Source of the DNA: an uncultured Spartobacteria bacterium
Lineage (GTDB): Bacteria > Verrucomicrobiota > Verrucomicrobiia > Chthoniobacterales > Chthoniobacteraceae
Reading direction: 5' to 3'
Assembly: GCA_903929475.1 (NCBI GenBank)
Contig: CAIYUV010000204.1
Location: 1-50,768 of the forward strand
Length of the DNA stretch: 50,768 bases
Numbering within the stretch: the first letter of the stretch is position 1; each line of letters begins with the position of its first letter. Position numbers and translations under genes: made by a program. Positions 1 to 50,768 of the stretch are shown here, piece after piece. The notes below the pieces were generated by a model, which ran no database searches, was not told where the DNA came from, and saw nothing but the letters and a program-made list of their open reading frames with translations.

Positions 1-81
1 GCCAATCCGCAATCCGTCCGCCCCATTCTCCCATCCAACCGTCCCATTCCGAACCCCCGCACCCGCCGCCCGCCCCACAAC

Positions 82-162
82 TTCGTGCCCTTCGCGTCTT
101 CGTGGTTCATCCCCGCGCGCGCAACCTGATTGCACCACCAAGGCACCAAGACGCCAAGAAAA
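82..162. repeat. Intergenic heptamer-type phrases
   Basis: No gene is seen in bases 1-291. Two low-complexity phrases lie here in opposite sense: a CTTCGTG/CCTTCGC-like run at about 82-112 and a CACCAAGG/ACGCCAAG-like run at about 134-162. Both are built from degenerate 7-base units. They resemble the short tandemly repeated heptamers seen between genes in several bacterial groups. No function is claimed. Confidence 0.35.
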
Positions 163-291
163 CCAAGCCGCATACCAAAAGCGAACCCCGTGGTTCCGGC
201 AGCCGACTCGAATATGGAAAAGCGCAGTGACATCGCCGCACATCACAGCACACACCTCGCGAAACACGGTAGTCCGATATATCGGACGCTT

Positions 292-636
292 TTACCTACG
301 GCGAAAATCGCAAAGCACCGCCACCAGCTTCGGCAACGGTGTGCGAAACGCCAGCGCCACCTTCGCCAGCACAATCACCGTCGGGCACGATTTCCCAGCC
401 TCGATGCACCCCACCATATCCCTCGACATCCCCGCCGCCTCCGCCAGCGCATACCGGCTGAGCCCCCGCGCCTCCCGCACCGCGCGCAACCGCTTCACCA
501 TCCTCAGAAAAACCCGCTCCGCATACTCATGCGTCTCCCGCCACCGCCTCAACTTCGCCTCCGCACGCGCCTTCGCCAGCGCCCGTTTCCGCGCCTTCGC
601 ATCCGAATCAACTTTGGGGGAACGCCGCTTCTGCAT
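292..636 (-). CDS. XRE-family helix-turn-helix regulator
   Basis: A 114-residue putative DNA-binding protein. Residues about 48-105 form a Cro/CI-type helix-turn-helix: a helix with VREARGLSRYALAEAAGMS, then the recognition part around MVGCIEAGKSCP, then a helix ending in PLPKLV. The first 45 residues are very rich in Lys and Arg and could add non-specific DNA contacts or be a linker. There is no ligand-binding or peptidase domain, so it is probably a small autonomous repressor or the control protein of a lost element. No toxin partner lies next to it. The start is an ATG at 636. The family is clear; the target is unknown. Confidence 0.75.
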   Translation of the reverse strand: MQKRRSPKVDSDAKARKRALAKARAEAKLRRWRETHEYAERVFLRMVKRLRAVREARGLSRYALAEAAGMSRDMVGCIEAGKSCPTVIVLAKVALAFRTPLPKLVAVLCDFRRR

Positions 637-681
637 ACCCCGAAATTTCCCAAAAAACCCACGCGCAGGAAAAGAAAATTT

Positions 682-849
682 TCACCGCGTAACGGCAAAG
701 TCATCGGGGGGGTAGTCGTCTCCGGTCTTACGTGTCTTGTAGATCGTCGTCGCCTCGCAGGTGAATGTTTAGTTGCCGACCATGAATTCCGCCGCAGGGA
801 CAGGCTCGTTCCCAACAGTGCGGTGGTGGTTATCTCCTAAACGGGCGTT
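682..849 (-). pseudogene. Possible decayed gene end (in-frame stop)
   Basis: On the minus strand one frame is open from 849 to 772, is cut by a TAA at 769-771, and continues to a TGA at 682-684. The last 28 codons read like real protein (for example CEATTIYKTRKTGDDYPP) with G/C-rich third positions, unlike the Arg-rich shadow frames around it. The stretch just before the stop (VPAAEFMVGN) also looks coding. This fits the 3' end of a gene broken by one nonsense change. No family is recognised, and the segment is short enough that chance cannot be excluded. Confidence 0.2.
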
Positions 850-931
850 TTATATCCGACTCGGTTGGCGGATGCCCGTGCTGGAGAGTCGCGTGTCTCC
901 ACGCGACTCTCCTTTGCACAGCAAATGTGTA

Positions 932-1174
932 TTAGCGACCGGGCATGTCCCTGTCGGGCATCGTGGATGGGTTTTTGACATTTCCCATTTGGTGCGAACC
1001 ATCACCGGCACTGCTGCCAGTGTGGCGGGCGGGCATTTCGCTGTCGCGCATCGTGGATTGACTTTTGATATTTCCCATTTGGTGCGTGCCGCCGTTGCTC
1101 TCGCAACCGGAGAAGACGAACGCGAGAATGGCGAGGCTCAGCACGGCCAGTGTGGATTTCAGTGTTGTTTTCAT
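932..1174 (-). CDS. Small lipoprotein with an internal duplication
   Basis: An 80-residue predicted lipoprotein. The start is placed at the ATG at 1174 (MKTTLKST), which gives a proper signal peptide, and not at an upstream ATG. The hydrophobic segment ends in a lipobox-like FSGC, so the mature protein would be anchored by its N-terminal Cys. The mature part consists almost only of two copies of a roughly 20-residue unit (HQMGN, V/I, K, then STM, D, MP), and the copies are also similar at the DNA level (about 940-1000 and 1025-1085). The leader is A/C-rich with no Shine-Dalgarno. Copy A of the shared 39-bp element lies about 87 bases upstream. Function unknown. Confidence 0.6.
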   Translation of the reverse strand: MKTTLKSTLAVLSLAILAFVFSGCESNGGTHQMGNIKSQSTMRDSEMPARHTGSSAGDGSHQMGNVKNPSTMPDRDMPGR

Positions 1175-1260
1175 GTTGTTGGTTTTTGTTTGTTTGTGTT
1201 GTGAGTTTCGTGCGGCGTGGTTCCGCACGTGTGAGGACTTTGCCATTGCCCCCGAAATCG

Positions 1261-1299
1261 CGCTACGCATCCCATCGGAAAGACCGCGCATTTCTTCGG
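1261..1299 (-). promoter_or_regulatory. Shared 39-bp upstream element, copy A
   Basis: This 39-base stretch matches 2125-2163 at 36 of 39 positions. Read in the direction of the downstream gene, both contain the core CTTTCCGATGGG followed by TGCGTAGCG. It ends 87 bases before the start codon of the small lipoprotein. Between element and gene lies a GTGCGG...CCGCAC hairpin. The constant distance and position upstream of two exported-protein genes suggest a promoter, operator or leader element. What reads it is unknown. Confidence 0.5.
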
Positions 1300-1315
1300 T
1301 TGGCGAAACGCCATG

Positions 1316-1612
1316 TCAGGACGGCTCCCATTCCTCCACAACGTCGAGTTCGACGAGTGGACGCGCTGTTTCGGCGAGGATGGTGAGTCGCCCTTCGCGG
1401 AGGCCTGCGGCGGCGTTTTTCAGCGCGTAGCGGAGGACTTTACCGCCCATTCGCAGTGTGATTTCCGTGGTGCTGACGAGGCTGAGCTGGCTGTCCTGCC
1501 CAGGGCGGATTTCGATGATGCCATCATTCGTCCGCATCTCCACTCCCTCACTCGCGCCTTCGAGAAGGACGCCGTGAGGTGTTTGGAGTTCGACGAAAAG
1601 TGTGCCGGGCAT
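1316..1612 (-). CDS. Orphan ATP-synthase epsilon-like beta-sandwich protein
   Basis: A 98-residue protein that resembles the N-terminal beta-sandwich domain of the F1 ATP synthase epsilon subunit (AtpC/AtpE). Seen are the opening VELQTPHGVLLEG, the central EIRPGQDSQLSLV (compare the family's ILPGH..LL..L) and the closing GLREGRLTILAE. The C-terminal helical pair that inhibits ATPase in standard epsilon is missing. The start is placed at the ATG at 1612, because upstream codons give a Pro/Arg-rich shadow-like extension. No other ATP synthase gene is in the window, so it is either a displaced atpC-like gene or a domain used for another job. There is no signal peptide. Confidence 0.6.
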   Translation of the reverse strand: MPGTLFVELQTPHGVLLEGASEGVEMRTNDGIIEIRPGQDSQLSLVSTTEITLRMGGKVLRYALKNAAAGLREGRLTILAETARPLVELDVVEEWEPS

Positions 1613-1667
1613 AAAGCAAGCGCAGGCCGCCGGGAAGGGTGGCCCGGCGGCCTGTCTGCACACTGGG

Positions 1668-2048
1668 TTATTTGGCGTGGGTCGAGCAAGTGAAGGCGGA
1701 GTCCTTGCCGCACTTCGAGCACTCATGCGTGACCGTGCTGGACGATCCCTTGCCGACGGGGCTCTGGTGAACGGTGATTTTGCCTTTGCAGCCATCACAG
1801 TCGTGCATCGAATCGGCCTTGAACCAGCCGAGGATGCCCTCTTTTTCGGTGCCTAGCTTTTCGTTCATGGTCTTGCAGTCCTTGCAGGCGAGCGCGACTT
1901 TCGCGTCAGCCTTGCAGCAGTCTTCGGCCATGGCCTTGGTTGTCACGCGTTTGTCTTGATACGTCGGTGGCCAGTTTGAGGGGCTGGCGTCGGCGTTGAT
2001 GGCGACCGTCGCGAGGACGGCGATGATGAGGTTGCGGATGTGTTTCAT
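1668..2048 (-). CDS. Cysteine-rich secreted protein
   Basis: A 126-residue exported protein. The ATG at 2048 gives a classical signal peptide (MKHIRNLIIAVLATVAINADA). The mature part has many Cys in pairs: an EDCCKAD motif, CKDC, CDGCKG, CSKCG, and a final Cys near the C terminus. His residues are interspersed. CxxC pairs of this kind bind zinc or other soft metals, or form disulfides in the periplasm; neither can be decided here. The leader is A/C-rich without a Shine-Dalgarno, and copy B of the shared 39-bp element lies 77 bases upstream. No named family is recognised. Confidence 0.65.
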   Translation of the reverse strand: MKHIRNLIIAVLATVAINADASPSNWPPTYQDKRVTTKAMAEDCCKADAKVALACKDCKTMNEKLGTEKEGILGWFKADSMHDCDGCKGKITVHQSPVGKGSSSTVTHECSKCGKDSAFTCSTHAK

Positions 2049-2124
2049 AGTTTGTGTTGTTTGTTTTTTTCGGCGTGGCGTGTTGCCGCGCACTAGTGGG
2101 AACATCCGCGAAGCCCGCTCCGCC

Positions 2125-2163
2125 CGCTACGCACCCCATCGGAAAGACTGCGCACTTCTTCGG
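2125..2163 (-). promoter_or_regulatory. Shared 39-bp upstream element, copy B
   Basis: The second copy of the element at 1261-1299, differing at three positions only. It lies 77 bases upstream of the Cys-rich protein start, between that gene and the PocR-AraC regulator gene. A GC-rich inverted repeat (CGGC...GCCG, about 2072-2090) lies between it and the start codon, as for copy A. The neighbouring AraC-type regulator is a candidate reader, by position only. Confidence 0.5.
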
Positions 2164-2197
2164 ATTCGCACCGGCTGCGAATCGCCCGTGCCAGTGG

Positions 2198-3220
2198 CTA
2201 CGCCACCGCTGCTGTGCCGAACTTTTGACGATAGGCGCGCGGCGCTTCGCCGACGATTTTTTTGAAGGTGCGGTTAAACTGCGAGAGTGACTGGAAGCCC
2301 ACCTCGAAGGCGACTTCACTCACCCGCCGGTTCGGATTGAGCAAGAGATTTCGTGCCTTCTCGACGCGTGTGCGCGCGACGTATTCGACGAAGTTGATGC
2401 CGGTCATCTCCTTGAACTTTTCGCTGAAATAGGTCGCGCTCATGTTCACGACGTGCGCGACGGCGGCGAGCGACAGTTCATCGTCGGAATGATCGCGGAT
2501 GTAACTGCGCGCCTCCGCGATTGGAGGTGAATCTTTTTGCTCGTTCTGCAAAATGAGAACGCTGCTGCACGCGGCGAGATGCTGGGCGAAGGTATTTAGC
2601 AGGCGGATGAGCGCCTCGTATTGCTTCTCCGTGAGGACGCGCGTGTTGAAGTAGAATTCCTCAAGTTTTTTCAAGTCCACCTCCGCGCCCCACTTGAGAA
2701 GCGTGGCCGCGATGCGTTTGAACTGCACCTTGTCGGGCCGCTGCAACAAGACCTGCCCGGTGTGGAGAAACGCGATCACGTTCTCCCCGACGCGCACTGG
2801 CACCGCCGTCTCGCACAGCCCCGCAAAGCACTTGAGCGTCTTCGGCTGAAACTGCGCCTCCTCCTCCACCTTGCACTGCAAAGCGTAGCACTGCGCGCAG
2901 GTCTCGTTGGTTTTCGCCATGAGCGCGCAGAATGGATTCTCCTGCGCCTTCGTGAAGCGCACGAGGTTGAGCATCTCAGGCCCTTGCAGCCGGAGCGGAA
3001 GTCCCGTGCCTTGTGTGAAAGCACGCTCATAGTCGCGATAGACCTTGGATTCCAGCAACGCCGCGAGCGCCGCATCGGGCTTCGTCGAGGAGTTGGAGTT
3101 TGGTGTATCCAAGGTTTTCAAGAGCGTATGCTCACACCCGCGCCGATGGCAAACTCCGAGTGCCACTGTGGGATGAGGGCGACTGCGAGAAAAGCGAGAC
3201 ATGGTTCCTGCGATTGGCAT
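2198..3220 (-). CDS. PocR-domain AraC-family transcriptional regulator
   Basis: A 340-residue regulator. Residues about 55-220 match a PocR-type sensory domain: YRDYERAFTQGTGLPLRL, a Cys-rich stretch (FCALM, CAQCYALQC, CFAGLCE) and VGENVIAFLHTGQVL. The Cys cluster in this family is thought to bind a metal or small ligand. The last 100 residues are two AraC-type helix-turn-helix motifs, the second containing VSEVAFEVGFQSLSQFNRTFKK. It is therefore likely a ligand-responsive activator. The first 40 residues are poor in family signals, so the true start may lie downstream, around KTLDTPNSN. It sits upstream of the Cys-rich protein gene on the same strand. Confidence 0.85.
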   Translation of the reverse strand: MPIAGTMSRFSRSRPHPTVALGVCHRRGCEHTLLKTLDTPNSNSSTKPDAALAALLESKVYRDYERAFTQGTGLPLRLQGPEMLNLVRFTKAQENPFCALMAKTNETCAQCYALQCKVEEEAQFQPKTLKCFAGLCETAVPVRVGENVIAFLHTGQVLLQRPDKVQFKRIAATLLKWGAEVDLKKLEEFYFNTRVLTEKQYEALIRLLNTFAQHLAACSSVLILQNEQKDSPPIAEARSYIRDHSDDELSLAAVAHVVNMSATYFSEKFKEMTGINFVEYVARTRVEKARNLLLNPNRRVSEVAFEVGFQSLSQFNRTFKKIVGEAPRAYRQKFGTAAVA

Positions 3221-3252
3221 TTGAAAATAAGGCTAGATACGTGCGCCCACCA

Positions 3253-3360
3253 TTATGTGTCGAATGGTGCCACTGTCTTATCGCGGTCGCTCACGTATTT
3301 GGCCGGATTTTTGTTGAAGTTATTCAGCAGTCTTTGCCACACAGCCATAATCGGAGCCAT
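3253..3360 (-). CDS. Possible 35-residue small protein
   Basis: A short frame beginning MAPIMAVWQRLLNNFN and ending DKTVAPFDT, with an amino-acid composition unlike the Arg/Pro-rich shadow frames of the region. The DNA here is less GC-rich than its surroundings. No Shine-Dalgarno or family is recognised. It lies in the otherwise gene-free 3221-3682 gap between the AraC-type regulator and htpG, and could be a remnant of a longer gene. Confidence 0.2.
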   Translation of the reverse strand: MAPIMAVWQRLLNNFNKNPAKYVSDRDKTVAPFDT

Positions 3361-3560
3361 CATGCGTGACTATTATGGGTTTACCGTGCTGCCCGAGTTT
3401 TCGACAGAGACGGCGCATTTGGTGAGAGGGTAGCTTTCTTGGCGGACCTTCAAGTGCAGGACTAGTGAGGGCTGTGGTGGTGAGGAATGCCGCGACGAGC
3501 ATGGGCGAAAGACTACGAAAGCGCGGGGAGGGCAAGGCGCGTTTGCTGCGCTTCGCGCGG

Positions 3561-3595
3561 TGACTGGTGACTGGTGACTGGTGACTGGTGAATGG
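3561..3595 (+). repeat. TGACTGG heptamer tandem repeat
   Basis: Four perfect copies and one imperfect copy (TGAATGG) of a 7-base unit in tandem, about 90 bases upstream of htpG. It is a clear short tandemly repeated heptamer array. Copy number may vary between strains. Confidence 0.9.
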
Positions 3596-3644
3596 AGGGC
3601 AGGTGGGCGTGGAAGGAATTCGTGCCCGATGGTGATCGAGCCTC

Positions 3645-3672
3645 TTGCGTGATTGGCGCGGATTTCTACACT
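3645..3672 (+). promoter_or_regulatory. Candidate htpG promoter
   Basis: A TTGCGT -35-like hexamer, a 16-base spacer and a TACACT -10-like hexamer, followed at once by GCGCGCCC. The htpG ATG at 3683 would lie only a few bases after the expected transcription start, so the mRNA would be nearly leaderless. No heat-shock inverted repeat (CIRCE) is seen. Confidence 0.35.
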
Positions 3673-3682
3673 GCGCGCCCTT

Positions 3683-5545
3683 ATGACTGCCACCGCATCG
3701 GAAAAACATGAATTCCAAGCCGAGATCGCGCAGTTGCTCGATCTCGTTGTTCACTCACTTTACACAGACAAGGAGATCTTCGTCCGCGAGTTGATCAGCA
3801 ACGCGGCGGATGCATCCGAGAAGCTCCGTTTCCTCAAGACGAGCGGCGCTGAAATCGCGGATGCGGATGCGCCGCTGCGCATCACCGTGAGCACGGATGA
3901 AACGGCGAAGACGATCACTTTTACCGACGCGGGCCTCGGCATGACGCGGGAGGAGTTGATCGAAAATCTCGGCACCATCGCGCACTCGGGGTCGCGGGCA
4001 TTTTTGCAGCAGCTCCGCGAGAAGAACGAGGCGGGCAAGGTGGATGCGACGCTCATCGGGCAGTTTGGCGTCGGCTTTTACTCGGCGTTCATGGTCGCGG
4101 AGAAAGTGGTCGTCTTTTCGCGCAGCCACAAAGCGGGAGAGACCGGGTGGATGTGGACGAGCGACGGGAAGACGGGCTACGAGATCGAGGCGGCGAGTGA
4201 TTTGTCGCGCGGGACAAAGATCGTGGTGCATTTGAAAGAGGCGGAATTTGCGCAGGAGTGGCGCATCGAGAGCATCATCAAGAAATACTCGAATTTCGTG
4301 CCGTTCCCCATCGAACTGAACGGCAAGGAAGTGAACACCGTTCAGGCGCTTTGGGCGCGCAGCAAGTCGGAGATCAAGGACGCGGAATACGACGAGTTTT
4401 ACAAATACATCGCGCACGACTCGGAGGCTCCTTTGCAGCGCCTGCACTTTACAGCGGAGGGGCGCTTGAGCGTGCGTGCGCTGCTTTTTGTGCCGTCGAA
4501 AAGTCGCGAGCTTGCGGCGTTGTCGCGCGAGGACAAGCACGTGGATCTTTACTGCAAGAAGGTGCTCATCCAGCCCGCTTCGGCGAAGCTGGTGCCGGAC
4601 TGGATGCGCTTTGTTCACGGCGTCGTGGACTGCGAGGACATCCCGCTGAACATCTCGCGCGAGACGATGCAGGACAGCGCGCTCATCGCGAAACTCCGCG
4701 AGATCGTGGCGGGAAAATTTCTCAAGTTCCTCGAAGACGAGGCCGGTGCGGATGCGGAGAAGTTCTCCCGTTTTTTCCGCGAGCACGGGCATTGTCTGAA
4801 GGAAGGCGTGACGACCGACTGGCAGCATCGCGATGCGCTGGCGAAACTGTTGCGCTTTGAGTCATCGGCGACCGAGGCGGGCAAGTTCACGAGTCTCGCC
4901 GAATACATTTCACGGATGCCGTCGGAGCAGACGGAGATTTATTACCTGAGCGCCGGAACACGTGAGTCGTCGGAGTCATCGCCTTACTTCGAGGTGTTCC
5001 GCGAGAAGAAGTGGGAGGTGATTTTCCTCAGCGATGCGCGCGATGAATACGTGCTGGAGAATCTGCGGGAGTTTGATGGCAAGAAGCTGACGCCAGCCGA
5101 CAAGGCCGACGTGAAACACGACAAGGACGCCACCGGACTGGATGCGGAAACAGCGGGCAAGCTCGCGACTTTCGTAAAGGAAACGCTCGGCGAACGTGTG
5201 GGCGAAGTGCGCGTTTCGCAGCGTCTCATCGGCAGCCCCGCCGTGGCTGTGAGCACGGACACGGAGATGAGCACGAATATGCGCCGTATGATGCGCGCCC
5301 TTCAACGCGACGAGGGCCTTCCACCAGTGCCGAAGCCCGATCTCGAATTGAATCCGAATCACGCGCTGATCGTGGGTTTGGAAAAAACCCGCCACGCAAA
5401 CAGCGCACTCGCCGCGCAGGTGGCCGAGCAGCTTCTCGATCAATCGCTCGTCACCGCCGGTCTGCTCGACGACCCGCGCGCGATGCTCGGACGCATGACG
5501 GAACTGCTGGAGAAATTGCTGGCAAAGCCCGGTGCAGGACAGTGA
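3683..5545 (+). CDS. htpG: Molecular chaperone HtpG (Hsp90)
   Basis: A cytoplasmic Hsp90-type ATP-dependent chaperone of 620 residues, close to the usual bacterial length. The N-terminal GHKL ATPase domain has the hallmark blocks ELISNAADA (residues 36-44; the more common form has Ser), DAGLGMT (82-88) and GQFGVGFYS (126-134). The middle domain follows (for example MRFVHGVVDCEDIPLNISRE), then the dimerisation domain ending near residue 610. The start is taken as MTATASEKHEFQAEI at 3683; an in-frame ATG 30 bases earlier would add unrelated residues and overlap the candidate promoter. It is probably monocistronic, since the lipoprotein gene downstream has its own A/C-rich leader. Confidence 0.97.
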   Translation: MTATASEKHEFQAEIAQLLDLVVHSLYTDKEIFVRELISNAADASEKLRFLKTSGAEIADADAPLRITVSTDETAKTITFTDAGLGMTREELIENLGTIAHSGSRAFLQQLREKNEAGKVDATLIGQFGVGFYSAFMVAEKVVVFSRSHKAGETGWMWTSDGKTGYEIEAASDLSRGTKIVVHLKEAEFAQEWRIESIIKKYSNFVPFPIELNGKEVNTVQALWARSKSEIKDAEYDEFYKYIAHDSEAPLQRLHFTAEGRLSVRALLFVPSKSRELAALSREDKHVDLYCKKVLIQPASAKLVPDWMRFVHGVVDCEDIPLNISRETMQDSALIAKLREIVAGKFLKFLEDEAGADAEKFSRFFREHGHCLKEGVTTDWQHRDALAKLLRFESSATEAGKFTSLAEYISRMPSEQTEIYYLSAGTRESSESSPYFEVFREKKWEVIFLSDARDEYVLENLREFDGKKLTPADKADVKHDKDATGLDAETAGKLATFVKETLGERVGEVRVSQRLIGSPAVAVSTDTEMSTNMRRMMRALQRDEGLPPVPKPDLELNPNHALIVGLEKTRHANSALAAQVAEQLLDQSLVTAGLLDDPRAMLGRMTELLEKLLAKPGAGQ

Positions 5546-5626
5546 TTGACGAAACCGCCGCAAAAACGTCACATAGCCGCCCTTGGTCGCCAACCGGTCG
5601 CCGAGCACAACCAACAACCTACTAAT

Positions 5627-5971
5627 ATGAAGATCCAAAACCTGTTCGCTCTCGCAGCCGCAGCCGCCATCGGCCTGACTGCGTGCGATGACTCAAAACT
5701 AACAAAGCCAGAAGAGCCAGCGAAGCCTGCCAAACCTGCCAAACCTGCTGACACAGCAAAGCCCGCTGACTCGGCGAAACCTGCCGACACTGCCAAACCC
5801 GCTCCTGCTCCCGCAGCCGATGCCAAGCCGAAGAAGCCCGCGCCAGTTGAGGACGACACAATCGTCAACAACCCGCCGGATGCCGCACCGGCACCCAAGG
5901 CTCCCGCCGCGCCTGCTCCTGCTGCTCCCGCGCCTGCTCCGGCTCCCGCCGCTCCTGAGCCAGCCAAGTAA
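5627..5971 (+). CDS. Pro/Ala/Lys-rich lipoprotein
   Basis: A 114-residue predicted lipoprotein. The start at 5627 gives MKIQNLFALAAAAAIGLTAC, with the lipobox LTAC at the end of the hydrophobic stretch. The mature protein is almost entirely low-complexity: KPA, KPAD and PAPA repeats, plus one less repetitive segment (VEDDTIVNNPPD). Such tails are extended and could span the periplasm or bind peptidoglycan. A strong intrinsic terminator follows 16 bases after the stop. The leader is A/C-rich with no Shine-Dalgarno. No catalytic domain is present. Confidence 0.65.
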   Translation: MKIQNLFALAAAAAIGLTACDDSKLTKPEEPAKPAKPAKPADTAKPADSAKPADTAKPAPAPAADAKPKKPAPVEDDTIVNNPPDAAPAPKAPAAPAPAAPAPAPAPAAPEPAK

Positions 5972-5986
5972 TTTCGTATTTCGACA

Positions 5987-6024
5987 AAAGCCCCGGTCTC
6001 ACGCGAGGCCGGGGCTTTTTGTTT
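5987..6024 (+). terminator. Intrinsic terminator after the lipoprotein gene
   Basis: AGCCCCGG pairs with CCGGGGCT around a loop that itself contains CTC/GAG, followed by TTTTTGTTTT. An A-run on the other side makes it plausible in both directions, also ending the minus-strand cluster that stops at 6038. Confidence 0.85.
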
Positions 6025-6037
6025 TGATGAACATGCC

Positions 6038-6637
6038 TCAGTGCTTCGCGCGCAGTGCGGCGAGTTCGGCATTTTCCTCTTTTGTGAGGGCGTTGAACGC
6101 ACCGTAGGCGGCGGCGTCCGCGTTGAATGCACGCAGAGTTGCCTCGTCCGCACCGGTGAGTGCGGCGCGGCGCTGTTGGAATTGTTGGAACCACCAAGTC
6201 AGGCGCGCGTTGAGTTGCTGAATCTTTTTTTCCTTTTCCAAAAGGTGCCGTGTGCGCGCCATTGCAAAATGCGCACCGGCCTCCCCGGACATCTCGGAAA
6301 AATCCACTGAGTCAAATTCACTCGTCTGTTCGGGACGCGAGTTCATTTTTTTCTGACGCTCCTCCATTCTGTGCTGAAAGCTTGTTTGCGCCTCCCAAAG
6401 CTTCGTTCCCGCGTAGGGCACCATCAGCCACATGCCGACGATGGAGACGATGCCGCCGGTCTTTGCCTGCGTGTAGTGGCGGACCATGTAGACCAATTCG
6501 GAAAAAGGAATCAGGCGCAGCGCCACCATCCAGAGAATCGGCAATTCGCCGCCGGTGTCGCGAATCATCATGTGCCGCCCGACGATTACGGCCAAAAAGC
6601 CGAGGACAGCTAGTGCGATGAGCAGGGTATCAATCAT
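6038..6637 (-). CDS. Small membrane protein with coiled-coil tail
   Basis: A 199-residue protein. It begins with a hydrophobic helix (MIDTLLIALAVLGFLAVIVG) and has a second hydrophobic part around residues 33-75 (ILWMVALRLIPFSELVYM and IVSIVGMWLMVPYAG). Residues about 80-199 are soluble and helical, with charged segments suggesting a coiled coil. Its start follows the stop of the PrsW-type protease gene by 2 bases, so the two are translationally linked and may act together at the membrane. No named domain is recognised. Confidence 0.65.
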   Translation of the reverse strand: MIDTLLIALAVLGFLAVIVGRHMMIRDTGGELPILWMVALRLIPFSELVYMVRHYTQAKTGGIVSIVGMWLMVPYAGTKLWEAQTSFQHRMEERQKKMNSRPEQTSEFDSVDFSEMSGEAGAHFAMARTRHLLEKEKKIQQLNARLTWWFQQFQQRRAALTGADEATLRAFNADAAAYGAFNALTKEENAELAALRAKH

Positions 6638-6639
6638 AT

Positions 6640-8325
6640 TCAGTGCAAATCTGAAACCGGTGCCGAAATCGGTGCGTCCTCCTGCAATCCATCGCGAAAC
6701 AGAATGTAGAACATGTAGATGAAAATGATGAGCGACAGCGCGCCGCCCAGGATCGCATTGAGCGCGAACTCAAATCCATACTCGCGCGATGCACACACCA
6801 GAATGGTCGCCACGAGCGCGGCAAGCCCGAGAATCAACGTGGCGGCGGGGAAAATCTGATCCGTCGCAGCACCACGCTCCCGCGCCACTTCGCGAAAAAA
6901 TTTCAGTGACAGCAGGATGAAACACGAAAGCCCGAGGGCGACGAAGAGATAGGCGGGAACGCTGAGGAATGCGTCGTAAAACCCGTGGGCTGTCGCCACG
7001 ACGGCATAGGTGGCGGGAAACTTCCACCACTTGCCGCGCAAATTCCACAGCGTGTCGCAGAGTGCGAGGCCGATGATTCCCGTCGCGGCAAAGTGAAAGA
7101 AATTTGCGGTGAGGAAGCGCGCGAAGGCGCTGGATGGATCCCCCTGCCGGAAATAGCTTAGATTTTCCTCCACCGCAAAACCAAGCCCCACACAGCCTGC
7201 AATGATGATCGTCTCCAGCCGGTTTTTGCGCGCGAGCAGGATGGGCACGAACGGGAGGAAGAACAACAGTTTGCAAAATTCCTCGCGCACACCGACGCCC
7301 GCGATGAAAAAAAGGCAGTCCTGAAAAAAAAGCCCGGTGTGCTTCAGGCCCCACGACTCGGATTGATACACATCGAGAAACAGCACCGGCAGCGTGCTTG
7401 CCGCGCCGAGCGGGATGGCGACGAGCGGTGCCCAGATGATGAAACTGAACAGCCCCTTCGGCTGCCCCATCTGCCATGCGAGCAGCAGCCACACGGCACC
7501 GGCGACGCAACTCAGAATAACCGGTGTGTGCTGTGTAAAATTTTCCTTTTGCAATGCGAGCAGCGGCGGCCACAGACCGGCCCAGTCGCGCTGGCGCATC
7601 GCGATTTCGAGTGAGATGGCCGGGGTGAGAAGTTTTTCGTAGCCGGGATCCTTCGCCAGTTTACCAAGGCCGGCGAAGTCCTTCTTTTGGTAATACGTGG
7701 CGAGTATTCTCTGACGCACGGTCTCGGCGGCTGGACGCACGGCGAGTTCACGTTCGTAGTATTGAAGGGCGCGTGCGGTGGTTTGTTGTTTTGTGATGTA
7801 AAAATCACCGACGAGTTCGTTGGCGAAAGGCATCGGTCTCGCTTGAATGGCGAGGAAGAGCAGGTCGGCGCCCGGTTCGCCGAGGTGCGAGGCGAGGCTG
7901 TCCCAATACGCGAGCGCAAGCGACTTATCAGCGGGGGCGAGCCGCGATTTTCTCACTGCATCCGTGACATCGGTGATGGCCCCGCTGTCGAATGTGTCGC
8001 GCCCTTTGAGCGCGGTAATCACGCGCTCGATCTGTGGTGCCGGCTTGAGCAGCTCTTCGGGCAGGCTGACCTGCTGGGCGTCTTCATCTGTCATTCCCTT
8101 GCGAAATCCAAACGCTTTCCGGAACATTTCGACAAACGCAGCTTGTGGATCTTTTGCCTGCGATTGCCAGCCGAGCAGTGCGCCGACGCCGATGATGATC
8201 GCGGCGCTCCAGATCAGAATGTGCGGGTTCCGAGTCCAGTAATACAGACGGATTCGCCAACCGGTGATTTCGGCTGTGCGCACGACCTCGGGGGGTTTTG
8301 GGCTGTCTGGTTCGACTAGCTGCAT
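6640..8325 (-). CDS. PrsW-family intramembrane metalloprotease
   Basis: A 561-residue polytopic membrane protein. Residues 30-52 hold one membrane helix, 60-260 a soluble helical (TPR-like) region, and 265-550 a multi-helix domain with PrsW-type motifs: EEFCK (348-352), VEEN (385-388), a His at 411 in FFHFAATG, and HGFYD (447-451). These Glu and His residues are the expected metal-binding and catalytic set of the PrsW/CAAX-protease-like (ABI-related) group. In Bacillus, PrsW starts regulated cleavage of an anti-sigma factor; no sigma or anti-sigma gene is adjacent here, so the substrate is unknown. It lies between fabD (49 bases upstream) and a small membrane protein gene. Confidence 0.85.
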   Translation of the reverse strand: MQLVEPDSPKPPEVVRTAEITGWRIRLYYWTRNPHILIWSAAIIIGVGALLGWQSQAKDPQAAFVEMFRKAFGFRKGMTDEDAQQVSLPEELLKPAPQIERVITALKGRDTFDSGAITDVTDAVRKSRLAPADKSLALAYWDSLASHLGEPGADLLFLAIQARPMPFANELVGDFYITKQQTTARALQYYERELAVRPAAETVRQRILATYYQKKDFAGLGKLAKDPGYEKLLTPAISLEIAMRQRDWAGLWPPLLALQKENFTQHTPVILSCVAGAVWLLLAWQMGQPKGLFSFIIWAPLVAIPLGAASTLPVLFLDVYQSESWGLKHTGLFFQDCLFFIAGVGVREEFCKLLFFLPFVPILLARKNRLETIIIAGCVGLGFAVEENLSYFRQGDPSSAFARFLTANFFHFAATGIIGLALCDTLWNLRGKWWKFPATYAVVATAHGFYDAFLSVPAYLFVALGLSCFILLSLKFFREVARERGAATDQIFPAATLILGLAALVATILVCASREYGFEFALNAILGGALSLIIFIYMFYILFRDGLQEDAPISAPVSDLH

Positions 8326-8373
8326 GGCGGCTAACTAGCAGGCGCTCTGCCAGCCATGGTAATTCAAGCGTAG

Positions 8374-9306
8374 TTATCCGCGCAGTTGGGCGAGTGCGGC
8401 GTCGAGCGTGGTGCAATCGGCGATGCTGAGGACGGGGGTTTCCTTGCGTGTGCGCTTGATGAGTCCGGCGAGGACTCCGCCGGGGCCGAGTTCGAGGAAG
8501 AGTTCGATTTTCTCCACATCAACGAGGAACTCGATGGTCTCGGTCCAGCGCACCGAGCCTGTGACTTGCGCGGAAAGATGGGCGCGGATTTCCGCAGGCG
8601 TGGTGACCGGGCGCGCGGTCACGTTGGCGACGATGGGGAAGTGCGGTGGCTTCATCGGTGTCGCGGCGAGCGTGGGGGCGAGTGCATCGGCGGCGCTTTG
8701 CATGAGGCGCGAGTGATAGGCACCGGCGACGTTCAGTTTTTTGGCGATGCGGATGCCGCGCTCCTTGGCGGCGGAGATGGCGGAGTCAATTTTTGCGTTT
8801 TCGCCGGAGATGACGATCTGGCCGGGGCTGTTGAAATTGGCCACGTCCACGTCGCATTCGGCGGCGAGCTGGCGGACGGCGTCTTCTTCGCCGCCGATCA
8901 TCGCAGCCATCGCGCCGGTGGTGCGTGCGCAGGCTTCCTGCATGAGACGACCGCGCTCGGCGACGAGACGGAGGCCATCGGCGAAAGTGAAGGTGCCGGA
9001 GGCTGCGTGGGCGGTGAATTCACCGAGCGAAAGACCAGCGGCGCAATGCGTGTGGAGATCGCCGATTTCTGCGCGCAGCGCGGCGAGGCAGGCGAGGCCG
9101 TGGACATAAAGCGCGGGCTGGCAGTTGGCGGTCTGCACCAAATCTGTCTCCGGCCCGTCGAAGGCGACGGAACTGAGTGAGCGGCCGAGAATGGCGTCGG
9201 CTTCGTTGAAGAGCGCGGCTGCGGCGGGATATTTTGCGGCGAGATCTTTGCCCATGCCGACCGTTTGCGCGCCCTGACCGGCGAAGAGAATTGCGATGCG
9301 TATCAT
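8374..9306 (-). CDS. fabD: Malonyl-CoA:ACP transacylase
   Basis: Moves malonyl groups from CoA to acyl carrier protein for fatty acid synthesis. The 310-residue length is normal. Visible signatures are GQGAQ (residues 10-14), the nucleophile elbow GLSLGEF with Ser93, Arg118 in VAERGR, His198 in AGAYHSRLM, and the closing LELGPGGVLAGLIKR. It follows the glycerate kinase gene by 53 bases on the same strand. No other fab or acpP gene is nearby, which is unusual because fabD often lies in a fab cluster. Confidence 0.96.
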   Translation of the reverse strand: MIRIAILFAGQGAQTVGMGKDLAAKYPAAAALFNEADAILGRSLSSVAFDGPETDLVQTANCQPALYVHGLACLAALRAEIGDLHTHCAAGLSLGEFTAHAASGTFTFADGLRLVAERGRLMQEACARTTGAMAAMIGGEEDAVRQLAAECDVDVANFNSPGQIVISGENAKIDSAISAAKERGIRIAKKLNVAGAYHSRLMQSAADALAPTLAATPMKPPHFPIVANVTARPVTTPAEIRAHLSAQVTGSVRWTETIEFLVDVEKIELFLELGPGGVLAGLIKRTRKETPVLSIADCTTLDAALAQLRG

Positions 9307-9359
9307 AGATTGAAGAGTGGAGTTTGCCTGCGGAGTTCAGCGGCTTTTTCCTCTCACTC

Positions 9360-10478
9360 TCATTTGAATTTGGCAAGCAGGCGGGCGGTGCGGGCGGCTG
9401 CGCGTTCGAGAAGGAGAGGGGCTTCACGCATCGCTTCATCCAGTGTGAGCGGTCGGTCAGCGATGGGGACAAGGGCATCGAAAAGCTGCGCGCGCTCGGC
9501 TGCTTCGGTGACTGCGCCTGCAAAACCGATGACGCGCTTTCCAGCCGCACGCGCGCGTGCGGCGATGCCCGCCGGGCCTTTGCCGTCGAGCGTCTGATCG
9601 TCGAGCCGCCCTTCGCCTGTGATGACCCAGTCGGCTGCTGCAATGCGCTGATCCAGATGAATTGTCTCTGCGACAATGTCGAACCCCGGACGGATTTTAG
9701 CGCAGCAAAAAGTGAGCAGCCCGAAGCCGAGTCCGCCCGCAGCTCCTGCGCCGGGTATGTCGCGAAAATCGCAGCCGAGGCTCGCGGTGCAAACGTCTGC
9801 GAGGCGTCGCATCACTGCCTCCAGCGCTTCGACGGTGTGCGGATTCGCGCCTTTCTGCGGCGAATAGACACGCGCCGTGCCGCGTTCACCGAGAAGAGGG
9901 TTTTGCACGTCGCAGGCGGCGATGATTTCCGGCAGCATAAGTGCGGAGGGGCGTTCGATGCGGTGGAGCAGGTCGAGTGTTCCGGGCACAGGCTGAAATT
10001 CGCCGCCGTCTTCATTTAGAAAACGATAACCGAGTGCGCGCCCGATGCCTGTGCCACCATCGGTGGTGGCGCTGCCGCCAAGGCCGATGAGAATTTTTCG
10101 CGCACCGCGCGCAATGGCATCGCGAAGAAGAATGCCCGACCCGTGCGTGCTGGCGAGGAGCGGATCGCGCTCGCCGGGCTGGATCCGCCAAAGACCGCTG
10201 GCCTCGCTCATTTCGATGATGGCGAGATACTCGTCAGCAAGCCATGCGTATCGCGCAGTGATCGCACGACCATTGGCATCTTCGCTCGCCAGTTGAATCC
10301 ACTGCGCCCCGAGTGCGGCGGCGAGCGCCTCGGCGAAACCTTCGCCTCCGTCGGCGATCGGCGCGATGTCCACTTCGGCATCGGCAAAGACGGAGCAAAA
10401 GCCGCGCGCGATGGCCTCGGCGGCAGCGAGTGCGGAGAGGGAGCCTTTGAATTTATCGGGAGCAATAAGGAGTCGCAT
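9360..10478 (-). CDS. Glycerate kinase (GarK/GlxK type I)
   Basis: A 372-residue kinase of the glycerate kinase type 1 family, phosphorylating D-glycerate with ATP and feeding glyoxylate or glucarate breakdown into glycolysis. It opens with the family start MRLLIAPDKFKGSLSA. The glycine-rich GLGGSATTDGGTGIGRALG region and the domain around GAGAAGGLGFGLL are present, as are VITGEGRLDDQTLDGKGP and a C-terminal PLTLDEAM helix. It is the first gene of the minus-strand cluster; a TTTACT -10-like site followed by GCGCCCC lies at about 10504-10516. Whether the product is 2- or 3-phosphoglycerate cannot be told. Confidence 0.93.
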   Translation of the reverse strand: MRLLIAPDKFKGSLSALAAAEAIARGFCSVFADAEVDIAPIADGGEGFAEALAAALGAQWIQLASEDANGRAITARYAWLADEYLAIIEMSEASGLWRIQPGERDPLLASTHGSGILLRDAIARGARKILIGLGGSATTDGGTGIGRALGYRFLNEDGGEFQPVPGTLDLLHRIERPSALMLPEIIAACDVQNPLLGERGTARVYSPQKGANPHTVEALEAVMRRLADVCTASLGCDFRDIPGAGAAGGLGFGLLTFCCAKIRPGFDIVAETIHLDQRIAAADWVITGEGRLDDQTLDGKGPAGIAARARAAGKRVIGFAGAVTEAAERAQLFDALVPIADRPLTLDEAMREAPLLLERAAARTARLLAKFK

Positions 10479-10580
10479 GGCGTGCTTTCAGTGCTCCTTT
10501 CGTGGGGCGCAGTAAAGCCGCGAATCTTGAACATTGCGGACTTGCCCAGCCGCAACACCTCCGCAACAGTGCGCCGAATC

Positions 10581-10668
10581 GGAGGGGTGGCAGAGTGGTC
10601 TAATGCACTGGTCTTGAAAACCGGCAGGCCGCAAGGTCTCGTGGGTTCGAATCCCACCCCCTCCGCCA
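10581..10668 (+). tRNA. tRNA-Ser (anticodon TGA)
   Basis: An 88-base class II tRNA with acceptor stem GGAGGGG/CCCCTCC, discriminator G and encoded CCA. The anticodon loop is CTTGAAA (anticodon TGA). A long variable arm (CAGGCCGCAAGGTCTC region) is typical of serine tRNA, and the T-arm is GTGGGTTCGAATCCCAC. Confidence 0.95.
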
Positions 10669-10674
10669 GCTTCC

Positions 10675-12498
10675 ATGCCCAATCCGCTGCCATCCAAGCT
10701 CTCCATTTCACGCAAGGTGATCCTCGGCGTGGTTTTCACGCTCGTCATGTTGGTGCTGATTGCGCTGGTGAGTCTGATGAGCACGCGGCGCTTTCTCGCG
10801 ACATCGGCGACAGTAAGCGAAGATCGCGAAGTGCTCGAAAGAAGCGAGCGCGTGCAGCGTTACTTCATGGATATGGAAAGCGGCGTGCGGGGGTTCATGC
10901 TCTCGGGGGATGATCGCTTACTCGTCGCATATGAAACAGGTCAGTCGTTCATCATTCAAGAGTTGCAAGCGCTGCGAAAGTTGACGGCTCAAAACGAAGA
11001 ACAGCAGGCGCGGCTGTCGAGGCTACAGGCGCTCGTGGGGCGTGCTTTTGCAGTGCATGCGGGCGATATTGAAATACGCCGCGAAGGTGATGCTGCCGCA
11101 GCAATGCAACATTTCAGCAAGGAAGAAAACAGAATCGAGGAAGAGAAAATATTTTTGCTCATCCGAGATGAATTGAATGAAATTGACCAGACAGCCCAAG
11201 CACATCTCAACGAACTGACCGAGCAGCGCGAGAATATCGGCAGCGTGAACACATCGCTCGTCTTGGGAGGTGCTGTGCTGACATGTATCGCGCTGATCAT
11301 TGCCGGGATTCTCGTTCTGCGCGACATCGCGGATCGAAGACGTGCGGAGGAAACCCTCGAATTTGAACGCAATCTCCTGCGCCAGATAATGGACACGATT
11401 CCGGATCGTATTTTCGTCAAAAACCGGGACGAGCGCTTTACCCGCGACAATGCGGCCCATCGTTTGCATCTGGGACTGCGCACGGAGGACGGCGTAATCG
11501 GGAAAAAGGACGAGGATTTCTTTCCTGCGGAACTCGCCAACCGCTATCGGGAAGATGATTGCGCCGTGCTGAGCGGGACGAAAACGATGCTCAATGTGGA
11601 AGAGCCGGGCGCAACAACAGATGGGCATGAAATATGGCTGGAGACAACAAAGGTGCCTTTGATGGGGCCGAACGGGCAGATATTCGGGATTGTGGGAGTG
11701 TCCACGGACATCACGAAACGAAAAGCGAACGAGGAGAGGCTGCGACACTATGCGCAGCAGCTCCAGCGCTCGAACGAGGAACTGCAAAATTTCGCGAGCG
11801 TGGCGTCGCATGATTTGCAGGAGCCGCTGAGAAAAATTCAGGCATTTGGAGACCGCCTGAGGGCGCGGTTTTCCGGGCAGCTTGGAGAACAGGGCAGCGA
11901 TTACCTCGCACGGATGATGGAAGCGGCGGACCGGATGCAGACGCTCATTCAGGATTTGCTCAAACTTTCACGCGTCACGACCCGCGCAATGCCTTTCGAG
12001 CGTTGCGATTTGGCGGAGACACTTCGCGGCGTGCTCGGCGATCTGGAATTGAAAATCACCAGCACGGGCGCGCGCGTGACTGCGGCCGGGCTGCCGGTGA
12101 TTCAGGCCGACCCGACGCAGATGCGGCAGCTTTTTCAAAATCTCGTAGCCAACGCTTTGAAATTTCAGTCAGCCGGCACGAGACCCGAGGTGCTGGTGGT
12201 TGGGCGCACTTTCGCAAACTACAACGGCGAACTGCCCGATGTGCCTGCGGGGGAGCCGCTGTGTGAAATCCGCGTGCAGGACAACGGCATCGGCTTCGAT
12301 CCGCAGTTCGCGGAGCAGATTTTCAGTCCCTTCAAGCGGCTTCATGCACGCACGGAATTCGAGGGCAGCGGCATCGGGCTTTCGGTGTGCCGCAAAATTA
12401 CGGATCGCCATCGCGGAAAGATCGTGGCACACAGCACTGAAGGGCAGGGTGCAACATTCATCGTCACACTGCCTTTGAACCAACCTCAGTCACCATGA
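10675..12498 (+). CDS. CHASE3-PAS sensor histidine kinase
   Basis: A 607-residue membrane sensor kinase. Membrane helices lie at about 14-34 and 194-215, flanking an extracytoplasmic CHASE3-like helical domain (SGVRGFMLSGDDRLL motif near 69-83). A PAS domain follows at about 232-350 (IPDRIFVKNRDERF; GIVGVSTDITKRK), then a HisKA domain with the phosphoacceptor His379 in ASHDLQEPLRKI. The ATPase domain has its N-box near 489-496, DNGIGF at 536-541 and GSGIGLS at 564-570. This is the phytochrome-type kinase layout that signals to stand-alone Rcp1-like regulators, and one overlaps its 3' end by 4 bases. Its ATG lies only 6 bases after the tRNA-Ser 3' end. Confidence 0.95.
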   Translation: MPNPLPSKLSISRKVILGVVFTLVMLVLIALVSLMSTRRFLATSATVSEDREVLERSERVQRYFMDMESGVRGFMLSGDDRLLVAYETGQSFIIQELQALRKLTAQNEEQQARLSRLQALVGRAFAVHAGDIEIRREGDAAAAMQHFSKEENRIEEEKIFLLIRDELNEIDQTAQAHLNELTEQRENIGSVNTSLVLGGAVLTCIALIIAGILVLRDIADRRRAEETLEFERNLLRQIMDTIPDRIFVKNRDERFTRDNAAHRLHLGLRTEDGVIGKKDEDFFPAELANRYREDDCAVLSGTKTMLNVEEPGATTDGHEIWLETTKVPLMGPNGQIFGIVGVSTDITKRKANEERLRHYAQQLQRSNEELQNFASVASHDLQEPLRKIQAFGDRLRARFSGQLGEQGSDYLARMMEAADRMQTLIQDLLKLSRVTTRAMPFERCDLAETLRGVLGDLELKITSTGARVTAAGLPVIQADPTQMRQLFQNLVANALKFQSAGTRPEVLVVGRTFANYNGELPDVPAGEPLCEIRVQDNGIGFDPQFAEQIFSPFKRLHARTEFEGSGIGLSVCRKITDRHRGKIVAHSTEGQGATFIVTLPLNQPQSP

Positions 12499-12950
12499 AC
12501 GCAGACCCAAAACCAATCACCATCCTCATGGCAGACGACGATCCAGACGATCGCCTGCTCACCGCCGACGCGCTCAAGGAGGCGCGATTGATCAACGACA
12601 TCCGCTTCGTCGAGAACGGCGAGGAACTGCTCGACTACCTGCGCAAACAGGGGAAATTCTCGGGCGCTGTGGATGCGCCGCGCCCTGGTCTGATCCTTTT
12701 GGATTTAAACATGCCGCGTAAAGACGGGCGCATGGTGCTCAAGGAACTCAAACAGGACGCCGACCTTCGCACGATCCCGGTCGTGGTGCTTACCACATCG
12801 AAGGACGACGAGGATGTTTACAAAAGCTACGATCTCGGGGTGAACAGCTACATCGTGAAGCCGGTGACTTTCGAGGCGCTTGTAGATATTTTGCAGACGC
12901 TCGAAAAATACTGGTTCGAGATCGTGGAACTGCCACCAGCGCGCGAGTAA
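12495..12950 (+). CDS. Single-domain response regulator (Rcp1/CheY type)
   Basis: A 151-residue receiver domain with no output domain. The acidic triad is DDD at about 14-16, the phosphoacceptor is Asp70 in LILLDLNMP, the Thr switch lies in VVVLTTSKD, and the Lys in YIVKPVTF. The insert around residues 50-65 and the LNMPRKDGR block match the Rcp1 subgroup that pairs with phytochrome-like kinases. The start codon overlaps the kinase stop (ATGA), so translation is coupled and they are probably a cognate pair. The output partner is unknown. Its stop codon directly abuts the stop of the converging pseudouridine synthase gene. Confidence 0.95.
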   Translation: MNADPKPITILMADDDPDDRLLTADALKEARLINDIRFVENGEELLDYLRKQGKFSGAVDAPRPGLILLDLNMPRKDGRMVLKELKQDADLRTIPVVVLTTSKDDEDVYKSYDLGVNSYIVKPVTFEALVDILQTLEKYWFEIVELPPARE

Positions 12951-13718
12951 CTACTCTCTCGCTCTCGGCGGGCCTTGTTTTTTGATCGGTCTTGGCGGCT
13001 TCGGCGGTCTGGGTTTTGCTGGCTGCGAGCTTCCTGCGTGTAGCTCGGCGATTTCTTTCGGCGTTAGCATCCGCCATGTCCCGGGCTCGACGGTCTGGAT
13101 GCGGATGGGGCCGAATCGGACGCGGACAAGTCGTTCCACTTCGTAGCCCAACTCGTAAAGCATCAGGCGGATTTGGCGATTGAGCCCTTGTTTGAGCACG
13201 AGCCGGAGCAGGCCTGGGCGCAGCATTTCCACCGCCTCGCATTTTGCGCGGCCTGTGCGGATGTGGAAACCGCGCAGCATTTTCGCGGCATCGGCGATGT
13301 CGAATGTGCGATCAATCACCACCTCGTATTCCTTTTCCACCTCGTGTCGCGGATGCGTGAGGAAATTCGTGAGGTCGCCGTCGTTCGTTACGATGATTAG
13401 CCCCTCGCTTTCCTTGTCGAGGCGCCCGACGTGGTGGGTGCGCGGCCAGTTCGACGGGAGGAGATCGAAAATTGTTTTCCGACCGAGTTCGTCGTCCGCC
13501 GAGCAGACGTAGCCTGCGGGTTTGTGAAGGACTGCGTAAAGCGGGCGCTCGGTTTGCAGAAGGCGGCTGCCGACTTTTACGGCGTCGGTCGGGAGCACCT
13601 GCGTGGCAAGGTCGGTCACGATGCGCCCATTGATGCGGACGTTTCCCGCGAGGATGAGTTGCTCGACGCTGCGGCGTGAGCCAAGTCCGGCGGATGCAAG
13701 AAAGCGGTTGAGTCGCAT
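12951..13718 (-). CDS. RluB/RsuA-family pseudouridine synthase
   Basis: A 255-residue rRNA pseudouridine synthase. Residues 1-60 form an S4 RNA-binding domain (MRLNRFLASAGLGSRRSVEQ). The catalytic domain has YAVLHKPAGYVCS (61-73), the active-site block VGRLDKESEGL with Asp101, and the C-terminal GLNRQIRLMLYELGYEV. The family modifies large- or small-subunit rRNA; RluB (23S U2605 in E. coli numbering) is the nearest guess from overall form. The last 30 residues are a Pro/Lys/Arg tail (KPRPPKPPRPIKKQGP) that may add RNA affinity. The downstream MFS gene is 2 bases away on its 5' side. Confidence 0.93.
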   Translation of the reverse strand: MRLNRFLASAGLGSRRSVEQLILAGNVRINGRIVTDLATQVLPTDAVKVGSRLLQTERPLYAVLHKPAGYVCSADDELGRKTIFDLLPSNWPRTHHVGRLDKESEGLIIVTNDGDLTNFLTHPRHEVEKEYEVVIDRTFDIADAAKMLRGFHIRTGRAKCEAVEMLRPGLLRLVLKQGLNRQIRLMLYELGYEVERLVRVRFGPIRIQTVEPGTWRMLTPKEIAELHAGSSQPAKPRPPKPPRPIKKQGPPRARE

Positions 13719-13719
13719 T

Positions 13720-14946
13720 TTAAGCAGCCTCCTCTACGGGTGGTGCAGGAACGCGCAGTGCGCAAAGCAGCAGGCAATCGAGCGCCAGCAGTCCGGCAGA
13801 AGCGATGAAAGCCCAGTAGCCGTAGGCGTTCGTGCCATCGAACTCCACGAGCGAGTAGCCGAGCACCGGGCCGAGGAAACGCCCCAGCCCGCCTGCGCTT
13901 TGCATGAGGCCCATGAGACGGCCCTGCGCGTGCGCGTCCACTGCGCGCGAGGCGAGGCCGTTGAGCGTGGGCGTGGAGAGGCTGTTGCCGATGGAAATCC
14001 CCGCGCACACGAGCAGCAGCATGCCAAGTCCGCCGCCCTTTGGGAGGAAAGCGAGCGCGCCCATGCTTGCCGCGAGCACTGCGGTGCCGATGATAGCGAG
14101 CGGTTTCTCGATGGGTTTGCGCAGCAGCCGGCGCAGCACGCCGCCCTGCATCAGCGCACCGAGGATTCCCACATACGCGAGCACGTAGCCGACATGCGCC
14201 GCATCGTAGCCGTAGCGTTCCTTGCAGAAAATCGCGAAGAGCGCCGTCATCACCGAAAAGCCCGTGATACCCGAAAGCTGGCTGAGCAACACGATGATGA
14301 TCGTCGGAGCACGACCACCGCCGAAAACTTCACCGAGGCTCGCCTTTTCACGCGCCTTGGCGCGCACTTCGGGTGTCAGTGTTTCCGGCAGACGCGCAAT
14401 GACGAGCATGGCGTTCACGAATGCGAGCACGGCGGCGAAATAAAACGGCACGGATGGTCCGAACCTGCTCAGCATCCCGCCGAGCGCCGGGCCGATGACA
14501 AAGCCTAGCCCGAACGCCGCGCCCACCATTCCCATCGAACGCGAACGCTGCTCCTTCGTCGTGCTGTCGGCGATGCACGCCATCGCGGTGGAGATGTTTC
14601 CACCGCTGATTCCATCAATCACACGACCAATGAGCAGCATCGTGACGGTCGTTGCCGCGCCGAGAACTGCGAAACCAACTGCCGTGCCGAGGATGCTCAC
14701 TGCGAGCACGGGCCTGCGCCCGACACGGTCGCTGAGTTTTCCGATGAGCGGCGCACACACCACTTGCAGCAGCGAATAAATACCGACGATCCACATGAGT
14801 TGCGTATTGCTGGCCGAAAACCGCGTTCCCTCCGCGAAAAGCGGCAGCACCGGGATCACGATGCCGAAGCCGATCATGTCTATGAACAGCGTGAGAAAGA
14901 CGAGGCCGAGCGTGGTGCGCTGTGATTTAGCAGATGAAATTTCCAA
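13720..14946 (-). CDS. MFS transporter (TetA/drug-efflux-like)
   Basis: A 12-helix major facilitator of about 408 residues. Helix 1 is LVFLTLFIDMIGFGIVIPVLPLF, and the loop 2-3 signature GKLSDRVGRRPVL is clear. The fold resembles the TetA/multidrug-resistance branch of drug:H+ antiporters; the substrate is unknown. The start is uncertain: the frame is open to an ATG at 15105, but codons 1-50 of that version translate the heptamer repeat array, so a TTG at 14946 just before EISSAKSQ is preferred. The stop lies 2 bases from the pseudouridine synthase start. Confidence 0.88.
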   Translation of the reverse strand: MEISSAKSQRTTLGLVFLTLFIDMIGFGIVIPVLPLFAEGTRFSASNTQLMWIVGIYSLLQVVCAPLIGKLSDRVGRRPVLAVSILGTAVGFAVLGAATTVTMLLIGRVIDGISGGNISTAMACIADSTTKEQRSRSMGMVGAAFGLGFVIGPALGGMLSRFGPSVPFYFAAVLAFVNAMLVIARLPETLTPEVRAKAREKASLGEVFGGGRAPTIIIVLLSQLSGITGFSVMTALFAIFCKERYGYDAAHVGYVLAYVGILGALMQGGVLRRLLRKPIEKPLAIIGTAVLAASMGALAFLPKGGGLGMLLLVCAGISIGNSLSTPTLNGLASRAVDAHAQGRLMGLMQSAGGLGRFLGPVLGYSLVEFDGTNAYGYWAFIASAGLLALDCLLLCALRVPAPPVEEAA

Positions 14947-14986
14947 AGCGCGCGGATGAAAGCGAGCGCAGTGCGCAAGTGCAAAT

Positions 14987-15082
14987 GGAAAGCGGAAAGC
15001 GGAAAGCGGAGAACTGAGAGCGGAGAGCGTAGAGCAAGATGCGGACGGCGAAATTCTTTCCGCTCTCCGCTTTCCGCTTTCC
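14987..15082. repeat. Inverted pair of GGAAAGC heptamer arrays
   Basis: Seven tandem 7-base units (GGAAAGC, then GGAGAAC, TGAGAGC, GGAGAGC and GTAGAGC variants) run from 14987 to 15035. The reverse-complement array (GCTCTCC, GCTTTCC, GCTTTCC) occupies about 15055-15082. The two could pair into a long hairpin. It starts a few bases after the FmdB-like gene stop and lies upstream of the MFS gene. Confidence 0.9.
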
Positions 15083-15089
15083 GAATTCG

Positions 15090-15317
15090 TCAATGGCAGC
15101 CGCAACCGCTGCCGCAGGAGCCGCCGCTCTTTTTCGGCTGCATGTCCGAGTAGCGCGGGGCGTTTCCTTTTGCCATCACGCCAAGCCCGCCGGTGATGAT
15201 GCGGCGGATGGGTTCGCCAGTTTCAGGATGCTTGGTGAGCGGCGCGTCCTTCATGCTCTGCTGGAACTCGAACTGTCGCGGGGGCGTGGTGAGTGTTTCG
15301 TAAAGATAGGTGGCCAT
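15090..15317 (-). CDS. FmdB-like small protein lacking the zinc cysteines
   Basis: A 75-residue protein with the frame of the FmdB/CxxC_CxxC_SSSS zinc-ribbon family: MATYLYE at the start, FEFQQSMKDAPLT, and PIRRIITGGLGVMAKG. The two Cys pairs expected near residues 10 and 31 are replaced (TTPPR and HPETG). Cysteines occur only at the C terminus in a Gly/Ser-rich tail, GGSCGSGCGCH. So either the ribbon no longer binds zinc, or the tail has taken over metal binding. Function of the family is poorly known. It is followed at once by the heptamer hairpin. Confidence 0.75.
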   Translation of the reverse strand: MATYLYETLTTPPRQFEFQQSMKDAPLTKHPETGEPIRRIITGGLGVMAKGNAPRYSDMQPKKSGGSCGSGCGCH

Positions 15318-15390
15318 GCGGTGGAGGATGAAATGACGGACGACGAATGTCGAATGCCGTGTGAAACGACGCGCGACTTTGGTCGGATCG

Positions 15391-15501
15391 TTACATCAAC
15401 CAGCGGAGGATGAGCAGTGCGCCGAGGCCGCCCAGGAAGAGTTCGATGTCCACTTCCAAGCTGAGCCAGTCGAGTTTGCGGAGGAAGGCGGGCTTTTTCA
15501 T
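15391..15501 (-). CDS. 36-residue putative membrane miniprotein
   Basis: A short frame starting with ATG at 15501 and ending TAA at 15391-15393. It encodes MKKPAFLRKLDWLSLEVD followed by a single hydrophobic helix (ELFLGGLGALLILRWLM). The positive N terminus and C-terminal helix look like a real small membrane protein, and codon use matches nearby genes. It lies between the FmdB-like gene and the TIGR02206 gene, all on the same strand. No Shine-Dalgarno is evident, as for many genes in this window. Confidence 0.5.
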   Translation of the reverse strand: MKKPAFLRKLDWLSLEVDIELFLGGLGALLILRWLM

Positions 15502-15567
15502 GGATGCTACTTTAGCATCGCGGGTGCCACGCGATGACGGGCGGAAAAGAAATCTTTTTTCCACAGG

Positions 15568-16233
15568 CTAGGTCTTGCGTCGCCGGCACCACGGCGCAGC
15601 GAGCAGCACGAAGAAAACGAGGCCGGTGAGATTGATTTCGGCGACGTAGAGAAAGCGGGAGTCGGAGAAATAATCGAGCAACGTGTGGGTGCTCGGGCGA
15701 TGTGTGAGAAAGCCGTAGTTGCCACCGGTGATGGCGTTCACAGTGAGGGCGCAGGCGAGGTAAAGTTCGCTCCACAGCATCACACGCATCAGTGCGCCGG
15801 GGCGGGGGCGGAGTTTGTATTCAAACATGAGCCACAGCACTCCTGCGGGAATGCTGGAGTGGATGAGAAGAAAACAGAGCACGCGCAGGCCGTCGTTGAT
15901 CTCGATGGCCGGCGTGAACAGCGCTTGCACGGTGCCTGCGAGTCCCCAAAAATACGCCAGCTCGAACGCGAGCGGGCTGCGCCGTGTGAGCGCAAGCACC
16001 GTGGCGAGCGCGGCCCAGTCGCAGAGTTGCATGGGCAGTGAATCATCCACATCGAGTGTTTCGCCGTGGGCTTTGAGAATGATCGCACCGATGTAGGCGG
16101 CGATGAGCGCTGCGGCGATTCCCCAGCAGATGCCCCGCGCAAGTCGTGGCGATTGCACTTTCCTGCTCAACAGCCACAGCAACGGCGGCGCGAGAAAAGT
16201 CGCGACAATAAAAGCAAGCTGAAGCGGGCGCAT
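15568..16233 (-). CDS. TIGR02206/YwaF-family membrane protein
   Basis: A 221-residue integral membrane protein with about six helices. Family marks are the LPMQLCDWAA segment after helix 2, AYFWGLAGTVQALFTP, and NYGFLTHRPSTHTLLDYF near the C terminus. This matches the TIGR02206 group, whose Bacillus member is YwaF and whose function is not known. Its start follows the DUF1501 gene stop by 6 bases, so the two are likely co-transcribed. Confidence 0.8.
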   Translation of the reverse strand: MRPLQLAFIVATFLAPPLLWLLSRKVQSPRLARGICWGIAAALIAAYIGAIILKAHGETLDVDDSLPMQLCDWAALATVLALTRRSPLAFELAYFWGLAGTVQALFTPAIEINDGLRVLCFLLIHSSIPAGVLWLMFEYKLRPRPGALMRVMLWSELYLACALTVNAITGGNYGFLTHRPSTHTLLDYFSDSRFLYVAEINLTGLVFFVLLAAPWCRRRKT

Positions 16234-16239
16234 GACGCG

Positions 16240-17661
16240 CTACGCCAAAATACCTTTCACCACTTTTCCGAACACATCCGTGAGCCGGTAGTCGCGTCCC
16301 TGCGTGCGGAAAATCAACTTCGTGTGATCAATGCCGAGGAGGTGCAGCATCGTGGCGTGCAGGTCGTGGACATGGACGACGTCCTTCACGGCCTTGTAGC
16401 CGAATTCATCTGTCTCGCCCCACTGGACGCCGCCTTTGATTCCACCGCCTGCGAGCCATGTGGAAAAACCGAGGATGTGGTGGTCGCGACCGTTGCCGCC
16501 CTGAGACATCGGCGTGCGGCCAAATTCACCCGCCCACACGATCAGCGTGTCATCAAACATCCCGCGCTGTTTCAAATCGGTGATGAGCGCCATGCACGCG
16601 CGGTCAATTTCCTCGGCCTTGAGCTTGATGCCGTCTTTCACGCCACCGTGGTGATCCCAGTCTTTGTGATAGAGCTGGATGAAACGCACGCCGCGCTCGG
16701 CGAGACGGCGGGCGAGCAGGCAGTTCGATGCGAAGGAACCGTCGCCGGGTTTGCAGCCGTAGAGTTCGAGCGTTTCTGGCGATTCTTTCGACATATCCAC
16801 GAGTTCCGGCACGCTGCTCTGCATTTTAAAAGCCATCTCGTATTGTGAAATACGCGTGGCGATTTCCGGATCGTCCACAGTGCTGTTGAACTGCGTGTTC
16901 AGCGCGTTGACCGTGTTCACAACATCATTCTGCATCTCACTCGAAACGCCGGGAGGATTGCTCAGATAAAGCACCGGGTCGCCCTTGCCGCGCAGATGCA
17001 CGCCCTGAAATTTGCTCGGCAAAAACCCCGCGCTCCACTGCCGCGCCGCGATGGGTTGGTTTTGCCCGCCCTTGCCGAGCGAGGTGAGCACGACGAAGCC
17101 TGGCAGATTTTCCGCCTCGCTGCCGAGGCCGTAAGTCGCCCACGCGCCCATGCTCGGACGACCGGGGATCGTGCTGCCGGTGTTGAAAAAACAATGCGCC
17201 GGATCGTGGTTGATCGCGTCGGTCTGCATCGAGCGCACGATGCAGATGTCGTCCACCACGCTGCCGATGTGTGGAAACAGCTCACAAATCTCCGCCCCGC
17301 TCTTACCGAATTTTTTGAAACCCCACTGCGGCCCGAAGCATTTCAGTTGCTGCCCCTGAAGCTGGGCGAGCTGCTGCCCCTTGGTGAGCGAATCCGGCAT
17401 CGGCTTGTTGTGATTTTCCGCCAGCACCGGCTTCGGATCGAAAGTCTCCAAGTGCGAAGGCCCGCCCGCCATCGTGAGCCAGATCACGCGCTTCGCCTTC
17501 GGCGCGAAATGCAACGGGTTTACCACGCCGCGCCATTTTTTTTCCTGCGCCGCCATCGCCTGCGGCAGCAACGAGGGGTTCAGCAACGAAGCCAAGGCAA
17601 GCGCGCCAGTCCCGCGAGCGGAGTGGCCAAGAAAAGTGCGGCGTGTGAGATGATCAAACAT
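16240..17661 (-). CDS. DUF1501 Tat-exported protein
   Basis: A 473-residue protein of the DUF1501 family, which has a sulfatase/alkaline-phosphatase-like fold. The N terminus is a Tat signal (RRTFLGHSARGTGALALAS). Family blocks seen are KRVIWLTMAGGPSHLETFDPKP, WATYGLGSE, LLARRLAERGVRF, and GEFGRTPMSQGGNGRDHH near the end. In Planctomycetes and Verrucomicrobia these genes normally pair with a DUF1549/DUF1553 (PSD1) cytochrome-type gene; none is adjacent. The substrate is unknown. Confidence 0.93.
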   Translation of the reverse strand: MFDHLTRRTFLGHSARGTGALALASLLNPSLLPQAMAAQEKKWRGVVNPLHFAPKAKRVIWLTMAGGPSHLETFDPKPVLAENHNKPMPDSLTKGQQLAQLQGQQLKCFGPQWGFKKFGKSGAEICELFPHIGSVVDDICIVRSMQTDAINHDPAHCFFNTGSTIPGRPSMGAWATYGLGSEAENLPGFVVLTSLGKGGQNQPIAARQWSAGFLPSKFQGVHLRGKGDPVLYLSNPPGVSSEMQNDVVNTVNALNTQFNSTVDDPEIATRISQYEMAFKMQSSVPELVDMSKESPETLELYGCKPGDGSFASNCLLARRLAERGVRFIQLYHKDWDHHGGVKDGIKLKAEEIDRACMALITDLKQRGMFDDTLIVWAGEFGRTPMSQGGNGRDHHILGFSTWLAGGGIKGGVQWGETDEFGYKAVKDVVHVHDLHATMLHLLGIDHTKLIFRTQGRDYRLTDVFGKVVKGILA

Positions 17662-17722
17662 TGCGGGATGATAAAGCAGATTAGGCGGGTTGGCTTTGGA
17701 ATAATTTCACCCTGCGCCAGAA

Positions 17723-18142
17723 TCAATCCAGCCAGTTCTCATGTTTTAGTCCGGGCACATGGGCGAAGTCTGCGGTGTTGCGTGTCAGCAACGTCGCGTC
17801 GTGAGCCATCGCGATGGATGCGATTTTCAAATCCATCGTCCCGCAGCGCACACGGAGCCTGTGATGATAAGCGAACAGTTTCGCGCTGTCTGTATCCCAA
17901 GGGAGAATCGTGAACCCGGCGAGAAATTCGATGCGGCTCACAAAATCCGAGTAGCCGACGATTTGTTTTGCCGCGTCACCTTCCCGGTGAATGGCCGCGA
18001 GCAAGCCCTTCATTTGTTCTTCGCAATTCACCGCCGTGGTCACGACATCCCTGCCTGAATTCACGAGCCTTTCTTTCAGCCTGCGGCTCAATGCGGATGA
18101 GTATCCCAAAGCCGTCAGATGGTCGGTATCGAGGACGAGCAC
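17723..18142 (-). CDS. PIN-domain ribonuclease toxin (VapC-like)
   Basis: A 139-residue PIN-domain protein. Acidic metal-binding residues are visible in MLVLDTDHLTAL (D5, D7), in the TTAVNCEEQMKG segment, in CGTMDLKIASIA, and near the end in LTRNTADFAHVPG. PIN toxins of type II systems cut RNA, often initiator tRNA, when their antitoxin is lost. The gene starts 6 bases after the stop of a small coiled-coil protein gene, the probable antitoxin. Confidence 0.88.
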   Translation of the reverse strand: MLVLDTDHLTALGYSSALSRRLKERLVNSGRDVVTTAVNCEEQMKGLLAAIHREGDAAKQIVGYSDFVSRIEFLAGFTILPWDTDSAKLFAYHHRLRVRCGTMDLKIASIAMAHDATLLTRNTADFAHVPGLKHENWLD

Positions 18143-18148
18143 GCTGTG

Positions 18149-18343
18149 TTACTTTTTCCGGTTTTGTTCCTTGCGAAACTCCCGGCCCAACCGATCCGCT
18201 TCGATGGCAAACTTTGTTTTTTTGAGACGGCCCGCTATGTTTTGCCAGTCCGTCTTTATCGCACCCGTATTAACGACGATCGTGGAGAGAGTGGCCAACT
18301 GCTTCTCCAGTGTTTCGACCCTCTGCTCGATGGTGTTCTTCAT
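18149..18343 (-). CDS. Probable coiled-coil antitoxin of the PIN toxin
   Basis: A 64-residue protein with an N-terminal coiled coil (KNTIEQRVETLEKQLATLS) and a basic C-terminal helix (DRLGREFRKEQNRKK). It lies directly upstream of the PIN gene with a 6-base gap, the usual antitoxin place. No standard DNA-binding fold (AbrB, Phd, RHH) is visible, so autoregulation by it is uncertain. Short coiled-coil partners of PIN toxins with a C-terminal REF/REYR-like helix occur in related phyla; that comparison is from memory and not verified here. Confidence 0.55.
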   Translation of the reverse strand: MKNTIEQRVETLEKQLATLSTIVVNTGAIKTDWQNIAGRLKKTKFAIEADRLGREFRKEQNRKK

Positions 18344-18537
18344 GTGCCAACGATGCCTGAGTCATCGCAGTTCGTCAAACGGAGAACCCAAACGAACCTC
18401 GCGCGCCTCGAAAGGAAGCAGCATAATGAACCAACTCATTGTCGCGTTCAGAAATGCAACCGGGGCACGACACCGCACCTCTTTTTCCAGCGGATGCACT
18501 TTGCCTTTGGCGGGAAATGGATTAACCACAGACCCAC

Positions 18538-19338
18538 ATGCGCTACATCGAACCACACGGACACATGGTTTCCCGGACGACTGACGACTATCAGGCGATG
18601 GTCACGGCGGGGTGTCTGGCTGTTTGCGAGCCGGCGTTTTGGGCGGGCTTTGACCGGAGCGGGGTGCAGGGTTTTTACGACTATTTTTGCCAGCTTACGG
18701 ACTATGAGCCGAAGCGCGCGGCGAAGTTCGGGCTGCCGCATTATTCGTGGCTTTGCATCAATCCGAAGGAGAGCGAGGACATGGGTTTGGCGAAGGAGGT
18801 TATCTCGATCATCCCGGAGTTTCTGGATCGGCCAAACGTGCTTGGCATCGGCGAAATCGGGCTGAATAAAAACACGCGCAATGAACTGAAGGTGCTCGAA
18901 TGGCACGTGGATCTCGCGGCGCGAAACGACCAGCTCATCCTCGTCCACACGCCGCATCTGGAGGACAAGCTCAAGGGCACGCGGCTGATTCTCGATGTGA
19001 TTCAGTCTGACAAACGCATCCAGCCGGAGCGTGTGATTATTGATCATGTCGAGGAACACACCGTGAAGATGGTGCTCGATACGGGGATGTGGGCGGGCAT
19101 GACGCTCTACCCGGAGAGCAAGTGCACGCCGGCGCGGGCGATTGATATTTTGGAAAACTACGGCACCGAGCGCATCTGGATGAATTCGGCGTGCGACTGG
19201 GGAATCAGCGTGCCGCTCGCCGTGCCGAGGACGGCGCTGGAGATGCGCAAGCGCGGCTGGCTGGCGGAGAAAATTGACGCAGTCATCTACGGAAACCCGC
19301 AACGATTTATGAGGCAAAGTCCGCGCTTCAAGCTGTGA
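18538..19338 (+). CDS. TatD-family metal-dependent hydrolase (EboB-like)
   Basis: A 266-residue TIM-barrel amidohydrolase of the TatD superfamily. It has the HxH-type metal motif near the N terminus (EPHGHMVSR, H7 and H9), a Glu in VLGIGEIGLN, His in LVHTPHLE and IIDHVEEH, and Asp in NSACDWGIS. The sequence looks closest to the TatD-like proteins of ebo clusters, in which the hydrolase accompanies UbiA-, cyclase- and TIM-barrel genes; none of these is next to it, so the assignment is tentative. It may be the first gene of a plus-strand run with the PBP2 and M16 genes. Confidence 0.8.
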   Translation: MRYIEPHGHMVSRTTDDYQAMVTAGCLAVCEPAFWAGFDRSGVQGFYDYFCQLTDYEPKRAAKFGLPHYSWLCINPKESEDMGLAKEVISIIPEFLDRPNVLGIGEIGLNKNTRNELKVLEWHVDLAARNDQLILVHTPHLEDKLKGTRLILDVIQSDKRIQPERVIIDHVEEHTVKMVLDTGMWAGMTLYPESKCTPARAIDILENYGTERIWMNSACDWGISVPLAVPRTALEMRKRGWLAEKIDAVIYGNPQRFMRQSPRFKL

Positions 19339-19366
19339 GCGGGATGCTGCATAGTCACGACCAACA

Positions 19367-21502
19367 ATGATCGTCCGCCTCGCCATCACCGTCTGCATTT
19401 TCGCCGCGCCGCTGCTCGCACAGCAGCCATCGGCAATCAGCAGTGTAAAACGTCCGAATGCGGAGCCGGAGATTCCGCGCGCGGTGCCGGTTCACACTGC
19501 GCCGCGTGCGTTGGTAATGCCGGAAAAGGTGCCGCTCATCAGTGCGCCTGCGTCGTCTCCATCGGCGATTAAGCCAACGCCGGTTCCCGCTGCGCCGGCG
19601 GTGCCTGCCGCGCCTGCCGTTGCACATCCTTCGCCCCCCGCGACTCCGCCACCCGTGCAGCCTGCGCCGACGGCGTTTGACGTGGAGCCGAGTTGGGAGA
19701 CCCAGAAACTCGCGCGGACTTACGTTTTCAGCATCCCGGCACCGCGCGGGATGATCACGGATCGCAATGGCGTGCCGCTGGCGCAGACGCGCGTCGTGCA
19801 AAATCTCGCCATCCAATTTCCCACGCCGCCGCAGTTCACCGACGCGGAGGCGAGCCGCTACATTTACGAGCAGGTCGCGCGCGCACGCGGCATCACGCGG
19901 CGCGACATCACGGTGGATGCGGACAAGGCGCTGAAGCATTACAAAAACCGCGGCATCATGCCGCTGGTCATTGCGCAAAATTTGAAGCCCGCCGAAATCG
20001 AGGCGGTGAAGCAGGCGAGCGCGGCTGGCATTGTTCTCCAGCAAATTTACCAGCGCTATTACCCGCAGGGTGCGACGGCGGGACACATCATCGGCTACGT
20101 GGGCAGGCAGGGCACATATTCGACCGGCGTCGTGGAAAACAGCGAACTACTCTGGCCTGGCAGCGAAGGCCGCGAGGGGCTGGAAAAAACTTTCAACGAA
20201 CAACTCACCGGCAAGAACGGCGTGATGGCCGTGTCGTTCGATGCGCAGGGGCGCAAGTCCTCGGAGAAAGTCGTCGAGCCGCCGACGCCGGGGCAGAACG
20301 TCGTGACGACGATTGATCTGAACATCCAGCACGTCGTCGAGCGTTCGCTCGTGGATGCAAAGAGGCCGAGCGCGATGGTGGTGATGGATCCGAACAGCGG
20401 CGAGATCCTCGCGATGGCTTCGATGCCTTGCTACAACCCGAACGATTTCATCCCGAACATCTCCATCGAGGAGTTTGACAAGCTGAACAACGATCCCGCG
20501 CACCCGCTCATCCCGCGTGCATTCCGTGCGTCCTATCCGCCGGGTTCCACGTTCAAAATCATCACCGGTCTTGCCGCCTTGAACGAAGGGCTCGTGGATC
20601 CGGAAGACGCTTTCGGCGGAGAGTCGGTCATCGAGATCGGCGGCATCAAATTCCGCAACTGGAAAAAGTCCGACGTGGGGCCGCTCAATTTCGTCGAGGC
20701 GCTCACGCAGAGCTGCAACACCTACTTTTACAAAATGGGACTCAAGGCCGGCTACAAACCCATCATCGAATACGCGCAGCGCCTCGGCCTCGGTGCGAAA
20801 ACGGGAATCCCTCTTGCCTCCGAGGACGACGGCAATTTGATGACCAGCGACTACATGATGAAGCGCTATAAACGCCGCGTTATGCCCGGCGACATCGCGA
20901 ACATGAGCATCGGACAGGGCGACACGCTCGTCACGCCGCTCCAACTCACCGGCGCGGTCGCGACGGTCGCGAACGGCGGCACCGTCTACCAGCCGCGCCT
21001 CGTTTTGCAGGTGCAGGACGTGGATGGAAAAGTGAAGTTCGGATACGAAGTGCGTGTGCGGGATCAGATCGAAATAGACAAGGACACACTCAAGGCACTG
21101 CGCGAGGGATTGCTCGGCGTCGTCAATGGCGGCAACGGCACCGCGCATCAGGCGCAGGCACCGGGATTCAAAGTTGCGGGCAAAACCGGCACCGCGCAGT
21201 GGGGCACGGGCAAAAACGAAAAAGTCGCCGCGTGGTTCACCGGTTACGCGCCGGCGGACAAGCCGCAGTTTGCATTCACCTCGCTCTACGAAGGCGCCGC
21301 CGGAAACAACGACGTGCATGGCGGCACATACTCCGCCCCCATCGTCGTTCGCGTGCTCAAGCAAATCCTCAAAGCCGAGCCGAAGGAAAAGAAAGGCGGC
21401 CTGCGCAAAAAGAAACCCGTGGATGAAGACGAGGAAGTGCAGGACGACCCGCCGCCACGCGCCCGCCCTGTGAAGCGCCCGCCAGAGGAAGTGGTGCAAT
21501 AA
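19367..21502 (+). CDS. mrdA: Penicillin-binding protein 2 (peptidoglycan transpeptidase)
   Basis: A 711-residue class B PBP for cell-elongation crosslinking. A dimerisation domain (RGMITDRNGVPLAQ; PAPRG) precedes the transpeptidase domain with YPPGSTFKIITG (SxxK Ser), QSCNTYFYKMG (SxN) and VAGKTGTAQWG (KTG). The N-terminal 23 residues look like a cleavable signal peptide (PLLAQQ) and are followed by a Pro/Ala-rich linker up to residue 105. The usual N-terminal anchor is less obvious. The C terminus carries a charged, Pro-rich tail (KKKPVDEDEE). No mreBCD or rodA lies next to it. It starts 28 bases after the TatD-like gene. Confidence 0.9.
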   Translation: MIVRLAITVCIFAAPLLAQQPSAISSVKRPNAEPEIPRAVPVHTAPRALVMPEKVPLISAPASSPSAIKPTPVPAAPAVPAAPAVAHPSPPATPPPVQPAPTAFDVEPSWETQKLARTYVFSIPAPRGMITDRNGVPLAQTRVVQNLAIQFPTPPQFTDAEASRYIYEQVARARGITRRDITVDADKALKHYKNRGIMPLVIAQNLKPAEIEAVKQASAAGIVLQQIYQRYYPQGATAGHIIGYVGRQGTYSTGVVENSELLWPGSEGREGLEKTFNEQLTGKNGVMAVSFDAQGRKSSEKVVEPPTPGQNVVTTIDLNIQHVVERSLVDAKRPSAMVVMDPNSGEILAMASMPCYNPNDFIPNISIEEFDKLNNDPAHPLIPRAFRASYPPGSTFKIITGLAALNEGLVDPEDAFGGESVIEIGGIKFRNWKKSDVGPLNFVEALTQSCNTYFYKMGLKAGYKPIIEYAQRLGLGAKTGIPLASEDDGNLMTSDYMMKRYKRRVMPGDIANMSIGQGDTLVTPLQLTGAVATVANGGTVYQPRLVLQVQDVDGKVKFGYEVRVRDQIEIDKDTLKALREGLLGVVNGGNGTAHQAQAPGFKVAGKTGTAQWGTGKNEKVAAWFTGYAPADKPQFAFTSLYEGAAGNNDVHGGTYSAPIVVRVLKQILKAEPKEKKGGLRKKKPVDEDEEVQDDPPPRARPVKRPPEEVVQ

Positions 21503-21611
21503 TTCACCCTCCATACAGAGCGAAGCCGATTTCCAATAAGAAATGGCCCGCGTCTGGCTTGCGCTATTGCGAGATGTGAGCATCTTCACCCGCTCGCCTT
21601 ACAGCCCACTG

Positions 21612-22877
21612 ATGGAATTGCCATATAAAGTCACCCGCCTGTCCAATGGCGCCAACGTCGCCACCGTGCAGATGCCGCATATGCGCAGCGTGAGCGTGGG
21701 AGTGTGGACGGGAGTCGGCGGACGGCATGAGCACGAAAAGGAAACCGGCGTGTCGCACTTTCTGGAACATTTGCTTTTCAAAGGAACGAAGCGCCGCAAT
21801 GCGAAACAGATCACCGCAGCGGTCGAGGGCGTCGGCGGTTATCTGAATGCCTTCACCACGGAGGATCACACCTGCTATTATGCAAAGGCAGGTGCGCCGC
21901 ATTTCGCACGGCTGTGCGATGTGCTCGGCGACATGTATCGCGGCTCCACTTTCCCCGCCGCCGAGATCGAGCGCGAGCGCGAGGTCATCCGCGAGGAAAT
22001 CATGATGTATCGCGACCAGCCCGCGCAGCACGTGCAGGAGTTGCTCACCGCCACGCTTTGGAAAAAACACCCGCTCGGTCGTCCGCTCACCGGCACGGTC
22101 GAGACGGTCTCGCATTTGAATCGCCCGCGCATCGCCGCGTTTCACCGCGAGCATTATTGCGGCGCGAACACCGTCGTCACCGTCGCTGGTCGCTTTTCAC
22201 ACGACGAAGTGCTCGCCGAGGTGAGCCCGTGGCTGTCGCGTCTCCCTCGCGGGCGGCGTCCGCGTTTCGTGCGCAGCCCGCGCGTGCCGGGCAGGCCGAG
22301 CGTCTCACTGCACACGCACGACACCGAGCAGATGCACCTCGCGATGGGCTTCCATGCTTGGGGACGGAGCGACGAGCGCAGATTCGCGCTGAAGCTGCTC
22401 AGCGTCATCCTCGGCGAAAACATGAGCTCGCGCCTTTTCCAAAAACTCCGCGAGCGCCTCGGCTATTGCTACTCAGTCACCAGCGGCATGGTGACGCTCG
22501 AAGACACCGGCGCGCTGCACATCGCCGCCGGCCTCGACCCCGCGAAACTCGAACGCGCCGTCCGCCTCATCATGCGCGAACTCGATGCGCTCTCCAGCCG
22601 CGGTCCCACACGCGCCGAGTTGAAGATGGCGCAGGACTACACCATCGGCCAGACGCTCATGGGCCTCGAAAGCACCAGCAACCAAATCATGTGGATGGGC
22701 GAAAGCCTGCTCGGTTTCGGCAAGGTCCTTTGCCCTGCGGAAATTGAGCGCAGCATCCTCGCCGTCACGCCCGCCGACGTGCAGTCCGTCGCCCGTGCGT
22801 GCGTGCAGCGCGGCAGGCTCGGCATCGCCGTCGTCGGCCCGCTCAAGGATGCGGAGAAAATCAAAAGCTGGCTGTAG
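21612..22877 (+). CDS. M16-family zinc metallopeptidase (processing-peptidase-like)
   Basis: A 421-residue peptidase of the M16 (PitrILysin/MPP) family. The inverted zinc motif HFLEH lies at residues 49-53 of the start used here, with a downstream catalytic-zone Glu in EIEREREVIREEI. The second half (for example GRLGIAVVGPL) resembles the paired non-catalytic domain. The start at 21612 (MELPYKVTRL) matches family members; an ATG 69 bases upstream would add unrelated residues. In bacteria such peptidases often process signal-peptide or pqq/redox peptides, but the substrate here is unknown. No partner M16 gene is adjacent. Confidence 0.9.
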   Translation: MELPYKVTRLSNGANVATVQMPHMRSVSVGVWTGVGGRHEHEKETGVSHFLEHLLFKGTKRRNAKQITAAVEGVGGYLNAFTTEDHTCYYAKAGAPHFARLCDVLGDMYRGSTFPAAEIEREREVIREEIMMYRDQPAQHVQELLTATLWKKHPLGRPLTGTVETVSHLNRPRIAAFHREHYCGANTVVTVAGRFSHDEVLAEVSPWLSRLPRGRRPRFVRSPRVPGRPSVSLHTHDTEQMHLAMGFHAWGRSDERRFALKLLSVILGENMSSRLFQKLRERLGYCYSVTSGMVTLEDTGALHIAAGLDPAKLERAVRLIMRELDALSSRGPTRAELKMAQDYTIGQTLMGLESTSNQIMWMGESLLGFGKVLCPAEIERSILAVTPADVQSVARACVQRGRLGIAVVGPLKDAEKIKSWL

Positions 22878-22948
22878 TGCCAAACCGCCATCGGCGTTTA
22901 TCACTACCGGGAGGTTTCTGATATCTGAAACACTATATTTGATGCAAG

Positions 22949-24940
22949 CTACGCTAGTGACTTTGCAGCATCCACGACGGACTGCGCGGTCATGCCTAGG
23001 ATTTCCATGACTTTGTTGCCGGGGGCGCTGATGCCGAAACGATCTATGCCGATCACCTTGCCGTCGAGGCCCACGTATTTCCACCACAGTGCAGAGACGC
23101 CTGCCTCAATCGCGACGCGCTTGCGGCACGAAGGTGGGAGCACTTCGTCGCGGTAGCTCTGCGGCTGTTGGTCGAAACGGTAGAAGCTCGGGATACTGAC
23201 TACGCGGACGCCTTCACCGAGGGTTTTGGCAGCGGCGACGGCGTGCTGCACTTCGCTGCCGGCAGCGAGGAGGATCGTTTTCAAAGCACCGGTTTCATTC
23301 ACCAAAATGTAGCCGCCTTTGAACACACCTTCGCGGCGGGTCTGCACGCTGGCTTCGTTGAGCATCGGCACGACCTGACGCGTGAGCGCGAGGAGCGTCG
23401 GGCCGTTGTTGCGAGCGAGCGCGGCGGCGAAGGCACCGGCGGTTTCCTCGGGATCGGCGGGGCGGATGACGTCGAGATTCGGAATGACGCGCAGGCCGCT
23501 GACAGTTTCCACTGGTTGATGCGTTGGGCCGTCTTCGCCGACACCGACGCTGTCGTGCGTGAAAATATAGATCGTGCCGAGTCCGCTGAGCGCTGCGAGA
23601 CGGATGCTGCCGCGGCAGTAGTCGGCGAATACGAGGAATGTCGCGCCGCTCGCGCGGAAGATGCCGTCGTAGGCGATGCCGTTCATGATGCCGCACATGC
23701 CGTGCTCGCGAATGCCGAAGCGGATGTTGCGACCACTCCAGTTCGCTGGTGTGAAGTCCTTGCTCGAATTGATGTAGTTCAGCGTGGAGCCGTAAAGGTC
23801 GGCACTGCCGCCGATGAGATTCGGAACTGCGTCGGCGACGGGCTGGAGCACATCGCTGCCCGCTTTGCGCGTGGCGATCTTAGCATCGGTTGGGAACGCT
23901 GGAATTTTGGCGAGCAAATCAGCCGGAACCTCACCACTCAGAGAGGTGGCGAGTTCCTTCGCGAGCGCTGGGTTTGCGGTCTGCCACGCGGTGAATGTCG
24001 TCTTCCACGCGTCGTATTTCGCGGCGAGCGACTTCGCGTGCCCGGCGAAAAATGCGCGCGTCTCCGCGCTCACGAAGAAGTGTTCGCTCTCCGGCAGACC
24101 GAGTGCCTTGCGCGCGCCTTCGATGAATTTCGCGCCACCCTCGCCGTGTGCCTTCGCGGTTCCGGCGACTTCGGGGATGCCTTTTCCGATGAGCGTCTTT
24201 GCGATGATGAGTTGCGGTTTTCCCGTGGCTGCCTTCGCTTTTTCGAATGCTGCGAGGAACGCCGCCATGTCGTGACCATCCACTGTTTGCACATTCCACT
24301 CGATGGCCTCGAAACGCTTCGCCGCATCCTCGCTTTGCGAGGCGTTTGCCATCGCGTCGAGCGTCACGTCGTTGGAATCGTAAATCAGAATCAGATTATC
24401 GAGCTTGTAGTGTCCGGCAAACCCCGCCGCCTCCATCGCCACGCCTTCCTGCATACAACCATCGCCCGCGAGAGCGACGATGTGGTTATCGAGAATCGTA
24501 TGCGCACTCGTATTGAATTTCGCCGCCGCCATTTTCTGCGAAACAGCGTAGCCGACCGCGTTGCTGATCCCCTGCCCCAGCGGCCCGGTCGTCGCTTCGA
24601 CTCCAGCAGTCTCGTGAAATTCCGGATGTCCCGGCGTGCGCGAATGGAGGACGCGGAATTTTTTCACCTGCTCATGATCCACGCTCGCGTAGCCGCTGAG
24701 ATGCAGCCAGCCGTAGAGGAACATCGAGCCATGTCCGGCGCTGAGGATGAAGCGGTCGCGGTTCAGCCACTTCGGGTCGGCGGGATTATGCGAAAGCGCG
24801 TGACCGTAAAGCACCGCGCCAATTTCCGCACAGCCGAGCGGCAGGCCCAGATGGCCGGAGTTGCAGGCGTGGACGGCGTCCATGGCGAGCCCGCGTGCTT
24901 CATTGGCGGCGCGGGAGAGAGCGGTGGTGTTGAGATTCAT
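22949..24940 (-). CDS. tkt: Transketolase
   Basis: A 663-residue thiamine-diphosphate enzyme of the pentose phosphate pathway. Family blocks are SGHLGLPLG near residue 28, the TPP motif around [24 protein letters not shown], and the second-domain catalytic Glu in GIREHGMCG. Its start is set at [10 protein letters not shown] (24940), since upstream codons overlap the tRNA-Asn and carry no family similarity. The plus-strand M16 gene ends 71 bases before its stop, so the two converge. It is probably monocistronic. Confidence 0.97.
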
Positions 24941-25058
24941 TGGCGTGTTTCTATTATGAAAAGGAGCGCGCAGACTAGGAGCACACACAAAGGCGTCAAG
25001 AACACAGCCAGCGCCGCCGCATTTCGCCGCACAAACTTCACATCGTCGCAAAAAAATC

Positions 25059-25086
25059 TTGCCGTAGGAAGCGTCACCCCTATTTT
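25059..25086 (+). promoter_or_regulatory. Candidate tRNA-Asn promoter
   Basis: A TTGCCG -35-like hexamer, a 16-base spacer and a TATTTT -10-like hexamer, followed directly by GCGCGCCC, 22 bases before the tRNA-Asn. The GC-rich stretch right after the -10 is also found at the candidate htpG and rplM promoters. Confidence 0.4.
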
Positions 25087-25107
25087 GCGCGCCCTCGCAT
25101 CCGCGAT

Positions 25108-25182
25108 TCCGGGGTAGCTCAGTGGTAGAGCGGTCGACTGTTAATCGACTGGTCGTAGGTTCAAATCCTACCCCCGGAGCCA
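25108..25182 (+). tRNA. tRNA-Asn (anticodon GTT)
   Basis: A 75-base tRNA with acceptor stem TCCGGGG/CCCCGGA, discriminator G and encoded CCA. The anticodon loop CTGTTAA gives anticodon GTT. The D-arm (AGCTCAGTGGTAGAGC) and T-arm (GTAGGTTCAAATCCTAC) are standard. Confidence 0.96.
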
Positions 25183-25272
25183 TCGTAAAGATCGCATCCT
25201 GAAATCCCGGCTGCGCTGCTGAATGCCACGAGAGCTTGCTTTCTTTCATGCAGTTTGGCTGAACATTTCGTC

Positions 25273-25911
25273 ATGCGTTGTTTGTTCCTCTTCATCATTT
25301 TCTCAATCGCTTCGGCGTCTGCCCAAAATTCAGGCGTTGCTGATAAATCACCGTCCACGCAGACAGGGCGGCAAATTACACAAGACGCCAAAAGGGAGGA
25401 CACAATTACTCAGGAGAAAAAAACTGCGGAAAAAAGGACGCCTGCAAGTGAGAACCCACCCAACCCTTTACTAACCGTGAGCCCCGAAACGAAGGACGAG
25501 CGGGAACTTCATGATTCGCTGATGACGAAGATGCGCTCCTTGAATGGCGGGAGGGAAAGTGAAGCTCCTGAAACCACTAAAAAATCTGACGACAGCGAGA
25601 ACATCTGGGAGGATTTCAAAACGCCACTCATCGTCATCGGAAGTTTGCTGATTTATTTCATTCCCACGTTGCTTGGAATGAAGAGGAACGATTTCAAAAA
25701 GGTGTTCCTCATTAATCTGATCCTCGGCTGCACTTTCGGCGCAGGGTTGATTGCGATGCACTTTTATCCCTTCCCCATGCAGTGGCTCTACATCTGGGCT
25801 GGTGTGAGCTGGGTATTGGCGCTGGTGCCATTGTTTTTGAAGGACTGCGCTCCGCCGCCTGAACGTGAGCGCAGACGCAAACATCGTTCGCGCAAGCGCA
25901 GCGTGCATTGA
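25273..25911 (+). CDS. Exported membrane protein with superinfection-immunity-like C terminus
   Basis: A 212-residue protein. The signal peptide starts at MRCLFLFIIFSIASASA (25273). Residues about 20-120 are charged, Gln/Lys-rich and likely disordered. The C-terminal 90 residues hold two or three membrane helices; LLIYFIPTLLGMKR and VFLINLILGCTFGA recall the superinfection immunity (PF14373) pattern of a Pro-containing helix, an Arg/Lys pair and an N-L-x-x-G motif. The match is partial and no phage gene is adjacent, so the function is open. The last residues are very basic (RRKHRSRKRS). Confidence 0.5.
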   Translation: MRCLFLFIIFSIASASAQNSGVADKSPSTQTGRQITQDAKREDTITQEKKTAEKRTPASENPPNPLLTVSPETKDERELHDSLMTKMRSLNGGRESEAPETTKKSDDSENIWEDFKTPLIVIGSLLIYFIPTLLGMKRNDFKKVFLINLILGCTFGAGLIAMHFYPFPMQWLYIWAGVSWVLALVPLFLKDCAPPPERERRRKHRSRKRSVH

Positions 25912-25950
25912 AATTTTGCTCTCTATCTTTTGCGTAAATAACGCGGAGAA

Positions 25951-27705
25951 TTATTTCCGGCGACGACGAGTGACGGTAAGGAGGCCGAGGAGAAGAAGGC
26001 TGGTGCTGGCCGGCTCAGGCGCCGGGGTGACATTCCATGCAATGCCGTAGGGCTGGGTGTTGGCGTCGTTGATAGTGTCGTAGATTTCGCCCTCCCATGT
26101 GACGCGGAGGGTGTAGTCGCCACTGTCGGGGACGACGAAGCTGAGGTGCTGGACGCTGGTGTATTGGGCGATGCTTTCGGCGATGAGAGTGGAGAGGCTG
26201 TTGCCGTCGTTGCGCCAAAGCTGGAGGCTGAGTTCGTCGAGGCTGGCGTCCACGCTGGTCTGGGTGAGTTGATCAAAAGTGCGATCGGCGAACCATGCGA
26301 GTGTGGCGGTGAACGTGTCGCCAGCGAGGATGGATTCGCTGATGATGTAGTCTGCGGGCGAACCGGCGCTGACCTGGCCATAGTCCCATCCACGACGGAG
26401 GACGTTGCCGCCACCGAGACCGGGCAGTCCGGCAGTGGTGTTGAGGCCGAGGATGCGGATGCCGGCGGGAAGTGGGTCGCCGATTTGGATGCGGTAGGCG
26501 TCCACGAGATTGAGCGCGCCTGCGCCGACGACGTAGTCGAGCGCCTGCGTGGTGCGGATGACGCCGCCATCGAGATGCTGTCCATTGTCCCATCCGGGAG
26601 TTTTGGTGGCAGCGGTCATGAGGATGGCCTTGATCACGCGCGGGTCGTTGATTTCACCACCGCCGAAAGATTTCCCCGCATCCACCATGAGCGCGGCGGC
26701 TCCGGCGACGATGGGCGCGGCGAAACTCGTGCCGCCCATGTCGGGAATATAATACTGGGCTTGAAAGGGGCCCACGGTCGGGTCGGTGCCGTGGATGTGT
26801 CCGCCAGTGAGTCCTCCGTAGAATGCGAGGGTGAGGTTGTCGCCGGGTGCGGCGATGTCCACGGCGGCGCGGACATGCGGGATGGTGATTCCGGTGGCAG
26901 GATTGTAGAAATCATTCGGCCCGCGGCTGGAAAAAGTGGCAACAGTTGAGAAGGGGTTCGGGCCGGTGTCTCCAGTGAGCGCGCCGACGGAGATGCCGTT
27001 GAATCCCGCAGCAGGACTGCCCACCGTGCCAATAGTCGGCCCTTCATTTCCCGCAGCAAAAACGCCGACCGCTCCGGATGCGCGCAGGATGGCGTCAATA
27101 GTGACGGTTTCAAAATTCGCGCCGGTCGGATCGCTAAAGCCCCAACTGCTGTTGATGACGTTCGCGGTGTGTCCATTCACTCCCGTGAGCAGGGGTTTTG
27201 TGTAGCCGTAGAGGAAACTCGCATCCGTGATCTCAAAGCTGCCGACATATTCGTCCGTGGGACCGCCGTTCCACTGTGTGGCGATGGCCGATGACCAGAG
27301 CGTGGCCTGCGGTGCGATGCCGTCTTGAAAAGTGTAGAGACCGTTTCCGTTGATGGCCTGCCCGACCATCGTCGCGTGCCAGTCAAACTGCCCGAGCGAA
27401 GTGCCGGCGATTGTCGGGTCACTGAGGAAAGTGCTGACCTGCGTGAGCGTCTCGTGCCCGTTCCAGACGTAGCCCGCCTCGATGTTCGCCACGATGGCAT
27501 CCGTGCCGAAATAACCCTCGTAGTAATACAGATCCGCGCCAATGGCCTGATTGATATAGAGTCCGTTGAAGATGTTCGTGCCAGAATCGCTGCCGACAAG
27601 CGCGAAGGCAGGCGTCGCCGCAAGAAGGAGCGCCGCAAACAAGCCGAGGCGTCTTTTACGAATAGTGGAAATGGGTGAAGGTCGGGAATCGAGCGGGGTG
27701 CTCAT
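25951..27705 (-). CDS. Secreted S8 (subtilisin-like) protease with PEP-CTERM end
   Basis: A 584-residue exported protein. The start is set at MSTPLDSRPS (27705), giving a signal peptide ending near TPAFALV. The subtilase core has His110 (FDWHATMVG), Asn220 (AAGNEGP) and Ser327 (GGTSFAAPIVAG). The position of the first catalytic Asp reads IVANIEAGY, with Glu76 in place of Asp. The C terminus ends in a PEP-CTERM-like sorting signal (APEPAST, a short hydrophobic helix, then RRRR). The PEP-CTERM processing genes (exosortase) are not in this window. Substrates are unknown. It converges on the membrane-protein gene ending at 25911. Confidence 0.82.
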   Translation of the reverse strand: MSTPLDSRPSPISTIRKRRLGLFAALLLAATPAFALVGSDSGTNIFNGLYINQAIGADLYYYEGYFGTDAIVANIEAGYVWNGHETLTQVSTFLSDPTIAGTSLGQFDWHATMVGQAINGNGLYTFQDGIAPQATLWSSAIATQWNGGPTDEYVGSFEITDASFLYGYTKPLLTGVNGHTANVINSSWGFSDPTGANFETVTIDAILRASGAVGVFAAGNEGPTIGTVGSPAAGFNGISVGALTGDTGPNPFSTVATFSSRGPNDFYNPATGITIPHVRAAVDIAAPGDNLTLAFYGGLTGGHIHGTDPTVGPFQAQYYIPDMGGTSFAAPIVAGAAALMVDAGKSFGGGEINDPRVIKAILMTAATKTPGWDNGQHLDGGVIRTTQALDYVVGAGALNLVDAYRIQIGDPLPAGIRILGLNTTAGLPGLGGGNVLRRGWDYGQVSAGSPADYIISESILAGDTFTATLAWFADRTFDQLTQTSVDASLDELSLQLWRNDGNSLSTLIAESIAQYTSVQHLSFVVPDSGDYTLRVTWEGEIYDTINDANTQPYGIAWNVTPAPEPASTSLLLLGLLTVTRRRRK

Positions 27706-27984
27706 GCGAGCGGGAAAATGAAGAATCACGGCGCTTTTGCCAGCACTCTTTTTGTCATCAACAACTTCCCCTTCCCCCGGCGCCACCATGGTTCCGCCAT
27801 CGCCACAGAACAAAAAGGCCACCCGCCTTGCCATAGATGGCCTTTGGTGAAAGGAAGCGGGTAATCTGTCCCTCCCTACTTCCCTCCCAGCCAGTCCAGA
27901 GCAGGAAAGCCCCGGCAGTGATGCAAAAGCGGTTCAGCCTCTGGATAAAACAGTCTCAACCCTGTGGTGCTTAATCACCTGCAT

Positions 27985-28215
27985 GGGTGGCTAAATATCG
28001 CCAATGTTGACCAAATATCGTAAGTGTGTGACTAAATATTGACAGTGTGGGACAAAACCTTGGCAGTGTTTAGACAGACCTTGGCAGTATAGAGACAGAC
28101 CTTGGAAGTGTGGAGACAGACCTTGGCAGTGTGAACCAAATCTCGCCGAGTGTATGACTAAATCTCGTGAGCGTGTTAATAAATCTCGTGAGTGTGTGAC
28201 CAAATCTCCAAAACA
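27985..28215. repeat. 21-bp minisatellite, 11 units
   Basis: Eleven head-to-tail 21-base units with no indels, 231 bases in all. Central units share a core like AGACAGACCTTGGCAGTG; outer units drift to CTAAATCTCGTGAGTG. As 21 divides by three, every frame keeps a 7-residue period; the minus strand is open for 70 codons (for example QGLSPHFQGLSLYCQG). It lies in a gene-poor stretch between the S8 protease and the RRM gene. Confidence 0.9.
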
Positions 28216-28969
28216 GCGAAACAGACGAGACCGCCCAGCTTACCACGGATGCAGCCTGCTCAGAGCACCAAGCGTGCGCGGACAAGCCAGCCAAGAGCAT
28301 CGCCCTAGCAACCAGGTCGTATTTGACCACAGCCAAAAAGTGGCAGCCTCATTTGGCAGCAGGCTTTGGTTCGCATAGGAGATTTCTCATTTACCTCGCC
28401 CCCATGCCAGAAACCTGCCCACGATGCAAGAAGCTACACCCTCCACGCCCGCACTCGCCCAGCGGGAAATGCCACCCATTTCCATGCCATACATACATGG
28501 GCGCAATTTTCACCGGCCCGGGAGTGCCAACTACGGGTCACGTGGCTCGGCGGGCGGTGGCGCTGGCTTACAGTTGCGGGACGCTCTTTGTGACTTTGCC
28601 GTTGTTGGCGTTGCCCGTGATGCAGTTGTTGCGCAGGGAGATGATGGTGCCGCTGTGAAGTGCAGACAAAGAGTCGGCGCGCACCCCGCACCGCGCGCGG
28701 ATTGCGGAAAAACGCCCCCCACTCTGCCCTTGCTTAATGAGCAAAGCTCCGCTACCCGTCCCGCCGCGTGCAGGCTGGCAACTCGCGCGCTTTTCCCGCG
28801 AAAACCTACGCCAAACGATGACGCAGCGACTTCTCCGTGCTCTTTCATCCCGCGATGCCCGGCTGCACCCACTCACGGTGACAGCCAGGTGGAAAGTGCA
28901 GCCTTTGCCACACACCGCACGCCCTGCGACGCACGAACGCAAGCAGGCAACGCAACCACACAAAGCAAC
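28216..28969. other. Gene-poor interval after the minisatellite
   Basis: No gene of clear coding quality is seen in these 754 bases. The best candidate is an 84-codon frame at 28404-28658 (plus) starting MPETCPRCKKLHPPRPH, with CxxC and further Cys residues suggesting a small zinc-binding protein, but the rest of the frame is unconvincing. Several long minus-strand frames here are likely shadows of the RRM protein's Arg-rich region. Confidence 0.3.
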
Positions 28970-29503
28970 ATGAACACGAACGACACACGCCCGCAGGGCC
29001 GCCGCGACAATCGCGGAGGACGCAGGCGCTACAATGACCGCAACGACAGAAACGACCGCAGCCGCGGCCCCCGCGAAAACCGCACACAACACGCGCCGAA
29101 GAAACTCACCTTCTGGCAAAAGATCGTCGCCTTCTTCACCGGCGGCGCAAAAAAGAAAGCAACACCCGCACAACGCACCAGCCGCCCGCCCTACGAAGGA
29201 AAATCCGAACGCAAGGCCCCGCGCCCGGAAGCCGTGGAGGTCACTTCTCCAAAACTCTACGTCGGCAACCTCAGCTACGACGCCACCGAGAGCGACTTGT
29301 TCGATCTCTTCAAGGGCGTCGGCGAAGTGCAGAACGCGGAGATCGTGACCAACAAAGCCACGTATAAGTCGAAGGGCTTCGGCTTCGTCACCATGCTCAC
29401 CGTGGACGAGGCGAAGCGCGCCGTCGCTGAGTTGCACGACAAACAATTCATGGGTCGCAGCCTCGTGGTGAGCGGCTCGAAATCCGAAGGCGTGCGCGAC
29501 TAG
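28970..29503 (+). CDS. RRM-type RNA-binding protein
   Basis: A 177-residue cytoplasmic RNA-binding protein. Residues 1-45 are rich in Arg and Asn (NDRNDRNDRSRGP), a low-complexity arm. An amphipathic hydrophobic segment LTFWQKIVAFFTGG lies at 46-59. The RRM domain spans about 93-170 with RNP2 (KLYVGNLSYD) and RNP1 (KSKGFGFVTM). Single-RRM proteins of this kind occur in cyanobacteria and PVC bacteria and often respond to cold; that role is not shown here. A good terminator follows directly after the gene. The leader is A/C-rich. Confidence 0.9.
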   Translation: MNTNDTRPQGRRDNRGGRRRYNDRNDRNDRSRGPRENRTQHAPKKLTFWQKIVAFFTGGAKKKATPAQRTSRPPYEGKSERKAPRPEAVEVTSPKLYVGNLSYDATESDLFDLFKGVGEVQNAEIVTNKATYKSKGFGFVTMLTVDEAKRAVAELHDKQFMGRSLVVSGSKSEGVRD

Positions 29504-29526
29504 CCACACTGCCGGAACAATCATCA

Positions 29527-29564
29527 ACGGGAGTCTCGCCAACGCGGGACTCCCGTTTTTCTTT
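29527..29564 (+). terminator. Intrinsic terminator after the RRM gene
   Basis: ACGGGAGTC pairs with GACTCCCGT around a 12-base loop and is followed by TTTTTCTTT. The hairpin lies 24 bases after the RRM stop and about 40 bases before miaA, so miaA probably has its own promoter or readthrough. Confidence 0.85.
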
Positions 29565-29604
29565 CTCGCCGAAATGCCGCGTCCCGCAAACGCTCGCGCC
29601 TGTT

Positions 29605-30492
29605 TTGCAAACGAAACTTCCAGCCACGACCTTCTTCCTCCTCGGCCCCACCGCCGTGGGAAAAAGCGACCTCGCCGTGGCGTTCGCCGAGCGTATCGGC
29701 GGGGAGATTGTCGGCGCGGATGCATTTCAGATTTACGCCGGCCTCGACGTGCTCAGCGCAAAGCCGTCACCCGAACTGCGCGCCCGCGTGCCGCACCATC
29801 TCATCGGCGAAATCCCGCTCAGCGAACCGTTCGACGTGGCAAAATATCTCACCCTCGCCGCCGCACGCATCGCCGACATCGCCGCGCGTGGGCGCGTCCC
29901 CATCGTCTGCGGCGGCAACGGCCTCTACATCCGCGCTCTCACCCACGGCCTCGCCGACATCCCGCCCGGCGACGCGACGCTGCGGGCGGAGTTGGAAAAG
30001 GAACCACTCCCCGCGCTCGTCGCCCGCCTCCACGCACTCGATCCCGCCGCTCAAGTGGACGAAAAAAACCCGCGCCGCGTCATCCGCGCACTCGAAGTGT
30101 GCCTGCTCAGCGGACGTCCCTTTTCCGCCCACCGCACCGAGTGGAAAGCAGAGCCGGAAGTGCGCGGAGTCATCCTCACCCGCCCGCGCGCTGAACTCCA
30201 CGAACGCATCGCCGCCCGCACCGAAGCGATGTTTGCCGAAGGTGTCATCGCCGAAGTCGCCGCCGTCACCGGACTCGGCCCCACCGCTTCCGAAATGCTC
30301 GGCCTGCGCGAAATCCGCGCCCACATCTCCGGCACGATTACGCTCGCCGAGTGCAAAGCCGCCATCACGCAATCCACCCGCCAATACGCCAAGCGCCAGC
30401 TCACATGGTTCCGCCGCGAGCGCGGCTACACATGGCTCGACCTCGCGGAGACGCCCGCCCCGCTCGCTGCGCTCCTCCGTGCCGCGACCTGA
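29605..30492 (+). CDS. miaA: tRNA dimethylallyltransferase
   Basis: Adds a dimethylallyl group to A37 of tRNAs that read codons starting with U. The 295-residue protein opens with the Walker A FLLGPTAVGKSDLA near residue 11. The DAFQIYAGLDVLSAKPS block is present, as are VCGGNGLYIRAL, the tRNA-binding RRVIRALE, and the C-terminal TRQYAKRQLTWFRRE. The start is a TTG at 29605, a reasonable choice because the P-loop begins so soon after; the exact start is uncertain. It lies 40 bases after the RRM gene terminator. Confidence 0.95.
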   Translation: MQTKLPATTFFLLGPTAVGKSDLAVAFAERIGGEIVGADAFQIYAGLDVLSAKPSPELRARVPHHLIGEIPLSEPFDVAKYLTLAAARIADIAARGRVPIVCGGNGLYIRALTHGLADIPPGDATLRAELEKEPLPALVARLHALDPAAQVDEKNPRRVIRALEVCLLSGRPFSAHRTEWKAEPEVRGVILTRPRAELHERIAARTEAMFAEGVIAEVAAVTGLGPTASEMLGLREIRAHISGTITLAECKAAITQSTRQYAKRQLTWFRRERGYTWLDLAETPAPLAALLRAAT

Positions 30493-30769
30493 TTCACTAC
30501 AGGGAGCACAGAGAACGCAGAGAAAATCATACTCTCTAACTGCGCTCTTAGTTTATTCTCACTGCGCACTTCGTGAACGCCATCAGTGCTTGTTAACAAA
30601 TGACCAACCATTCTCCCCACCCACCACCCGCAGAACTGAAGAGACGGTGAAAAGCAGGAAGCTCCAATAGACAAACAATCCGTCTCTCCCTACATCCTTC
30701 TGGAACAGGTTCACCCGGCCCGCCAGATGCGGCGCAGGAATTGCCTGCAATGCCACAGCAGACAGCCAG
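30493..30769. other. Intergenic gap with heptamer-like phrase
   Basis: No gene is seen in these 277 bases. About 30500-30522 contains a CACAGAG/AACGCAG/AGAAAAT phrase of the degenerate 7-base type also found elsewhere in the window. A pyrimidine-rich segment CGTCTCTCCCTACATCC at about 30681 resembles the phrase recurring at 27863, 33530, 34383 and 35010. Confidence 0.4.
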
Positions 30770-31999
30770 ATGAACGATACTCCGAAAGCATCCAAGTCGA
30801 GCAAGTCTCCCGGCCGTTCGCGCCGGGTGCTCGCGAAATTGCTGCTGATGCTGATTGCGACCGCGTTCGCGCTTGGGCTGGCGGAGTGCATCGTCCGGTT
30901 GATTTATCCGGAATTTGGAATCCCCATTTTCACGACGAAGCTCTTCACCGAATACGATCCGCTGTTGGGCTGGAGGAAAATCCCCAACTTCCACGGCACC
31001 CACGTGCAGGATGAATACACCATCGTCGAGCGCTTCAATTCCAAAGGGCTGCGCGGCCCCGAGTATCCCTACAAAAAACCTGCGGGAGAATTTCGTATCC
31101 TCGTTCTCGGCGATTCATTCGCCGAAGGCTACACCGTGGAGTTCGAGGACCTCTGCTCGGAACTGCTGAAGCAGAAACTCAGCACGGGACTCAACAAGCG
31201 CGTGCAGGTGATCAACGCGGGCACCGGCGGATACAGCACGGACCAGGAGCTTCTTTTCTTCCGCACCGAGGGCGTGAAATATGAGCCCGACCTCGTCATC
31301 GTGCTGTATTGCGAGAACGACGCCCCCATGAACGTCAAATCCGTCTATTACACGATGGGACGCGGACAGAAACCGCTCTTCGCGTTGGAAGACGGAAAGC
31401 TCTCGCTCAAATCCACGCCACAGAAAACATGGGACCGCACCGAGGAAGCGGAAAAAGACTCGGCCAAAAAAGAGCACGATTACAAAAAACCGTTCAGCCT
31501 GCTGAAACCCGACACATGGTATCTCTACCGCCTCACCAAATATGTGCTCAGCCGTCGTTCAAAGAATACCACCGCCGGAGGCCCGATTGAGCAAGTGCTG
31601 GAAAGCGCGCCGGAGGATAAGCCAGCGGGCGACACAGTCTATCGCGGACGGCAGGACGAATGGATCATGACCGAAGCCCTCATGGCCCAGATCCAAAAAG
31701 AAGCCGCGGATGCCGGCGCGAAGTTTCTCCTCTACAGCATCCCGCAGAAGGAAGACGTTTACAGCGCGAAAGCCCCCGACAGCGCCATCGAGCACAACCT
31801 CCGCGTGATGAGCCAGCGCCACGCAATGAAGTTCATCCCGACCATCGCGACCTTTCGCAAACAAGCCGCGAATCTGGCACCATCCCAAAAACGACTCTAC
31901 TGGAAAAAAGACTCCCACTGGACCCCCGAAGGCCATCGCCTGACAGCCGAAATCCTCGCCCAACACATCCTCTCCCATCGCACAGAATACGGCCTGTAA
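30770..31999 (+). CDS. Membrane-anchored SGNH-type hydrolase (AlgX/DHHW-like)
   Basis: A 409-residue protein with a cytoplasmic basic start, one membrane helix at about 22-44 (KLLLMLIATAFALGLAECI), and an extracytoplasmic SGNH hydrolase domain. The nucleophile elbow is LVLGDSFAEGY (Ser in GDSF), followed by NAGTGGYSTDQE and VIVLYCENDA. The Asp/His pair appears as KKDSHWTPEGH near the C terminus, the form typical of the DHHW/AlgX-like polysaccharide O-acetylation and esterase group. So it may add or remove acyl groups on a cell-surface polymer. No adjacent MBOAT or polysaccharide gene is present. Confidence 0.85.
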   Translation: MNDTPKASKSSKSPGRSRRVLAKLLLMLIATAFALGLAECIVRLIYPEFGIPIFTTKLFTEYDPLLGWRKIPNFHGTHVQDEYTIVERFNSKGLRGPEYPYKKPAGEFRILVLGDSFAEGYTVEFEDLCSELLKQKLSTGLNKRVQVINAGTGGYSTDQELLFFRTEGVKYEPDLVIVLYCENDAPMNVKSVYYTMGRGQKPLFALEDGKLSLKSTPQKTWDRTEEAEKDSAKKEHDYKKPFSLLKPDTWYLYRLTKYVLSRRSKNTTAGGPIEQVLESAPEDKPAGDTVYRGRQDEWIMTEALMAQIQKEAADAGAKFLLYSIPQKEDVYSAKAPDSAIEHNLRVMSQRHAMKFIPTIATFRKQAANLAPSQKRLYWKKDSHWTPEGHRLTAEILAQHILSHRTEYGL

Positions 32000-32061
32000 G
32001 AAGCAACGACTCCGAGCATGGAGATGTAAAAAGAATCTGCCAGTCCCTTTGCTCTCGACAA

Positions 32062-32277
32062 TCACCGACCCCGCTCGTTGGCCTCATCGCGGGAGAGCGG
32101 AGTAAAGCTCTGAACTTCCGCCGGGGCGGCAATCAACTCCCCGATGAAATCTTCGCTCACCTCAGCATCCTCCTTCATCAAAATCACATGCACCCGCCCC
32201 TCGAACGCCTTTCTAGCATCGGTGGGAAGCGACAAAACGCCTTCGCGAATCTCGGTATCAAACTGCATCGCTGTCAT
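32062..32277 (-). CDS. Orphan antitoxin-like small protein
   Basis: A 71-residue protein (MTAMQFDTEIREGVLSLPT at the start; PLSRDEANERGR at the end). The N terminus resembles the MQFDTxVxxGxIxLP form of antitoxin-like proteins that accompany PIN toxins in cyanobacteria and PVC bacteria. No toxin gene adjoins it: downstream the frame runs into the end of the convergent SGNH gene. It is therefore an orphan or remnant of a toxin-antitoxin pair. Function is inferred from similarity only. Confidence 0.5.
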   Translation of the reverse strand: MTAMQFDTEIREGVLSLPTDARKAFEGRVHVILMKEDAEVSEDFIGELIAAPAEVQSFTPLSRDEANERGR

Positions 32278-32413
32278 AGAGCCATGACGCCTCACAACAT
32301 GAGGGAATCAAGGCTGCATTCTCTCATGCGCTCACTTCAGTCCCTCGTGAAGGCAGGAAAGACACGCGCAAATTTAGAGAAAACATCTTCTCGATAATGA
32401 ATAATCTGTCCCT

Positions 32414-32435
32414 TGGCGCTCTATTGGCGCTCTAT
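32414..32435 (+). repeat. Tandem 11-bp direct repeat in the PEP-CTERM upstream region
   Basis: TGGCGCTCTAT occurs twice back to back, the second copy running into a TATAAA -10-like sequence. It lies about 120 bases upstream of the PEP-CTERM protein gene and could be a regulator site or promoter region. Confidence 0.5.
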
Positions 32436-32554
32436 AAACTGCGCGAATATTTTTCTTGCTTCGCATGTTGGAAATTGGAAAAAGCTGAAGTCGCAATTCG
32501 CCTTCCCCCTGATTTTCGCAGAACAAAACCACCCACACAAAGAACAAACCCACC

Positions 32555-33418
32555 ATGAAAACAACCCAAGAACAAACACTCCAACGCCCCCGCTCGCAAA
32601 AACAACTGGCCTTCGTTTTGAGCACCGCAGTGCTCGTTATCGGTGCCTCGTCAGTTCATGCCGATATGCAGCAAATCTATTTAGAAGATTTTAATGCTTA
32701 CGCAGACGGACCCCTGCCCGGATTGGGTATGAATGGCTGGTATAAAAATGCCCTCACCACGCCGCCTGTATTAATCCAAAGCGGAAAGGCCTACGCTACG
32801 CCTGATGCAGGCTTTGCCGCAGTGCGTGCCACAGCCTTTTTCCCGGATCTTTTTAGCGGTGGCCTCAATCATGGGACGCTCGAATTTGATCTTCTGTCCG
32901 CCTGCGCCCAGTGGGATTTTCGCATCGGACCGGCGACATTTAATACTTCGACGAACGCAGTCGTCAGTGCCGCGTCATCACAATTCGTTACAGGACAATT
33001 CGGTCCTTACGGTGGAGCCTTGGACTTTTTTACCTCTATAAAGTCGTCAGGCAACATCCAAGGCACTGTTCCTGGTTCGGTCTACTGGGACGGCACTGCG
33101 GCTGGATCAACCGAGCATTACTTGTTTGATTTCACACGTTCCGGCACTTCCGTTACCGTCAATATGTTCTGCAACGGCAATCTGATGCCGCAGTTCACAA
33201 ACTACACCTACACCGTAACGGATGCCAATGGCATCAACTCATTCCGTCTTTCGCCAACTGACTACAGCGGCTATCCATCACTCACTGCTTTCGATAATCT
33301 CAAAGTTTCCACGGAGGTCGCTGCTGTACCGGAGCCATCCTCCGCTTTACTGATGGTCGCAGGCTGCGGCTCGCTGCTCGCACGCCGCAGACGCCAGAAG
33401 ATAGTAGGGGCAGTTTGA
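32555..33418 (+). CDS. PEP-CTERM secreted protein
   Basis: A 287-residue exported protein. After a basic start (MKTTQEQTLQRPRSQKQ) comes a signal peptide ending near SSVHA. The body, residues about 40-255, is beta-rich with LamG-like features (IYLEDFNAYADGPLPG; LTAFDNLKVS), as in carbohydrate-binding or adhesive domains. The C terminus is a PEP-CTERM signal: VPEPSSALLMV, a hydrophobic stretch and RRRRQK. These proteins are sorted to the cell surface by an exosortase, encoded elsewhere. The leader before the ATG is A/C-rich with no Shine-Dalgarno. The gene is richer in A+T than its neighbours. Confidence 0.8.
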   Translation: MKTTQEQTLQRPRSQKQLAFVLSTAVLVIGASSVHADMQQIYLEDFNAYADGPLPGLGMNGWYKNALTTPPVLIQSGKAYATPDAGFAAVRATAFFPDLFSGGLNHGTLEFDLLSACAQWDFRIGPATFNTSTNAVVSAASSQFVTGQFGPYGGALDFFTSIKSSGNIQGTVPGSVYWDGTAAGSTEHYLFDFTRSGTSVTVNMFCNGNLMPQFTNYTYTVTDANGINSFRLSPTDYSGYPSLTAFDNLKVSTEVAAVPEPSSALLMVAGCGSLLARRRRQKIVGAV

Positions 33419-33584
33419 ACTGCGCACAGATAAGGGCGACAACGGATTTTCAGCGCCATTCCTCTCTATCGAATGGCAATGCAAAGGCTCATCCGATCGC
33501 CTTTCAGGCCTGTCTTATTTTTTGCACAGCCATCCCTATTTCCCCACTCAGCGATGAAGAAAGATGCACCGTGTTGGTCGCGCG

Positions 33585-34025
33585 TTACGGCTTCACTTTC
33601 AGCCCGGCAGCTTTGGCGAGCTTGCGTTGCCGCTGGTCGAAAGAAAGGAAGGTCTTTGCTCCGTATTCGAGGGCGAGGGCGACGTGCAAAAGGTCAATGG
33701 TGCGCTGGCCTTCCGTGGCGGCGTGCTTTTCGCTCAATTCATCGGCGCGGCGGAAAACATCCGTCCACCCGACGGCGGTGTGAACAAGCAGACCGTCGCG
33801 CAAGTCTTCGTCAATTCGATGAATCGCCGCCCGCTGTTCTGAGGTCGTAATTTCCCCGCGTCCGGCAGCGTTGCGCAGGGCGTTGCGAGCTTCGATGCGA
33901 TGCAGCGGAGTGAACATCAAAGGCTCTGCGGTGCGGGACATATAAGCAGCGGCGTCAGCACTGAGGGTATCTTTGGAGACGAGGGAGACGAGAAAACTCG
34001 AATCCGGGTAGGCAGTCACTTCCAT
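33585..34025 (-). CDS. VapC-type PIN toxin
   Basis: A 146-residue PIN-domain ribonuclease. The start is MEVTAYPDSSFLVSLVS at 34025; an ATG 3 bases earlier is equally possible. Acidic residues are seen at the N terminus (D8), in HRIEARNALR, in RTIDLLHVALALE and in TFLSFDQRQRKLA, the expected metal-binding set. It lies 6 bases after the VapB-like antitoxin gene, so the two form a type II toxin-antitoxin pair. This accessory segment is AT-richer than the chromosome around it and is followed by the recurring GGGGAAATAGGG phrase. Confidence 0.9.
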   Translation of the reverse strand: MEVTAYPDSSFLVSLVSKDTLSADAAAYMSRTAEPLMFTPLHRIEARNALRNAAGRGEITTSEQRAAIHRIDEDLRDGLLVHTAVGWTDVFRRADELSEKHAATEGQRTIDLLHVALALEYGAKTFLSFDQRQRKLAKAAGLKVKP

Positions 34026-34031
34026 CACCGG

Positions 34032-34271
34032 TCAATCGCGCAAGTCCGACCACAGTTTTTCGGTGGCTTCCTTCGACATGCCTTTCCCGACCGGCTTGTA
34101 ACGCTTGAGCCGCGCAGCCCAATCCACTTTGCGCGGTTTGTCAGCCTTCGCCGGGGAGAGCGTGGCGAAGGCTGTTCCGTTGCGGGTGATCGTCACGGGT
34201 TCGCCGTGTTCAATCCATTTTGCCACGTCTGCAAAATGGTTTCTCAGGTCGCGCACGGTTGCTGTTTTCAT
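34032..34271 (-). CDS. Antitoxin of the VapC pair (Phd/YefM-like)
   Basis: A 79-residue antitoxin. The start at 34271 gives MKTATVRDLRNHFADVAKWIEHGEPV, the N-terminal DNA-binding fold of the Phd/YefM family (ATVRDLRNHF, EPVTITRNGTAFATL). The C-terminal 30 residues (RLKRYKPVGKGMSKE) should bind and block the toxin. A perfect inverted repeat lies directly upstream of the start codon, fitting autorepression. Confidence 0.85.
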   Translation of the reverse strand: MKTATVRDLRNHFADVAKWIEHGEPVTITRNGTAFATLSPAKADKPRKVDWAARLKRYKPVGKGMSKEATEKLWSDLRD

Positions 34272-34272
34272 G

Positions 34273-34292
34273 GTGATACAACTCTGTATCAC
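34273..34292 (-). promoter_or_regulatory. Perfect inverted-repeat operator of the vapBC pair
   Basis: GTGATACA and TGTATCAC form an 8-base perfect inverted repeat with a 4-base spacer, one base upstream of the antitoxin start codon. This close placement implies a short or absent leader. TGTATC in the arms could double as a -10-like sequence. A Phd/YefM antitoxin, alone or with its toxin, is the likely binder. Confidence 0.7.
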
Positions 34293-34413
34293 GACGGCGC
34301 AAAGGTCAACGGTGATTCCCGTGCAGCCGTTCCCCGCATTTCGCGTTGGCGAGGGGGGATTGCGCCAATGTGATGCAAATATCTGTCCCTATTTCCTACG
34401 GGAGGCTCAGCCT

Positions 34414-34962
34414 CTATTTTGGCCACTTTCTAGATTTGATCTTATCAAGCTCGCCTAAAACTTTTCGAATTGTTGACTTCCCCTCTATTCCTTTAATTTC
34501 CTCGTCCACCGACACTCCTTTGCTAGGCTCTACAAGAAGAGCTAACTTGATACCGTTGACCTCACAACGCATGAACGAATCTTTCGAGTCTATTCTCGTG
34601 ATAGTAACAGCACATATCGGGGTAAAGTCTAGTTCGGGGACTCCCTCAGATACCGAAACTGCAGTATAGATCGACCACGTAGACATAAGGGGGGCATATC
34701 CTTCAAAGTCTCCTCCTAAGACCATGGCACGACCGTATCTAGTAAGAGGCCCCAGATAGACTGCATAAAGATTGTGGCGCTGACATATCTCGTTAAGAAA
34801 ACAATGGAAGGCCGTCACTGTTTCAATACTCAACTGATCGTCTTTAACGTTCTGCACATTTGTAGTTCCCGGGTTTGCTGTTTTCGGATCGCCGCACCCG
34901 AATTGCGCAAGTGTTATAACAGATATGATAATACTGCGTAATATAATGGTATGATTTTTCAT
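34414..34962 (-). CDS. AT-rich lipoprotein of unknown function
   Basis: A 182-residue predicted lipoprotein. The start at 34962 (MKNHTIILRSIIISVITLAQFGC) gives a signal peptide with the lipobox-like QFGC. The remainder contains a short His/Cys segment (AFHCFLNEICQRHNLY), LGGDFEGYAPLM, and a C-terminal charged helix. Codon use is strikingly different from most genes here, with many ATA, TTA and AGA codons. It is bracketed by copies of the recurring CCCTATTTCC phrase, which suggests a foreign insert. No family is recognised. Confidence 0.6.
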   Translation of the reverse strand: MKNHTIILRSIIISVITLAQFGCGDPKTANPGTTNVQNVKDDQLSIETVTAFHCFLNEICQRHNLYAVYLGPLTRYGRAMVLGGDFEGYAPLMSTWSIYTAVSVSEGVPELDFTPICAVTITRIDSKDSFMRCEVNGIKLALLVEPSKGVSVDEEIKGIEGKSTIRKVLGELDKIKSRKWPK

Positions 34963-35014
34963 ATAGCATTCATGATAGAACAATGGATGGACTGACTGAT
35001 TTGCACCGCCATCC

Positions 35015-35294
<280 letters not shown>

Positions 35295-35384
35295 TCGAGT
35301 TGAAGTTATTGGCTGAGAGTGGAGTGTCGCCGCCTTTGTTGCGGACGACTTTCGCTACGATGACACACTCTCAATACACAACAC

Positions 35385-36167
35385 ATGATTAAATTGCTCA
35401 GCACGGATTTCGACGGGACGCTCATCAACCACGGACAAAAGCCGCCGGTGGTGCCGGAGCTTTTTGTGATGCTGAAGGAGCTGCGTGCGCAGGGCGTGCA
35501 TTGGGCGGTGAACACGGGGCGCACGCTGTGGCATCTCGACGAGGGGCTGAAAAAGGAGTTCCGATTTCCCATCGAGCCCGACTTTGCCATCGTGGAGGAG
35601 CGCGATGTTTTCCGCCGTGCGAATGACGGAGGCTGGGAGCCGTTCGGCGACTGGAACGGACAGGCGGCGCGCGATCACGCGGAGATGTTTCACCTCGCGG
35701 AGCCGCTGCTGGCGGAGGTGCTGGCCTTTTTGGAAAGGCTCATTGGCGCGAATGCGATTCACGACCACGGGCGTTTCATCGGTGCGGTGACGACGACCGA
35801 TGCGGACATGGACCGGCTCTGCGTTTTCCTCGACAAGCTGCGCGCCCGGCTCCCGCTCTTCAGCTACCAGCGCAACACGATCTACGTGCGCTTTTGCCAC
35901 ATCAACTACAGCAAAGGCACGGCGCTCGGCGAACTTGCCAGCAAACTCGGCATCGCACGCGAGCAGGTTTTTGCGGCGGGCGATCACCACAATGATCTCG
36001 CGATGCTCGACGGACGCTTCGCCGGATTTGTGATGTGCCCGTCGAATTCCTGCGAGGAAGTGAAGCTCACCGTGCGCACCGCAGGCGGCTACCTCGCGAA
36101 CGGCGTCGCCAGCGCGGGCGTGGTCGAGGCGATGCGGCATTTCGGGCTATGGAAGGCGGGCATTTAG
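35385..36167 (+). CDS. HAD-superfamily hydrolase (Cof/IIB type)
   Basis: A 260-residue phosphatase. Motif I is LLSTDFDGTLINHG, with Asp nucleophile and acid. Motif II is NTGRT near residue 40. A Lys lies in NYSKGTALGELASKLGI, and motif IV is AAGDHHNDLAML, the GDxxND form of the Cof/IIB cap class. These enzymes typically hydrolyse sugar phosphates or nucleotides; the substrate is unknown. The start is ATG at 35385. Confidence 0.93.
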   Translation: MIKLLSTDFDGTLINHGQKPPVVPELFVMLKELRAQGVHWAVNTGRTLWHLDEGLKKEFRFPIEPDFAIVEERDVFRRANDGGWEPFGDWNGQAARDHAEMFHLAEPLLAEVLAFLERLIGANAIHDHGRFIGAVTTTDADMDRLCVFLDKLRARLPLFSYQRNTIYVRFCHINYSKGTALGELASKLGIAREQVFAAGDHHNDLAMLDGRFAGFVMCPSNSCEEVKLTVRTAGGYLANGVASAGVVEAMRHFGLWKAGI

Positions 36168-36207
36168 ATGTGCCGGGGTGTGATAATGAAAACGTCGAAA
36201 AGATGCG

Positions 36208-36236
36208 TTGACACCCAGCTTTACGACTCCTAGGTT
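36208..36236 (+). promoter_or_regulatory. Candidate rplM promoter
   Basis: A perfect TTGACA -35, a 17-base spacer and TAGGTT as -10, followed by CCGCGCC. The best sigma70-like promoter in the window. The ATG of rplM follows 22 bases after the -10. Confidence 0.75.
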
Positions 36237-36257
36237 CCGCGCCTCTTTTCTAAAGCC

Positions 36258-36692
36258 ATGGGCACATTTTCCGCAAAAACCAACGAAGTGAAGCGCAACT
36301 GGTGGGTCATTGACGCCGCCGATCAAGTGCTTGGTCGCGTCGCCGTCAAAGCAGCCGACCTCCTTCGTGGTAAAAACAAAGCAATCTTCACCGCACACGT
36401 GGACACCGGCGACTTCGTCGTCGTCATCAATGCAGACAAAGTCCGCGTGACCGGCAAAAAAGAAGTCCAGAAGGAATACATGTCCTTCTCCGGCTACGTC
36501 GGCGGCCACAAGAGCGAGACCTTCAAGGCACGGCGCGCACGTCGTCCCGAGTTGGTCATTCAGGGTGCCATCAAGGGAATGATTCCCCACACCCGCCTTG
36601 GTCGTCAGCAGATCACCAAGCTCAAAGTTTACGGCGGCCCGACTCATCCCCACACCGCGCAGAACCCCGTCGCCGTCGGCAAAATTTCCTAA
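36258..36692 (+). CDS. rplM: 50S ribosomal protein L13
   Basis: A 144-residue large-subunit protein with the usual start region (TFSAKTNEVKRNWWVIDA) and the blocks LGRVAVKAADLLRGKNK, GDFVVVINADKVRVTGKK and AIKGMIPHTRLGRQQ. Length is normal for bacteria. It is followed by rpsI 6 bases later, the standard rplM-rpsI order. A sigma70-like promoter lies just upstream. Confidence 0.98.
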   Translation: MGTFSAKTNEVKRNWWVIDAADQVLGRVAVKAADLLRGKNKAIFTAHVDTGDFVVVINADKVRVTGKKEVQKEYMSFSGYVGGHKSETFKARRARRPELVIQGAIKGMIPHTRLGRQQITKLKVYGGPTHPHTAQNPVAVGKIS

Positions 36693-36698
36693 AGCAAC

Positions 36699-37088
36699 AT
36701 GTCCACCGTCTATTCAGCAACAGGCCGTCGCAAGACATCCAACGCACAGGTCCGCCTCACCGCAGGCACCGGAAAAATTCTCATTAACGGACGTCCTTAC
36801 TCCGAATACTTCGCAGTCGCCGCGCAGCAAAGCGCAGTGCTCAAGCCCTTGGAAATCACCAAGACCATCAACACTTTTGACATCGCAGTGAACGCCAAGG
36901 GCGGCGGCGTCTCCGGTCAGGCCGGAGCCACCAGCCTCGGCATCGCCCGCGCACTCCTGCAAGTGAACGCAGAAAATCGCCCCGCACTGAAAGCCGAGGG
37001 CCTGCTCACCCGCGATTCGCGCATGAAAGAGCGTAAAAAGCCCGGTCAACCCGGAGCCCGCAAGCGCTTCCAGTTCAGCAAGCGCTAA
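36699..37088 (+). CDS. rpsI: 30S ribosomal protein S9
   Basis: A 129-residue small-subunit protein. Characteristic segments are SATGRRKTSNAQVRL near the start, GGVSGQAGATSLGIARAL, and the basic C-terminal KPGQPGARKRFQFSKR that reaches the decoding centre in the family. Its last residue is Arg, as usual for S9. It is the second and last gene of the rplM-rpsI operon; a terminator follows. Confidence 0.98.
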   Translation: MSTVYSATGRRKTSNAQVRLTAGTGKILINGRPYSEYFAVAAQQSAVLKPLEITKTINTFDIAVNAKGGGVSGQAGATSLGIARALLQVNAENRPALKAEGLLTRDSRMKERKKPGQPGARKRFQFSKR

Positions 37089-37134
37089 ACATTTCCCGGA
37101 ACCGTTCCTTAACCCAACGGATTCCTCCTCGAAG

Positions 37135-37180
37135 CCCGCGCAGTGCGACCCTCGTCCCCGCACTGCACGGGTTTTCTTTT
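37135..37180 (+). terminator. Intrinsic terminator of rplM-rpsI
   Basis: CCCG-C-GCAGTGCG pairs with CGCACTGC-A-CGGG (one mismatch), an 11-base loop between them, followed by TTTTCTTTT. It lies 46 bases after the rpsI stop. Confidence 0.85.
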
Positions 37181-37236
37181 GCACCGATCAACTTGCGCCG
37201 AAGCATCGTCCGTCACGGACTATTGCGGGAGTTTGG

Positions 37237-40200
37237 TTACTCGACGCCGGGTGTGCCGAGGGCTTCGATGTTTTGGTCGCGGAACCAGCCAACGTCCGCG
37301 CGAATTTCTCCGGTCGCGGATAATTGCAGCCAGCCGCTCAGAATTTCTTTCGTGCCGGGCACATGTGCGAAGACGGGCAGTCGTCCATCTTGTGAAAGCA
37401 ACGCCCCTGCCGTGAATGGGACTTTACCGCCGGGAAAGTCGCCAGTGATGCGCACGGAGCCGTCTGCGGCGACGTTCGCTTGCAGCGAAGCTCTGCCCAC
37501 GCTCGTTGCGAGCGCTGTGACGTGTCGGCCACTCCACACGGATGGCAGCGGAGTTTTTGCCGTCCCAAAGAGCGCGTGATGGCCGCTGATCTCGACGATG
37601 AGCGCCTCGCTGTGCAGGGCCCCGCGCATTTGTTGTGTGAGGGGGTCGAGTGCGAGCTGAACACGCAATGGCTCCGCTCCCTTGCGTGGAATTTTGATCG
37701 CGGCTGTTCCATCACGCGAGACGCGTCCGTTCAACAGAATGACGCCGTCCGGCAGAGATAGTTTTCCCGTGAGAGCGCCGGTTTTATCTACAAGAAATGT
37801 GATCTTTGCCGTATCGGCGAGTGTGTTTGCCGATGCGATGCCGATCCATTTTCCGCGCAGCTCGGCGAATGCGAAGGGGCTCGTGGGATCGGCTGTTTCG
37901 GTGTCCTCGTGCTGGAGAAGAAAGGCGGGCGCGGAGTCGTTGGTGTTGCTAGTGCCGCCGTTTGCCTTGGGGGCGGCAATCATCGCTGTGAGTGTCTGGG
38001 GTCCGCCGCTGCCGACGTTCACGGTCGTCGTGGCTTCGTTCGTTGCGCCGCCGTTGTCGGTGACTTTCAGACGCACAGTGTATGTGCCGGGCACGGTGTA
38101 GATGATGCTCGGGCTTGCACCGGTGAGCACGGTCTCGGCGACCGTTGTGGTGCGAGTGAATTTGAAATTATCGAAGATCGCAGTGCCGGGCGCAGTCTCG
38201 GGCTGCCATGTGCCTGCGGTGATTTCGGCACGCACGGCGGTCACGGGAAATTGCACCGCCAAGCTGTGCAATGTCTGCCACGTCGCACCATCCGCGCTGG
38301 CCTCGTAGGCCCACAGCGGTGTCGCGCCGGGAACGTGGCGGATGCGCCAGAAACGCTGCTGCGCGGGGTTGTAGGTGACAGCCTGATAAGTGATCGCTGC
38401 TCCGACAAACTGGCAGCAATAAAGCACGCCAGCCTCCTCGACCATGATCGCGCAATTGTTCGCGGTCTGGCAGACTGCGAGCAGCGTGTTCGATTGTCCC
38501 GCGCCCGCCTGCACGACTTCCGCACTCACGGCACCGCCGGTGAAATCGAACGTATTCGCGGTGACGTAGCCAGCAAAGCGGTCATTGCTCACGCCGCTGC
38601 GCAAAACGATTTCGAGTCTTTGATTTCTTTCCGCGACCGTGATGCTGGGATCAAATCCCGCCGAGCCCGCGTAGATGGTGCCGAAGACTGTGCCGACGCT
38701 CCATTTCGCAGCATCGCGTGCGTTGTCCGAAAAATCGTCGCTGAGCAAGGTGGTCACACGCGTGGTATCGCCCATGCGCCATTCGTAGTTCGCGATGCTG
38801 CCATCGGGATCGGACGAAGTGCTGCCATTCAGCGTGAGCGCCGTGCCGACGGTCGCGCTATATGGCCCGCCCGGTCGTGCTACGGGCGGCTGGTTCACCG
38901 GCGTGCTTGTGATCGTCGCCGTGGTGCTAGCGGTGTTCGTCGCGCCGGAATTGTCGGTGACTGTCAGCGCAACGGTGAAAGTGCCAGCAGTGCTGTAAGT
39001 CTTCGTCGGCGTCGGGCTAGTGGCAGTGGTGCCGTCCCCGAAACTCCACGCGTAGTTTGCAATCGTGCCATCCGAATCGCTGGACGTGCTGCCGTTAAAC
39101 GCAACCGCAACTCCCGTCGTGCCCGCGTAAGGGCCGCCGGGTCGTGCGACTGGCGGGACGTTTGCCGGTGCCGAAATCACAGCAGTTGTCGTCGCTGTGT
39201 TCGTCGCGCCCGCGTTGTCAGTCACGGTCAATGCGATGGTGAAAGTGCCCGTCGCAGCGTAGGTCTTCACAGGCGACACACCGCTCCCCGTCGTCCCGTC
39301 GCCGAAATCCCACGCGTAGTTGGAAATCGTGCCGTCCGCATCGGTGGACGCCGAGCCATTGAGCGTGAGCGCCACGCCGCGAGTCGCGGAGTAAGGGCCG
39401 CCGGGCCTCGCGACTGGCGGGAGATTTGCAGGCGGTGTGACAGTCGAACGCACAAGCTGAAACGAATCGAAAATCGCCATCGCAGGCGCTGCGACCGGCG
39501 TTCCGGTGCCCGCACCAAACTCCACTTTTGTCGAAGTCATCACAAAGCGCGCATTGTCCATGCGGAGCGTCTGCCACGTCGTGCCATCGGCGCTCGTTTC
39601 AAACGCAACTCTCGCCGGACTGCCCGATGTGTGGCGGATGCGCCAGTATTGCTGTTGCGTCGCGTTGTATGTGTGGGCGGAGATTTGGCGAATGCCCGCG
39701 ACAGTTTGATCCAAATAAAGCCCGCCGCTTTCCACGACCATGAGCAGGAAATTCTGCGGATCCTTTGCCACCGCGAGGTAGGTGTCCGCATCTCCACTCG
39801 CCGTCTGCTGCACGCGCACGCTAGCCGCAGCATCGGTAAAGTCGAACGCCGCCGCCGAAACATAGCCGGCATAGTGATCGCCGGCGACGTTCGCGCGGGG
39901 CTGCACCTCCACGCGCTGATTGCGTTCAACGACGGGAATCGTGTTATCAAAACCAGCCGCGCCGGATTCGATCTGCGCGATCGTGCCGACATTCCACTTC
40001 GCAGCATCGCGCAAGTTGTCGTTGAAATCATCCGCGAGCAGAATTGTCGGGCCGCTCGTTGTGTAGTTCACTGTCAGTGTATTCGACGCGATATTGCCGT
40101 CGCCGTCGGCATCCGTGGCGAGATTTGCAGCCACAGAAATCACGACATCCCCCACTACAATCGGCGTGACTGTGAATGTGTAGTTTGCACCGCTGCCTTG

Positions 40201-43200
40201 AAGATTGCTCGCGACACCATTTGTCACCGTGATGTCGCCAAGCGCGAATCCCGTGGCTGCGCTGCTGAAACTTGCAGTGACACTAAACGCTGCGCTCGCA
40301 CTCGCCGGAGCGCTGAGTGTGACACCGAGCGACACGGGTGCGGAGGAGATGCTGTCATCGAGATTGTGCAAGTAAGCGACAAGATTTCCGAGATCCGCAT
40401 CACTGAGGATCACGCCATTGTGAGCGCGCACCGCCGTGCCGAGCGTCGCTGCCGCGCCGTCGTGGAGATACGGAGCCGTGGCCCACAGTCCGCGCAAAGT
40501 CGGCACATCGAGCCCGGTGAGAGCGCCGCCGAGACGCTGGCCGCTGCTGGGTTTGAGCGTGCCGATGTCGCGGAAAACGCCGAGTGCGCTGTTGCTGAAA
40601 TTGACGCCGCCATGACAGCTTGCGCAGTTCTGCTGTTTAAAAATCGTGCGCCCGGCGAGAGCTGCGGCGGGGAGTGTTGCAGCGTCCACGCGCGCAGGAC
40701 TCGCGCCGGTTTTCGTGAGCGAAGCAAGGTAGGCCGCGAGCGCGTCGAGGTCAGCGCTGCGCCCGGCGTTCGGAGCGCCGAGCGTGGGGTTCGGCGTGCC
40801 GCCTGCGATCAAGCCGAGCCCGCCTGCGAAGTTACGAATTTGCCCTTCAAAATCCTGGAACTCGTCGAAGTTTCCAGTCCAGTGCAACGCACCCTGATTG
40901 CCGTGTCCACGCAGCGTGATCGTATTTCGCAGGCCCTCGCCAAAGCCGGTGAAATCCCACACGCGGCCATCATGCCCCGCGTCGTTATGGCAGCCTGCGC
41001 ACGAAAGATATTCCTGCAAAGCGAGACGGTTGTCCTTTGAATCATAGAAGAGTTGTTTTCCAAGCAGCACCTGAGCAGTGAGCTTTTCAGTCGCAATAGA
41101 ATTCAACGTAGCCGTCGTTGTGGCGGGCAGCACACCGCCGCTCACAATCGCGCTCACGTCGTGAACCGTCACCGTTCGATCCATGAAGTTTTGCACGAAA
41201 AGCGTCCTACCATCCGGCGAAATCGTGAGCCCTTGCGGCGCACGGCCAGCGGCGAAACGAGTGATCTCCACTGCATTCCAAACATCCACGACTGCAATTG
41301 CGCGACTGCCCTCCAGTGCCACGAATGCGTAGATGCCCGATGGATCGTAACAAACTGCGCTCGGGAGCCCCGCGTTGTCGAAATCCACTCGTGAGTTGTA
41401 GTCTTCGGTCTGCGTCACGAGATCGATCCGCGAAGCAATCGGACGCACCGCGCTCTCGTGCGTGAGGCCCTGACCGCTGCGCAGCACGCCGCGTTTGATG
41501 TTGTCCTGCTTCGACGGCACCCATGCTGAAAGTCCGTCCGGCGAAATCGCCGGGGCACCGAGGTAATTCGGAATGCCACGCCCGGAGATTGTCGTGTCCG
41601 GCTCCTCGCTATGCTGGAGGATGATCGTGCGCGTGACAGTCACCGTCGCTGCATTAATGACGAGCACCTCGCCCCCTTTGCCAGTGGTATCAATCACCGC
41701 CGTCTCCTCGCCCGGCAGGCGCGGAGTGATGAAACGACTCACCAAAACTTTCGCGCCATCCGCACTCACACTGAGATGCCGGACGTCCAGCCCGGCGGCG
41801 ATGTCCGCGAGTTGAGTGCCGGTCGAAGGATTCAGTTTCAACACACGGCCTGTTCCCTCCAGCGCAACCCACGCCGCAGTTCCCGCAGGATCAAATGCGA
41901 TACCAAACGGACGCGAGCCGCGAGGGAGCGTGATTGTCTGCGCAAGCGCATAGGTGGTGTTGTTCAAGATCGAAATCACTGCGCTGTCGGCGGCAGTCAC
42001 CCACACGCGGCCATCGGGCGCAATTGCCACGCAGCGCGGCGAAGTGCCCACAGTTGTCTCAGCCAGTTTCGCGCGAGTAACTGCGTCGAAAACCGACACC
42101 GTGTCCGCGTCAGGATTCGCGACCCACACGCGGCTGTTTGCCGGCGTGTGTGCTTCGTAGGCAATGCTGCTTGATGCATTCGGTTTTCGCGTGGTCAACG
42201 GCGCGAAGACGCCCTGGTAGAAGCTGGCCGTCACGATACGCCCCGTGTCGTCGGTGGCTGTCACCGTCACGAGGTAGCGTCCCGCCTGTGCGAATGTGTG
42301 CGTCACGCTCGGCGATGGCGAAGAGGCAGAGTTTGCGGTGCCGTCGCCGAAGCTCCACACGTAGCGCGGATTTTTTCCACCGGTGCTCTGCACGGTCAAA
42401 GCAGTGGACGAACCGCGCATGACAGGCGCGCCCTGTATCGGGCTGAGTGTGAGCGCAGAATTGATCGTCCATTGAAAATTCACCTGCGTGCCGCCGCCGG
42501 AAATTACCACGTTGTAAGTGCCGGATGTAGTCGGCGCGCCGGAGATCACGCCCGATGTGCTCCCGATGCTCAATCCCGCAGGCAGTCCCATTGCCGAGTA
42601 GGAAGGTGGTAAACCACCGCTGCCTGCGACTTGGATTTGCAGCGAAACGAGCTCGCCAACGACGCTGGTTTGATTGCCGGGATTCGCGAGATTGATCGGC
42701 GTCGCGGTGACTTGGATGATTTTCGAGACGGAGTGAACGCTTTTTGAATCGAGCGCGAAAAGCATCCAGAAACCGGGCGTCATCACATTCAGATTCGCGT
42801 GGGAAGTGAGTTCGTAATTTCCCGCCGCCACCTCGCTGAATGGGAGTTCGATATAGCGCAGATCCGTGTTCACGGAGTGTGTCTGCGACGACATTTTGAT
42901 GAACGCAAATTTCGACAAGCCGGCGGTTGCATTCACCGTGAAACGAACGCCAGGCCCGATCTGCGTCGGCGCTTGCGTGATAACCGGACGCGTAGCGAGC
43001 GTGCCGTCTGCGTTGAAGAGCGCGGGAGGGGTGAAAATTTGTGCGTCCTGATGATCTGCGGAATTTCCTCCGAGGCCGCCGCCGCCTGACCACACGCGGC
43101 CATCTGGGAGTAGCAGCGCGAGTGAGTGGTAATTGCGCGGGACGCTGTTATTCGCGAGCGTCCGCCATGTGCCGGTGCGCGGGTTCCACACTTCGGGCGT

Positions 43201-44265
43201 GAGCACGGAGCCGGTGTCGTTGAATTTCAACCCCGTGTTACCGCCAATCACCATCACCTCGCCGCTTGGAAGAATCACCGAGTTTGCAAACTGCCGCGCG
43301 AATTGCATCGAGGCCGCAGACTGCACGACGGGTGTCGCACCGTTCAGATTCACCGTGTAGGCTACGTTTGTGCTCGTGCCCGTGGTGGAGTCGCTTGGGT
43401 TCGGCGTGGTGTTTGCACCGCCGCCAGCAACGACGATTTTACCTTCGTCATACATCGCCCAGCAGCCCTCTTTTGGATAGTGCGTTCCGGGGACGTTTAG
43501 CCCCGATGCTGTGAGCGTTCCACTGCCGTTGGGATTCACCCAGTCCATCGAGCGCGTGGGGCCGAAATGAAAGAGTTGACCATTCGGTGCGATGAGCAGA
43601 AATGGATGCCAAATGTTGATGTAGCCCGCCTGGCTCGTCACCGTGCTCCAGTTAATGCCGTTGAGCCGCTGCCAGCCCGACGCCGCATTCCAACGCTCCG
43701 CCGTGTTCGAGCCGCCGCTGCCGCTCACGGTGAAAACGGTGCCGTCCGTGAGCGCCACGCTCGTGTTATACCAACGCGGATCGTTCATGTTCGGAATCGC
43801 AGTCCATTGATTCGTGCGATAGTCGAAGATGCTGGAGAGCACTGTCGTGTTGCGTCCGCCGTTCACGACGACGCGGCCATCCGGCAGCATCGAAACGCCG
43901 CCGCAGAACATGTCGTGGCGCGTGTTGTTGATCTCGGTGAATTGCCCGGTCGCCGGATCCCACACTGCTGCGTAGGTAAATTCAGGCCCCGATGGAAAAG
44001 TCGTGCGTTGATTCGATGCGAACGTGAGCAGTCTGCCGTCTGGCAATTGCGCAGCCGTGACCGGAATGTGAGGCGTCCATGGAATGACCGCGGACCATGT
44101 GCCGGAGCCGACGGGATCCGTCGCGGGTGCTGCTGCTGCAACGTAGGCCGGAGCGAGCGCGGCGGCATCGGCGGCGAGTTGATCGGAAAGCGCGTGATCC
44201 GTGGTGCCTGCAAACGCGGAGGATGCGAGGACGGCGAAGACAAATGAGATGCGAGACAGTTTCAT
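37237..44265 (-). CDS. Giant exported copper-radical oxidase / di-heme peroxidase multidomain protein
   Basis: A 2342-residue protein with a signal peptide (MKLSRISFVFAVLASSAFAG). Residues about 50-520 form a galactose-oxidase-like kelch propeller plus its C-terminal Ig domain. In HDMFCGG, RWYNTS, NYHSLALLLPDGR and THSVNTD, Cys121, Tyr166, Tyr379, His380 and His463 match the Cys-Tyr cofactor and copper ligands of galactose oxidase. The stacking Trp next to the cofactor is not seen at its usual place. Then come an Ig-like domain (525-600), a PKD (615-680), a YVTN-type propeller (710-1035) and a di-heme peroxidase module (1060-1300) with CAGCH (1089-1093) and CASCH (1214-1218). A beta domain, a LamG-like module, two PKDs, a third PKD split by a second LamG-like module, and a C-terminal domain follow. 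Family copper-radical oxidases make H2O2. The partner gene ends 14 bases upstream. Confidence 0.85.
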   Translation of the reverse strand: MKLSRISFVFAVLASSAFAGTTDHALSDQLAADAAALAPAYVAAAAPATDPVGSGTWSAVIPWTPHIPVTAAQLPDGRLLTFASNQRTTFPSGPEFTYAAVWDPATGQFTEINNTRHDMFCGGVSMLPDGRVVVNGGRNTTVLSSIFDYRTNQWTAIPNMNDPRWYNTSVALTDGTVFTVSGSGGSNTAERWNAASGWQRLNGINWSTVTSQAGYINIWHPFLLIAPNGQLFHFGPTRSMDWVNPNGSGTLTASGLNVPGTHYPKEGCWAMYDEGKIVVAGGGANTTPNPSDSTTGTSTNVAYTVNLNGATPVVQSAASMQFARQFANSVILPSGEVMVIGGNTGLKFNDTGSVLTPEVWNPRTGTWRTLANNSVPRNYHSLALLLPDGRVWSGGGGLGGNSADHQDAQIFTPPALFNADGTLATRPVITQAPTQIGPGVRFTVNATAGLSKFAFIKMSSQTHSVNTDLRYIELPFSEVAAGNYELTSHANLNVMTPGFWMLFALDSKSVHSVSKIIQVTATPINLANPGNQTSVVGELVSLQIQVAGSGGLPPSYSAMGLPAGLSIGSTSGVISGAPTTSGTYNVVISGGGTQVNFQWTINSALTLSPIQGAPVMRGSSTALTVQSTGGKNPRYVWSFGDGTANSASSPSPSVTHTFAQAGRYLVTVTATDDTGRIVTASFYQGVFAPLTTRKPNASSSIAYEAHTPANSRVWVANPDADTVSVFDAVTRAKLAETTVGTSPRCVAIAPDGRVWVTAADSAVISILNNTTYALAQTITLPRGSRPFGIAFDPAGTAAWVALEGTGRVLKLNPSTGTQLADIAAGLDVRHLSVSADGAKVLVSRFITPRLPGEETAVIDTTGKGGEVLVINAATVTVTRTIILQHSEEPDTTISGRGIPNYLGAPAISPDGLSAWVPSKQDNIKRGVLRSGQGLTHESAVRPIASRIDLVTQTEDYNSRVDFDNAGLPSAVCYDPSGIYAFVALEGSRAIAVVDVWNAVEITRFAAGRAPQGLTISPDGRTLFVQNFMDRTVTVHDVSAIVSGGVLPATTTATLNSIATEKLTAQVLLGKQLFYDSKDNRLALQEYLSCAGCHNDAGHDGRVWDFTGFGEGLRNTITLRGHGNQGALHWTGNFDEFQDFEGQIRNFAGGLGLIAGGTPNPTLGAPNAGRSADLDALAAYLASLTKTGASPARVDAATLPAAALAGRTIFKQQNCASCHGGVNFSNSALGVFRDIGTLKPSSGQRLGGALTGLDVPTLRGLWATAPYLHDGAAATLGTAVRAHNGVILSDADLGNLVAYLHNLDDSISSAPVSLGVTLSAPASASAAFSVTASFSSAATGFALGDITVTNGVASNLQGSGANYTFTVTPIVVGDVVISVAANLATDADGDGNIASNTLTVNYTTSGPTILLADDFNDNLRDAAKWNVGTIAQIESGAAGFDNTIPVVERNQRVEVQPRANVAGDHYAGYVSAAAFDFTDAAASVRVQQTASGDADTYLAVAKDPQNFLLMVVESGGLYLDQTVAGIRQISAHTYNATQQQYWRIRHTSGSPARVAFETSADGTTWQTLRMDNARFVMTSTKVEFGAGTGTPVAAPAMAIFDSFQLVRSTVTPPANLPPVARPGGPYSATRGVALTLNGSASTDADGTISNYAWDFGDGTTGSGVSPVKTYAATGTFTIALTVTDNAGATNTATTTAVISAPANVPPVARPGGPYAGTTGVAVAFNGSTSSDSDGTIANYAWSFGDGTTATSPTPTKTYSTAGTFTVALTVTDNSGATNTASTTATITSTPVNQPPVARPGGPYSATVGTALTLNGSTSSDPDGSIANYEWRMGDTTRVTTLLSDDFSDNARDAAKWSVGTVFGTIYAGSAGFDPSITVAERNQRLEIVLRSGVSNDRFAGYVTANTFDFTGGAVSAEVVQAGAGQSNTLLAVCQTANNCAIMVEEAGVLYCCQFVGAAITYQAVTYNPAQQRFWRIRHVPGATPLWAYEASADGATWQTLHSLAVQFPVTAVRAEITAGTWQPETAPGTAIFDNFKFTRTTTVAETVLTGASPSIIYTVPGTYTVRLKVTDNGGATNEATTTVNVGSGGPQTLTAMIAAPKANGGTSNTNDSAPAFLLQHEDTETADPTSPFAFAELRGKWIGIASANTLADTAKITFLVDKTGALTGKLSLPDGVILLNGRVSRDGTAAIKIPRKGAEPLRVQLALDPLTQQMRGALHSEALIVEISGHHALFGTAKTPLPSVWSGRHVTALATSVGRASLQANVAADGSVRITGDFPGGKVPFTAGALLSQDGRLPVFAHVPGTKEILSGWLQLSATGEIRADVGWFRDQNIEALGTPGVE

Positions 44266-44279
44266 AGCTGCAATTGAAT

Positions 44280-46082
44280 TTACGGTTGGGCCGCGAGTGC
44301 GGGTTTGGCTGGGTGGAGGAAATTTTCGTCGGTGAGCGTTTTGAGGAAGGCGACGAGATCGCGCTTTTCATTCGCAGTGAGCGACAGCCCGGCTTCGGGA
44401 TGTTTCGCGAGGTTTGGGTCGAGCGTGTCGCTGCGTTGCACGCCGGTGCTGTAGTGCTCCACGACTTCTTCGAGCGTGGCGAAGCGTCCGTCGTGCATAT
44501 ATGGCCCGGTCGCGGAGATGTTGCGCAGCGATGGCGCGCGGAATTTTCCACGGTCCGCCGGATTTTTTGTCACCGCCATGCGGCCCACATCATCGGCGGC
44601 GAGCACGAGTCCGTTGTTGTGAAATTGATGATCGGTGAAGAGCGTGCCGCCATGGCAATGAAAGCAATCCGCCCCGCGTAAGCCGCGCGCCGGATCGAAT
44701 TCCGTGAGAAAAAGCTGCAAGCCGCGCTTTTCCGATTCGTTCATCTCCGCCTGCTTGCGCACCGCGAGATCGAAGCGCGAATCCTGCGAAACGAGCGTGA
44801 GCAAAAACTGCTCAAGTGCCTTCGCCACGTGTTCGCTCGTCACGCCGCCGCTGCCAAATGCCTTCGCAAAATCAGCGGCGCAGTCTGCATCGGCGGAAAG
44901 TTTCGCCACCACGCGATCCAGATTTTCATTCATCTCGTGTGCGTCCTGAATGGGCATCAGCACTTGCTCGCGCAGCGACTTCGCCCGGCCATCCCAAAAA
45001 AACTCCGACTGCCACGCTAGATTGAAAAGCGCCATCGCGTTCCGTTTTCCCGTCTGCCCCTCCGCGCCCGTGCTCGTCTTGCGCGGATCGGCAAACGCGC
45101 TGCCCTGCATATGGCAGCTCGCGCACGACTGCGTGTTGTTCACCGAGAGTCGCGTGTCGTGAAACAGCCGCCGCCCGAGCGCCACGCCCTCGTCCGTGAG
45201 CGGATTATCCGCAGGCAGCGCGATGCGCGGCAGACGCTGCGAGACTTCCAGCCGACGCGCCGTCGTGCCGGGCGGAATCGTTGTTTTCACCACCGCCGCC
45301 ACATTTTCCTGAAACGCGTCGCCCTTCACCGCGCGCACTTGGAAAGCACCCTCCGTGTTCTTTTTCAACCGCACCGCCAGCGCATCGCCAGCCCGCGAGT
45401 GTGTGGATGCGCCGTCGCGCGAAAAATCCACACCATCGAGAATGTGTGCCACGTCGAGCGTGATTTGGATCGTATTCGGCTGCGCGCCGCGCAACGCCAC
45501 GGGCAACTCCACCGTCATCAAATTTGCATCGTTGCCGAGGTGATACGAGTAGCCGCCGACTGCCTTTCCGCGTTTCGCATAATGACCTTCCAGCGCGAGG
45601 AACACATAGCCGCCCTGCCAGCCCCAATGCAGTTTGTTCACGTCGGGGTGAAGCGCCGAGCCGGGCGTGATGGTATTCGGATCAGTCGCATTCATCGCAG
45701 CGCTCACGCCCACGTGAAAACGGATCGCTTTGAAATCCTGCGCAGGCACTCCATCGGCAAACGCCGCCGTCCGCCCCTCGCTCGCGCTGATGAACGCCGC
45801 CCAATCGGAAGCGCCATCCAGCCACGAGCCATCCATTCGTTGGAGACTCAGCCCGCTGATGAAATAATCCAGCCGCGCCACGCTGGGCTTTCCCTCCTCG
45901 GCCAAAGCGGTGAACTGCACCGGTCGCCCGCACCATTCATGGCTGAATTCCAGCGGCAGCACTTCGCCTGAGGCTGACGAAACGGCGAAGCAAACAAGCA
46001 AGCTGGCAACAAGACTGCGCAAATTTCCGGCAGCCTTTGCTAAAATGATCATCGCACGCAGTTCTCGCGGGTGGGAGTGCAT
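44280..46082 (-). CDS. MbnP-like domain fused to MauG/MbnH-like di-heme peroxidase
   Basis: A 600-residue exported protein; the signal peptide ends near SSASG (a start at 46052 is also possible). Residues about 41-230 match the MbnP (TIGR04052) family: VLPLEFSHEW, an FHVGVSAAMN strand, LHWGWQGGYVFLALEG (151-166) and GGYSYHLG. Residues about 280-590 are a di-heme cytochrome c peroxidase of the MauG/MbnH kind with CASCH (320-324) and CFHCH (473-477), plus RAPSLRNISATGPYMHDGR. MbnP and MbnH are normally separate partners, and MbnH oxidises a Trp of MbnP that takes part in copper binding; here they are one chain. The next gene, 14 bases downstream, is the copper-oxidase/di-heme giant. No methanobactin genes are nearby. 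Confidence 0.85.
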   Translation of the reverse strand: MHSHPRELRAMIILAKAAGNLRSLVASLLVCFAVSSASGEVLPLEFSHEWCGRPVQFTALAEEGKPSVARLDYFISGLSLQRMDGSWLDGASDWAAFISASEGRTAAFADGVPAQDFKAIRFHVGVSAAMNATDPNTITPGSALHPDVNKLHWGWQGGYVFLALEGHYAKRGKAVGGYSYHLGNDANLMTVELPVALRGAQPNTIQITLDVAHILDGVDFSRDGASTHSRAGDALAVRLKKNTEGAFQVRAVKGDAFQENVAAVVKTTIPPGTTARRLEVSQRLPRIALPADNPLTDEGVALGRRLFHDTRLSVNNTQSCASCHMQGSAFADPRKTSTGAEGQTGKRNAMALFNLAWQSEFFWDGRAKSLREQVLMPIQDAHEMNENLDRVVAKLSADADCAADFAKAFGSGGVTSEHVAKALEQFLLTLVSQDSRFDLAVRKQAEMNESEKRGLQLFLTEFDPARGLRGADCFHCHGGTLFTDHQFHNNGLVLAADDVGRMAVTKNPADRGKFRAPSLRNISATGPYMHDGRFATLEEVVEHYSTGVQRSDTLDPNLAKHPEAGLSLTANEKRDLVAFLKTLTDENFLHPAKPALAAQP

Positions 46083-46245
46083 CGCCTTGTAATTACTATA
46101 AAAACAGGAACTCTAAGCAAGGCATAAGAACACTGCCCATCTCCGCGTAGATTCCGTTGATATCGCACCCGGCTCCTGATGTTTCCCCGTGTTTCCTTGC
46201 CTCGAGTGAAAGCAATGTCGTAGTAGGTCTCTGGATTTAGACAAA

Positions 46246-46318
46246 GGGCCTGTAGCTCAATGGTCAGAGCAGGGGACTCATAATCCCTTGGTTGCGGGTT
46301 CGAGTCCCGCCGGGCCCA
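46246..46318 (+). tRNA. tRNA with CAT anticodon (probably Ile2)
   Basis: A 73-base tRNA with acceptor GGGCCTG/CGGGCCC and discriminator A; no CCA is encoded. The anticodon loop is CTCATAA. The anticodon arm GGGGA/TCCCT with the terminal G-T pair and the TTGGTT variable loop closely resemble tRNA-Ile2, whose C34 is modified to lysidine by TilS. An elongator tRNA-Met cannot be excluded by eye. Confidence 0.9.
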
Positions 46319-46340
46319 GTTTTACCAAGACGCATTACGA

Positions 46341-47276
46341 ATGACGAACGACGAGACATTGAAGGGGAAGCGCATCGCGGTGATCGGCTCCGGGGCGGTG
46401 GGGGGATATTATGGCGGGATGCTTGCGCATGGCGGGCATGATGTTTCGTTTTTGATGCGCGCGGATTTGGAGGCGGTGCGCTCGCAGGGGCTGCGCATTT
46501 TTACGAAGGGAAATGAGATCCGCCTGCCGCGCGTGGCGGCGTTTGCGACGACGGAGGAAATCGGGGCGGTGGACTTGGTGATCATCGCGCTGAAGACGAC
46601 GGCGAATGCGGAGTTGGAGCGGTTGCTGCCGCCGCTCATCGGGCCGGGCACTGCGCTGCTCACGCTGCAAAACGGGCTGGGGAATGAGGAGTTTCTTGCT
46701 GCGAGATGGGGCGCGGAGCGGGTGATGGGCGCGCTGTGTTTTGTGTGCATCAATCGCACGGAGCCGGGCGTGATCCGGCATCTGGATCAGGGCTCGATTT
46801 CCGTCGGTGAATTTCGCCGGCCTGCATCGGCACGCGCGCAGGCAATTGCAGACGCGTGGCGCGAGGTGAGCATCGAGGCAAAGGCGGTGGACAACCTCGC
46901 GGAGGAGCGCTGGCGCAAACTGCTGTGGAATATCCCCTTCAACGGTCTCTCCATCGCTGCGCGTGCAAATGTGGGCGCGGTGCTCGCGGATGACGGACTG
47001 CGTTCGCTCGCACGTTCGCTGATGGAGGAGGGTCTTGATGCCGCGCGGCGTCTCGGGCACGCGATTCCCGATTCTTTTGCCGACTGGCAAATCGAGCGCA
47101 GCTACTCGATGGGCGACTACAAGCCATCCTCGATGATTGATTACGAACTCTCGCGTCCCGTGGAGGTCGAGGCGATTTGGGGTGAGCCGTGGCGGCAGGG
47201 AGTGGCGGCGGGTGCGACGATGCTGAGGCTGGAGGCGCTCCATTGCATCATCGCGCATCTCACGCGAACCGCTTGA
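46341..47276 (+). CDS. panE: 2-dehydropantoate 2-reductase (ketopantoate reductase)
   Basis: A 311-residue NADPH-dependent reductase of pantothenate (vitamin B5) and CoA synthesis, reducing ketopantoate to pantoate. The N-terminal Rossmann motif is AVIGSGAVGGYYGG at about residues 13-26. The family block TLQNGLGNEEFL, the catalytic Lys in RWRKLLWNIPFNGLS and a C-terminal PSSMIDYELSRPVEVEAIWG region are present. ApbA/PanE family members can also act on other 2-keto acids, so the pathway is likely but not certain. It starts 22 bases after the CAT tRNA. Confidence 0.92.
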   Translation: MTNDETLKGKRIAVIGSGAVGGYYGGMLAHGGHDVSFLMRADLEAVRSQGLRIFTKGNEIRLPRVAAFATTEEIGAVDLVIIALKTTANAELERLLPPLIGPGTALLTLQNGLGNEEFLAARWGAERVMGALCFVCINRTEPGVIRHLDQGSISVGEFRRPASARAQAIADAWREVSIEAKAVDNLAEERWRKLLWNIPFNGLSIAARANVGAVLADDGLRSLARSLMEEGLDAARRLGHAIPDSFADWQIERSYSMGDYKPSSMIDYELSRPVEVEAIWGEPWRQGVAAGATMLRLEALHCIIAHLTRTA

Positions 47277-47327
47277 TTCCCGCACGGGCGCTTGCACTTT
47301 CCGCGCAGCCTCCGCACACATCCGCCA

Positions 47328-48008
47328 ATGCAGCCCATCGTCACCATCCGCTCGCTCTCGAAAGTGTATCGTCAGGGCGAAATGGAAATCGCCGCGCTGG
47401 ACAACGTCTCGCTCGACATCGCGCAGGGCGAATTTCTTTCGCTCATGGGCCCGTCCGGATCGGGAAAAAGCACGCTGCTTCACATCATTGCAGGCATTGA
47501 TCGTCCAACGTCCGGCGAGTGTCGCGTCGGCGGCGTCGGCGTCACGGAACTGGACGATTCGCAACTCGCCGACTGGCGGAATCAGAACGTCGGTTTTGTT
47601 TTTCAGAGCTTCAATCTCATCCCCGTTCTCACCGCTTACGAAAACGTGGAGCTTCCGCTGTTGCTCATGGATTTGAACGGCGCACGGCGAAAAGAACTCG
47701 TCCACACCGCGCTCGAACTCGTCGGGCTCGCCGACCGCGCACGGCATTTGCCGAAACAGATGTCCGGCGGTCAGGAGCAGCGCGTCGCCATCGCCCGCGC
47801 CATCGTCACGGACCCGAAACTCGTCGTCGCCGACGAGCCCACCGGCAACCTCGACAGCGCGAGCGCCGAAGCTGTTTTGGAAATCCTGCGCACGCTCAGC
47901 AGCAAAGCGGGCAAGACCGTCATCATGGTTACACACGACCCGCGCGCGGCGAGCTTCGGTTCGAAGACGACTCATTTGGAAAAGGGGAGGCTGCTCGATG
48001 TGGCGTAA
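47328..48008 (+). CDS. ABC transporter ATPase (LolD/MacB type)
   Basis: A 226-residue ATP-binding subunit. The start is set at [18 protein letters not shown] (47328). It has Walker [10 protein letters not shown] (near 43-51), Q-loop [11 protein letters not shown], the signature [14 protein letters not shown], Walker [13 protein letters not shown] and the H-loop VTHDPR. The layout is of the MacB/LolD family working with FtsX-type permeases. The permease gene follows 9 bases later. Substrate is likely a lipoprotein, peptide or drug; it cannot be told from the sequence. Confidence 0.93.
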
Positions 48009-48017
48009 AGTTTCCCA

Positions 48018-49163
48018 ATGAACATTCCCGGCTTCCTCGTCCGCAACGCGTTTCGCAACAAACGTCGGCTGCTGCTCAGCGTGCTCGGTATCGCCGTGAG
48101 CATGTTTTTGCTCGTCACGCTCATGGTCGTTTTGCGCGAGCTGACCCAGCCGCCCAACGACGGCGGCTCCTCGCTCCGCATCACCGTCCGCAACAAACTC
48201 TCCCTCGCCAATCCACTGCCCGCACGCCAGCTCCCCGTCATCGAAAAAATCCCCGGTGTCGAAGTCGTCATGCCGTTCACGTGGTTCGGTGGAAAATTCA
48301 AAGAAGACGAGCCGCTCATGTGGCCGCAGTTCGCGGTGGACCCTCGGAAGTTCCGCAAAATCTTCGGCGAAATCCGCGTCCCGGAAGATCAATACGAAGC
48401 GTGGGTCAAAGACCGCACCTCCTGCATCGTTGGGCGCGATACTTTCAAAGAGCAAAAAATGCACATCGGGCAAAAGCTCACGTTTCTCAGCGGCATTTAT
48501 CCATGCAGCGTGGAGCTTACCATCGTCGGCGTCTATGAGGGCTCGATTGACGACCGCGTCGTGTGGTTCCACCACGCCTATCTCGACGAGGCATTGGGCG
48601 ACTGGGGAAAAGTCGGTGACTGGTGGATCAAAGCCACCTCCACCGAAACCGCCGCACAAATCTGCGCGCTCATCGAAGCCGCCTTCGCCAACACCTCCGA
48701 CGAAGTCCGCGCCGAAAGCGAGCGCGCCTTCCAGCTCAGCTTCGTCTCCATGTGGGGCGGCATTAAATTGCTCATCGGCGGCGTCAGCACCGCCGTGCTC
48801 GTGAGCCTCCTGCTCGTCACCGCCAGCACCGTCAGCATGTCCATTCGCGAGCGTTTCCGCGAACTCGCCATCCTCAAAGCCATCGGCTTTCAGCGCCGCG
48901 AACTGTGCGCATTCATCCTCGCGGAAAGCTTCGGTCTTTCCGCGCTCGGCGTCGTCTTCGGCGCGGGCGGCGCATGGCTCATATCCCGCACCGTGGACAT
49001 CAAGAGCCTCACCAATGGCTTATTTGTTTCGTTTGAAGTGACCCCGCAAATGCTCGGCACCGCCGCCCTCGCCGCTGCCGCCCTCGGCATCCTCTCCAGC
49101 GTCTTCCCCGCCATGAGCGTCGCCCGCATGAGCGTCGTCGAGGGCCTGCGCACGCTGGACTAA
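48018..49163 (+). CDS. ABC transporter permease (FtsX/MacB type)
   Basis: A 381-residue permease. One membrane helix at the N terminus (LLLSVLGIAVSMFLLVTLMVVL), a large periplasmic MacB_PCD-like domain (about 45-250), then three C-terminal helices around LLIGGVSTAVLVSLLLVTA, ESFGLSALGVVFGAGGAWL and AALAAAALGILSSVFPAMSVARM. The conserved FtsX-domain phrase IRERFRELAILKAIGF is present. Together with the preceding ATPase gene it should form a type VII-like (MacB/LolE) exporter or mechanotransmitter. No outer-membrane or adaptor gene is next to it. Confidence 0.9.
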   Translation: MNIPGFLVRNAFRNKRRLLLSVLGIAVSMFLLVTLMVVLRELTQPPNDGGSSLRITVRNKLSLANPLPARQLPVIEKIPGVEVVMPFTWFGGKFKEDEPLMWPQFAVDPRKFRKIFGEIRVPEDQYEAWVKDRTSCIVGRDTFKEQKMHIGQKLTFLSGIYPCSVELTIVGVYEGSIDDRVVWFHHAYLDEALGDWGKVGDWWIKATSTETAAQICALIEAAFANTSDEVRAESERAFQLSFVSMWGGIKLLIGGVSTAVLVSLLLVTASTVSMSIRERFRELAILKAIGFQRRELCAFILAESFGLSALGVVFGAGGAWLISRTVDIKSLTNGLFVSFEVTPQMLGTAALAAAALGILSSVFPAMSVARMSVVEGLRTLD

Positions 49164-49304
49164 TTGCGAACCAAACCGTCCCATGCTTTCGCTTTGGGTG
49201 GAGCCTGCCATTTCCATTATTAAATTGCGGATGGATATCTCCTAATGCATTTTGTCGCGTTTTCACGTCTTTCACTCCTCCCTAAAATCTCCATCCAATC
49301 GCTC

Positions 49305-50768
49305 ATGAAACCTCCAAAATATCACAGATATGCCTTCCGTATCTGCGCGCTGCCGTTTGCGGCATTGTTTGCTGTATCTGCATCGGCGGCGAATATTTCA
49401 TGGACAGGAACTGCGGACGCCGTGTGGAGCACGGGAGGAAACTTGGAGGGTGGAGTCGCACCGGTGGCGACGGACGTGGCGGTGTTTGATGCGGGGTCGC
49501 TGTCGAATTTGACCGCGTCTCTCGGGCCGGATTTTTCGATTCAAGGTTTGAGGATTACGACGCATGGCGGGCTGATAACCATCGGCGGAGCAAATGCACT
49601 GACGCCGGGCACCGGCGGAATTGGGTTGAGCGGTTCGCTACTAGATTTGCAGTTGAACGCGCTGGTGGCGCTCGCTGCCGAGCAGTCACGAAATGTGATT
49701 ACTGAAAAGACTTTAGCAGCGAGTGCGGTGATCAGCGGGGCAGAGGTGAATTTGAGCAAGATCGGGATCGCGGATCTGACGTTCAGTGGGCCCAATATGT
49801 TCGCAGCGGCTCCTGCGCTTGCAAACGAGCAACTCAATGAGACGGGAATCTTGAATGGAACGAAGGTGGAAAAATTGGCGTTCACGGATTTCGGGACGTT
49901 GAGCATCGGTGTTGCGTCGCAGGTGAATCGGGCGATCGGAGAATTGCGGATGAGTGATGGCGGTGGAGTGTCGAGGTCTGCGAATCATGAGGGGAAGCGG
50001 ACGGTGAAAATTTCTTCGCGTGGCGTGGGTAAGGCGGGGGCGAAGGAAAAGACTGTGGTTGCCGACATCACGGAGGAGGATCTGCGTGCGGCATTGAAGT
50101 TGAAGGATGGCACAGGGCCTTTGTTCGTGGCTGCTGGAGCAGATGGGTTGACTCTTCGCGACGCCGGGTTCGGCAATACGAGCGCGGACAATGTGACTGG
50201 CTTCGTCGCCATGAGTGATCAGAATTTGGGACGCCAATACGTGACGTCGAGATTGGTTCCGTTGGTTTCCCCGCCGTCGTCAGGCGCGTGGACTGGCGCC
50301 ACGAACGCCTTATGGGCCATAGGCACAAACTGGGGCGGTGGCACTGCGCCCGGCACGGGAGACACGGCTGTGTTTAACGGCGCGAGCAGCAACCTGACTC
50401 CCGATCTCGGAGCGGGAGTCACCGTCAACACGATCAGCTTCGAGACATCCAGTGCTGCGGCTTACACCATCGGCACCGGGTCCAGCCAGTCACTCACGCT
50501 CAACAACGGCGGGGGGATTACGATGGGTGCCGGGGTTAACAACGCCGAGGCTATTAACGCCAGCATCGTTCTTGGCACCGACGGCACGACGCAGACATTC
50601 GCTATCAGCAGCTACAACACGTTTGCCACTTCTAAGACTTTGACTTTCGGGGTCGTAGGAGGAGGTCAGAATATTTCTGGTTCAAGCGGCTCTGGCGTCA
50701 AAACATTGAATGTCATTGCAAGCGGTGTTCAGGGAAACGTTGGCAACACCATCAGCATAATCAGCAAC
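49305..50768 (+). CDS. Autotransporter-associated beta-strand-repeat protein (partial)
   Basis: The frame is open from ATG 49305 to the end of the window (488 codons). A signal peptide (MKPPKYHRYAFRICALPF, cleaving near VSASAA) is followed by a beta-strand-repeat unit (ISWTGTADAVWSTGGN; VATDVAVFD) and, after about residue 325, a second unit (GAWTGATNALWAIGTNW; GTGDTAVFNGA). This passenger-associated pattern is typical of very large surface proteins of verrucomicrobia, which often end in a PEP-CTERM or autotransporter barrel outside this window. Residues 165-300 between the units are less repetitive. No function beyond surface location is claimed. Confidence 0.8.
   Translation, partial: MKPPKYHRYAFRICALPFAALFAVSASAANISWTGTADAVWSTGGNLEGGVAPVATDVAVFDAGSLSNLTASLGPDFSIQGLRITTHGGLITIGGANALTPGTGGIGLSGSLLDLQLNALVALAAEQSRNVITEKTLAASAVISGAEVNLSKIGIADLTFSGPNMFAAAPALANEQLNETGILNGTKVEKLAFTDFGTLSIGVASQVNRAIGELRMSDGGGVSRSANHEGKRTVKISSRGVGKAGAKEKTVVADITEEDLRAALKLKDGTGPLFVAAGADGLTLRDAGFGNTSADNVTGFVAMSDQNLGRQYVTSRLVPLVSPPSSGAWTGATNALWAIGTNWGGGTAPGTGDTAVFNGASSNLTPDLGAGVTVNTISFETSSAAAYTIGTGSSQSLTLNNGGGITMGAGVNNAEAINASIVLGTDGTTQTFAISSYNTFATSKTLTFGVVGGGQNISGSSGSGVKTLNVIASGVQGNVGNTISIISN

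Follow-up and report, generated by a model that had tools for sequence, protein, structure and literature searches.

A secreted bacterial copper-radical oxidase fused to a YVTN propeller and di-heme module, with an MbnP-MbnH operon partner: a candidate copper-radical oxidation machine

Known copper-radical oxidases (CROs) are O2-dependent oxidases, and horseradish peroxidase activates them; in galactose oxidase, Arg330 and Gln406 bind galactose and Trp290 provides stacking. In the MbnH/MbnP pair, H2O2-driven oxidation of a Trp creates a copper site. In the literature searched, the only demonstration of how a CRO is kept in its active radical state in nature comes from a fungus, whose tandem peroxidase and AlcOx are separate enzymes; there the peroxidase acts on inactive Cu(II) AlcOx and generates the radical form (PMC9770985). 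In hydrazine synthase (HZS), heme γII is bis-His ligated and heme γI has a third Cys and Asp168, and the bis-His heme has been proposed to take up electrons and pass them on (PMC12607021). Our literature search found nothing relevant on a CRO fused to a cytochrome, CCP or MauG (most subscription journals lay outside its scope). We describe here such a fusion and its operon partner, both encoded in the window, by which we mean the whole 50,768 bp stretch of uncultured Spartobacteria bacterium DNA that was analyzed (contig CAIYUV010000204.1). The locus looks like a self-contained candidate copper-radical oxidation machine; its features are collected in Table 1.

Table 1. Features of the CRO-di-heme gene and its operon partner (coordinates are those of the window)
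Feature	Coordinates	Strand	Basis
2342-aa ORF from ATG: CRO, He_PIG + PKD spacer, YVTN propeller, di-heme module, Ig/PKD/LamG-like tail	37237..44265	-	
Putative Sec signal peptide, residues 1-20 (MKLSRISFVFAVLASSAFAG)	44206..44265	-	By eye
CRO (galactose-oxidase-like) domain, residues 48-520	42706..44124	-	phmmer, Pfam, AF2, Foldseek
Cys121 = galactose oxidase Cys228 (thioether)	43903..43905	-	Alignment
Tyr166 = Tyr272 (thioether + radical, Cu ligand)	43768..43770	-	Alignment
Tyr379-His380 = Tyr495-His496 (Cu ligands)	43126..43131	-	Alignment
His463 = His581 (Cu ligand)	42877..42879	-	Alignment
He_PIG (523-601) + PKD (605-676) spacer	42238..42699	-	Pfam
YVTN-type beta-propeller, residues about 690-1055	41101..42198	-	
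Di-heme c-type module, residues about 1060-1305 (CCP_MauG / HZS-gamma-like)	40351..41088	-	
Heme 1 motif CAGCH, residues 1089-1093	40987..41001	-	
Heme 2 motif CASCH, residues 1214-1218	40612..40626	-	
His1282 at the place of the CCP Met; probable distal heme 2 ligand	40420..40422	-	Alignment; ambiguous vs MbnH
Big_12 Ig-like domain, residues 1321-1399	40069..40305	-	Pfam
DUF1349/LamG-like unit 1	39451..40044	-	Pfam, below gathering score
PKD array	38776..39432	-	Pfam
DUF1349/LamG-like unit 2, apparently inserted within third PKD repeat	38176..38763	-	By eye
MbnP-MbnH gene of the operon, upstream (600 aa): fusion of an MbnP copper-protein domain and an MbnH di-heme peroxidase	44280..46082	-	
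MbnP domain, residues 43-224, WxW at 153-155	45411..45956	-	Pfam PF20243
MbnH domain, residues 290-593; CxxCH at 320 + 473	44304..45215	-	Match to MbnH structure 6e1c

The N-terminal part of the long protein had been predicted to be a galactose-oxidase-like CRO over about 500 residues, and sequence, profile and fold all agree that it is one. The domain matches solved galactose oxidases over its full length by phmmer (9g8h/9g43, 1.8e-97; 1gof, 4.1e-76), the Pfam profiles GO-like_E_set (2e-16) and Glyoxal_oxid_N (3.4e-11) both score above their cut-offs, and an AF2 model of the domain (mean pLDDT 89.4) overlays in Foldseek with TM values of 0.88-0.89 on the galactose oxidases 1gof and 9g43 and on AA5 alcohol oxidases. 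Like the AA5 CROs (Fusarium galactose oxidase 1gof; Pseudoarthrobacter galactose oxidase 9g43; GlxA), it has a Kelch propeller followed by a GO-like E-set (Pfam, AF2 and Foldseek), a Cys-Tyr cofactor pair, two Tyr and two His copper ligands, and probable export. The five catalytic residues named in the original prediction are exactly where it placed them, and sequence alignment puts them in register with Cys228, Tyr272, Tyr495, His496 and His581 of the Fusarium enzyme. Because this set is complete and galactose oxidases are the best matches by both sequence and fold, a kelch protein that lacks oxidase function is ruled out. At the level of sequence, profile and overall fold, neither refuting outcome named in the original prediction was encountered.

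The domain differs from those AA5 enzymes in its fusion to a second propeller and two hemes, in its operon with an MbnP-MbnH gene, and in its substrate pocket: the alignment shows no conservation of Arg330 and Gln406, which bind galactose, or of the stacking Trp290, and the Trp290 column holds no aromatic residue in the fused homologues. Galactose itself is therefore an unlikely substrate, judging from these columns, and true galactose specificity is unsupported.

About 170 residues separate the CRO from the YVTN propeller. Pfam found the PKD modules that had been predicted for the chain, and the predicted LamG-like modules are tentative, with a DUF1349 match (E = 4e-4) that lies under the gathering score. 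The PKD, Ig and LamG-like tail would anchor the enzyme to a surface or polymer.

The two CxxCH motifs that had been predicted in a MauG/CCP-like part of the chain lie in a module that scores above the Pfam cut-offs for CCP_MauG (32.5 bits; cut-off 25.6) and Cytochrom_C (37.1; cut-off 21.3), and which by its sequence is a di-heme member of the CCP/MauG/HZS-gamma superfamily. With bacterial di-heme CCPs and MauG it shares, besides these motifs, a PxLR...PY(L/M)HDG motif and an inter-heme Trp (W1129 aligns with that of the CCPs). It differs from them in being preceded by a YVTN propeller and in two features of its active site. The CCP/MauG Gln104/Glu114 positions are Asp/Gly or gap in the sequence alignments, so the canonical pair is not conserved, and neither the Met (CCP) nor the Tyr (MauG) ligand of the second heme was found in the alignment, which has His1282 at that place (ambiguously against MbnH); heme 2 probably takes this His as its distal ligand in place of Met or Tyr. 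An AF2 model of the module was too poor to place the hemes (pLDDT largely <50) and was set aside as evidence. The di-heme CCP_MauG part of the original prediction thus stands; its call of an H2O2-consuming peroxidase is not established, given the probable His ligand and the missing Gln/Glu pair, which leaves H2O2 use by the fused module unproven.

These same residues bear on the coupling that the original prediction had proposed, in which H2O2 from the adjacent oxidase is consumed by the heme module, acting as a true peroxidase, to oxidize a second substrate; detoxification would be another purpose. The CCP_MauG profile match, the two hemes and the retention of both active-site residue sets in a single chain speak for such a peroxide relay. 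The Gln104/Glu114 equivalents are not conserved, however, the HZS-like arrangement (below) lacks Cys165 and Asp168, and an intact peroxidatic set is found instead in the neighboring MbnH half (below); we consider the relay unlikely.

In arrangement, the module and its propeller resemble hydrazine synthase beta-gamma (5c2v; NCBIfam hydrazine_BC) more closely than a free-standing CCP. By profile and fold, the best relatives of the propeller-heme part include hydrazine synthase gamma and beta, and the beta subunit is among the best solved matches of the YVTN propeller, the rest of whose Foldseek list is mostly unrelated propellers. Both systems have a YVTN-like propeller and then a CCP-like di-heme domain in the same order, a similar first heme motif (SCASCH...WD) and a probable bis-His second heme. 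On the other side, the protein scores far under the NCBIfam cut-offs, a copper oxidase is linked to it, no alpha subunit was seen, and, in an alignment with hand-derived residue numbering, neither Asp168 nor Cys165 (which we take to be the third heme-binding cysteine of heme gamma I) is conserved. Hydrazine synthase activity is unsupported, as those two residues are absent by alignment.

The probable bis-His heme 2 and the absence of the canonical peroxidase pair also fit a copper-radical dehydrogenase, in which the heme module is no peroxidase and serves as electron acceptor of the copper site; electrons from the alcohol would travel through the bis-His heme to external acceptors, and hardly any H2O2, or none, would form, much as with the cytochrome domain of quinohemoprotein alcohol dehydrogenases or cellobiose dehydrogenase. 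Hydrazine synthase gamma, which by profile is one of the nearest solved relatives, has been proposed to pass electrons through its bis-His heme (PMC12607021). Simple electron transfer would nevertheless not need a heme 1 with an open site, and proximity of copper and heme is without support. With the O2 dependence of known CROs (above) also against it, we regard a dehydrogenase as quite improbable.

The original prediction had proposed a survey for the same architecture, and sequence scans recovered the CRO-YVTN-di-heme chain from no fewer than 23 distinct loci. Most are from Verrucomicrobiota, and one record each is labelled Anaerolineae (Chloroflexota), Sorangiineae (Myxococcota) and Burkholderiales, labels that may be wrong because most of the records are MAGs. 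Recurrence at this many loci rules out an assembly chimera. Wherever an aligned fused homologue covers them, the five copper and cofactor residues are invariant, and all 20 aligned heme modules retain both CxxCH motifs; the joint presence of copper and heme motifs across homologues is far beyond chance. Selection on all three core domains (CRO, propeller and heme module) is purifying, with dN/dS values between 0.035 and 0.17 in the four pairs that had diverged sufficiently, some of which have near-saturated dS. At one locus (L039:7740-14600) a single in-frame stop lies between the CRO part and the YVTN-di-heme part, which may be a natural split, an error or decay.

In the propeller-heme tree all fused proteins fall together in a single 99-starred group that has just one further member, L047, a contig fragment with no CRO in its available DNA. 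The fusion label needs two changes on this tree, with which a single origin is compatible; it is the simplest reading, and the fusion probably arose once. Unfused members of the YVTN-di-heme family (L093-L116) are mostly 1650-2865 aa long, with several copies in some genomes. In four unfused relatives that were scanned, the N-terminal part that replaces the CRO is LVIVD-type or unassigned. Because the wider family thus occurs without the oxidase and with other N-terminal parts, the heme module should have a role that is independent of the CRO.

Could the two halves then simply be neighbors in one chain? They might share a polymer or surface and exchange neither electrons nor peroxide, so that the fusion does no more than co-localize them. 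The occurrence of the YVTN-di-heme part without a CRO at 24 loci, and the long mosaic chain with its PKD and Ig spacers, agree with this view of independent modules. Against it, the fusion clade has persisted through wide divergence, and the gene that tracks the fusion (below) is itself peroxide and copper related. The distances of the MbnP-MbnH, CRO and heme parts also correlate over 17 loci (r = 0.92-0.93, with 0.93 for CRO against heme), which is weak evidence because such values are expected for any co-inherited parts. Independence of the modules seems to us doubtful.

The gene that tracks the fusion, which the original prediction did not mention, encodes an MbnP-MbnH (MbnPH) protein and ends 14 bp upstream of the CRO-di-heme gene. 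Its MbnP domain scores 100.6 bits against Pfam PF20243 (cut-off 27) and its MbnH half matches the MbnH structure 6e1c at 4.5e-55. The MbnH half retains the canonical peroxidatic set, W363, Q373, P377 and E383, plus Y544 at the distal-ligand place, and these residues and the MbnP WxW are conserved in at least 18 of 19 homologues. The MbnPH protein resembles the known MbnP/MbnH pair (TIGR04052/TIGR04039; 6e1c) in its WxW, its two CxxCH motifs, its Trp/Gln/Pro/Glu set and its Tyr; it is unlike that pair in that both halves are one chain and in that its partner is a CRO-di-heme gene. Because it scores under both NCBIfam equivalog cut-offs (267 against 363 for TIGR04039 and 43.5 against 140 for TIGR04052), we call it MbnP/MbnH-like rather than a proven equivalog.

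The operon appears to be limited to the MbnPH and CRO-di-heme genes, since it is flanked by a tRNA gene and by genes on the opposite strand. The tRNA gene (46246-46318, plus strand) lies between the operon and a plus-strand ORF at 46341. Farther along, an open ORF at 49245-50768, with repeats that look autotransporter/PATR-like, runs off the window.

How constant is this neighbor? MbnPH lies directly upstream in all 19 verrucomicrobial fusions that have upstream sequence and beside none of the 24 unfused YVTN-di-heme genes whose surrounding DNA was examined, counts that are not independent events because the fused genes are one group. The link persists across divergence down to 46% identity. 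Among 18 fused loci and the window, MbnPH is the most widely shared neighbor, and no other is shared as widely. No MbnPH lies within 7.6 kb of the fusions in the Chloroflexota and Myxococcota records, whose genomes match the MbnH half only. MbnPH is thus the constant neighbor of the fusion in Verrucomicrobiota.

The explanation that we prefer, and hold tentatively, is a copper-radical oxidase whose heme redox partner is part of the same chain and whose operon also encodes a copper/peroxide module. With O2 the oxidase would oxidize an alcohol or aldehyde that is either exported or bound to a polymer and is probably not galactose, releasing H2O2. The fused heme module would act as a one-electron partner that keeps the copper center in, or returns it to, the active Cu(II)-tyrosyl-radical state. 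H2O2 from the CRO would feed the fused heme module, MbnH or both; the MbnH half would use it to oxidize the Trp of the MbnP half and so form a copper site, and that site would load or protect copper for the oxidase. Such chemistry would tie the H2O2 and the copper need of the CRO to its operon neighbor. We know of no demonstration that MbnP is a copper donor to a CRO. Domains, residues, recurrence and linkage are what the analysis shows directly; from there we infer oxidase activity, the kind of substrate, heme-copper electron transfer, H2O2 use and copper delivery. Counting against this explanation are the missing Gln/Glu pair of the fused module, the occurrence of its family without an oxidase, the Chloroflexota and Myxococcota fusions with no MbnPH nearby, and the stretch of about 170 residues between CRO and propeller. 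A two-gene secreted redox system built around an AA5-type CRO is plausible, as is the coupling of its halves, because they form one chain, probably have one origin and are conserved. We also count the copper context in favor of this explanation: a second MbnP/MbnH pair of the same genome (C52; L130:3627-8626) adjoins a CusA/CzcA-family heavy-metal RND efflux gene.

The closest functional parallel is the fungal Perox-AlcOx pair, in which a copper-radical alcohol oxidase is likewise paired with a heme protein and the peroxidase activates the oxidase by one-electron oxidation (PMC9770985). By analogy, the simplest reading is that the heme module on the CRO plays the part of the fungal peroxidase partner from within the chain, and activation would proceed here in a comparable way. 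The two systems differ in that the fungal one is eukaryotic and has separate genes and a class II peroxidase, whereas here there is one chain with a c-type di-heme module. A stronger form of our preferred explanation is a self-priming machine that has its own heme activator in the chain, is loaded with copper by MbnP and has its own H2O2 burned by MbnH; this form we think somewhat unlikely. A fused bacterial CRO with a constant copper/peroxide gene would offer a natural, genetically linked setting for studying activation together with copper loading.

For the widespread and poorly explained MbnP-MbnH pair, the locus supplies a defined copper enzyme as a likely client. MbnP-MbnH fusions that are located away from CRO-di-heme genes are often near a gene for a secreted protein with a DPxLTSWxT...SGxYARxY start (L118, L119, L121-L124, L126-L129 and L134). 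The six of these secreted neighbors that were scanned (L119, L121, L122, L123, L126 and L134) are YHYH-domain (PF14240) proteins, which suggests that the YHYH-domain protein is a second client of MbnPH.

Follow-up and report, generated by a model that had tools for sequence, protein, structure and literature searches.

A conserved two-gene unit of Verrucomicrobiota: an MbnP-MbnH fusion beside a giant copper-radical oxidase protein

MbnH has so far been tied to copper uptake and efflux. The conversion of tryptophan to kynurenine is known from MopE, and likewise from MbnP. MbnP-MbnH pairs are conserved far beyond the methanobactin producers, and a section title presents them as mysterious partners (PMC3621798); for MauG-type enzymes a distal Gln/Pro/Glu set and a tryptophan are described as important (PMC6405878, excerpt). 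Copper-radical oxidases (CROs) have also been linked to heme peroxidases: excerpts describe the fungal Perox-AlcOx tandem of Colletotrichum and Magnaporthe, in which the peroxidase activates the CRO (PMC9770985), and GlxA of Streptomyces lividans, whose copper maturation needs the DtpA peroxidase and Sco (PMC4736821). In hydrazine synthase beta-gamma and its non-anammox homologues, a two-heme CCP-like domain comes after a seven-bladed propeller (PMC12758564, excerpt).

The window analysed here, a stretch of 50,768 nucleotides from an uncultured Spartobacteria bacterium, contains a fusion of MbnP and MbnH types directly upstream of a giant gene on the same strand. An ORF check returned both frames at exactly the coordinates first given:

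44280..46082, (-) strand: MbnP-MbnH fusion gene, product of 600 aa with predicted export (profile and fold matches)
44266..44279, (-) strand: intergenic gap of 14 bases, from the fusion stop to the ATG of the giant
37237..44265, (-) strand: giant gene, 2342 aa (profile and structure matches)

The gap is too short to hold a terminator, and terminator-like matches across the region showed no excess over shuffled sequence (12 versus 11.2); the close same-strand spacing without a terminator, as claimed in the preliminary description, is therefore upheld. Both N-termini resemble Sec signal peptides when judged by eye, in agreement with the export proposed there for both products. The neighbouring genes are a convergent rplM/rpsI pair, tRNA-Met and panE; none suggests a link to the pair, in agreement with the view that no nearby gene explains it better. 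No methanobactin-type genes were found among the 10 neighbouring ORFs scanned, and a methanobactin operon was rejected on that ground.

The smaller protein has the following features:

45966..46082, (-) strand: predicted signal peptide region, about residues 1-39 (by eye)
45411..45956, (-) strand: MbnP domain, residues 43-224 (PF20243)
45618..45626, (-) strand: W-x-W motif of MbnP (W153, W155), candidate kynurenine site (alignment)
44304..45215, (-) strand: MbnH/MauG-type di-heme domain, residues 290-593 (profile, fold, alignment)
45111..45125, (-) strand: first heme c motif of MbnH, CASCH, residues 320-324 (sequence)
44652..44666, (-) strand: second heme c motif of MbnH, CFHCH, residues 473-477 (sequence)

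The match of the MbnP part to PF20243 (E 1.3e-28; 100.6 bits against a gathering score of 27) bears out the copper-linked MbnP domain that had been proposed for this protein. The equivalog cut-off of TIGR04052 for MbnP is missed (43.5 versus 140 bits), and by its profile scores this part is a divergent relative, not an equivalog. W153, H181 and H228 are invariant in 17/17 aligned fusions, and the W-x-W motif is a candidate kynurenine site by analogy with MbnP and MopE. The di-heme part matches TIGR04039 with an E value of 1.8e-79, yet lies below the curated cut-off (267.3 versus 362.85 bits); judged on these scores, it is MbnH-like but outside the named family. Its best PDB and fold match is 6e1c, whose entry names a MauG-like protein linked to copper homeostasis (the AlphaFold model of the fusion, mean pLDDT 76.5, was used for fold matching only). 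The features expected of MbnH are present, namely two CXXCH motifs, a tryptophan between the hemes (W363), distal Gln, Pro and Glu (Q373, P377 and E383) and an axial tyrosine (Y544); these residues are invariant in the aligned fusions, and the spacing of W363 and Q373/P377/E383 is that of MauG.

The giant consists, from N- to C-terminus, of a CRO module, Ig/PKD domains, a YVTN propeller, a di-heme module and an Ig/PKD tail:

42706..44136, (-) strand: CRO module, galactose/glyoxal oxidase-like (AA5-like), residues 44-520 (PDB match, alignment)
43903..43905, (-) strand: Cys121 (alignment to galactose oxidase)
43768..43773, (-) strand: Trp165-Tyr166, RWY (alignment to galactose oxidase)
43126..43131, (-) strand: Tyr379-His380 (alignment to galactose oxidase)
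42877..42879, (-) strand: His463 (alignment to galactose oxidase)
42463..42699, (-) strand: He_PIG domain, residues 523-601 (profile match)
42238..42453, (-) strand: PKD domain, residues 605-676 (profile match)
41101..42180, (-) strand: YVTN propeller, approximately residues 696-1055, with a hydrazine synthase beta-like fold (profile and model)
40357..41076, (-) strand: di-heme module, residues 1064-1303, CCP/hydrazine synthase gamma-like (profile, alignment)
40987..41001, (-) strand: first heme c motif of the giant, CAGCH, residues 1089-1093 (sequence)
40612..40626, (-) strand: second heme c motif of the giant, CASCH, residues 1214-1218 (sequence)
37237..40305, (-) strand: C-terminal region with Big_12, a weak DUF1349 match (below cut-off) and PKD repeats (profiles)

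The best match of the CRO module is PDB 9g8h (E 1.8e-97, residues 48-519), covering kelch and early-set domains. We take Cys121 and Tyr166 to correspond to the cross-linked Cys228 and Tyr272 of galactose oxidase, Tyr379-His380 to its Tyr495-His496 and His463 to its His581. The Cys, Tyr, Tyr-His and His are invariant in the 7 aligned CRO modules (L073 being represented by a partial sequence) and in all 6 of alignment A1. With residue roles taken as generally understood, the Cu/Tyr-Cys site of the giant is complete as judged from the alignment, and the copper-radical site ascribed to the giant beforehand is confirmed to that extent. At the place of galactose oxidase Trp290 there is a Gly/Ser stretch and the stacking tryptophan is absent; a tryptophan stands directly before the cross-link tyrosine (RWY), as is typical of glyoxal oxidases. 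Since Trp290 is not universal within AA5, the missing equivalent was not taken against AA5 membership.

The second half of the claim, that both proteins hold di-heme peroxidase modules, fares less evenly. Two CXXCH motifs are present in 14/14 giants readable that far, and the module of the giant matches PF03150 above cut-off (32.5 versus 25.6 bits), over the first half of that model only. In the alignment, the distal Gln/Pro/Glu of CCP and MauG are not at their expected place; an invariant NFDE..DFE.QIR stretch replaces the loop, and the Gln and Glu within it could be the distal residues. Because the loop is missing the module was not filed as a CCP; the MbnH site of the fusion is intact, and a peroxidase role is in doubt for the module of the giant, whose distal region departs from CCP/MauG. 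The module looks closer to hydrazine synthase beta-gamma than to CCP: NF052342 is matched with E 8.7e-16 (57.2 bits against a cut-off of 1250), and hydrazine synthase 5c2v_B is the second-best fold match. In the heme I region the giant has a tryptophan where hydrazine synthase gamma has a histidine (PMC12758564, excerpt). No gene for the hydrazine synthase alpha subunit was seen among the 10 neighbouring ORFs scanned, and identity with hydrazine synthase was rejected, the resemblance being confined to the module and far below the curated cut-off. The AlphaFold model of the propeller and di-heme module (mean pLDDT 58.9) has a good propeller and an unusable di-heme part (model residues 367-627 nearly all below 50), so that heme ligand geometry cannot be read from it.

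The fusion lies directly upstream of the giant, on the same strand, in 13 of the 14 giant-bearing Verrucomicrobiota genomes; the linkage expected in the preliminary description is therefore kept in nearly all of these genomes. The junctions are -4 nt (an ATGA overlap) in nine pairs, -1 in one, +14 in one and +19 in two. Fusions from different pairs are 44-72% identical (12 compared). When the 245 flanking ORFs of 12 pairs were compared (L073 was excluded, its contig holding only the pair), flanking genes were common only to the close trio L190/L191/L192, beyond a few weak matches of 27-39% identity. A larger conserved operon was rejected on this comparison, and chance adjacency was rejected because the pair recurs in 13 genomes at such divergence with mostly unshared flanks. 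Pairwise distances of fusion and CRO are correlated (r 0.885; 0/2000 permutations as high), which shows co-inheritance, not function. In the fusion tree the 13 paired fusions and one unlinked one (L072) form a single clade (SH-aLRT 99) with 28 others outside, and the giant is present in the genomes of all 14 members. The two genes are a real conserved unit, with a sub-clade of fusions accompanying the giant. The giants of the relatives carry varying glycan-binding domains (legume lectin, PA14/GLEYA, H-lectin, CBM6/35), with lectin or PA14 domains sitting between the oxidase and the propeller. In the sample of other phyla a CRO was found in 4/345 genomes, and in one of these the di-heme module was seen in the same chain; G785 has two CRO frames, and G835 one, that are cut off by the end of the contig fetched. 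The entries titled Phycisphaerales (L137) and Chitinophaga (L096) both led to one and the same phylum sample, with largely identical genomes, and Planctomycetota were in effect left out.

From these comparisons we suggest, with a probability of roughly 0.4, that the pair is a small operon for a glycan-directed, secreted CRO and an MbnP-MbnH protein that is its copper-loading or activation partner; the two products probably act together in a single oxidation system outside the cytoplasm. The CRO would act on a glycan, or on a molecule associated with glycans, oxidising alcohol or aldehyde groups to aldehyde or acid and turning O2 into H2O2, which the MauG-type MbnH could use to convert the W-x-W tryptophan in the MbnP part of the fusion to kynurenine. 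The modified MbnP would then be an extracytoplasmic copper site, from which the fusion may load copper into the oxidase under copper scarcity and/or return it to the oxidised Cu(II)-radical state, a role that peroxidases have for other CROs; the system would thus resemble the fungal AlcOx-peroxidase or Streptomyces GlxA-DtpA pairs in its working. The giant's own di-heme module would most likely carry electrons or remove peroxide beside the oxidase. Against this model, a CRO occurs without linked MbnP-MbnH: G147 has giant and fusion unlinked, G714 (Bacteroidota-type) has a giant with no adjoining MbnP-MbnH, its MbnP and MbnH genes being elsewhere in the genome, and G430, with a distant CRO, lacks the fusion altogether. 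Further, fungal galactose oxidase forms its Tyr-Cys link with copper and O2 alone, so a maturase is not obligatory. A more doubtful, tentative extension is that the CRO comes with a MauG-type protein of its own for activation and copper loading: MbnH would serve the cofactor of a giant glycan oxidase and be driven in return by the H2O2 of that oxidase. The two genes would then close a loop, and the oxidase would contain a di-heme module of the hydrazine synthase kind.

Alternatively, the genes could be a copper-acquisition operon in which the fusion serves the copper balance of the cell and the giant is a co-transcribed, copper-responsive product on which it does not act directly. This would suit the spread of MbnP-MbnH pairs beyond methanobactin producers (PMC3621798, excerpt) and the surroundings of unpaired fusions; a paralogue in the same genome adjoins genes for CusB/CusA and for a protein that combines YHYH with a multicopper oxidase, and YHYH, Cus (copper-export) or two-component genes lie within 5 kb of 20/29 unpaired fusions. 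They lie, however, within 5 kb of 0/13 paired ones, which belong to the separate clade whose genomes all contain the giant. The contrast agrees with a paired sub-clade that may have moved from copper efflux to the oxidase, and we consider the acquisition operon unlikely.

It is less likely still that the giant is self-contained, with its propeller and di-heme module as a peroxidase partner in cis (through H2O2 use or copper re-oxidation) and MbnP-MbnH as a copper supply only. CRO and di-heme module do share a single ORF in 12/12 paired giants readable that far (13 pairs), in two unlinked giants and in that of G714, but the distal residues of CCP/MauG are replaced by the invariant stretch described above, and the same module is present at 13 other loci that gave no match to a CRO, so it is no dedicated CRO partner. 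Quite improbable is an oxidase that works as a dehydrogenase and hands substrate electrons, by way of its two hemes, to an acceptor such as a cytochrome and not to O2. The likeness to hydrazine synthase, in which the second heme has been proposed as an electron carrier (PMC12758564, excerpt), would favour this, as would an invariant histidine close to the sixth-ligand loop at the giant's second heme. In the alignment, however, gaps surround that histidine, and its counterpart is the LAKH histidine of MbnH, not the MbnH tyrosine, so that the ligand assignment is ambiguous and bis-His ligation at most a candidate; two CRO-free modules (L227, L229) lack the residue. Moreover, there is no linked acceptor gene, and to our knowledge the CROs characterised so far use O2.

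A search of titles and abstract openings, covering few subscription papers, gave no case in which a di-heme protein or MbnP-MbnH fusion is joined to a CRO or forms a pair with it. What was called an undescribed system deserves that name as a combination and not in its parts, MbnP-MbnH pairs and CROs each being known. For MbnP-MbnH outside methanobactin loci, the fusion sub-clade offers a direct and testable client, having copper-efflux neighbours swapped for one copper enzyme. The pair would also be the bacterial equivalent of an arrangement known from fungal oxidases and peroxidases, with heme enzymes unrelated to the fungal ones, and it points to giant, possibly glycan-directed CROs in Verrucomicrobiota.

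Like the MbnP-MbnH pairs, MopE/SACCP and CorA/CorB, the locus has a WxW MbnP domain, a MauG-type di-heme partner and a link to copper; unlike the MbnP-MbnH pairs, it has them in a single fusion that scores under the TIGR cut-offs, beside a copper-radical oxidase and not methanobactin or efflux genes. The galactose and glyoxal oxidases of AA5, including GlxA, share the copper ligands, the Cys/Tyr pair and the kelch propeller with early-set domain, whereas the giant differs at the Trp290 place and in the tryptophan before its cross-link tyrosine, and is fused to a propeller/di-heme module to which relatives add glycan-binding domains. In the fungal Perox-AlcOx tandem a CRO gene is likewise kept beside a secreted heme peroxidase gene, but there a class II peroxidase is encoded head-to-head, while here a MauG-type enzyme fused to a copper protein is encoded on the same strand, mostly with overlap. 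GlxA with DtpA and Sco is alike as a bacterial CRO that depends for its copper maturation on a copper protein as well as a heme peroxidase; its DyP peroxidase and Sco genes, however, lie away from glxA, and no di-heme protein takes part. Finally, hydrazine synthase beta-gamma has the same order of propeller and two-heme domain as the giant, which differs in the tryptophan in place of histidine near heme I and in carrying the module behind a CRO.

The two genes that the preliminary description had proposed as a copper/heme oxidation system are arranged in the window as follows.

44280-46082, minus strand: ORF of the MbnP-MbnH fusion, 600 aa
37237-44265, minus strand: ORF of the giant, 2342 aa
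36699-37088, convergent: rpsI, downstream of the giant and behind rplM
46246-46318, opposite strand: tRNA-Met, upstream of the pair
divergent, upstream of the pair: panE

As had been described, the two ORFs lie 14 bases apart on the same strand, and a gap of this size is too small to hold a terminator. Away from the pair, the window carries a subtilase-family (S8) protease gene (25951-27834).

The pair is conserved. Of 147 relatives, 28 gave a match to the fusion or to its di-heme part and 17 a match to the copper-radical oxidase (CRO); only the window's genome and G008 had a CRO more than 60% identical to that of the giant, and three other CRO loci fetched from this set (L069-L071) contained neither the fusion nor the di-heme module. 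A scan of genome contigs yielded at least 586 relatives of the fusion; in five of the best 80 (L073, L074, L075, L077, L093) the giant was directly downstream. A CRO was present in nine of 387 genomes sampled from the phylum (the window's own, G334, G337, G346, G362, G381, G387, G430 and G482, the last being the genome of L093 by its identical coordinates). In every one of them except G430 the gene directly upstream, in the same orientation, is the fusion. In total there are 13 pairs in 13 Verrucomicrobiota genomes (the window, L052 from G008, L073, L074, L075, L077, L093 and L190-L195), and the genes proposed as a unit are therefore not unlinked in all relatives. Their junctions are a 4-nt overlap (nine pairs), a 1-nt overlap (L191), +14 (the window) or +19 (two pairs). 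The contig could be read to the di-heme module for 12 of the 13 giants, and in all 12 the module lies within the ORF of the CRO. The G008 giant (L052 4151-11139) is in two ORFs broken in the PKD region, by a frameshift or an assembly error.

Exceptions were also seen. G147 holds a fusion of the paired group (L072) together with two giants, L159 and L160, but all three are unlinked. The CRO of G430 (40% identical) sits where its contig ends, and that genome gave no match to the fusion; this CRO was left out of the giant count since the contig stops within it. Of 345 genomes sampled from a different phylum, probably Bacteroidota, 4 had a related CRO; in G714 the CRO, propeller and di-heme module make up a single chain of 2480 aa that has no adjacent MbnP-MbnH, an MbnP and an MbnH gene being located elsewhere. 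The giant is thus a unit in its own right, and among the genomes sampled its linkage to MbnP-MbnH is confined to Verrucomicrobiota. By eye, a GMC-like oxidoreductase and a cyclophilin-like lipoprotein lie upstream of the G714 giant on the same strand (L239 5494-7818). One locus titled Phycisphaerales (L137) seems wrongly labelled: the phylum sample it leads to is also that of a genome titled as Bacteroidota (L096).

In the fusion, residues 43-224 are MbnP (PF20243, 1.3e-28) and residues 290-593 match the MbnH-family di-heme enzymes (TIGR04039, 1.8e-79) and then the MauG model (3.6e-60); since both TIGR models, the one for MbnH and the one for MbnP, score under their curated cut-offs, it is a divergent relative. 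The solved structure closest to it, in sequence as in fold, is 6e1c, annotated as a MauG-like protein of microbial copper homeostasis. Across 17 aligned fusions W153 (first Trp of WxW), H181 and H228 are invariant, and so are the heme-domain residues W363, Q373, P377, E383 and Y544. Y544 is presumably the counterpart of MauG Tyr294. The Trp is followed by Q at +10, P at +14 and E at +20, the same spacing as in MauG Trp93, Gln103, Pro107 and Glu113, whose importance is described in PMC6405878.

Residues 44-520 of the giant form a galactose-oxidase-like module (top chain 9g8h, 1.8e-97), in which alignment bears out the copper-radical site described earlier (C121, Y166, Y379-H380, H463). No Trp was found in the alignment at the place of galactose oxidase Trp290; a Trp directly precedes the cross-link Tyr. 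There follow, in order, He_PIG, PKD, a YVTN propeller (about 696-1055), a two-CXXCH module (1064-1303) and a Big_12/PKD tail. Each of the six relatives scanned has at least one glycan-binding domain, the kinds differing while the core stays the same: legume lectin (L074, L190, L193), PA14 or PA14/GLEYA (L075, L093, L195), H-lectin (L093), CBM6/CBM35 (L195) and DUF1349 (L074, L075, L190). In the window's giant nothing of this kind exceeded the cut-off, Ig/PKD domains aside. The simplest reading of these domains is that the giant may be a surface or released enzyme with polysaccharide as its target.

The component parts are already known. A literature search of titles and abstract openings, with most subscription papers outside its coverage, found neither a CRO fused to a propeller/di-heme module nor an MbnP-MbnH fusion sharing an operon with a CRO.

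In its propeller and di-heme part the giant is similar to the beta-gamma fusion of hydrazine synthase (NF052342, 8.7e-16, with a score far under the cut-off), and fold matches to the predicted propeller were an archaeal YVTN-PKD protein first and hydrazine synthase beta (5c2v_B) second; beta-gamma homologues exist beyond anammox bacteria, one of them in Opitutus terrae, according to PMC12758564. The same module recurs in further large proteins with no CRO match (L218-L230), with Big_5, PKD, LVIVD or LamG domains in the five of 13 loci scanned with Pfam; G452 and G336 have three copies each. Both products had been said to hold di-heme peroxidase modules: both are indeed di-heme and the MbnH site is intact, but in the giant's module alignment did not find the distal Gln/Pro/Glu loop of the cytochrome c peroxidases and MauG, an invariant NFDE..DFE.QIR stretch taking its place with the Trp retained, and for this reason the peroxidase label does not appear safe. 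That this module, although it shares the chain of the oxidase in every pair readable that far, acts as an in-cis peroxidase is doubtful, and a dehydrogenase-like wiring, where these hemes would pass on the oxidase's electrons, is very improbable.

Alternatively, the fusion could work for copper balance without direct contact with the giant, which we consider somewhat unlikely. Its own-genome paralogue (L062, G000:C52:43001-63000) is downstream of CusB, CusA and a large YHYH and multicopper-oxidase frame (1818 aa, cut by the locus start). The paired fusions, for their part, look specialised. By tblastn, YHYH, CusA, CusB or two-component genes lie within 5 kb of 20 of the 29 unpaired fusions (L072, counted here, has none) versus 0 of 13 paired, though the two-component queries are generic and some contigs short (L073, L077); only three of those 20 are due to CusA/CusB. 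In a tree of 42 fusions, made by a quick method without bootstrap, the 13 paired fusions and L072 form a single group (SH-aLRT 99) with the remaining 28 outside, and the paired/unpaired label changes twice versus 11.3 times in shuffles. Over 12 pairs the distances between fusions correlate with those between CROs at 0.885, a value that none of 2000 permutations reached; this demonstrates no more than that the two are inherited together.

A CRO needs copper and must be oxidised to its radical form. Because MbnP-MbnH combines a copper protein with a high-potential heme enzyme within a single chain, it could fill both roles, copper supply and activation, and would be fed by H2O2 from the oxidase. 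That MbnP-MbnH serves the copper maturation and activation of the CRO, driven by the H2O2 of the oxidase, is the reading we tentatively prefer, with a probability of about 0.4, by analogy with known systems: in fungi an alcohol oxidase is activated by a secreted peroxidase encoded alongside it (PMC9770985), and when copper is low the copper maturation of Streptomyces GlxA requires Sco and the peroxidase DtpA, while copper rescues it (PMC4736821).
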